A DNA stretch of 29,290 bases. Source: a virus. Position 1 is the first letter of the stretch. The number at the start of each line of letters is the position of its first letter. A model generated the notes under the pieces. It saw nothing but the letters and a program-made list of their open reading frames with translations. It was not told the origin of the DNA and searched no databases. Shown one piece after another: positions 1 to 29,290 of this stretch. Position numbers and translations under genes: made by a program. Location: positions 1 through 29,290 of IMG/VR virus record IMGVR_UViG_3300030117_004405; one strand, given 5' to 3'.

Positions 1-77
1 ATGAGTTTGTGCAAGCCGGACTATCGGTACGGGAAGCACCTGACGAAGAAGCAAAATCTTGGGAGGCGAGTGAATGA
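1..77 (+). CDS. 3' end of an unrecognised gene (partial)
   Basis: The frame starting at base 3 is open to a TGA at 75-77. It encodes the last 24 residues of a protein whose start lies left of the window; the tail is acidic (PDEEAKSWEASE). The stop overlaps the next ATG as ATGA, the junction style used throughout the window, which is why this frame is preferred over the one reading from the ATG at base 1. Too little is present to assign a function. Confidence 0.6.
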   Translation, partial: EFVQAGLSVREAPDEEAKSWEASE

Positions 78-226
78 ATTTTAATGTTGAAAAAGTAGAG
101 CGATGGATAGGAAATGAGTTCTACTTCACAGTTGTTCGTGATGACGGTGTGAAGGGTGAGATACAACTCAACATGAAGTTACTTGCTGAAGAGTACGAAG
201 ATTGTATTGTATGGGAGGACGAGTGA
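74..226 (+). CDS. Small hypothetical protein (50 aa)
   Basis: The gene begins at the ATG overlapping the upstream stop (ATGA at 74-77) and follows a strong Shine-Dalgarno sequence, GGGAGG, at 61-66. It ends at TGA 224-226, directly before the next ATG at 227. The product is a small acidic protein (MNFNVEKVERWIGNEF...) with no motif I recognise. The region around its stop (213-231) nearly duplicates the region around its start (61-78). Coding status is supported by the overlap and the Shine-Dalgarno site, not by homology. Confidence 0.6.
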   Translation: MNFNVEKVERWIGNEFYFTVVRDDGVKGEIQLNMKLLAEEYEDCIVWEDE

Positions 227-787
227 ATGAACATATTCGTATTAGACATAGACCCCAAAGTGGCGGCACGTATGCACTGTGACAAGCACATCCCCAAGAT
301 GTGTGTAGAAGCGGCACAGATGATGGCATCAGCCCTGCGCCGACACGGTGCTACCGATGAGCAAATGCCACTGACCAAGAAGGGTACACCCTACAAAGGT
401 GGCTACCATCACCATCCCTGCACAGTATGGGCAGGTGACAGCCGAGCCAACTTCAAGTGGTTGGCTCAACACGCCCGAGCATTACTCTTTGAATACTATG
501 TGCGCTTCAGTAAAACATCAGAGATAATGAGCAACAAAACTCATGCTTGTTACGGCCCCATTTACGCTATGTCCGGTATGACAGACATGATTCCCGAAGG
601 TAAACTCACACCATTCGCAATTGCTATCGCTGACCACATGGAATGTAGAAAGTTACCTGACTTCGACAACATGTGCGCAGTAGAAAAGTATCGCGCTTAC
701 TACAACCATGACAAACGATACTTCGCCAAGTGGGAGAAGGGAACACCTGCCCCCGATTGGTGGCAAGGCGTGGAGGTGACGGCGTGA
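227..787 (+). CDS. Conserved phage-type protein of unknown function (186 aa)
   Basis: The N-terminus MNIFVLDIDPKVAARMHCDK, followed by a helix with a Cys and AAQMM, and a middle HHPCTVW segment, resemble a family I recall from many tailed phages and environmental viruses, usually annotated only as hypothetical. The conserved His/Cys/Asp residues (HCDKH near 18-22, HHHPC near 61-65) suggest metal binding or an enzyme, but I cannot name a reaction. The ATG at 227 has GGGAGG eight bases upstream. The C-terminus GVEVTA is encoded by the first copy of the repeated junction module (772-787), which also supplies the Shine-Dalgarno site and GTG start of the next gene. Confidence 0.8.
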   Translation: MNIFVLDIDPKVAARMHCDKHIPKMCVEAAQMMASALRRHGATDEQMPLTKKGTPYKGGYHHHPCTVWAGDSRANFKWLAQHARALLFEYYVRFSKTSEIMSNKTHACYGPIYAMSGMTDMIPEGKLTPFAIAIADHMECRKLPDFDNMCAVEKYRAYYNHDKRYFAKWEKGTPAPDWWQGVEVTA

Positions 788-903
788 TTTACAAATACTC
801 AAGTGACATTTACTACGATTCATCAATCAACATTTTCTTTTTCCTAAACGAACAGGGCGAAGAAGTTGAATGTAATGAACAGGGCGTGGAGGTGACGGCG
901 TGA
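784..903 (+). CDS. Very small hypothetical protein (39 aa)
   Basis: It starts with GTG at 784, overlapping the upstream TGA, eight bases after the start of the GGAGGTGA motif, and stops at TGA 901-903. It encodes an aromatic-rich peptide (VIYKYSSDIYYDSS...) ending in GVEVTA, the same C-terminal hexapeptide as the preceding gene. No homology is recognised. It could be a real micro-protein or a decayed insert trapped between two junction modules; the well-formed initiation region favours translation. Confidence 0.5.
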   Translation: MIYKYSSDIYYDSSINIFFFLNEQGEEVECNEQGVEVTA

Positions 904-1067
904 AGGAATTCAAATATGAAAAAGTGCATCGCCTTTGGGATGAGTTTGTTGAAACATTGTTTGAACTTCATTTGATTTGTGCTGGCACAGAAGAAGATTT
1001 TCCACTGGTATTGAAGGCAACAGTGGAGACACTATTGGATGACGGCTTCACGGAGGTGACGGCGTGA
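900..1067 (+). CDS. Small hypothetical helical protein (55 aa)
   Basis: GTG at 900 overlaps the previous stop (GTGA) and is preceded by the junction Shine-Dalgarno GGAGGTGA. The product has the acidic/hydrophobic spacing of a helical protein (VHRLWDEFVETLFELHL...) and again ends in EVTA at the third junction copy. I do not recognise a family. Translational coupling with both neighbours is likely from the overlapping starts and stops. Confidence 0.55.
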   Translation: MKEFKYEKVHRLWDEFVETLFELHLICAGTEEDFPLVLKATVETLLDDGFTEVTA

Positions 1068-1159
1068 AGAGTTGTAGATGCAAAGATTGTATTGGTAAAG
1101 ATATGGAATATCAAATGTGTCCTAACGGATATGAATGTGGCGTGGAGGTGACGGCGTGA
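1064..1159 (+). CDS. Cys-rich micro-protein (31 aa)
   Basis: This starts at GTG 1064 and stops at TGA 1157-1159, between junction copies three and four. The peptide has five cysteines in 31 residues (SCRCKDC..., MCPNGYEC), which suggests a small metal-binding knuckle. It ends in GVEVTA like the genes at 227 and 784. No family is recognised. The initiation context is as good as that of its neighbours, but the size makes the call tentative. Confidence 0.5.
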   Translation: MKSCRCKDCIGKDMEYQMCPNGYECGVEVTA

Positions 1160-1377
1160 AGGGTGATTTCAACCGAGCATGGTTCTTACACCCACGATGG
1201 AAAGAGGCGAACCAAGCGTGTAAACACGCAACAGGAGGCATGGGCCTTTACGATGCATGGGATAAGAATAGAGGTTGCACAAGCATCGGTACAAGAGGTT
1301 GGTTGACATACGATAAAGTGGCCGAGTCAATTGCCGCCTTGATGTTTGGATATGAAGCGTGGGAGGTGACGGAGTGA
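1156..1377 (+). CDS. Small hypothetical protein (73 aa)
   Basis: The start chosen is GTG 1156, which overlaps the preceding TGA and uses the fourth junction module's GGAGGTGA. An in-frame ATG at 1135 lies within the preceding gene with no Shine-Dalgarno sequence and is less likely. The product (VKGDFNRAWFLHPRWKEA...) is rich in Trp, Gly and basic residues and ends in EVTE. A compact fold is plausible, but no family is recognised. Confidence 0.6.
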   Translation: MKGDFNRAWFLHPRWKEANQACKHATGGMGLYDAWDKNRGCTSIGTRGWLTYDKVAESIAALMFGYEAWEVTE

Positions 1378-1607
1378 CTGAAATTAGCGGTAGAGGTGGA
1401 ATGAAAAAACACGCATTGAGAAAGGCGTTGAGACAGATACCCGTGGGTAAAGAGTTCGATTCATTAGACGTACAAGAAATCATCTCGACGGATTTTAAAC
1501 GTGCATTTCTTTCCCGTAGAGCAATTGGATTCTACTTGAGTAAAATGGATGCTGTACAACGAGCAGGTAAACGTACATGGGTCAAAGTAAGTGAGGTGGA
1601 AGAGTGA
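1374..1607 (+). CDS. Small winged-helix-like DNA-binding protein
   Basis: The start is GTG 1374, overlapping the previous stop and served by the fifth junction module; ATG 1401, with its own GAGGTGG, is an alternative. Residues from the internal Met onward (MKKHALRKALRQIPVGKEFD...) show a helix, a short loop, a helix (LSRRAIGFYLSKM) and a basic strand-turn-strand (GKRTWVKV), the pattern of small archaeal-virus winged helix-turn-helix proteins. A transcriptional role is inferred from this pattern only. About 77 aa. Confidence 0.6.
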   Translation: MTEISGRGGMKKHALRKALRQIPVGKEFDSLDVQEIISTDFKRAFLSRRAIGFYLSKMDAVQRAGKRTWVKVSEVEE

Positions 1608-1873
1608 TACCCGAAACAATCACCTGTAAGATTTGTCAATTGACAGTTCCTAATCCTATCCTCAAACAGACAAGAGGGAAGATTGTGTTTTCAACATGTC
1701 TCAATTGTCGAAATAAAATCATTGGTGAGAAGACACTCAAGAAGATGAGTAGGGAACGAGCGGTTGCTCAAGAGGACACAGCACAACAAACGGCAGACCA
1801 AATTATCGCAGGGATATATGAAGATGTGAATGCTATGTATCTCGTTGATTTTGATAGGAGGGATGAAGAGTGA
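1604..1873 (+). CDS. Zinc-ribbon-like protein (89 aa)
   Basis: It starts at GTG 1604 inside the preceding TGA overlap, after the Shine-Dalgarno-like GAGGTGGAAGA. The N-terminal half carries two CxxC pairs (TCKICQ near residues 8-11 and TCLNCR near 32-35), a classic four-Cys zinc ribbon. The C-terminal half is helical and acidic. No specific family is recognised. Zinc ribbons of this kind bind nucleic acid or mediate protein contacts; which applies here is unknown. Confidence 0.65.
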   Translation: MIPETITCKICQLTVPNPILKQTRGKIVFSTCLNCRNKIIGEKTLKKMSRERAVAQEDTAQQTADQIIAGIYEDVNAMYLVDFDRRDEE

Positions 1874-2016
1874 GTGAAGAAGAGATGGGTAGATGTGAGT
1901 GTTGTGGTGAAGAGAATCCTGAAGATACATTTGATGAAGAAGGTTGGTGCAAAGTTTGTGCCGATTCAGCAAAGTCACAGGCAGACTACCGAGCATGGGT
2001 AAACAGGGGCGGTTAA
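1870..2016 (+). CDS. Small zinc-ribbon protein (48 aa)
   Basis: GTG at 1870 overlaps the previous TGA (GTGA). The protein begins VSEEEMGRCECCGEE and later has WCKVC, so four or five cysteines form two metal-binding knuckles about 20 residues apart. A frame shifted by one from a nearby GTG lacks this pattern and is judged a shadow. It stops at TAA 2014-2016. A small zinc-binding accessory protein; function unknown. Confidence 0.6.
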   Translation: MSEEEMGRCECCGEENPEDTFDEEGWCKVCADSAKSQADYRAWVNRGG

Positions 2017-2017
2017 T

Positions 2018-2413
2018 GTGGTGAATCGTACCGGTACGCCTTCAAAAAGCAGTTCAATGAAGGCCATTGCTAAAGTTCATAGCGAAGACCGTACTCTTGA
2101 ACTCGCTAACATCCTCGGTATGACATTAGAACAATGGCTTGTAGCGCTTACATTGAAAGAAAAGGTCAGTAAGCATGAAAGATGGTTCAACGAACGCTCT
2201 CCACATTGTTTGATGATTGATTGTATATACCTCATTGGAAAATATACAAAGAACAAGAATGTAAAACAAACGACAATTCAAAAAATCACAAAACAAATGT
2301 GGGGTTTGAGTACAACCACACGCCCATCAAAATGGAAAATGCGATTCAAAGAAGAAATACAGGAGGCATTCGATGCACTTGATACAAACAATGTGGGTAA
2401 CGTGGAAACATAA
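2018..2413 (+). CDS. Hypothetical protein with a possible TFB/cyclin-like helical repeat (131 aa)
   Basis: It starts at GTG 2018 (a second GTG follows immediately). The C-terminal half, about residues 60-118, reads like one cyclin repeat of archaeal transcription factor B: a hydrophobic helix (SPHCLMIDCIYLIGKYTK), a turn, a short helix (TTIQKITKQMW) and a basic helix (SKWKMRFKEEI). In TFB this second part forms the helix-turn-helix that reads the BRE. No N-terminal zinc ribbon is present here, though separate zinc-ribbon genes lie just upstream. The resemblance is by pattern only and weak; another helical DNA-binding fold is possible. Confidence 0.45.
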   Translation: MVNRTGTPSKSSSMKAIAKVHSEDRTLELANILGMTLEQWLVALTLKEKVSKHERWFNERSPHCLMIDCIYLIGKYTKNKNVKQTTIQKITKQMWGLSTTTRPSKWKMRFKEEIQEAFDALDTNNVGNVET

Positions 2414-2414
2414 A

Positions 2415-2735
2415 ATGCGTTCCTTTGTGTTTGACCACGAGGCTTTGGGTATACGCGATGAGCCGTTTGTTCATCGCTTCTCTATACGATTGAAAGAAGT
2501 TCTCAAATCCATTAGCGATACGGCATTACACAATGCTGTAAACAATGGTTTTCGCCTCACACTATCAAACAAACCACTTCCATCTTGCATTGAAGCAACA
2601 TTGGTAAAACACTCCGAGGGTGGTGCATGGTATCGTTTTGAGAACTCCAAAGAAGGATGGTTAGGTCCGGTAATAGGGGAAATGTTCAGTCAAGAATTTC
2701 CTCTTGTGTTATACATGAGTGTTGATTTGAAATGA
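2415..2735 (+). CDS. DUF6717-like protein (106 aa)
   Basis: The protein opens with MRSFVFDHEALGIRDEPFV and later has LSNKPLP, GGAWYRFE and EGWLGPVIGEMF. This order matches a family I recall as DUF6717 (FDD...GL..EPFV, then NWYR...EGWLCPAL..YF), common in plants, bacteria and phages and of unknown function. The start at ATG 2415 gives the usual N-terminus; an upstream ATG at 2373 has a better Shine-Dalgarno sequence (AGGAGG) but would overlap the previous gene by 41 bases. The stop overlaps the next ATG at 2732. Confidence 0.6.
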   Translation: MRSFVFDHEALGIRDEPFVHRFSIRLKEVLKSISDTALHNAVNNGFRLTLSNKPLPSCIEATLVKHSEGGAWYRFENSKEGWLGPVIGEMFSQEFPLVLYMSVDLK

Positions 2736-3952
2736 AAGTAAGCAGAGCAGTTGTGTTATTAGATTTGATACCGAAGTTGGGCATTGATGGAATGACAAGA
2801 GAAGAGGCGCATATCCTCAATCAATTTCTTTTCTCTATGCCTGTACATCTTACCAAGAACATGGCTCGTCTTCGGTTAGCAAATGAGATGAATGTGAATA
2901 AGGAAGCATTAGACCAAGCATTAGGCGATATGTCGGTTGTCGAAGGTTTGGTTATGGAATGCACTAACAAAGGTGGTAAAGTAACACTTGAAGAAATCTA
3001 CACATACTTTACAAGTGAAAACGACATAGAATTTCTTCCTATGTGTGCGCTGTTAAATCATGATGAAGGTGAGTTTGTTTGGCGTTGGGCATTACAGTAC
3101 AGATGGAATTCAGTCAAGACGAAATTTTCCAAATGGTTACGTAACATGACAGGTACTCAAGAGGGTCTTGAGCATGATTATTTGTACTCCAATGCGCGAT
3201 TTAGTGAGAGTATCATAAACGCACTATACGATGGTGTAACTGATATGAATGTGTATCAAGAAATCAGGAACCGCATACCCAAGTTACAGTTTTGGGTTTC
3301 TAAATTAGTTGTACCTGAACAATGGTGGTTCGTACCCGATGGCTCAACACTTAGATGGGTGGATAGATACGATGGTGAAATCATAGCAAGACATAGAACA
3401 GGTGAAATCGACATGGAAATGACAGAAGAACTCGTATCAAAAAGCACCGACACTCGTTGGGTATGGCGAGACAAAGACGGTTTTTATGTTGATGAGAGTA
3501 CAAAAACTGTAGGTGAATGGACAACTGCTATCTCTCTCTTACAACTGTACCCACGAAGCATGATACTAATATATCGTGATAACACGTTCCACTACCAAAC
3601 AGGAAACGACATCACATTGTATGCACGTGTGATGGGTGTAAGAAAATTAGCAGGTGGTTATCAATTCAAGTTAGGGTTTAGAGATGGTGATGAAATTGTT
3701 GACACTACTACTGTAGATGTACACGACATACCGTTTACTATTCAATCTGAATTACGCCACATGGGTATACGTTACAATTACGGGAGAGATTGGCACGATA
3801 TTGATGGGTGTGTTGTTACATCTGTATCACCCAAATGGACACCCGAAGGTGGGTGGGGTTGGACACATCTATCATACGAATCTGAAATGGGTATCAACGA
3901 TGTGAGTGATGTAATTGATTATCAAAACATTATGGGGGAGACAGATGAGTAA
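2732..3952 (+). CDS. Divergent ATP-dependent DNA ligase-like protein, apparently lacking the catalytic lysine (406 aa)
   Basis: The layout resembles archaeal ATP-dependent ligases. There is a helical N-terminal region (about 1-150) with a stretch like the E..WI.RIIL segment (EGEFVWRWALQYRW), then, after a KLVVPEQWW segment, a motif I/III-like region: VPDGSTLRWVDRYDGEIIAR followed by HRTGEID, compared with ExKxDGxR...DG.v..fSRnG.D. The C-terminal about 120 residues look like an OB fold (ITLYARVMGVRKLAGGYQFK). The Lys of KxDG is replaced (FVPDG) and motifs IV and V are not evident, so the protein is shorter than the usual roughly 550 aa and may be an inactive or structural ligase relative. An unrelated multidomain protein cannot be excluded. 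It lies just upstream of the replication cluster. Confidence 0.35.
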   Translation: MKVSRAVVLLDLIPKLGIDGMTREEAHILNQFLFSMPVHLTKNMARLRLANEMNVNKEALDQALGDMSVVEGLVMECTNKGGKVTLEEIYTYFTSENDIEFLPMCALLNHDEGEFVWRWALQYRWNSVKTKFSKWLRNMTGTQEGLEHDYLYSNARFSESIINALYDGVTDMNVYQEIRNRIPKLQFWVSKLVVPEQWWFVPDGSTLRWVDRYDGEIIARHRTGEIDMEMTEELVSKSTDTRWVWRDKDGFYVDESTKTVGEWTTAISLLQLYPRSMILIYRDNTFHYQTGNDITLYARVMGVRKLAGGYQFKLGFRDGDEIVDTTTVDVHDIPFTIQSELRHMGIRYNYGRDWHDIDGCVVTSVSPKWTPEGGWGWTHLSYESEMGINDVSDVIDYQNIMGETDE

Positions 3953-4379
3953 GTTGTCTGATATTGGATTAGGAATCGTATTGTCCACAATTCGATTTAA
4001 TGCGGCTTTAAAAGCGGTGTATACAGGATTTGGTTTTCGTGTTGTACGCAGTATCACGTTTTCATCACTTACCCCTGCACAGGAAAAAACTGTACAGTTG
4101 TGGGCAAGTGAACATGATTTACCCATTGAGGGTTTGCGTATAGGAAGGAAGGATGATATGGATATGTGGATGGATGCACTTGAGATATACAAGGATATGC
4201 TCACACATCGGCAAGGGTACGAGCGTCATGTATGGTTACGCACTCACCCACTCCCCAAGGCGAGTGCTGATTATGATACATTCCTTGAATGGGCGCATGA
4301 TTGGGATGCCAAAAACGATGAACTCCGAAATTTAATATATAAACCAACTAAGAATGTTGAGATGGAGGATTCGATATGA
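3945..4379 (+). CDS. Hypothetical protein (144 aa)
   Basis: ATG 3945 overlaps the end of the upstream gene by eight bases and follows GGGGGAG at 3934-3940; an upstream in-frame start at 3915 is buried in that gene. The sequence begins MSKLSDIGLGIVLSTIRFNA and is otherwise unremarkable, with a Trp-rich, acidic C-terminal half. No family is recognised. Its last codons (LIYKPTKN) are encoded by the TATA promoter of the next gene, so that peptide reflects promoter sequence and not a protein constraint. Confidence 0.65.
   Translation: MSKLSDIGLGIVLSTIRFNAALKAVYTGFGFRVVRSITFSSLTPAQEKTVQLWASEHDLPIEGLRIGRKDDMDMWMDALEIYKDMLTHRQGYERHVWLRTHPLPKASADYDTFLEWAHDWDAKNDELRNLIYKPTKNVEMEDSI
4335..4354 (+). promoter_or_regulatory. 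Archaeal TATA promoter, copy 1 (upstream of RFC)
   Basis: ATATATAAACCAACTAAGAA, identical over 20 bases to the elements at 11131 and 15887. The TATATAAA core starts 40 bases before the RFC ATG at 4376, which would place a transcription start about 10-15 bases upstream of that ATG with the Shine-Dalgarno site (GGAGGA) in the leader. It lies inside the coding end of the preceding gene. Confidence 0.8.
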
Positions 4380-5344
4380 ATTGGAATGAGGCACTACGAC
4401 CTACACAACCTGACCACATCGTTGGTAACGACGGCTTGGTTAGGGACATGAAGGCTTGGGCAGAGTCTGTTCCACCGTCAGCCCTTCTCTTTGTAGGCCC
4501 ACCCGGAACAGGTAAGTCGAGCGCCGCTAACGTGCTTGTACATCTGCTCCTACCGGGTGATGCTAACAATGAGATGAACGTCCTGTGGACAAATGCTTCA
4601 GATGACCGAGGCATTGATTTCATCCGTTCGCAGATTAAGATGTTCGCTCGCATGAGTGGCATCGGCACAAAGCGTAAGTTGATTGTGCTTGACGAGGCTG
4701 ACGGCCTCACACCTACCGCACAGGATTCCCTGCGTGGTATCATGGAACAGTATGCTGATGTATGCACGTTCATCCTTACGGCCAACTACGCCGACAAGAT
4801 TCGTGAGGCTATCAAGAGCCGGTGTAATATCTACACATTCGATAGAGTGTCACCTGCTGATGGTGCGAAGCACTTGGAACGTATCTTCGCAGGTGACTCT
4901 GGTATCAGTGGGGAATATCCGCCGTCGTGGGATGTGTTGGCTGTTCAGACCCTCAAAGGAAAGGGATTAGAGAAGATTGTCCTACAACACAATGGCGACC
5001 TACGAGCCGCCGTCAATTTCCTACAGGCGGGTGGCTCACCAAGTGAGGAACCTGTTGATGATACAGACCCGTTCGCAGCGGTCATCCACAACAATTGGTT
5101 AGACCTACGCGACGACCTTAAGACATACCTGAAGTCGAATGGCGACCGCATGAGTATGATGAACCACTTCCATCGCAAGATGAGTCAATACTTTGACAAC
5201 GATTGCGACACAGTATTCTCCGTTCTCTCCGTATGGGGGGATATGATGGAGCGCGTATACGATTGGCCCGGTTCTACGGAAGCGTATATTGATGTATTTG
5301 TGGGCCGCTTGAAAACAAAATTGGAGGTAGAAAACAATGAGTGA
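4376..5344 (+). CDS. rfcS: Replication factor C small subunit (clamp loader ATPase)
   Basis: An AAA+ clamp loader that opens and closes the sliding clamp around primed DNA. Walker A GPPGTGKS is at residues 41-48, Walker B LIVLDEADG at 101-109, and the RFC-specific SRC box at 147-149, all with canonical residues. At 322 aa the length is that of archaeal RFC small subunits. No RFC large subunit gene is seen in this window, so it may act as a homo-oligomer or with host RFC-L. Its own TATA promoter sits at 4335-4354, and the next gene overlaps its end by eight bases. The clamp and polymerase genes follow downstream. Confidence 0.95.
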   Translation: MNWNEALRPTQPDHIVGNDGLVRDMKAWAESVPPSALLFVGPPGTGKSSAANVLVHLLLPGDANNEMNVLWTNASDDRGIDFIRSQIKMFARMSGIGTKRKLIVLDEADGLTPTAQDSLRGIMEQYADVCTFILTANYADKIREAIKSRCNIYTFDRVSPADGAKHLERIFAGDSGISGEYPPSWDVLAVQTLKGKGLEKIVLQHNGDLRAAVNFLQAGGSPSEEPVDDTDPFAAVIHNNWLDLRDDLKTYLKSNGDRMSMMNHFHRKMSQYFDNDCDTVFSVLSVWGDMMERVYDWPGSTEAYIDVFVGRLKTKLEVENNE

Positions 5345-6716
5345 AGAATGGAATGAAGAAGATGAGTTTGTTGATGCAGACAACGCTGAAGAGGCGACTG
5401 AAGAGGTGAGTAAGACTCTACCCGAAGGTGTCATGCAGCGAATCACAGCACAAGCAGAACGTACAAACAAGACAGTTGAAGAAGTTACAGCACGGTACAT
5501 TGAGTACATCAAAACAAATCACGAATGTGATGACCCTTACAGTGAAGACGAGGACTTGCTTATTGATTGGTCCGAGTCTGCATTCATCGTTGACCGCAGC
5601 ACAGGTAGTGGTGGCGGTGGTGGGGAGACTTTCCTCGGTTCTATTATTGGTGTAGGTGACAAGAAGGTTGACCGACTTGAGAACCTTCGTTCCATGTACA
5701 TCAAGCAGTACACTGACGACCCAACACAAATGATTGAGAGTGGTCGTTTGGGTGTGTATACTGATACAAGTGCTGATGGAAAGTTAGCGAATTGGCGTCT
5801 ACACACGGACCAAGAAGCACAAGACACCGACACTCCTACGAGTGAAGCCCCGCCCTTTGCCTTCCGTGCTGATGGGAAGTGGGTTACTTTCGTATCAAAG
5901 AACGGTCGCAAGGCTTACAGTTCTACACGTATGGGCCGATACCTATGGTTCCTCGGTAACAATGAGAAGGACTTCATGGATGGGAAGTTGGAACTTTGGC
6001 GTTTGGATGTAACGGATGAAAACGCCGATGCTGTGTATCAAATCGGTCACCCATGTCGTATCAAGGTTCGATTGCCTCGTGAGAATGCACCTGACTATCT
6101 GAAGGATGTACTTCAGACCAACCGTAACTTTGCTGAAAGCATCGAATACACAGATGCATTCTTGGATGATGAAGAGCGTCATCTTGTACATCCCAACAAG
6201 ATGTGGATGGACACATCGGAAGCGTTTGTAGACAGCAACGGTAACGGTCATGGTATGTATGTACCACTTGCTGAATTGGCTGAAGCGTATGATACACGAA
6301 GCCGTACCTTTGAGGGCCGTGATGGTCAACAGGGTCGTGCCGGTCCTCTTGTGTTTACGAAGGGTACAGTGTCACGTATGTCTACAGAGCCGATGCAGAG
6401 TGACTATGACCAAGAGGGTTACACCTTCTCTATGTCACTCACCAATACCACACTAAGTGATGAAATCACTTGTTGGATTTCCAATGCCGCCGAGCGTGGT
6501 GGCGAACCATTCATGGCAGGTTGGGGCGAAGAAGCCATCCCCTATGCAGAACGTAGCACCGTTCTCGTCTTCGGACGTATTGGTATGCGCGTCAAGGATG
6601 GCAAGTCCACACCTCGCATGAACGTATATGGTGTCTACGCAGACCCACGCCGTGCGCGTCGTCGCATCGGTGGTGGTGACACAAGCGTGGACCAATTCAA
6701 GGAAGGTGGTGAGTGA
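5337..6716 (+). CDS. Putative single-stranded DNA-binding (RPA-like OB-fold) protein (459 aa)
   Basis: It starts at ATG 5337, overlapping the RFC gene. The N-terminus is very acidic (EEWNEEDEFVDADNAEEA) and is followed by a helical segment and a Gly-rich linker (SGGGGGE at about 91-97). The C-terminal section, about residues 350-445, has OB-fold character: a strand-rich region with ISNAAERGG, then STVLVFGRIGMRVKDGKSTP and a final strand NVYGVYADP, like the closing strands of RPA/SSB domains. The place between clamp loader and recombinase fits an ssDNA-binding protein. The assignment rests on fold impression and context, without a decisive motif. Confidence 0.45.
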   Translation: MSEEWNEEDEFVDADNAEEATEEVSKTLPEGVMQRITAQAERTNKTVEEVTARYIEYIKTNHECDDPYSEDEDLLIDWSESAFIVDRSTGSGGGGGETFLGSIIGVGDKKVDRLENLRSMYIKQYTDDPTQMIESGRLGVYTDTSADGKLANWRLHTDQEAQDTDTPTSEAPPFAFRADGKWVTFVSKNGRKAYSSTRMGRYLWFLGNNEKDFMDGKLELWRLDVTDENADAVYQIGHPCRIKVRLPRENAPDYLKDVLQTNRNFAESIEYTDAFLDDEERHLVHPNKMWMDTSEAFVDSNGNGHGMYVPLAELAEAYDTRSRTFEGRDGQQGRAGPLVFTKGTVSRMSTEPMQSDYDQEGYTFSMSLTNTTLSDEITCWISNAAERGGEPFMAGWGEEAIPYAERSTVLVFGRIGMRVKDGKSTPRMNVYGVYADPRRARRRIGGGDTSVDQFKEGGE

Positions 6717-6868
6717 TGGCTCACATACCGTGGGAATTTGTTCAGGCCGAAGTAGATGAAGCATTAGCAAATCTACCTGAAGGTAAGAAAGTTGACTTAC
6801 AAATCAATTCAGACGATGGGAAAGGGATTACATCGTTTAACATCAAAATTGTAGACAAGGAGGAATGA
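6716..6868 (+). CDS. Small hypothetical protein (50 aa)
   Basis: ATG 6716 overlaps the preceding TGA (TGATG), with GGTGG/GGTGAG just upstream, and the gene stops at TGA 6866-6868. It encodes MAHIPWEFVQAEVDEALANL followed by two short strands, a helix-strand-strand mini-fold. No family is recognised. Its last codons contain AAGGAGGA (6857-6864), the ribosome binding site of the next gene, so the two are probably translationally coupled. Confidence 0.6.
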   Translation: MAHIPWEFVQAEVDEALANLPEGKKVDLQINSDDGKGITSFNIKIVDKEE

Positions 6869-6870
6869 AT

Positions 6871-7860
6871 ATGGCAGGTTTCGGAGCAGCAGCAAAGCAA
6901 GACAAGATGGACAAGCAAGCGGAGAAGGCAGCGCCTTCAAAGCAGGTAGAGGCGGAAGATGTATTCGCATCTCTTGCCAAAGAGCGTAATCAATTGAAGA
7001 GTGTACGACCACGTTCACATCAGTTTATCGCTTTGGCAGGTCATGATGGTACAGGTAAATCTGCACTCGTGCTTGACGCATACAAGAAAGACCCACATCG
7101 TACTGAAAAGGATGAGTTGTGGTCAATGGATTTCGATTCAGGTGTGATGATGCTACACGATGCTATCTATCCTGAAGACAGAACCATTGTCAATTTCGAC
7201 CCTTGGGTGATGCAGGTAGGTGAGCGTACTGCTAACGATTACCCTGCGACTCACAAGCGTGTGCTTGATATTACCAAGTACGCAATTGACATTGCTCAAA
7301 AGCAACTTGACCCTGAATATGACGGACAACGGATTTGGGGTCTGCTTGTTTCAGGTGTAGATTATTGGGACCAAATCTGTGTGAACAACATGAGAATCAC
7401 AGACTTGGGTTTGGCGAAGGATGGAATCGAAGCAGCGGATATTCGTGGTGCAGGTGATGCAAGTCGTGTAGACAAACAATGGGATTGGGCTATGCGAAAG
7501 ACTCGCTTTCACCAACTCACATTCCTATGTCAGAAACTTGTCAAGTTGGGTGTGAGAGTCTATTGGGAAACACACCTAAAGAAGACGAACTATTCATGGG
7601 GTGATGGGGAAAAGAATTCCAAGTGGCGACCCGATTGGGAGAAGTCCACAGGCAATCGCTTGCCGACTATCCTGATGTGTGAACGTGTTGACACATTGGG
7701 CGATGACGGTGAGGTTGCACGAAGTGAGTTCGTCGTATCATTTGAGAAAAGCAAGACAGCACCCGACTTGCTTATGCAACGTCGGACTGTATTGATTACA
7801 AAGGCCGGAGAAAAGGCTGAATGGAGAGGATTACCGGAACTGTACGACGGTTCACTATGA
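6871..7860 (+). CDS. RecA/RadA-superfamily ATPase (Sak4-like recombinase)
   Basis: A single P-loop domain with Walker A GHDGTGKS at residues 57-64, a probable Walker B GLLVSGVDYWD ending near Asp164, and a lysine-rich N-terminal extension. This arrangement fits single-domain RecA-like ATPases of viruses (Sak4/RadA group), which promote single-strand annealing or strand exchange. It lacks the N-terminal helix-hairpin-helix domain of cellular RadA. ATG 6871 is preferred over ATG 6865 because AAGGAGGA is then seven bases upstream. The location between the OB-fold candidate and PCNA supports a replication/recombination role. AAA_24-type phage ATPase is an equivalent name. Confidence 0.75.
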   Translation: MAGFGAAAKQDKMDKQAEKAAPSKQVEAEDVFASLAKERNQLKSVRPRSHQFIALAGHDGTGKSALVLDAYKKDPHRTEKDELWSMDFDSGVMMLHDAIYPEDRTIVNFDPWVMQVGERTANDYPATHKRVLDITKYAIDIAQKQLDPEYDGQRIWGLLVSGVDYWDQICVNNMRITDLGLAKDGIEAADIRGAGDASRVDKQWDWAMRKTRFHQLTFLCQKLVKLGVRVYWETHLKKTNYSWGDGEKNSKWRPDWEKSTGNRLPTILMCERVDTLGDDGEVARSEFVVSFEKSKTAPDLLMQRRTVLITKAGEKAEWRGLPELYDGSL

Positions 7861-8027
7861 TGTTCAAGGGGGTTTTTGGTGGCAAGATAAACAAGGATTA
7901 CTTCCATTATCCTCGCTCCATCTTGTAAAACACACGTAGACTGGGTTTTTCCAACTACACCAAAAAGGGGTTTTGGTTTCGTACCTCTTGTGTGTACCCC
8001 CACCTGAACATTTACGGAGATGATTGA
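7861..8027 (+). other. Short intergenic gap with a small hairpin
   Basis: This is one of the few non-coding gaps in the + strand block. It contains a perfect 7-bp inverted repeat ACCAAAA/TTTTGGT (7959-7965 and 7971-7977, loop AGGGG) and two T-rich runs, and ends in the clamp gene's Shine-Dalgarno site GGAGATGA. A 23-codon frame from ATG 7857 lacks a Shine-Dalgarno sequence and is not called. I see no copy of the TATA element found elsewhere. The hairpin could be a weak attenuator between the ATPase and clamp genes. Confidence 0.4.
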
Positions 8028-8780
8028 ATGACAAAAGTAACTGTATCGAAGAAGGACATACAGAAGTTCTTGCTATCATTTGGTAAGGACTTGATTGACT
8101 TGCGTATTGTATGTGAGAATAATTGTGCGTGTGCTGAAATTGCTTTTTCTTCATACTACATGAGAAAGATTCTCCCTGCCACCGTCACGGAAAGTGGGAC
8201 TTTGCATATCGCTGACCTACAGAAAGCACTGAAGTTCATCAAAGCATCAAAGAATGAACACATAGAAATTCGTCAAACGGCTACAGATAAACCACTTCAC
8301 ATTGTAAGTGGTGGGAACAAGTTACAGATACCATCTACGAACAATATCTTGAGTGCGAGTAAAGTACCTATCATCAAGAAGTTGATGAAACTTTCAGCCG
8401 ATACAAGTTACACGGTGTTTGGAAATTCAGGTATCAAACTCACAGCACATGGTACGATTGATGCAACTGACCTAACAGCCTTGAATGAAATGAGTTCGTT
8501 GGTATCGAAAGAGTCGGACTTCGTACTGCGTATGCACCCCGGTGAACAAGAGTTTGGTTTGGTAGCCGGTAAGATGGCTTCAGGTCGTTTGTTTACCACA
8601 CTCCCCATGTCTAATACCGATGGACCTAACACTACTGTACAATCTAAATTTGGTGAATGGTTGCCGAAGTGTCTCTCTTATCTTGAAGAACAAACAACAA
8701 ATGTACACATGGGCGATAACACATTGGTCATATTTGAACAAGACAATACTACACTCATGGTTGTGGATGTGGCAGAATGA
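8028..8780 (+). CDS. pcn: Sliding clamp (PCNA-like)
   Basis: Predicted DNA polymerase processivity factor. The 250-aa length matches PCNA, and the sequence shows two repeated strand/helix halves typical of clamp domains, with a C-terminal strand pair ending LVIFEQDNTTLMVVDVAE. No strict signature motif exists, so the call leans on length, the alternating beta pattern and the location between the recombinase and PolB with the clamp loader nearby. The start at ATG 8028 follows GGAGATGA. The end overlaps the polymerase ATG by four bases (ATGA), favouring coupled translation. Confidence 0.75.
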   Translation: MTKVTVSKKDIQKFLLSFGKDLIDLRIVCENNCACAEIAFSSYYMRKILPATVTESGTLHIADLQKALKFIKASKNEHIEIRQTATDKPLHIVSGGNKLQIPSTNNILSASKVPIIKKLMKLSADTSYTVFGNSGIKLTAHGTIDATDLTALNEMSSLVSKESDFVLRMHPGEQEFGLVAGKMASGRLFTTLPMSNTDGPNTTVQSKFGEWLPKCLSYLEEQTTNVHMGDNTLVIFEQDNTTLMVVDVAE

Positions 8781-11131
8781 TAATTGATTGGTATTACAAC
8801 CATTCATCATCAGACGAAAGACCATCTTTGTATCTACGCACACGTGGTGAAGATGGTGTACTTATCGAACGTCACATTCATCCTGATGATGAAGAATGGT
8901 GCGCACCATTCTGTTGGGTGAAACAATCAATACCCGATTGGAAGCGTATCGCTTTACTTCGTCGTTATCCTATGGCGTCTATAGACCGTAATACTACGGC
9001 TATGGGACTTGATGGTGAGCATCTTTGGAAGTTGGAAGTAGAAAAACCGAATGACCTATGGGAAATCAAAAACGATTATCCTCTACTCACGTACGAGGCT
9101 GATGTGCAATACATTGACCAAGTTCTCCTTCAACTCTATCCTGACAAACTACCTGTATTCAAACCACGGATTTGGTATTTCGATTTGGAGTGGGACCCTG
9201 AAGATGACTTTACTACTGTAATGTCTATTGATGATACACATGGTAAGTGTATCACTTTCGCTTGGAAAGAAGATGGACCAAAGCATTCTGTAGAATGGAT
9301 TGACAGAGTACGATACAACGATGAGAACAAGACACCTCATGGTGGTTACGAACTCCACCTCTTCAACAACGAGCAAGACATGCACAATGCATTCCTTGAC
9401 CACATGGATGTATGCAATCCTGACATTCTTGTTGCCCATGCTATCATGTGGGCCGACTTACCACATCTGATGCGGCGTTTGGATAATCCGAAGCGCTTGT
9501 CACCACTTGGTGAAATCATCAGACCGAGTAAGAAATCGAATGACTACAGGGTTACTGCTCAACCCATACGTGGTAGACTGACGTTTGATACAAGCGCAAG
9601 ATGGCAGACGGGGAGTGGGTTTGAAGGTGTGTGGCAAAAGTCAGGCAAGGGTCAGATGCCCTCACGTAAATTGGATTGGATAGCCAATGAACTCGGCTTC
9701 GGTGGTAAGTTGGAGATGGATGTGTATACAGGTTGGTATGAGCGATTCGATGATTACGTTGACTACTGTATGATTGACACATCCCTTTTACGTAAGTGTG
9801 ATGAGAAGTTGAACTGCATCCCATTTCATTTGGCACTACAGAATGTATGTGGTGTAGCATTCAACAGCACTCACAAAGTAAGTAGATACTTCCGTGGCTT
9901 GATAGGGCGAAGAACCGAACTCAAAGCCCCATCTATATTCAACATGGAAAGGCCGAAGTTAGACGGTGGGTGGGTGAAACCCGCTATACCGGGACGACAC
10001 GAAGGTGTGGCTGTGTTGGATTTCGCTTCTCTATATCCTAACATCATTCTTTCAGGTAACTTCTGTTGGACAACAAAACGCGATGGGCCGGGTGAGGGTA
10101 TATTGTCCCTCGGCAATGGTACACATTGGGACCAAACGAAAAAGGGATTACTCCCATCTGTGGTTGAAGAGATGCTCATAGTTAGAAAGGAGTACAAACG
10201 TTTGATGAAAGCAGCCACATCTGATGATGAGAAACTTGCATTCAACATGTTACAATCTGCTACCAAGGTCGCGGTCAATGCAATTTACGGGTACTGTGGT
10301 GCTGCTAAGTTCGCAGGTATGTGGACAGACTACGACATAGCACGTTCTATCACATACAAAGGAAGGGAGGCCATCTCTATGCTTGTCATGGAAAGTGAGA
10401 AGTTAGGGTACAAAGCACTTGCCGGTCACACAGATTCTGTATACGTTACAGTACCACAAGACAAAGCACAGTGGTTGGCGGAGTACCTCACAGATGTGTC
10501 ACACAATGATTTGAAAATGAAGTATCTTGATGTGGAATGGGAAGGGTACTTCCCATATTGGACAGCCACAGGCACGAACATGAACTTTGGAACTATGTCA
10601 TATCCACCCGAGGACAAGGGCAAGATGAAGATTACAGGGTTTGAAGCCAAGTCAGCAAACGCTGCACCGCTTACCAAACGTGTACAGTTGACGGCGTTTG
10701 AAATCATCTCTAATGGTGGTGATGAGGATGATGTGTTTACGGTGATACGCCCAATTGTCAATTCAGTTATCAAACACGAAACACCTTTGTCTGATATTAC
10801 AACTCCCACACGTTTGAACATGGCGTTCAATGAATACGTGCAACCCGGTAACGGAGTGAGAGCAGCCATGCATCACAGTATGTACTGCAAGCAACCGTTC
10901 CGTGTAGGCGAGAGTGTGCCGTGGGTGTTTGTTGATGGAGTACCCGACAATCGTAATGCGACCAAGTACATGGCTTATCGTGAGCCTGATGAGTTGGATG
11001 GTTACTCTATAGATTGGTATACCACATTGGAAAAGTTGTTGTCGGACAAACTGAAGAAAGTTTACCAAACACTTGAATGGGATTTGGATAAATTGGTGTC
11101 TATCCACACCCCGAAAAATTATGGATTTTGA
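8777..11131 (+). CDS. polB: Family B DNA polymerase with 3'-5' proofreading domain
   Basis: Replicative polymerase, 784 aa. Exonuclease motifs: Exo I FDLE (Asp136, Glu138), an Exo II-like HAIMWADLP (Asp227; the usual Asn is absent) and Exo III YCMID (Tyr330, Asp334). Polymerase motifs: A DFASLYPN (Asp415), B KVAVNAIYG (497-505) and C GHTDSVY (550-556). The first Asp of the usual DTDS is His551, while the metal-binding Asp553 is kept. The KITGFEAK segment matches the region after motif C. I see no clear PIP box at the C-terminus. The stop at 11129-11131 runs directly into the next TATA promoter. Confidence 0.97.
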   Translation: MIIDWYYNHSSSDERPSLYLRTRGEDGVLIERHIHPDDEEWCAPFCWVKQSIPDWKRIALLRRYPMASIDRNTTAMGLDGEHLWKLEVEKPNDLWEIKNDYPLLTYEADVQYIDQVLLQLYPDKLPVFKPRIWYFDLEWDPEDDFTTVMSIDDTHGKCITFAWKEDGPKHSVEWIDRVRYNDENKTPHGGYELHLFNNEQDMHNAFLDHMDVCNPDILVAHAIMWADLPHLMRRLDNPKRLSPLGEIIRPSKKSNDYRVTAQPIRGRLTFDTSARWQTGSGFEGVWQKSGKGQMPSRKLDWIANELGFGGKLEMDVYTGWYERFDDYVDYCMIDTSLLRKCDEKLNCIPFHLALQNVCGVAFNSTHKVSRYFRGLIGRRTELKAPSIFNMERPKLDGGWVKPAIPGRHEGVAVLDFASLYPNIILSGNFCWTTKRDGPGEGILSLGNGTHWDQTKKGLLPSVVEEMLIVRKEYKRLMKAATSDDEKLAFNMLQSATKVAVNAIYGYCGAAKFAGMWTDYDIARSITYKGREAISMLVMESEKLGYKALAGHTDSVYVTVPQDKAQWLAEYLTDVSHNDLKMKYLDVEWEGYFPYWTATGTNMNFGTMSYPPEDKGKMKITGFEAKSANAAPLTKRVQLTAFEIISNGGDEDDVFTVIRPIVNSVIKHETPLSDITTPTRLNMAFNEYVQPGNGVRAAMHHSMYCKQPFRVGESVPWVFVDGVPDNRNATKYMAYREPDELDGYSIDWYTTLEKLLSDKLKKVYQTLEWDLDKLVSIHTPKNYGF

Positions 11132-11150
11132 TATATAAACCAACTAAGAA
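11131..11150 (+). promoter_or_regulatory. Archaeal TATA promoter, copy 2 (post-polymerase operon)
   Basis: ATATATAAACCAACTAAGAA, identical to copies at 4335 and 15887. It begins on the last base of the polymerase stop codon. TATATAAA lies 35 bases before the ATG at 11167, a spacing consistent with a short leader carrying the Shine-Dalgarno-like GTGAG. It probably drives the operon of small genes, nuclease and primase that follows. Confidence 0.8.
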
Positions 11151-11166
11151 AGAGGATGTGAGAACA

Positions 11167-11361
11167 ATGAGTAAGATTGAAGAGATAGTGTGTAAGAAAA
11201 TCATGATGCGTTCGGCCAAGGGCGAAAGTAAGTATGGAGTTACTATGGAACGTGAGGACCTGAACATGCTTGAATGGCTTACACATTTACAAGAAGAACT
11301 CATGGACGCTACAGTGTATGTACAGAAGTTGATTGATATGGAGGTTGAAAGAAATGGGTAG
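11167..11361 (+). CDS. Short helical MazG-like/phage protein (64 aa)
   Basis: ATG 11167 is chosen because an upstream in-frame TTG lies inside the TATA box. The central sequence KYGVTMEREDLNMLEWLTHL followed by QEELMDATVYVQKL is characteristic of small phage proteins that look like one MazG/dUTPase-type helical hairpin (the EExMD metal-site pattern of all-alpha nucleotide pyrophosphohydrolases). A nucleotide pool function is therefore possible, but at 64 aa it would hold only the core helices and might act as a multimer. First gene after promoter copy 2. Confidence 0.65.
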   Translation: MSKIEEIVCKKIMMRSAKGESKYGVTMEREDLNMLEWLTHLQEELMDATVYVQKLIDMEVERNG

Positions 11362-11542
11362 AATGAAAGAGATAGCAATGATGTTACAAGATGGTGTATC
11401 ATTACAAACGATTGTGAATCACATGAACAAGAGTCCGAGATTCGTTCGTTCGGATTACACAGTCGCTGATGTGATGAGGTTACAACATACAGGAAGACGT
11501 ACTTACGACGACATGTATGATGGGTCAGGTGAGGAAGAATGA
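11354..11542 (+). CDS. Small helix-turn-helix-like protein (62 aa)
   Basis: ATG 11354 overlaps the previous gene by eight bases and is preceded by GGAGG nine bases upstream. The sequence GRMKEIAMMLQDGVSLQTIV plus NHMNKSPRFVRSDY has the look of a helix-turn-helix (IAMMLQDGVSLQTIVNHM) with basic flanks. The C-terminus YDGSGEEE is encoded by a junction sequence also found before the zinc-finger gene at 14704. Regulatory role possible; family not recognised. Confidence 0.55.
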   Translation: MGRMKEIAMMLQDGVSLQTIVNHMNKSPRFVRSDYTVADVMRLQHTGRRTYDDMYDGSGEEE

Positions 11543-11679
11543 GTGAAGTCAAATGCCGCTTTGAGTCACAGGGCTTCGGGACTTGGGCTTGCAACATTTG
11601 TGGCCGACAAGTTCTCTACCAACCTATGCTCAACCACTCTATGATTTGTAAGACCTACAAGGAGGGTGAGGAAGAATGA
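11539..11679 (+). CDS. Zinc-finger micro-protein (46 aa)
   Basis: ATG 11539 overlaps the preceding TGA. The core ACNICGRQVLYQPMLNHSMI ending in a Cys gives C-x2-C-x11-H-x4-C, a single C2HC zinc finger of the size that often binds nucleic acid or protein. The gene ends in GEEE at a junction nearly identical to its own upstream junction (GGTGAGGAAGAATGA at 11528-11542 and 11665-11679). Confidence 0.6.
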   Translation: MSEVKCRFESQGFGTWACNICGRQVLYQPMLNHSMICKTYKEGEEE

Positions 11680-11804
11680 AGATTGAACAATGCTTCTGCG
11701 GTTGGCAAGGACCGAGAGATACGATGTTGCTGAAAGGCACACCCGTGTGTCCTGTGTGTCGTAGACAGTTTTCAAAGTTCAAGTGCGAGGGGTGTGGCGA
11801 ATGA
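11676..11804 (+). CDS. Cys-rich zinc-ribbon micro-protein (42 aa)
   Basis: It starts at ATG 11676 in an ATGA overlap, with GGAGGGTGAGGA upstream. The protein has three cysteine pairs: QCFCGW near the N-terminus, VCPVCRR in the middle and KCEGCGE at the C-terminus. This could build one zinc ribbon plus an extra knuckle. No named family. Second of three consecutive tiny zinc-binding proteins. Confidence 0.6.
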   Translation: MKIEQCFCGWQGPRDTMLLKGTPVCPVCRRQFSKFKCEGCGE

Positions 11805-11944
11805 GTAGCAAACTATCGACCATGTATGATTGTCCACACTGTGGCAAGAAGGCTGTGTCTGAACACTTCATGCGTTGCATCTCTTGTTACACACCGATTA
11901 CGATTGACGAGATGAAGGAAATCAAAAAGGGGGCGAAGGAATGA
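11801..11944 (+). CDS. Zinc-ribbon micro-protein (47 aa)
   Basis: ATG 11801 overlaps the previous TGA (ATGA). Two knuckles, DCPHCGKKA and RCISCYTP, are separated by 14 residues, the spacing of a rubredoxin-like zinc ribbon, followed by a short basic helix (IDEMKEIKKGAKE). It ends in an ATGA overlap with the next gene, whose Shine-Dalgarno site GGGGGCGAAGGA is in its last codons. Function unknown. Confidence 0.6.
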   Translation: MSSKLSTMYDCPHCGKKAVSEHFMRCISCYTPITIDEMKEIKKGAKE

Positions 11945-12267
11945 AACAACACATAGCAGAGTTTCTTGACGAGTATCTTGAAACACTTGATTTGGTTGAC
12001 CTCTTAGATGTGCAAATTCATGTAACAGCATTCTTAGATGATGCGGTTACGGAGTATAAAAAACAATTTTATGTAGGTGATGAAGTGCAATTCAAAGATG
12101 GCGATGGAGTCGTGCATAAAGGTAGTATTCTTAGAAAGAAAAGAAAGAAATTTCAGATAGCAAATGAAAATGGTACGGTGTGGGATGTATACCCGGCATT
12201 ACTATTCAAGAGTACCCAAGAGTATTACCACAATTTAGACTTGTTAATGGAGGATGAATCTGTATGA
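11941..12267 (+). CDS. Hypothetical protein with SH3/KOW-like barrel (108 aa)
   Basis: The N-terminal 40 residues are an acidic amphipathic helix region (MKQHIAEFLDEYLETLDLVD...). From about residue 43 the pattern YVGDEVQFKDGDGVVHKGSI, a basic turn RKKRKKF and later strands resemble an SH3-like or Tudor/KOW barrel that often binds nucleic acid or protein partners. No specific family is recognised. Start and stop both overlap neighbours, so it belongs to the operon. Confidence 0.6.
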   Translation: MKQHIAEFLDEYLETLDLVDLLDVQIHVTAFLDDAVTEYKKQFYVGDEVQFKDGDGVVHKGSILRKKRKKFQIANENGTVWDVYPALLFKSTQEYYHNLDLLMEDESV

Positions 12268-13283
12268 GATACAACCCGAAGGGTCCTGAAGACACACGAC
12301 CTACAATTGAAGAGTACCTTGAAACAACAGGCGACAAGGAAATGTATGATTCATACAAACAAAGTCGTTACGATTGGAACCCTGCCATCCACGATGAAGA
12401 GATTCTACGTATCACAAAATCATCACTCAATACATTTGGTTGGTGCAAGATGCAATATTGGTTACGACACTTTGCTCGCTTAGATGACTTTGGTGGTGAC
12501 GATGCCACACGTGGTTCAAATGTCCACGATGCTGTTGAGTATTTTTGGGAGCATATCGGTAAAGAACTTGATGCTGTTGATATGGCATTGAAATCCAATT
12601 CTACAGAACAAGCGAGGGCTATCATGCATGATGTGATACCCAAGCCACCTACACCATTTGAATTTGGTGAAGAAGAACAAATCAGACAATGGGTAGATTG
12701 GCAGTTCAATCGTTATCAGTATACTCAAGGTAAAGGTTGGAAGCCCATAGGTGTGGAAGCAAACATCCATGCGCGTATGATGATAGACATTGATGGTGAG
12801 TTAGTGCCTATACACACAAGGGGTTACATTGATACCATCTTCCCAAACGATGAGGGTGATGGTTTTGCACTCATGGAATTGAAGACGGGTAAGTACAAGA
12901 AAAGCAAAGTTTCGTCTATGCGAAAAGAAATGCAATTCTATCGTATGATGCTTGAACATAGCGCACACTACGAGTATTTGCCTATTACACATTGGGGGTG
13001 GGAGTTCCCCGGTGGTGGTATGAAAGATGGGATTGGGCCATCTATACATTACGAATCTGTAAACGCAGGGAGGCAAGTTGACGACAGTGTAATGAAATCT
13101 ATTCAAAGATTGGTGAAAGCACATATTGACAATGACTTCCCGTTACCTTCTGACAAAGAATTGATGTTATGGGGTACAAAAAATCAACCCGAGGGACTAA
13201 AATCAAAATGCGATTGGTGTTCCTACGTGGATGTATGCCAACGTTTTACAGGAATCCCATATGAATTGGAGGAAGGAAAATGA
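12264..13283 (+). CDS. Cas4/RecB-type PD-(D/E)XK nuclease with predicted Fe-S cluster
   Basis: A DNA exonuclease of the RecB/Cas4 type, 339 aa. Visible motifs: RGSNVHDAVE with His88; Asp190 in RGYIDTIF; the E-x-K pair in ALMELKTGK (Glu205, Lys207); and the QFY element (Gln224, Tyr226). Cys61 together with Cys316, Cys319 and Cys325 (KCDWCSYVDVC) fits the four-Cys iron-sulfur cluster of Cas4 and AddB nucleases. No cas genes or CRISPR repeats are nearby, so a role in replication, recombination or DNA end processing is more likely than adaptation. Confidence 0.88.
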   Translation: MRYNPKGPEDTRPTIEEYLETTGDKEMYDSYKQSRYDWNPAIHDEEILRITKSSLNTFGWCKMQYWLRHFARLDDFGGDDATRGSNVHDAVEYFWEHIGKELDAVDMALKSNSTEQARAIMHDVIPKPPTPFEFGEEEQIRQWVDWQFNRYQYTQGKGWKPIGVEANIHARMMIDIDGELVPIHTRGYIDTIFPNDEGDGFALMELKTGKYKKSKVSSMRKEMQFYRMMLEHSAHYEYLPITHWGWEFPGGGMKDGIGPSIHYESVNAGRQVDDSVMKSIQRLVKAHIDNDFPLPSDKELMLWGTKNQPEGLKSKCDWCSYVDVCQRFTGIPYELEEGK

Positions 13284-13618
13284 ATATTGATAAAATAAAA
13301 CACACACATGCGCCTGTAAATACGATTAGAATACTTCTCGCCAAAGTATTACAAGATATTGTTGATGCGATTTCGCACAACGAAAACTCCCAACGTTGGG
13401 TCATAGAGGTACGTACCATGCGCCTTGGACAAAAGCGTTGGGAAAGGAGGGAATACACGCAATCAACATTGGGTGATTATTTTGATTTGGAAGTGGGTGA
13501 ACCTGAAAATCAAGCAGACAAGTATCTATACTACACTGTGAACCCACGTTATCTCACAGACGAATACGTGACACAAATCTATGAAGAGATTCTTGAAGAC
13601 ATGACAAAGGTGATTTGA
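13280..13618 (+). CDS. Hypothetical protein (112 aa)
   Basis: ATG 13280 overlaps the preceding TGA and follows GGAGGAAGG. The N-terminal half is helical (VNTIRILLAKVLQDIVDAI), the middle has a basic strand (RWVIEVRTMRLGQKRWERRE) and the C-terminal half is acidic (YLTDEYVTQIYEEILEDM). No family is recognised. Located directly between the nuclease and the primase; a partner of one of them is possible but not shown. Confidence 0.65.
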   Translation: MNIDKIKHTHAPVNTIRILLAKVLQDIVDAISHNENSQRWVIEVRTMRLGQKRWERREYTQSTLGDYFDLEVGEPENQADKYLYYTVNPRYLTDEYVTQIYEEILEDMTKVI

Positions 13619-14707
13619 ATGGTGTTTATCCCTATTGACTTTCCACGTGAAGTGCTTGAACTATCAGGCATGGATGGGTCAAGGGGTTATCGTCGCATCG
13701 TCAGAAATCAAGAAGAACTTGAATCCTATTGGAGAGGAAAGAATGGGAGTGGTGATGTGTACTTTACCGCTTATGGGTACAGAGGCACACAAGCACCAAA
13801 GCACCATCGTGTGGATTACGTGACACCTATCATACATCACTTCGTCATGGACTTTGATTGTAAGGACTTCAGAAAGAAAGGGATAGATGTACCGTTCCAT
13901 GTACCACATGAACAAGTAAAGAAGTTGCACCGATACCTATTGAAAGAAGGTATCAAACATCATGTTTGGTTTACAGGTGGTGGTTTCCACGTGTGGATTC
14001 CATTGAAGAAATCGCTTACACCAAGCACAGGTTCAATGGTATCAAGAATCAAACACGCGGGTAGAAAACTATTGAACAAGTGGGACAGTATGTTCAGCCT
14101 GTCGTGTAATGACCCCACAGTGGCCTTTGACATGGCGGGTATGATACGTATACCAAACTCATACAATTCCAAACGCGGCACGTGGACTATACCTCTAAAT
14201 TCAAATGAACTCCTGTCATTGGATTACAATGGTCTGATGGAGTTGGGTCAAACACAGCGTTCGGGTTACGTGACGTTGGGTGAGACACCGATTGAGTTGG
14301 CCGTTTCAACTGAACCTATGGCCCCTATACAAATCAAATCTGTTGACGTACCCACTGTGTCTCTCAAAGATATTCATGTTCTCCCCTGTCTCGCACAGGC
14401 TGCTATGGGTGAAGGGAATCCACCACATCGTGCGCGTGTACATTTCGCATCATACCTTGCTGATAGACTTAGATTTTTTTTTCCACACTATACAATTTCC
14501 GACAGCGAGAAACAATCTCACATTGAGAAGATTTCAGGTATATGCGCAGCCCAAGGTTGGGTTGACTACAATGAAGAGAAGACCAAGGAACAGGTCGCAA
14601 GCATCGTAAACAAAGGCTACAATCATGCATCATGTGCTACTCTCTATGCTGAAGGGTATTGTTTGGGCAAATGCAAATACTACGATGGGTCAGGTGATTT
14701 CATTTGA
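13619..14707 (+). CDS. priS: Archaeo-eukaryotic primase: PriS-like catalytic domain joined to a PriL-type Fe-S domain
   Basis: Makes primers for replication. The catalytic AEP core shows FVMDFD (metal ligands Asp78 and Asp80), WFTGGGFHVWIP (119-124, the sGxGxH motif) and RIPNSYNSKRG as the third conserved region. From about residue 250 the sequence matches a PriL C-terminal domain pattern: LPC (Cys257), PPHRARVHFASYL, Cys309, SCATLYAEGYC (Cys339, Cys348) and Cys352, which supplies enough cysteines for a 4Fe-4S cluster. Cellular archaea split these onto two subunits. A T9 tract (14474-14482) encodes Phe286-288 inside the second domain. Start at ATG 13619 with AGGTGAT upstream. Confidence 0.88.
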   Translation: MVFIPIDFPREVLELSGMDGSRGYRRIVRNQEELESYWRGKNGSGDVYFTAYGYRGTQAPKHHRVDYVTPIIHHFVMDFDCKDFRKKGIDVPFHVPHEQVKKLHRYLLKEGIKHHVWFTGGGFHVWIPLKKSLTPSTGSMVSRIKHAGRKLLNKWDSMFSLSCNDPTVAFDMAGMIRIPNSYNSKRGTWTIPLNSNELLSLDYNGLMELGQTQRSGYVTLGETPIELAVSTEPMAPIQIKSVDVPTVSLKDIHVLPCLAQAAMGEGNPPHRARVHFASYLADRLRFFFPHYTISDSEKQSHIEKISGICAAQGWVDYNEEKTKEQVASIVNKGYNHASCATLYAEGYCLGKCKYYDGSGDFI

Positions 14708-14955
14708 CCATTCATACGTTACATGCGAATTGTAAGATATGTGGCAAACCTTTGGGTGCTAAGAAAAAAGCATTGAGAGGCTTCCAAGTATGTGGTGCAT
14801 GTAACAACAAGACACCACCCGACGAACATAGATGTGAATACATACGTGATAACACTGTACGCACAGCGCCGGAAAAAAGAGGTACACGTTGTAAGAAATG
14901 GAAAGTCGAAGATTCTGATTACTGTAAGATGCATGGTAGGTGGGTAAAGAAATGA
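14704..14955 (+). CDS. Small double zinc-finger protein (83 aa)
   Basis: The start is TTG 14704, overlapping the primase TGA as TTGA; no early ATG is available and GGTGA lies just upstream. The N-terminal ribbon is NCKICGKP...VCGACNN. The C-terminal region RCEYIR...GTRCKKWKVEDSDYCKMHG is the widespread C-x(n)-G-x-R-C-K...Y-C-x2-H zinc knuckle found in many phage and bacterial small proteins. Function unknown; nucleic acid binding is plausible given the basic charge. Confidence 0.7.
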   Translation: MTIHTLHANCKICGKPLGAKKKALRGFQVCGACNNKTPPDEHRCEYIRDNTVRTAPEKRGTRCKKWKVEDSDYCKMHGRWVKK

Positions 14956-15650
14956 AGAAAGCAGATTTGATTATTGACAGCAACGAACGTGGCTCACTGT
15001 GTGACTCTATAGAACGAAGGGCTGCGAAGATGGGGATGCATATTGTACGTCGCCCATTGGTAGTAGGTGATTACTTACTTGGTGGTGCGCTCGTGGAAGC
15101 GAAGAGTATTACTGACTTGTTTCAATCATCACATTCGGGTCATCTATGGAGACAACTTGACAACATGGATGCAAACTACGAACGCTTCTTCTTAGTCATT
15201 CATGGGGGTATCGACAAGTATGTAGCCATGTGTAAGAAGAACGGTAAGCCGGTCACGTATTCAAGAATACAAAATGAACTAACCGGTACTATCGCACGTA
15301 TTATGTGTGACTTTGAATGCCAAGTATTCTATACAAACAATACAAGTGAAGCAGCACAGTTCATTGTCAAGTTACATGATAAACTTCAGAAACCCGCATC
15401 ACGACACGGTGCGCAATCACTACGTAGAGTTGCAAGCAATGACCTACGACACGACCTTCTTCTTACTATACCCGGCATAGGTAATGATGCGGCTGACCGT
15501 TTGTTAGAGAAGTGTGGTAGCATTGAAGAGATGTGCCACAGAGAATCACTGAAAGAAATCAAAGGGTTAGGCGAAACACTTCGTGGGCGTATTGTAGATG
15601 TGTTGACCTCGGAAGAACCTGTACGCATTGAGCGCAGGGTCCGTAGGTAA
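14952..15650 (+). CDS. ERCC4-family (XPF/Mus81/Hef-type) structure-specific nuclease
   Basis: An endonuclease cutting branched or flap DNA. The nuclease core shows Asp9 and Glu12 in LIIDSNERG and the GDYLLGGALVEAKSITD segment (Gly39-Asp40, Glu49, Lys51, Asp55), equal to GDxnERKx3D with Ala in place of the Arg. Two helix-hairpin-helix motifs follow: LLTIPGIGNDAADRLLEKCG (170-189) and LKEIKGLGETLRGRIVDVL (200-218). There is no helicase domain, so it matches the nuclease half of Hef; 232 aa. ATG 14952 overlaps the previous stop. It is the last gene before the iteron-rich region. Confidence 0.92.
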   Translation: MKKADLIIDSNERGSLCDSIERRAAKMGMHIVRRPLVVGDYLLGGALVEAKSITDLFQSSHSGHLWRQLDNMDANYERFFLVIHGGIDKYVAMCKKNGKPVTYSRIQNELTGTIARIMCDFECQVFYTNNTSEAAQFIVKLHDKLQKPASRHGAQSLRRVASNDLRHDLLLTIPGIGNDAADRLLEKCGSIEEMCHRESLKEIKGLGETLRGRIVDVLTSEEPVRIERRVRR

Positions 15651-15828
15651 TATCTCATATCTCACATATCTCATGTGTTATATCTATATTATGAGAAATA
15701 TATCTCAAAAGAATAAGAGGGGGTATGAGATATTATGAGATTTGATATACAGTATATAAACCAGCATAAAATAAAATTATGGGGGCTTATATACGTTCTT
15801 CTCACGACATCTCAATGTCCTTTGAGAT
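15649..15828. repeat. Iteron-like ATCTCA/TGAGAT cluster, candidate replication origin or operator
   Basis: ATCTCA occurs at 15652, 15659, 15668, 15702 and 15809, and its complement TGAGAT at 15726, 15736 and 15823: eight copies in about 177 bases. A perfect 11-bp inverted repeat (AATATCTCATA at 15649-15659 and TATGAGATATT at 15724-15734) and a short palindrome (TGAGA...TCTCA, 15692-15707) are included. The stretch is strongly AT-rich, unlike the flanking genes, and holds no convincing gene. Such clusters are typical of replication origins or multi-site operators; which applies cannot be told from sequence. Confidence 0.6.
15753..15763 (+). promoter_or_regulatory. Variant TATA element inside the iteron region
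   Basis: TATATAAACCA matches the first 11 core bases of the three conserved promoters, but the downstream part diverges (GCATAAAATAAAA). An ATG at 15779 lies 26 bases from the TATA start and opens an 18-codon frame, which could be a leaderless peptide, or the transcript may be a non-coding RNA across the repeat region. Confidence 0.4.
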
Positions 15829-15886
15829 ATATTGATATGTTGGAGTCCTCTCCTGTGGCTACTCGGGGTATGGTATATCGAATTTG

Positions 15887-15906
15887 ATATATAAACCAAC
15901 TAAGAA
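15887..15906 (+). promoter_or_regulatory. Archaeal TATA promoter, copy 3 (helicase/chaperonin operon)
   Basis: ATATATAAACCAACTAAGAA, identical to the copies at 4335 and 11131. TATATAAA starts at 15888, 40 bases before ATG 15928, the same distance as for the RFC gene. This argues that the translated start of the following ATPase is ATG 15928 and not the ATG at 15910, which would lie at or before the expected transcription start. Confidence 0.8.
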
Positions 15907-15927
15907 TGAATGGATGGTGACGATGAT

Positions 15928-17343
15928 ATGGCAAGCACAAGCACAGACTATGAGAAATACGAAGCGGTACAACGCTTCCCCATACTGAAAGCGTACTTAG
16001 AACACTTTGAACGTACGTCTATGGATAACGCAATCCCCGGACTCCTTTCGTTCTTCTTCGTTCAAGGACAGATTGCTGTACAGTATGTGCGACTTCCTAC
16101 AGGTGACGGTTACCTCGACCCTCGTGTACACGTATTTTGGATTCAACCATCAAGGTCAGGCAAATCTATCGCATGGAACTTCATTGGTGATGTATTGAAT
16201 AACGTGGAGATTCCACATACAATGTATACCACAGGTACAGATGCAGGTTTGATTGGTTCATGGGACACAGTTGAAGTGGGTGAAGGTAAGGACAAGACCT
16301 TTGAGAAGGTGAAGAAAGAAGGTCTTCTTGCAGGGCGCAAGGCTTTGAACTTTGACGAGGGGAGTATTGTACTTACACCCGGTAAGTTCAGTCAAGAGAC
16401 TGTGTTGTATCTACAAAGTGCATGTAACCCTGTGGGTACAGAGAACAATAAATTGGTCAAACACATGCGCGACGGTACGATTGAAAACGAATCGCTTGTG
16501 TCGATGTGGATTACAACATACCCACCAAAGGGTGTTAAGGAGTATGTATTGACACGAGGTATCTTCCAACGTGTACTCTTGTATTGGGGCGATTGGGATA
16601 TGGAACAGCGCCACAAAGTGAGTCAGGCTCGTCTATCTACATTCTTCCAAAAGCCCGAGAAGGCTTCCATGAGTAAGGAAGATTTGTACGACTACTTCAA
16701 AAATCTAAATCTTCGCTTGCGCAATCGTGTGCTTGAGTTGACAAAAACATCATTCGTAGAATGGGACACACTCACACGAGAAGGTCAAGAAGACCTGATT
16801 CAATCATGTATGTGGGATGCATTCACATGCGATAAGAACTACGAAGCGGCTCTACATTCAGCGGCTGATGAAATCTACGAACTTGTGGGTAAGATGGACC
16901 CCACACTCTCGGAAGTGATTGCATCATTCACACCCGGTATTGAAAACTACCTCGGCATTTTCTCTATGCACATTGCCATGCTCGATGAGTCGTGGGAAGT
17001 GAAAGGTGAGTATGTGGATATGGCACACGAGATTCTCTACGACTTATTCGTGAACCTTATTACATGGCTTGAAGATGAAGTCGATGTGGGTATGAAGGCG
17101 TCTGAAATGGCCGTGTACAAGGAGACATGGCAGAAGGCATACCAAGACTGTGGTGAGTATGACCTTGATGGGCGAGGCCCCGGATGGCGTCGTAAGTCCA
17201 TTGTCTACAAGACATACCAAGCACTGAAGGGATGCGCGGCAGCCACGACTGACAGACACTTCAAGCAGTACGCGGCTGACATGTTCACAACAACTAAGGA
17301 TGGGAGTACAGTATACATTCGTATGAAGGGGGCAGCGTCGTGA
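15928..17343 (+). CDS. DUF3987-like P-loop ATPase, candidate replicative helicase (471 aa)
   Basis: Probable DNA helicase-type ATPase. The P-loop is QPSRSGKS (residues 73-80), with Gln where the first Gly is usual; NFDEGS at 141-146 is a likely Walker B. TDAGLIGSW after the P-loop, and VSMWITTYPPKGV followed by LTRGIFQRVLLYW, resemble the DUF3987 (phage helicase/primase-associated) family. The start at ATG 15928 fits promoter spacing and the GGTGA Shine-Dalgarno sequence; the in-frame ATG at 15910 is an alternative. Being the first gene beside the candidate origin and the only helicase-like gene in the window supports a replication role. Confidence 0.6.
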   Translation: MASTSTDYEKYEAVQRFPILKAYLEHFERTSMDNAIPGLLSFFFVQGQIAVQYVRLPTGDGYLDPRVHVFWIQPSRSGKSIAWNFIGDVLNNVEIPHTMYTTGTDAGLIGSWDTVEVGEGKDKTFEKVKKEGLLAGRKALNFDEGSIVLTPGKFSQETVLYLQSACNPVGTENNKLVKHMRDGTIENESLVSMWITTYPPKGVKEYVLTRGIFQRVLLYWGDWDMEQRHKVSQARLSTFFQKPEKASMSKEDLYDYFKNLNLRLRNRVLELTKTSFVEWDTLTREGQEDLIQSCMWDAFTCDKNYEAALHSAADEIYELVGKMDPTLSEVIASFTPGIENYLGIFSMHIAMLDESWEVKGEYVDMAHEILYDLFVNLITWLEDEVDVGMKASEMAVYKETWQKAYQDCGEYDLDGRGPGWRRKSIVYKTYQALKGCAAATTDRHFKQYAADMFTTTKDGSTVYIRMKGAAS

Positions 17344-17951
17344 CTGACATAATGGCACTTGATATTGAAACGGGTAACTACTCCTATGAGATAGGAGGAT
17401 GGGACAAGACTTCGTTGTTTGAACCAACAGTGGTGGCTACGTGGGACGGGACCACCGGTAATGTGTATTGTAACAAGGCACTCGACATTGATGCAACAGT
17501 CAAGGAACTACACCCGCGTACATTGGGTGACGACCTAACAGACTTCATCAGTAAGGGTGGCCGCATCCTCGGACACAACATCAAGGGCTTCGACCTACCT
17601 GTGCTTCGTGACGCGCTCGACTGTTGGACGGCGGGTGACCTACTCGGCAAGGCTGATTCAGTCCTCGATACAAAGAACCTATTCCAAAAGGCGGTAACGC
17701 TGATGGGTGGTGTCAAGTGCGACACTACCCTGAACACACTCGTCAAAGCAACTCTCGGTGGAGAGAAATTGATGACAAGCCACGACGCGCCACTCGCATG
17801 GCGCAACGGGCAATTTGATGACGTAGCAAAGTATTGCTTGTCTGATGCACAACTCACGTATGACCTATACAAGCACGGGCTTGATGAGGGATTCGTGAAA
17901 AGCCGGTGCTTGGAAACCGGCGCAATTATTGAGGTGGATGTAGAATGGTGA
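17340..17951 (+). CDS. DEDDy 3'-5' exonuclease (RNase H-like fold, 203 aa)
   Basis: A stand-alone proofreading-type exonuclease. Exo I ALDIETG (Asp8, Glu10), Exo II GHNIKGFDLPVLR (Asn80, Asp85) and Exo III YCLSDAQLTYDLY (Tyr165, Asp169) are all intact, placing it in the DEDDy group like the exonuclease domain of family B polymerases. It starts with GTG 17340 in a GTGA overlap with the ATPase gene. PolB in this window already has its own exonuclease domain, so this enzyme probably serves repair, recombination or nucleic-acid turnover. A GC-rich hairpin lies near its 3' end. Confidence 0.88.
   Translation: MTDIMALDIETGNYSYEIGGWDKTSLFEPTVVATWDGTTGNVYCNKALDIDATVKELHPRTLGDDLTDFISKGGRILGHNIKGFDLPVLRDALDCWTAGDLLGKADSVLDTKNLFQKAVTLMGGVKCDTTLNTLVKATLGGEKLMTSHDAPLAWRNGQFDDVAKYCLSDAQLTYDLYKHGLDEGFVKSRCLETGAIIEVDVEW
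17902..17921 (+). promoter_or_regulatory. GC-rich stem-loop upstream of the chaperonin
   Basis: GCCGGT (17902-17907) and ACCGGC (17916-17921) form a perfect 6-bp stem with an 8-base loop, followed by AATTATT, and end 23 bases before the chaperonin start. It lies in the coding end of the exonuclease gene. It could be an RNA structure tuning chaperonin expression, or chance. Confidence 0.3.
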
Positions 17952-19462
17952 ATGAAGGAGAAGGAAAGAAGAATGCACAGACGCACAACATTCGTGCGGC
18001 ACGGCAGATTGTAGATACGGTGAAGACAACCCTCGGTCCTATGGGCATGGACAAGATGCTTGTAGACGGGGGCGGGAACGTGATAGTCACTAACGATGGT
18101 GCAACCATCCTACGTGAGTTAGACGTTGCTCATCCGGGTGGCAAGATGATTGTCGAAGTGGCAAAGATGCAAGAGAGTCTATGCTACGACGGCACGACTT
18201 CAACTGTGGTGCTTGCAGGGCAACTGCTCGCCAACAGTGAGATGTTGTTTGAGAAGGGGCTACACCCCAACGTCATCTGTCGTGGGTATCACGAAGCGTC
18301 ACAAGTGGCGACTGAATACCTGAAAGAATTGACGACTGAAGCGGAACCGCTCGCAGTAGCACGAACAGCCATCACAGGTAAGACGCTTGAAACGTCACTT
18401 GATACAGTATCGCAACTGTGTGTAGATGCAGTTACGGCGGCAGGTAACGCAGACAACGTGCGTGTCCTATCGCTACCGGGCGGGTCTATTGACGACTCAT
18501 ACTTGTACAGAGGTGTGGTTCTGAACAAGGACATTGTAGGTGGTTCCAAAGACAATTTCCAATTGTCGGGAGGTAATTTCGCCTTACTGAACACGGGATT
18601 AGAAATCGAAAAGAACGACAACAACGTGCAGGTTCAATTGGATGCACAGACATATCAATCGTTCAAGGATTCGGGCAAGAATGATTTACTCACACTTGCA
18701 CAAGAAATCGTATCAGCATTTAGAGTAGATACAGGTGCTACAGGTGTGTTGTTTGTTCGTGACGGTGTAGCCGAAAGTGTGTCAGCATATCTTCGTGACA
18801 AAGGTGTTCAAGTAGTCCAAAGACTACCTGAAAGTTCGATGAAGGCTTTGAGTAATGCACTTGGTGTAGAAGTTCACCATCGACCCGAAGGACTTCACGC
18901 CAATTATGGATTAGAAATTCGTGTTGAGAAACACAATGATGTAAATTATTTGTTTGTTGATAGTTCTGAAGCGGCGGATTCTCAAGAGTCCACCCTCATC
19001 CTACGCGGTGCAACAACCACCACACTCGATGAAGTAGAGCGCGGCTTTGATGATGCACTTGGTGTTGTCAGTCTCGTTCTCAACAACGGTGGTGCGGTGT
19101 ATGGTGGTGGCTCGGCTTACGTGGCTATGGCATCACATCTACGCACACGTGCGGCATCTATCGGTGGTCGCGCACAGATGGCGATTGAAGCATTCGCTGA
19201 TGCGCTTGAGTCTATCTCGGCTACCATCGCGGAGAACGCAGGGCATGACCCGCTTGACACAGTATTGGCTATGCGCCACGCTGTTCTCAACGGTAGCACC
19301 TCTATGGGTCCTGATGTGAACGAAGGTGGTATTACAGACATGGCGGAACACGGTGTGGTCGAACCCGCAGAACTTGTGCGCCAAGCGGTCCTAAGCGCAA
19401 CCGAGGTGACCAACGCAATCCTACGTATTGACGACATTATCGGGCGAAGGCCGGTGGAATGA
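17945..19462 (+). CDS. ths: Group II chaperonin (thermosome subunit)
   Basis: An ATP-driven protein-folding chamber subunit. Canonical stretches: TTLGPMGMDKMLVD (28-41), TNDGATIL (49-56), YDGTTSTVVLAGQLL (81-95, normally GDGTT: Gly replaced by Tyr81, Asp82 kept), DDALGVV with the conserved catalytic Asp (about 370), and AENAGHDPLDTVLAMRHA. At 505 aa it is slightly shorter than cellular thermosomes (about 540), with a short tail after IDDIIGRRP. The start is ATG 17945, with GAGGTGGA upstream, overlapping the exonuclease stop. Only one subunit gene is seen, so a homo-oligomer or mixing with host subunits is possible. It probably folds virion or replication proteins. Confidence 0.96.
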   Translation: MVNEGEGKKNAQTHNIRAARQIVDTVKTTLGPMGMDKMLVDGGGNVIVTNDGATILRELDVAHPGGKMIVEVAKMQESLCYDGTTSTVVLAGQLLANSEMLFEKGLHPNVICRGYHEASQVATEYLKELTTEAEPLAVARTAITGKTLETSLDTVSQLCVDAVTAAGNADNVRVLSLPGGSIDDSYLYRGVVLNKDIVGGSKDNFQLSGGNFALLNTGLEIEKNDNNVQVQLDAQTYQSFKDSGKNDLLTLAQEIVSAFRVDTGATGVLFVRDGVAESVSAYLRDKGVQVVQRLPESSMKALSNALGVEVHHRPEGLHANYGLEIRVEKHNDVNYLFVDSSEAADSQESTLILRGATTTTLDEVERGFDDALGVVSLVLNNGGAVYGGGSAYVAMASHLRTRAASIGGRAQMAIEAFADALESISATIAENAGHDPLDTVLAMRHAVLNGSTSMGPDVNEGGITDMAEHGVVEPAELVRQAVLSATEVTNAILRIDDIIGRRPVE

Positions 19463-19587
19463 TGAATGATATTACCTACATCATAGGTGCAGGTTGTATA
19501 TCATTCCTTACGGTATTCAGCGTGGGATATTTGGCATGGATGACGTACAGTGTATACGCCTTCTTTTCACTTAAGAAGGATGAGTAA
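19459..19587 (+). CDS. Single-pass membrane micro-protein (42 aa)
   Basis: ATG 19459 (followed by a second ATG) overlaps the chaperonin TGA and follows GGTGGA. The peptide MMNDITYIIGAGCISFLTVF continues SVGYLAWMTYSVYAFFSLKKDE: one long hydrophobic segment of about 28 residues, a short acidic N-terminus and a charged C-terminus. This is the build of a one-TM viral protein (holin-like, pinholin-like or membrane anchor), but no family is recognised. It ends at TAA 19585-19587, just before the next ATG. Confidence 0.6.
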   Translation: MMNDITYIIGAGCISFLTVFSVGYLAWMTYSVYAFFSLKKDE

Positions 19588-19588
19588 C

Positions 19589-19771
19589 ATGGGTCGATTG
19601 CTTGAGCGCTTAAAAGTCAAGTGTCGTCGCTGTGGACACAACCACATACCCCGTAGGTTATCAGCACGATTTCTTGACGGTGAGAAAGAACGTATCATGC
19701 TTCTCATGTGCAAAGAGTGTAGCCATGTATGGCCCGACTCATCACTGAAGACGAACGAAAGTGGGGTCTGA
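19589..19771 (+). CDS. Small zinc-ribbon protein (60 aa)
   Basis: KCRRCGHNHIPRRLSARF near the N-terminus and LLMCKECSHVWPD near the C-terminus give two CxxC knuckles around a basic/hydrophobic hairpin, a classic zinc ribbon. ATG 19589 has GGATGAG upstream; an in-frame ATG at 19580 has no room for a Shine-Dalgarno site. It is the last + strand gene and its 3' end overlaps the convergent - strand gene by 30 bases. Function unknown. Confidence 0.7.
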   Translation: MGRLLERLKVKCRRCGHNHIPRRLSARFLDGEKERIMLLMCKECSHVWPDSSLKTNESGV

Positions 19772-20911
19772 TGCGTGACTTACAGTACAAACAAATCGTG
19801 CGTACCCACCATCAGCATCTCCTGTGTCACCAATCGCTGATGTAGTCGAATTGGTCAAAGCGAATGTGCCTGTATTTGATGCGTGTGTGTTCTTTATTTC
19901 GATGACGTAACCGGCGGGGAAACAACCGCTTGTAGTAACAGCGAATGTACCACCGGGATTCAAAACAAGAATGTTCGCATCAGCCGCTGTTAGGTCGATT
20001 GATGTGGCTGTACTCGTAAGCACACGGTCAAAGACTGACCTTGTAAATCTCGCAGCGTGTGTGGCGCTGTAATAGAGAACGTCTTTGTCGTTGTCACCCG
20101 CTGTGGTGCTACTGATTTGGTCACCGAAAGATTGCCATAGACCGCCCAACGTAGAGGCTGTGAAATCTGCTGCTTGTGCTGCACCCGTGTGTAGAGCATC
20201 AAGGTCAGTGTGGCTATCAACGGCTGCTGTCGCTCCGACCGCACCCGAAGTAACGGGTGTAAAGTAAATTGGCGATGGGCGTAGGAATACACGCTTATCG
20301 TTACTTTCTGATATACTGATATTGTAATCACCACCTGATGCGTACACAACACGCAAAACAGCCAAGACAACGCTTTGCTTGACCGTCAGTGATGCATTGG
20401 GTGCATTGAGGAATGATACAGGTGCTGATGGGTATGTGTTACTCGCTGTAGTCACAGGTGTACCCATTTCCCAAAACACATTCTTTGATGCACCGCTACC
20501 ATCAGAAGCCACATACACGACACAAAGAGCCTCTTGACCACTCGACAAAGTGGCAGGGCTACCGGTCTTTCCATCACTGTTGGTGAGTGACATGTCCACA
20601 TAACTACCGGGTCCATTAGCAAAGGTGTAGATAACACCATCAATAACACAGTGACCGCCTGTAATTCTCACAGTGTATGCGTTTGTTTGTTGCTCTACAA
20701 CACCGGGTAAATCTTCAGGCACACTCCTGTTACTGTCACCTGATGCTGTATCTTGGAGCAACAGAATTCCGTTACCATGTACACCTTCGTAGAGATTGGT
20801 AATTGAGGGTGATAGAATGTGCGACCCATCAATGAGTTTGTCTACCGCTGAAGCAGAACCGGAAAGGGTCATGTTCGCGTTTGTATGTCCTGATAGGGGG
20901 TTACCTGCCAT
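19742..20911 (-). CDS. Virion appendage/tail-fibre-like protein (389 aa)
   Basis: Low-charge, Gly/Ser/Thr/Ala-rich sequence with many short strands, typical of fibre or baseplate-wedge proteins. Recognisable features: NPLSGHTNANMTLSGSASAV at the N-terminus, HCVIDGVIYTFANGPGSYVD as a fibre-like beta element, DSHTDLDALHTGAAQ in the middle, and a C-terminal beta region (ILVLNPGGTFAVTTSGCFPA). No strict family match. It is the last gene of the leftward structural block. Its C-terminal codons overlap the + strand zinc-ribbon gene, and its start overlaps the stop of the gene at 20911-21255. Confidence 0.7.
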   Translation of the reverse strand: MAGNPLSGHTNANMTLSGSASAVDKLIDGSHILSPSITNLYEGVHGNGILLLQDTASGDSNRSVPEDLPGVVEQQTNAYTVRITGGHCVIDGVIYTFANGPGSYVDMSLTNSDGKTGSPATLSSGQEALCVVYVASDGSGASKNVFWEMGTPVTTASNTYPSAPVSFLNAPNASLTVKQSVVLAVLRVVYASGGDYNISISESNDKRVFLRPSPIYFTPVTSGAVGATAAVDSHTDLDALHTGAAQAADFTASTLGGLWQSFGDQISSTTAGDNDKDVLYYSATHAARFTRSVFDRVLTSTATSIDLTAADANILVLNPGGTFAVTTSGCFPAGYVIEIKNTHASNTGTFALTNSTTSAIGDTGDADGGYARFVCTVSHASDPTFVRLQ

Positions 20912-21255
20912 TATGCCACCTCGATTGTAATTTGAACTACCAATTCATTGGTTGTGGTTTTTGTGATAGGGCGAGTTGTGAATCGACCGATGGGTGTAAA
21001 ACTACTTGCCCCACGGAATTGGACATAGACTTCCTTGATAGTTTCATCGAATGAATCAGCAAATGGGAGTACGGCTTCAACCAATACCGTATCATCGTCA
21101 ATAACTGTGACTGTAGGCGTGAGTGTGATAGCAGGTCTACCTGCCGCACCATCAGATGATGTAGCAGTAGTACCGTCGAAACCGAGAGTAACTTCGTTGA
21201 TATTGTCAGCGATTGTTTGGACCAACAATCTACGTAGATGATTAGAAACAGGCAT
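20911..21255 (-). CDS. Small structural protein, baseplate/tail-associated (114 aa)
   Basis: Starts MPVSNHLRRLLVQTIADNIN and continues as a beta-rich domain with a VEAVLPFADSFDETIKEVYV segment and the strand RFTTRPITKTTTNELVVQI. This pattern (short N-terminal helix, beta sandwich, ITKTTTNEL) is typical of small phage baseplate or tail-fibre-connector proteins whose genes sit beside fibre genes, as here. The start is ATG 21255, closely following the next upstream gene's stop at 21257. Family not named. Confidence 0.6.
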   Translation of the reverse strand: MPVSNHLRRLLVQTIADNINEVTLGFDGTTATSSDGAAGRPAITLTPTVTVIDDDTVLVEAVLPFADSFDETIKEVYVQFRGASSFTPIGRFTTRPITKTTTNELVVQITIEVA

Positions 21256-21256
21256 G

Positions 21257-22711
21257 TTAGAGTTCCTCCGGTATTATTTGTTTATTGATATTGATTACAC
21301 CGCGTTTTACAGCACCCAAACCTAAACCATTGCCGCCAATCTTCCCTCTTGTCTTCGTTCCTTTCGTTCCACCCAAGAGCATTGCACTCCTACCAACCTC
21401 TCTTTGTTGGATATTAAGTGTACACAAAAGTTTGATTTCTCCAAAAAACGACAAGTCTACTGTTTGTTTTTGTACGATAGTATCGGGTGCTGTGTTTGTA
21501 TCTTCGATGACCATACCCTCCATTACATCAGATATTACACCTTCAAGCCCTGTGTCGATGTTCATTAATACAAGGTCGCTTGTCGCTTCGGGTAAATTGT
21601 GACGTACCTCCATCACAGTTTTTGTTGTCCCGTCATAGAATAAAGTATCACCGGGTCTTACATTTGTGAGTCTCGGGTGACCATTGGATGATACACGGCC
21701 CTTTTGTGTCGCATTTGCTAAGAGAATTTGCCGCCCTAATCTCTTCGCACCTTGCTTGGTGTTTACGGTAATGTCTTTGATTGCTGATGTTTGTTCTATC
21801 AACGTACCTTCAGCACCCGCTTGCTTTTCTGCATCGTTGATTATCGCATGTGCTGTGTCGTTCAAGGCTCTTGATGCGCCCTCGATAAGTATTCTGTTTG
21901 GCATGTCATCTATAGGGTCTTCTTGTACGTCACCTATACGATAATTTTTATTCACAACTTTTTCGGAATCACCGAATTTCATTGGTATGTACATCAAGTT
22001 ACCAAATTTATCAAACAACGTCATACGCTTATCGTGTCTTGAGATAAATTTCAACGCTGTACCGAGATTAACATTCCTAAAATCACGTGCTAAATAGCGT
22101 GTGGAATGATGACGACGACCTTGTGATGCATTGGTAGCAGCAAGAGGTGGTCCGATATTGATAGAAATGTTGTCGCCGTTTGTTCCTTTCCCCATAGCCA
22201 AAGCCAAATCTGTAGTTCTTAAACCAACATCAATCGGATTGGCGAAGTAAACTGTATCACCATTGAATCCAATGTCAGATACTCTCTTGTTTTTCATATT
22301 GCGTAATGTCATACTTCTACCAATTGTGGCTGATTCATTATCCGCTGGTGCTAATCTTTCAGACAATGCACTTGCATTATACAACAAGTCGGGTTGATTG
22401 GTGGTTGAAATTTTATCATCGCTATAGAACGGGTTACCTGTGTATCTGTGACCCGGCGTTAAATTATGAGTAACTTGTAGTGATGATTCACCTTCAACAA
22501 TCTTGTATTTACGTTCAGGTGTAACCTTGAACGTCGTCGCATTGTTCTTTTCTATAGTGACTTTGTTCTTACCGTCTGTAGCCACCTCTACACGTGCATG
22601 ATGTATAGCGTTGTCCACGAACACAGGCTTACGCACGTGGTCCATGACTTCATTGACATCGGTACTGAAACGACCTACGGCTGTGTCGGTTATCAGTGTC
22701 ATCCCAATCAC
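21257..22711 (-). CDS. Putative baseplate/tail hub-like structural protein (484 aa)
   Basis: Long beta-rich protein. The middle, NLGTALKFISRHDKRMTLFD followed by KFGNLMYIPMKFGDS, resembles the receptor-gated part of tail hub proteins, where a repeated R-D-(K)-x-L-x-D-x-x-G-N-L-x-Y segment is common. A later LTNVRPGDTLFYDG and a Gly-rich C-terminus (GGTKGTKTRGKIGGNGLG) are also virion-like. Context: between a small fibre-associated gene and the basic-protein cassette. Exact hub assignment is inference; a generic structural protein is the safe reading. The start overlaps the upstream gene's stop (22708). Confidence 0.55.
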   Translation of the reverse strand: MIGMTLITDTAVGRFSTDVNEVMDHVRKPVFVDNAIHHARVEVATDGKNKVTIEKNNATTFKVTPERKYKIVEGESSLQVTHNLTPGHRYTGNPFYSDDKISTTNQPDLLYNASALSERLAPADNESATIGRSMTLRNMKNKRVSDIGFNGDTVYFANPIDVGLRTTDLALAMGKGTNGDNISINIGPPLAATNASQGRRHHSTRYLARDFRNVNLGTALKFISRHDKRMTLFDKFGNLMYIPMKFGDSEKVVNKNYRIGDVQEDPIDDMPNRILIEGASRALNDTAHAIINDAEKQAGAEGTLIEQTSAIKDITVNTKQGAKRLGRQILLANATQKGRVSSNGHPRLTNVRPGDTLFYDGTTKTVMEVRHNLPEATSDLVLMNIDTGLEGVISDVMEGMVIEDTNTAPDTIVQKQTVDLSFFGEIKLLCTLNIQQREVGRSAMLLGGTKGTKTRGKIGGNGLGLGAVKRGVININKQIIPEEL

Positions 22712-23148
22712 TCTCTATTCACGCGCACAGGTAGGGGCGTGTCACCGTGTCCTCGTTCTTTCAACTCAACCATTCGATGCCGACCATCATGAATCAATGG
22801 TTCGGGGTCATCCCCAACAAAACCAAGATACGGCATACCAAACTTGATGTTTGGGTTGCTTTCTGCTTCATCAAAGCGCGTCTTGTAACCATGAGGTTCT
22901 TCTGCGAATCCTAATTGTCGAGGTGTTTTTTTGGCCCCCTCATCGCCATAAAGCGCACCACCATCCCACCATTGAAGGAACTCGTTAGGTGTCATCATTT
23001 CAATGGGACCTTCGCTTGGCGCACGACCATACACATTGGGGTCATCAGCCCAATTTTCACCTTGACCTCGTGTTACAAACTGCACACCCGCATCTGTGTC
23101 ATACACAGGCATCTTGAGTAAATCCCAAGCACGGTCCATCGGTGTCAT
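22708..23148 (-). CDS. ParB/sulfiredoxin-like domain protein (146 aa)
   Basis: The C-terminal half contains LIHDGRHRMVELKERGHGDT followed by PLPVRV. This is the ParB-N/sulfiredoxin-fold signature (DGRHRxxAxxxxG...IPVxV), used by DNA-binding or nuclease/ATPase members. The N-terminus MTPMDRAWDLLKMP resembles that of the 55-aa protein at 23964-24131. Position among structural genes suggests a virion- or maturation-linked use of the fold; a specific reaction cannot be given. Confidence 0.7.
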   Translation of the reverse strand: MTPMDRAWDLLKMPVYDTDAGVQFVTRGQGENWADDPNVYGRAPSEGPIEMMTPNEFLQWWDGGALYGDEGAKKTPRQLGFAEEPHGYKTRFDEAESNPNIKFGMPYLGFVGDDPEPLIHDGRHRMVELKERGHGDTPLPVRVNRE

Positions 23149-23157
23149 AATGCATCA

Positions 23158-23496
23158 CTAACAATTCCATCTCTTGAGCGCCGCACCTTTCGGTGTCAAC
23201 TTACCCTTCTTACTTGTCGGTCCTTTCACACCTGACATACGAGCGCAGAAAGATTTCCGACGACCGGCTGCCTTACCACCGGGTTTGAGTTTACTCGGCT
23301 TTTTGGTTACAGGACGTTTGAGATTTGAGCCTTGTGTCCGCTTGAAATGCGCTCGACCTTTTGCACTTAACCCGCCTTTACGACTGTGTTTTTTGGGGTT
23401 ATAACCGTGGAACGGTTTACTCTTCTTTTTCCCCTTCAAAAATTCAAATGCCATTTCACCGGGAGTGCAACAATCGCAAAATTCATCATTCATCAA
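23158..23496 (-). CDS. Basic DUF6321-like protein (112 aa)
   Basis: After a Cys-rich start (FCDCCTPGEMAFEFLKGKKK), the sequence GGLSAKGRAHFKRTQGSNLK, then RRKSFCARMSGVKG, and a final LKRWNC match a family frequent in marine viruses that I recall as DUF6321 (GGLNAKGR...SNLK.PVT...RRKSFCARM.G...A..KWNC). Strongly basic. Function unknown; a nucleic-acid-associated virion protein is one possibility. ATG 23496 overlaps the stop of the upstream gene (23493). Confidence 0.75.
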   Translation of the reverse strand: MMNDEFCDCCTPGEMAFEFLKGKKKSKPFHGYNPKKHSRKGGLSAKGRAHFKRTQGSNLKRPVTKKPSKLKPGGKAAGRRKSFCARMSGVKGPTSKKGKLTPKGAALKRWNC

Positions 23497-23786
23497 ATCA
23501 CCCTGACCATCTTTACTACTGTAGGTTTACCACCTACTCCTTGTTTCTTAGAACGCTTGCGTTTGGTTGCGGCACGCTTCTGTCCTTCTGTCATAGAACC
23601 GCTTGTCTTTGGAGTCTTGCTACTGACCTTTACACTCGGTCTGCATTTAGGATAACCCTTGCTATCCTTTTTGGCTTTGGAACGCCCACACGGTGGGTGT
23701 TTTCCATCTTTGTCCTTACGTGATACGTCTACCCATTTTTCCTTGAACCATCGGTTCAAATTTTTACGGACAAGAACTTCAGTCAT
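23493..23786 (-). CDS. Basic conserved viral protein (97 aa)
   Basis: The segment FKEKWVDVSRKDKDGKHPPC followed by GRSKAKKDSKGYPKCRPS, then TPKTSGSMTEGQKRAATKRK, is a pattern I know from small basic proteins of many marine viruses (W.V...PCGR...YPKC.P...). Net charge is very high and positive, especially at the C-terminus. The two cysteines are conserved in the family and may bind metal. Function unknown; it could condense DNA or be packaged. It forms one cassette with its neighbours. Confidence 0.7.
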   Translation of the reverse strand: MTEVLVRKNLNRWFKEKWVDVSRKDKDGKHPPCGRSKAKKDSKGYPKCRPSVKVSSKTPKTSGSMTEGQKRAATKRKRSKKQGVGGKPTVVKMVRVI

Positions 23787-23790
23787 AATA

Positions 23791-23967
23791 TCACTTAACT
23801 GCTATCATCTTAGAAATTTTCTTTGCTTTCTTTTGTTGCTTATCAAGTAAAGCATAACATGGACATTTAGGAGCGCTCATTGAACATTTCATTACACCTT
23901 TCATCATGCACACACAAGGTGTTTTTTCTGTCCCACCACAACAACAAGACTTACGTTTTAGTTTCAC
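23791..23967 (-). CDS. Cys-rich basic micro-protein (58 aa)
   Basis: GTG start at 23967 overlaps the stop of the upstream gene (23964-23966). The product VKLKRKSCCCGGTEKTPCVC continues with MMKGVMKCSM and APKCPCYALLDKQQKKAKK: eight cysteines in the first 37 residues, then a lysine-rich helix. Probably a zinc-binding protein. No family recognised. The call rests on tight fit in the cassette and the Cys pattern. Confidence 0.6.
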   Translation of the reverse strand: MKLKRKSCCCGGTEKTPCVCMMKGVMKCSMSAPKCPCYALLDKQQKKAKKISKMIAVK

Positions 23968-24131
23968 TTCTTCTTCCCCTTCTTCTTACGGAATTTACCC
24001 TTGCAGTATTGTACAGCCCAACCGTTTGCATAGGCTGATGGATAAACTTTGAACTTACGTTTTGCTGCCGCTTTTCCTTCAGGACAAAGTTTCTTTTCAA
24101 GATAATCCCAAGCGCTATCAATCGGCATCAT
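23964..24131 (-). CDS. Small basic conserved viral protein (55 aa)
   Basis: ATG 24131 overlaps the adhesin gene's stop (ATGA). The peptide begins MMPIDSAWDYLEKKLCPEGK and continues AAAKRKFKVYPSAYANGWAV before a KKKGKKK tail. The (K)FKVYPSAYAN core is a recurrent motif in small basic proteins of marine viruses. Its MPxDxAWDxLxK opening recurs in the ParB-like neighbour (22708-23148). Function unknown. Confidence 0.7.
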   Translation of the reverse strand: MMPIDSAWDYLEKKLCPEGKAAAKRKFKVYPSAYANGWAVQYCKGKFRKKKGKKK

Positions 24132-27100
24132 GCGGCATCACCACTGTGGTCTGATGTATTGAAGGACACATCTCCTTTATGGCCTTTAGGATGGAGAGAC
24201 TGACTGAACCTTGGTTGTACATTGTAATCCACACGTGTTTCTACACCGTCATCATCAACAACAGTCTTGCGTCGCGCAGCATCTGAACGATGATGTTGAA
24301 GTGTATTTTCACTGATAACCAAACGACTTACGGTTGTACCAAGTGTGGTTTTATCGAAGTCGGCCATACCCGCACCGAGTAGTTTCGGTCCTTTACCAAC
24401 AGGTACGCTGTCGCTGACACCCGGTACGATTCTGTACACAGGTGCGTAAGGTGGATTTGTGTCAGGATTTGCATTTCGCATATAGACAGATGATGCACGA
24501 GCATTTGGCATTTCGTATGCGTATACACCGTATTTACCACCTGCTGTAGCACTGTAAGCAGTTGAACCATACTGTGGTGAACTACTGTGTAGTGAGTTGT
24601 TTGGTCGGAAAATTTCAACGTGTTTGTAATCAAGCATACGTACAGGCCGTACAAGGAATTTTACACTCTTGTCAGCGAAGTTTGTTTGTCCCAAGACAGC
24701 GGGGAATGACGCTGTTTCATACGGATTGCTTGTCTTGAATCCGGCTGTGCCGCTGATGCCGTACTTTGTAGCGAGGTAGGCTTCTACTTGTTTGATTTCT
24801 TCTGTGCTTAGAGCGCGGTTGTATTGAATAATTTCTGCCATATCACCATTTAATTGGTATGAAGATGTAGCATTAGTACCCAACTGCGACGCATCTGCTG
24901 TAGATTTGTAAAAACCCGGTGAGGCTGTGCCAATTTGAGTTCCGTTGACACGGAATAATTGTGTAGCAGTTGCACCTGCACCATCACCACCACTGATTTG
25001 ACCAACCAAAAGTGACGGAGCGCCACTTACGGAAGCCGTATCTGTACCTGATGAAATTGCTTGCCATCCTGTGTTTTTTCCAACCCAAAACTCCCAATTG
25101 TTTGCACCACCGCTATTTCTCATATCAGCGTAGAAGTTGAAACCTGAACGTGTCACAGGTGATGCGCTTCGACTGTCAATAATTGATTCAATAGCGTCGG
25201 TATCAGAACTTACGGCTGTAACAATGAAGATAGTAAATTCGTTAGTATTTAAACCAGCATCAAAATCGTATGCCAATTTATCTGAACCATCGAAATTGAC
25301 AACAGGCATGTTGTTAAAATCTGAATCAGATGCAACGTATGAGGGTTGTAAACTACTCGATGATTGTGTGAAATTTCTTGAGTTACCCGATAGGTCATTC
25401 CATTGTGTGACAGCCGCCCCATTTGCAAGTGTCAAATTATCAGCCTTTAACCAAAGAACCATACCCGATGTTGGGATTGCTGTCCAACCTGTATCGTCTA
25501 TATACTTCAGGTAGTTACGTGCTTCCATTACATACGTACCACCTAACACAGTAAATGGATTGGTGTGACTAAAGCGCATAACACCACCTTGTGGTTGACC
25601 TGCAAAGGTAAGGTCTGTTAAGTCGTAGTGAGCAAGTGTCTGCGAGCCTGATTGCAAACCTCCTTCCATAACGATTCGTTGGCCTACGTTACGGTCAGTA
25701 TGAAGACTGTGTGCTTCTGTGTTTATGACAACAAGATTTGCTTCAGTGGCTTGGTCGTTTTCCGCATCTATACCAATACGTGGTGAAGTACGACTAATCG
25801 GGTCTTTGTGTGGCGACACACCCGACACTGTTTCAATTCTATCACTAACCACCGCTTCGGGTTTCAACAACCCATCTTCAGCAATGTTGAGTTTATTGCT
25901 TATACCACGTGTAACTTCATCATCCTGTAACACATCATCACGCGGTCTGATGTAACCATCAGATACGGGAGGCTCGGCTGTGTTGTGAGATAGCACCAAA
26001 CCGGTAGAGCGGGTAGGTTCGTCAAGTGCAGTTAGCACATCTTCGTTGAACATTGTTGGATAACGCACACCACGCCCGTTACCCATATCTCCAATACGCA
26101 TCGAATGTGTTGGTGCGAAAACATCAACCAATTTGTCAGTATTGTTATTGTTGTCATCGTTCAAAGTGCCACCAAATCGTGGTAGTGTGTAGTTACTCGA
26201 CACACTCACTGTAGTACCGTTCCATGCGACAACATTCTTCATGTTGAAAATTGGCTTCTCATCATTTAGTATTCGCTCAAATGGTGTGCGGCCATTGGTG
26301 CGGTCATACTCGTATGCGTTACCACAATCCCATGCGGGTCTGATACCAAAACCACGTACAGGGTATCGTCTTACATCTTCACCTCGTGTGTTGCCCCACC
26401 AATCTACAATGTAGTAGCCAGCAATTTGGTCGATTGTATGTAGATTCTTACCTTCACCTTCTCCCCACCAATCACGCGCTACGTTATTTGTGTTCTTCAA
26501 AGTACGTACAGGACAACCAAACGGTCGTGTCATACGACGACCTTCACTGTATCTAACTTGCCATTCTGATTTATCACCTGCAAGCATACCACTGAAGTTG
26601 GTTTTTCTTTCCATAATTCCAACGTATGTGCTTGGGTAAGTCGCATTTGACAAACCGGAACCACCCGTGTATGTCCACGTTTGTGTTTCTTCTTGTACAA
26701 GTGGCCCGTGTTTGTAACCTCGTACGAATGTAGTGCCGCTGCTACCACTATCTCTCGATTCCATATATCCTCGCGCACCGTACATGCTCCATTGTGGACG
26801 ATTGTACGGTTGTCTCAAACCATATCTGTAACCGAATGGGAATGTACGTGTACTCCCTCCTCCATCATGAGTAGACGAATAATCTGCCTTGATAATGCCA
26901 CTTGCTACAGTGTATGAACCGTCATCGTCTTGGTCTGACCAAACAGGTGCATTGAAGTCATATTGTTCAGGATATGTCCATGCTGTAGATACATACGCAT
27001 ACCCATCTAAACGACTTACAAGAGGACCACCACGACTTCCACAAGGCCAAAACTTGTTGAGCATAGTTTGAGTTTGCGCGTCACTTCCATCAAATTGACC

Positions 27101-29290
27101 ACCTTGATATGCAAGCCCACCGATTGCATGTGTGGCATTACCCTCAAGTAACGTACCATCCCCACCAACAAAGATTTCGTCACCGACATTGATTGTTGGT
27201 ATATTCTGCTGTGCAATTTGTATTTGAGTGGTTGTAGATGCGTACACTGTTCCAACGGCTTTTCCATTGATAGTAACGTATGTGCCTATTGAAATAGCCG
27301 CACTTACTGTATCATGTTGAATTGTGTGTATATGTCCGGCTGTAGTTACACCTGTTACAAGTGTTGGTGAAGCCGCGTTATTGATGTATCTATACGATGG
27401 TTTGGGTGTTTGAATAAGCAATCCAAATGGCCCCATGCTCGCATAATACGTTGCATCATGGTAGTGAATTGTTTCAAAATGTTCAGGCATCATGTTGTAT
27501 GGTTTTGCATCTACAGCCCTGTCGCTTGTAGGTGTAGCCCAAGTTCTACCACTGTCACTGTAGAATGTATGTGGGCGACCAAGATTTGGATGCCAAAGAG
27601 AAAGGAATGCATCGGCCATGTGAAGAGAATTAGTGTCACGACTACCTTGGAGCGTCTGCGGTAATGTGCGTGTAATGATGCTTGTTTTTGCATCAGTAAA
27701 AATTGAACCCGCTGGTCTGAAATCATACGCACGTGTCAAACGTATCGTCATACCTACTTCCAAATTAGCGTAGAAGGGGTCGTCTTTGTCGATACCTGAT
27801 ATTTCTTCTATAGCAAACACGTTAGCCGTGTTTTTTACACCTACTTGTATACCACTACGTATAACGTAAGATTTAGATTGTCTTCTTCCATTATTATCAA
27901 TATACTCTAATTTTTGACCATAATACGGTTCTTCTATGAAATTTCTACCATCATCAACTTGAATATGTGTAAAGGCGGAATTGGTTGTCCATGCTGATTT
28001 ACCGTTTACATCAATATCAGTAACTACAGCACTTGGATTCAAACTTCTGTTTTCCAATATTTTTGAATAAATATCAGGATAAATACTCGGATAACCCGCA
28101 AGTGTCAATTGAGATGAAATAGAACCATAATTTGCTCTACAAAATTGATAATAGTCGTCAAAGCGATATATCGACAAATGCCTATGACCCACAGCATCAG
28201 CAACACCAACTCCTATACCGGCTTTGTGAAGTATTGACCACCACGGGATGTTGGTTGTGTAACCCGGTGTGGAGTTTGCAAACATACCGGGATGATATGG
28301 GAATGAGTTGGCGCGTGTAAACGCAGGTGATTCCGTGCCTTGCACACCCAATGCGTTGTACGTGAGAAGAGGGGGTATGTTGGTAAATTGTGAACCGTGG
28401 TCAGGGTCAAGGTCAATCATTAATTCGTTGATGAACACCTCACACCCGCGCACATCAGCCATCGTTGCTTCAGCCAATACAAGTGCTACAGCACCACGTG
28501 TGCTATCGGCTTGCTTCATACCTATGACCAAAGCAACCTGTTGATTGGTGAGTTCTTCGACAGACCCATCCGGTAGAGCAGTAGCACCGCCGTTTTCGTG
28601 GAATCCTGTTAGTTGTGAGGTGTGTAGATTGGGCTGTATGATGATTTGATATGCACCAACTTCAGATGGGTCAGGGAAGTGATTGTCGAGTGTGTAGTTG
28701 GCGGCGGCTTCCAAAACAATGGTATGTCCACCCTTGCTATTGACGACACCTGCTTGTCCCTTAGATGCTAAAATTCCATATCCATCGTGTCGAACCTTTG
28801 ATTCAAACATCAGGGTAAACGCACCTCCGTGTATGTCGCTTGGGCCTGATGGTGTGGCGGTTAGAGAACTAAAATTCATAGGTGGGTCGTGACCGGAGAA
28901 TTGGTCTGTAACAGATGATGCTACAGATGCTTTGAGTGTCGTCTTACCTTGCGCATCCATCAGTTGTTTTTCCAACAACGGTGTTGTAGATGACCGGCAA
29001 GCACGGTGTAAGTCGTACACGGCTTGGTATGCGGGGTGCGCCCAATGACCCGGTAGCATAGCCATCGTCGGTGTAACGTAATGATGACCCATTCGTGGGA
29101 TTGGCATTGGTGTCATCTTCGGTTTCTTGTAAATCTCATACGCAGGTGTTTGGAAAGTCAACGTTTGACTACTCTTAGAACCACCTGTTGTAGCCACTGA
29201 TAATTCAAAATGTGTGGCATCGGTTACTGATGCTACGTACGCGCCCGTGGGTATGCCCGAGCCTGATACAAGCATATTGGCTCTAATTGC
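24128..29290 (-). CDS. Giant adhesin/tail-fibre-like virion protein with LamG-type lectin module (partial, at least 1720 aa)
   Basis: The frame is open to the right edge (the Met at 29275 is probably internal), so the N-terminus is missing. The visible start has an ANMLVSGSGIPTGAYVASVT segment of the GM-VSG-GIP repeat type common in viral fibres. Most of the protein is Gly/Tyr/Asn/Ser-rich and beta-like. Roughly bases 24750-25470 encode a LamG/concanavalin-like domain: MVLWLKADNLTLANGAAVTQ, WNDLSGN, then GDMAEIIQYNRALSTEEI and QVEAYLATKYGI. Such domains bind glycans, so host-surface recognition is likely. The C-terminus is Arg/His-rich. Its size and position at the head of the small-protein cassette fit a receptor-binding fibre. 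Confidence 0.75.
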   Translation of the reverse strand, partial: AIRANMLVSGSGIPTGAYVASVTDATHFELSVATTGGSKSSQTLTFQTPAYEIYKKPKMTPMPIPRMGHHYVTPTMAMLPGHWAHPAYQAVYDLHRACRSSTTPLLEKQLMDAQGKTTLKASVASSVTDQFSGHDPPMNFSSLTATPSGPSDIHGGAFTLMFESKVRHDGYGILASKGQAGVVNSKGGHTIVLEAAANYTLDNHFPDPSEVGAYQIIIQPNLHTSQLTGFHENGGATALPDGSVEELTNQQVALVIGMKQADSTRGAVALVLAEATMADVRGCEVFINELMIDLDPDHGSQFTNIPPLLTYNALGVQGTESPAFTRANSFPYHPGMFANSTPGYTTNIPWWSILHKAGIGVGVADAVGHRHLSIYRFDDYYQFCRANYGSISSQLTLAGYPSIYPDIYSKILENRSLNPSAVVTDIDVNGKSAWTTNSAFTHIQVDDGRNFIEEPYYGQKLEYIDNNGRRQSKSYVIRSGIQVGVKNTANVFAIEEISGIDKDDPFYANLEVGMTIRLTRAYDFRPAGSIFTDAKTSIITRTLPQTLQGSRDTNSLHMADAFLSLWHPNLGRPHTFYSDSGRTWATPTSDRAVDAKPYNMMPEHFETIHYHDATYYASMGPFGLLIQTPKPSYRYINNAASPTLVTGVTTAGHIHTIQHDTVSAAISIGTYVTINGKAVGTVYASTTTQIQIAQQNIPTINVGDEIFVGGDGTLLEGNATHAIGGLAYQGGQFDGSDAQTQTMLNKFWPCGSRGGPLVSRLDGYAYVSTAWTYPEQYDFNAPVWSDQDDDGSYTVASGIIKADYSSTHDGGGSTRTFPFGYRYGLRQPYNRPQWSMYGARGYMESRDSGSSGTTFVRGYKHGPLVQEETQTWTYTGGSGLSNATYPSTYVGIMERKTNFSGMLAGDKSEWQVRYSEGRRMTRPFGCPVRTLKNTNNVARDWWGEGEGKNLHTIDQIAGYYIVDWWGNTRGEDVRRYPVRGFGIRPAWDCGNAYEYDRTNGRTPFERILNDEKPIFNMKNVVAWNGTTVSVSSNYTLPRFGGTLNDDNNNNTDKLVDVFAPTHSMRIGDMGNGRGVRYPTMFNEDVLTALDEPTRSTGLVLSHNTAEPPVSDGYIRPRDDVLQDDEVTRGISNKLNIAEDGLLKPEAVVSDRIETVSGVSPHKDPISRTSPRIGIDAENDQATEANLVVINTEAHSLHTDRNVGQRIVMEGGLQSGSQTLAHYDLTDLTFAGQPQGGVMRFSHTNPFTVLGGTYVMEARNYLKYIDDTGWTAIPTSGMVLWLKADNLTLANGAAVTQWNDLSGNSRNFTQSSSSLQPSYVASDSDFNNMPVVNFDGSDKLAYDFDAGLNTNEFTIFIVTAVSSDTDAIESIIDSRSASPVTRSGFNFYADMRNSGGANNWEFWVGKNTGWQAISSGTDTASVSGAPSLLVGQISGGDGAGATATQLFRVNGTQIGTASPGFYKSTADASQLGTNATSSYQLNGDMAEIIQYNRALSTEEIKQVEAYLATKYGISGTAGFKTSNPYETASFPAVLGQTNFADKSVKFLVRPVRMLDYKHVEIFRPNNSLHSSSPQYGSTAYSATAGGKYGVYAYEMPNARASSVYMRNANPDTNPPYAPVYRIVPGVSDSVPVGKGPKLLGAGMADFDKTTLGTTVSRLVISENTLQHHRSDAARRKTVVDDDGVETRVDYNVQPRFSQSLHPKGHKGDVSFNTSDHSGDAA

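Follow-up and report, generated by a model that had tools for sequence, protein, structure and literature searches.

A repeated gene-junction module and the exchange of single-gene cassettes in putative viruses of marine archaea

The module and its array

The window, which is the whole 29,290-base virus record analyzed here, carries a row of overlapping open frames on its + strand at positions 227-787, 784-903, 900-1067, 1064-1159, 1156-1377 and 1374-1607. The first of them, which we call the anchor gene, encodes a 186-aa pyrimidine-dimer-glycosylase-like protein (Pyr_excise, Pfam PF03013, E = 4e-6; PHROG 624, phrog_624, E = 2e-50) ending in EVTA, and it forms the conserved left border of the array. 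At the end of this gene lies the first copy of a 16-nt module, GGAGGTGACGGCGTGA, found exactly at 772-787, 888-903, 1052-1067 and 1144-1159, and a fifth copy at 1362-1377 contains one mismatch (GGAGGTGACGGAGTGA), a C to A change that gives EVTE. All five copies are on the + strand. The first, second and fourth are extended at the 5' side to GCGT, forming a 20-mer at 768-787, 884-903 and 1140-1159; across relatives the extended form was found in 129 of 215 copies. With up to three mismatches allowed, 0.2 matches are expected by chance, and none of 100 dinucleotide-preserving shuffles reached five. The count given in a preliminary description of this DNA, four exact copies and one with a single mismatch, was thus confirmed together with the positions, far beyond chance.

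Each copy is read twice. In the preceding frame, GAG GTG ACG GC[AG] TGA encodes the terminal EVTA or EVTE and the stop codon, and in the second reading the same letters provide the Shine-Dalgarno sequence GGAGGTGA, the spacer CGGC and a GTG start codon that overlaps the stop by 4 nt. GGAGGTGA is fully complementary to the 3' end of archaeal and bacterial 16S rRNA. Module 1, for example, contains the stop codon of the anchor gene, the Shine-Dalgarno sequence and the GTG start of the first cassette. The earlier proposal that the 16-mer ends one gene, supplies a Shine-Dalgarno site and starts the next gene at an overlapping GTG holds frame by frame.

Four genes have a module at each end. Cassette 1 (784-903, 39 aa, family FAM0) is near-identical in five other genomes, where it mostly has other neighbours (87-92% DNA identity). 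Cassette 2 (900-1067, 55 aa) and cassette 4 (1156-1377, 73 aa) had no relative in the IMG/VR search, and cassette 3 (1064-1159, 31 aa) is rich in CxC and CxxC motifs. The last gene of the array (1374-1607, 77 aa, family FAM21) starts at module 5 and leaves the array through an ordinary overlap junction at its right end; its homologue is likewise last in another array genome (G060). All these genes are on the + strand. The enclosed proteins belong to different families, in agreement with the preliminary description, whereas its extent of the array stands for the five modules but not for five enclosed genes, and the repeat is a 20-mer in only three of the five copies.

In the rest of the window, replication genes occupy the + strand and structural genes the - strand, and the gene content includes a family B polymerase, an RFC small subunit, a PD-(D/E)XK nuclease, an ERCC4 nuclease and a chaperonin. 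According to the literature, Magrovirales, which infect Poseidoniales, have oppositely transcribed replication and structural modules with a family B polymerase, a clamp loader, a PD-(D/E)XK nuclease and a chaperonin (PMC12999244, PMC10768690). The window agrees with these accounts in gene content and orientation. The virus is probably Magrovirales-like, with the array in its early, replication half, and the hosts of the array-bearing viruses are probably marine archaea.

Conservation of the module in related viruses

The anchor gene has 144 relatives in IMG/VR, and directly downstream of many of them the same module occurs in series, with up to eight copies per site. Beside anchor homologues its usual form is GCGTGGAGGTGACGGC[A/G]TGA, present in about 75 virus records, and the consensus across relatives is GGAGGTGACGGC[AG]TGA. 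When 94 records were searched whole, 75 had one or more copies at a tolerance of one mismatch. The copies lie on a single strand per virus record and mostly in one cluster, and a reversed-pattern control gave essentially none. In total, 232 module sites and 137 cassettes bounded on both sides were collected. The 20-mer GCGTGGAGGTGACGGCRTGA occurs in 65 viral stretches, many of which hold several copies. In the GTDB collection of 84,980 genomes it gave scattered single matches and one 9.3-kb contig with five copies, from a Maricaulis MAG. That contig (NZMJ01000078.1, hereafter L285) holds a module array and cassettes common to these viruses, and is probably misbinned viral DNA. Since GTDB otherwise gave only isolated 20-mer matches, a cellular origin of the module was rejected.

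The translational features of the module are not typical of the gene junctions in these genomes. Among 715 ordinary overlap junctions of the same genomes, GGAGGTGA occurs in 6 and is followed by a CGGC spacer in only one of those, whereas CGGC occupies the spacer in 151 of all 197 GGAGGTGA-N4-[AG]TGA sites. In addition, the Thr codon of the EVTA tails is ACG in 159 of 178 cases, against 11.5% of Thr codons elsewhere. The Shine-Dalgarno sequence and the overlap are explained by translation; judged from these sequence counts, the spacer and the Thr codon appear to be conserved beyond any translational or protein need. Such DNA-level identity is as expected if recombination copies and re-uses the junctions, or if some factor reads the sequence. 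Plain convergence on a Shine-Dalgarno sequence is disfavoured by the ordinary junctions of the same genomes. The codon bias also bears on the idea that the shared C-terminus is a functional peptide tag, such as a degron or sorting signal, conserved at the protein level. EVTA indeed ends the preceding protein at 172 of 215 junctions, but codons and not residues alone are fixed, and the same cassette is found at other ends without EVTA (...CCKEMKE in L008 versus ...CCKEVTA in L005). We rejected this reading on the codon fixation and regard it as very improbable.

Alternatively, the module may serve chiefly in regulation, with a viral protein or RNA binding it to control how accessory genes are translated and gene turnover being a by-product. 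Such control has been proposed for the Start-Associated Sequences (SAS) of actinobacteriophages. Conservation beyond the need of the Shine-Dalgarno sequence, as in SAS (PMC3203893), is in its favour. However, the module has no conserved flanking element and gave no match in Rfam, and regulation alone leaves the breakpoints at modules described below unexplained, though both functions can hold together. We consider regulation as the main role unlikely.

Other repeated elements were noted in these genomes. A second suspected module, AGAATTAGCGGAGTGA, turned out to belong to a core gene, whose conserved end it forms, with one copy per genome. Directly after this core gene, two cassette families have homologues (87-94% identical) with no module in three genomes (L031:4070, L032:4667, L038:4814); this position, which lies upstream of the anchor, is a second variable site. 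GGAGGAATGAAT followed by [AG]TGA is a recurring 16-mer junction with 21 copies in 15 relative genomes, which may be either a second type of junction or a strong ribosome-binding overlap of the ordinary kind. Upstream of the anchor, tandem diverged paralogues (MIDTDKYEGHT...DAPLLLxEVKRLRE) were found at L012:1959-2930 and at L285:1965-4368, with at least five copies in the latter. They have in common a near-identical 20-bp coding segment, GAAGTCAAGCGGTTGCGTGA, are absent from the window, and possibly represent another recombining gene family.

Gain, loss and exchange of cassettes at modules

After removal of near-duplicate genomes, 197 cassettes from 61 genomes were grouped into 116 families, 44 of which occur in at least two genomes; some singletons are isolated chance matches in unrelated phages. 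In 137 of 141 pairs of same-family occurrences between genomes both neighbours differ, although family pairs, like the alignment ends given below, share genomes and are not independent counts, and several records are fragments. Shared cassettes are more similar than the genomes that carry them, with a median DNA identity of 90% versus 75% for the anchor gene (97 pairs) and of 88% versus 67% for RFC (27 pairs). Relatives with flanks of 91-98% identity hold different cassettes. L005 and L290, for instance, are 91% identical on the left of the array (1,473 nt) and 97.9% on the right (1,500 nt), but contain eight and six cassettes, respectively, with three families in common. In L017, L021 and L025 the site is empty, the anchor gene being joined to RFC through one module, and L038 and L054 have one cassette and one extra module copy at the same site. 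The preliminary description had proposed a plug-in array, to be refuted by relatives that all kept the same genes while their junctions had diverged. The opposite was found: it is the junctions that are conserved and the genes between them that vary, and comparison of relatives shows gain, loss and swapping of genes precisely between modules. L017 and L054 are 97% identical to the right of the array and 68% to the left, as if the array were a crossover point between genome halves.

The breakpoints coincide with the module. For shared cassettes with different neighbours, position-wise identity on both sides is about 0.30 outside, about 1.0 in the module and about 0.85 inside. Because this test uses cassettes that were defined by modules, an unbiased analysis of BLAST alignment ends was added. 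Inside arrays, 79% of 520 alignment ends are at most 6 nt away from a module in both sequences, compared with 3% for random positions. Away from modules, ordinary 4-nt overlap junctions take 9% of alignment ends versus 0.1%, so that gene borders are favoured in general, but far less than modules. In one two-sequence alignment, in which the region of the second sequence was mis-set, identity begins at the module.

These data can be set against random illegitimate recombination followed by selection, in which only well-coupled joins survive and the module has arisen by convergence or is just the junction that binds ribosomes best. The ideal Shine-Dalgarno sequence inside the module and the modest enrichment of alignment ends at ordinary overlaps speak for it. 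On the other hand, the concentration of breaks at modules, the rarity of GGAGGTGA and of the CGGC spacer in ordinary overlaps and the excess of ACG all argue against it, and we think it improbable, to about the same degree as the regulatory reading. An assembly artefact at short repeats has also to be considered, because the sequences all come from metagenomic contigs that contain short direct repeats. It is contradicted by the same arrays in independent assemblies (L008/L009 and L057/L058) and by frames that are open and under purifying selection, and we give it hardly any credence.

Not every cassette copy depends on a module. Among near-identical copies (at least 80% aa identity), 17 of 225 start away from one, which points to capture by other routes as well or to module decay, and more distant homologues are often located in ordinary operons. 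No family occurs twice in one genome, with 2.8 pairs expected (P = 0.07, not significant); this would fit loss of duplicates through the same recombination.

Candidate mechanism, cargo and related systems

We propose that the locus is an integrase-free cassette array in which the translation-coupling junction doubles as the recombination seam. Each cassette is a single open frame between copies of the 16-20 bp module, which provides the last codons and the stop of the upstream gene, a perfect Shine-Dalgarno sequence and an overlapping ATG or GTG start for the downstream gene, so that translation of the two may be coupled. Because every junction has identical DNA, recombination between any two modules would insert, delete or swap whole genes in frame and coupled in translation. 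Exchange would proceed by short-homology recombination, probably by the replication and annealing proteins of the virus rather than by a site-specific recombinase, and the cargo may be accessory genes, perhaps for counter-defence. We assign a probability of roughly 0.78 to this explanation as a whole, including the Magrovirales-like nature of the virus. The earlier claim of homologous recombination is borne out as regards the breakpoints, which comparison places at modules; the mechanism itself we infer from these breakpoints, from the lack of a detected integrase and from the replication and recombination genes carried.

The 21 array genomes searched, several of them fragments, contained no match to tyrosine (PF00589) or serine (PF00239) recombinases. 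Each of these 21 genomes has a gene for a P-loop ATPase, tentatively a Sak4-like annealing protein and a candidate recombination protein (6865-7860 in the window, + strand). Matches to phrog_124 (Sak4) are weak in L021 (E = 3e-4) and L028 (E = 0.003) and missing for the window protein; across the genomes they are short, mostly covering about 20-80 profile positions near the P-loop, and the AlphaFold model (pLDDT 52) is too poor for use. The candidate partner is the PD-(D/E)XK exonuclease at 12264-13283 (+ strand; PF12705, E = 2e-17; phrog_1218 exonuclease, E = 7e-12). In lambda Red, an exonuclease and an annealing protein recombine at short homologies, and by analogy the exonuclease and candidate annealing protein of the window could do the same. 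Counting against our explanation, the evidence is comparative throughout, and 16-20 bp is a short homology for ordinary RecA/RadA recombination.

A dedicated enzyme acting on the module, whether in integron-like or in some other site-specific recombination, would account for the precise junctions, the single orientation, the promoterless cassettes in a row and the empty site with one module copy. Like integrons, these arrays hold cassettes of one gene each, all in the same orientation, which can be swapped at a fixed site and may be absent from it. Integrons, however, have a tyrosine-recombinase integrase beside the array, for which the 21 genomes gave no match, and an attC site of 57 nt or more with inverted repeats per cassette, whereas the homology here is limited to common ends of 16-20 bp with flanks that are not conserved. 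The cassettes here, unlike those of integrons, also carry a ribosome-binding site through the shared junction. Magrovirus families have moreover been described without an integrase (PMC12999244, PMC10768690). We judge a dedicated enzyme to be a still weaker prospect than random joining or regulation.

The module-bounded cassettes have a median length of 52 aa, and 76 of 122 contain a CxxC motif. Their median dN/dS is 0.21, with values below 1 in 37 of 37 families, and this purifying selection indicates that they are real genes. When the small cassettes were searched against Pfam, PHROGs and PADLOC, the results were limited to zinc ribbons, a single PHROG without a name and weak matches, none of them convincing, and an AlphaFold model of one family (pLDDT 45) is too poor for use. 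Three classes of DNA methyltransferase occur as module-started cassettes, some bounded on both sides: an N6/N4 DNA methylase with modules on both sides in L007 (5960-6706) and L314 (212-958), a D12-class adenine methylase in L014 (6003-6782), and C-5 methylases in L291 (2546-4203). They fit an anti-restriction role and are the only hint in favour of the earlier suggestion of anti-defence cargo, which is plausible but unproven.

The closest known system is SAS, described with its upstream partner ESAS in Cluster K mycobacteriophages and with an analogue in Cluster EF Microbacterium phages (PMC3203893, PMC7302621). Both SAS and the module, including its window copies, are short repeats at the ribosome-binding position before start codons, are conserved beyond the need of rRNA pairing (in the module, at the CGGC spacer and the ACG codon), and precede mainly non-structural genes of different families in essentially one orientation. 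In contrast to the SAS consensus, GGGATAGGAGCCC or GGGAAAGGACCCC, the module has another sequence and length; it lies within the last codons of the gene before it, with a stop/start overlap, and forms contiguous arrays at one site. ESAS lies upstream of a subset of SAS, whereas no ESAS-like element accompanies the module (identity about 0.30 immediately upstream). Gene exchange at the module was demonstrated by comparison; SAS is described as an element of unknown function (PMC3203893, PMC7302621). Anti-defence genes of Sulfolobus viruses share early-promoter sequences, and there too archaeal viruses give many unrelated small genes a near-identical expression signal, but as a BRE/TATA promoter before single genes and not as a translational junction within a gene array (PMC11065993).

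A junction of this type was not described in the open literature searched, with a prior description possible in PMC11706807 and PMC5434244, and the magrovirus survey does not mention repeats, cassettes or recombination. The boundary or linker sequences of lambdoid phages are short conserved sequences at gene borders that serve as crossover points, and figure in the debate on whether mosaicism arises by homology or by illegitimate recombination. In contrast to those linkers, one and the same module marks each border in an array of several genes, and this lets any cassette join any other. The array is a clean natural case for the old question of whether phage mosaicism at gene borders arises by short homologies or by random joining and selection. 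It is about an even bet that this lineage uses an integrase-free junction of 16-20 bp, serving at once as stop, ribosome-binding site, start and recombination seam, for rapid, community-wide trading of counter-defence genes in which insertions would be expressed automatically. Frames between two modules are genes under selection, probably accessory ones, and the module can serve as bait for new small viral proteins, possibly counter-defence proteins, from abundant, uncultured viruses of marine archaea.
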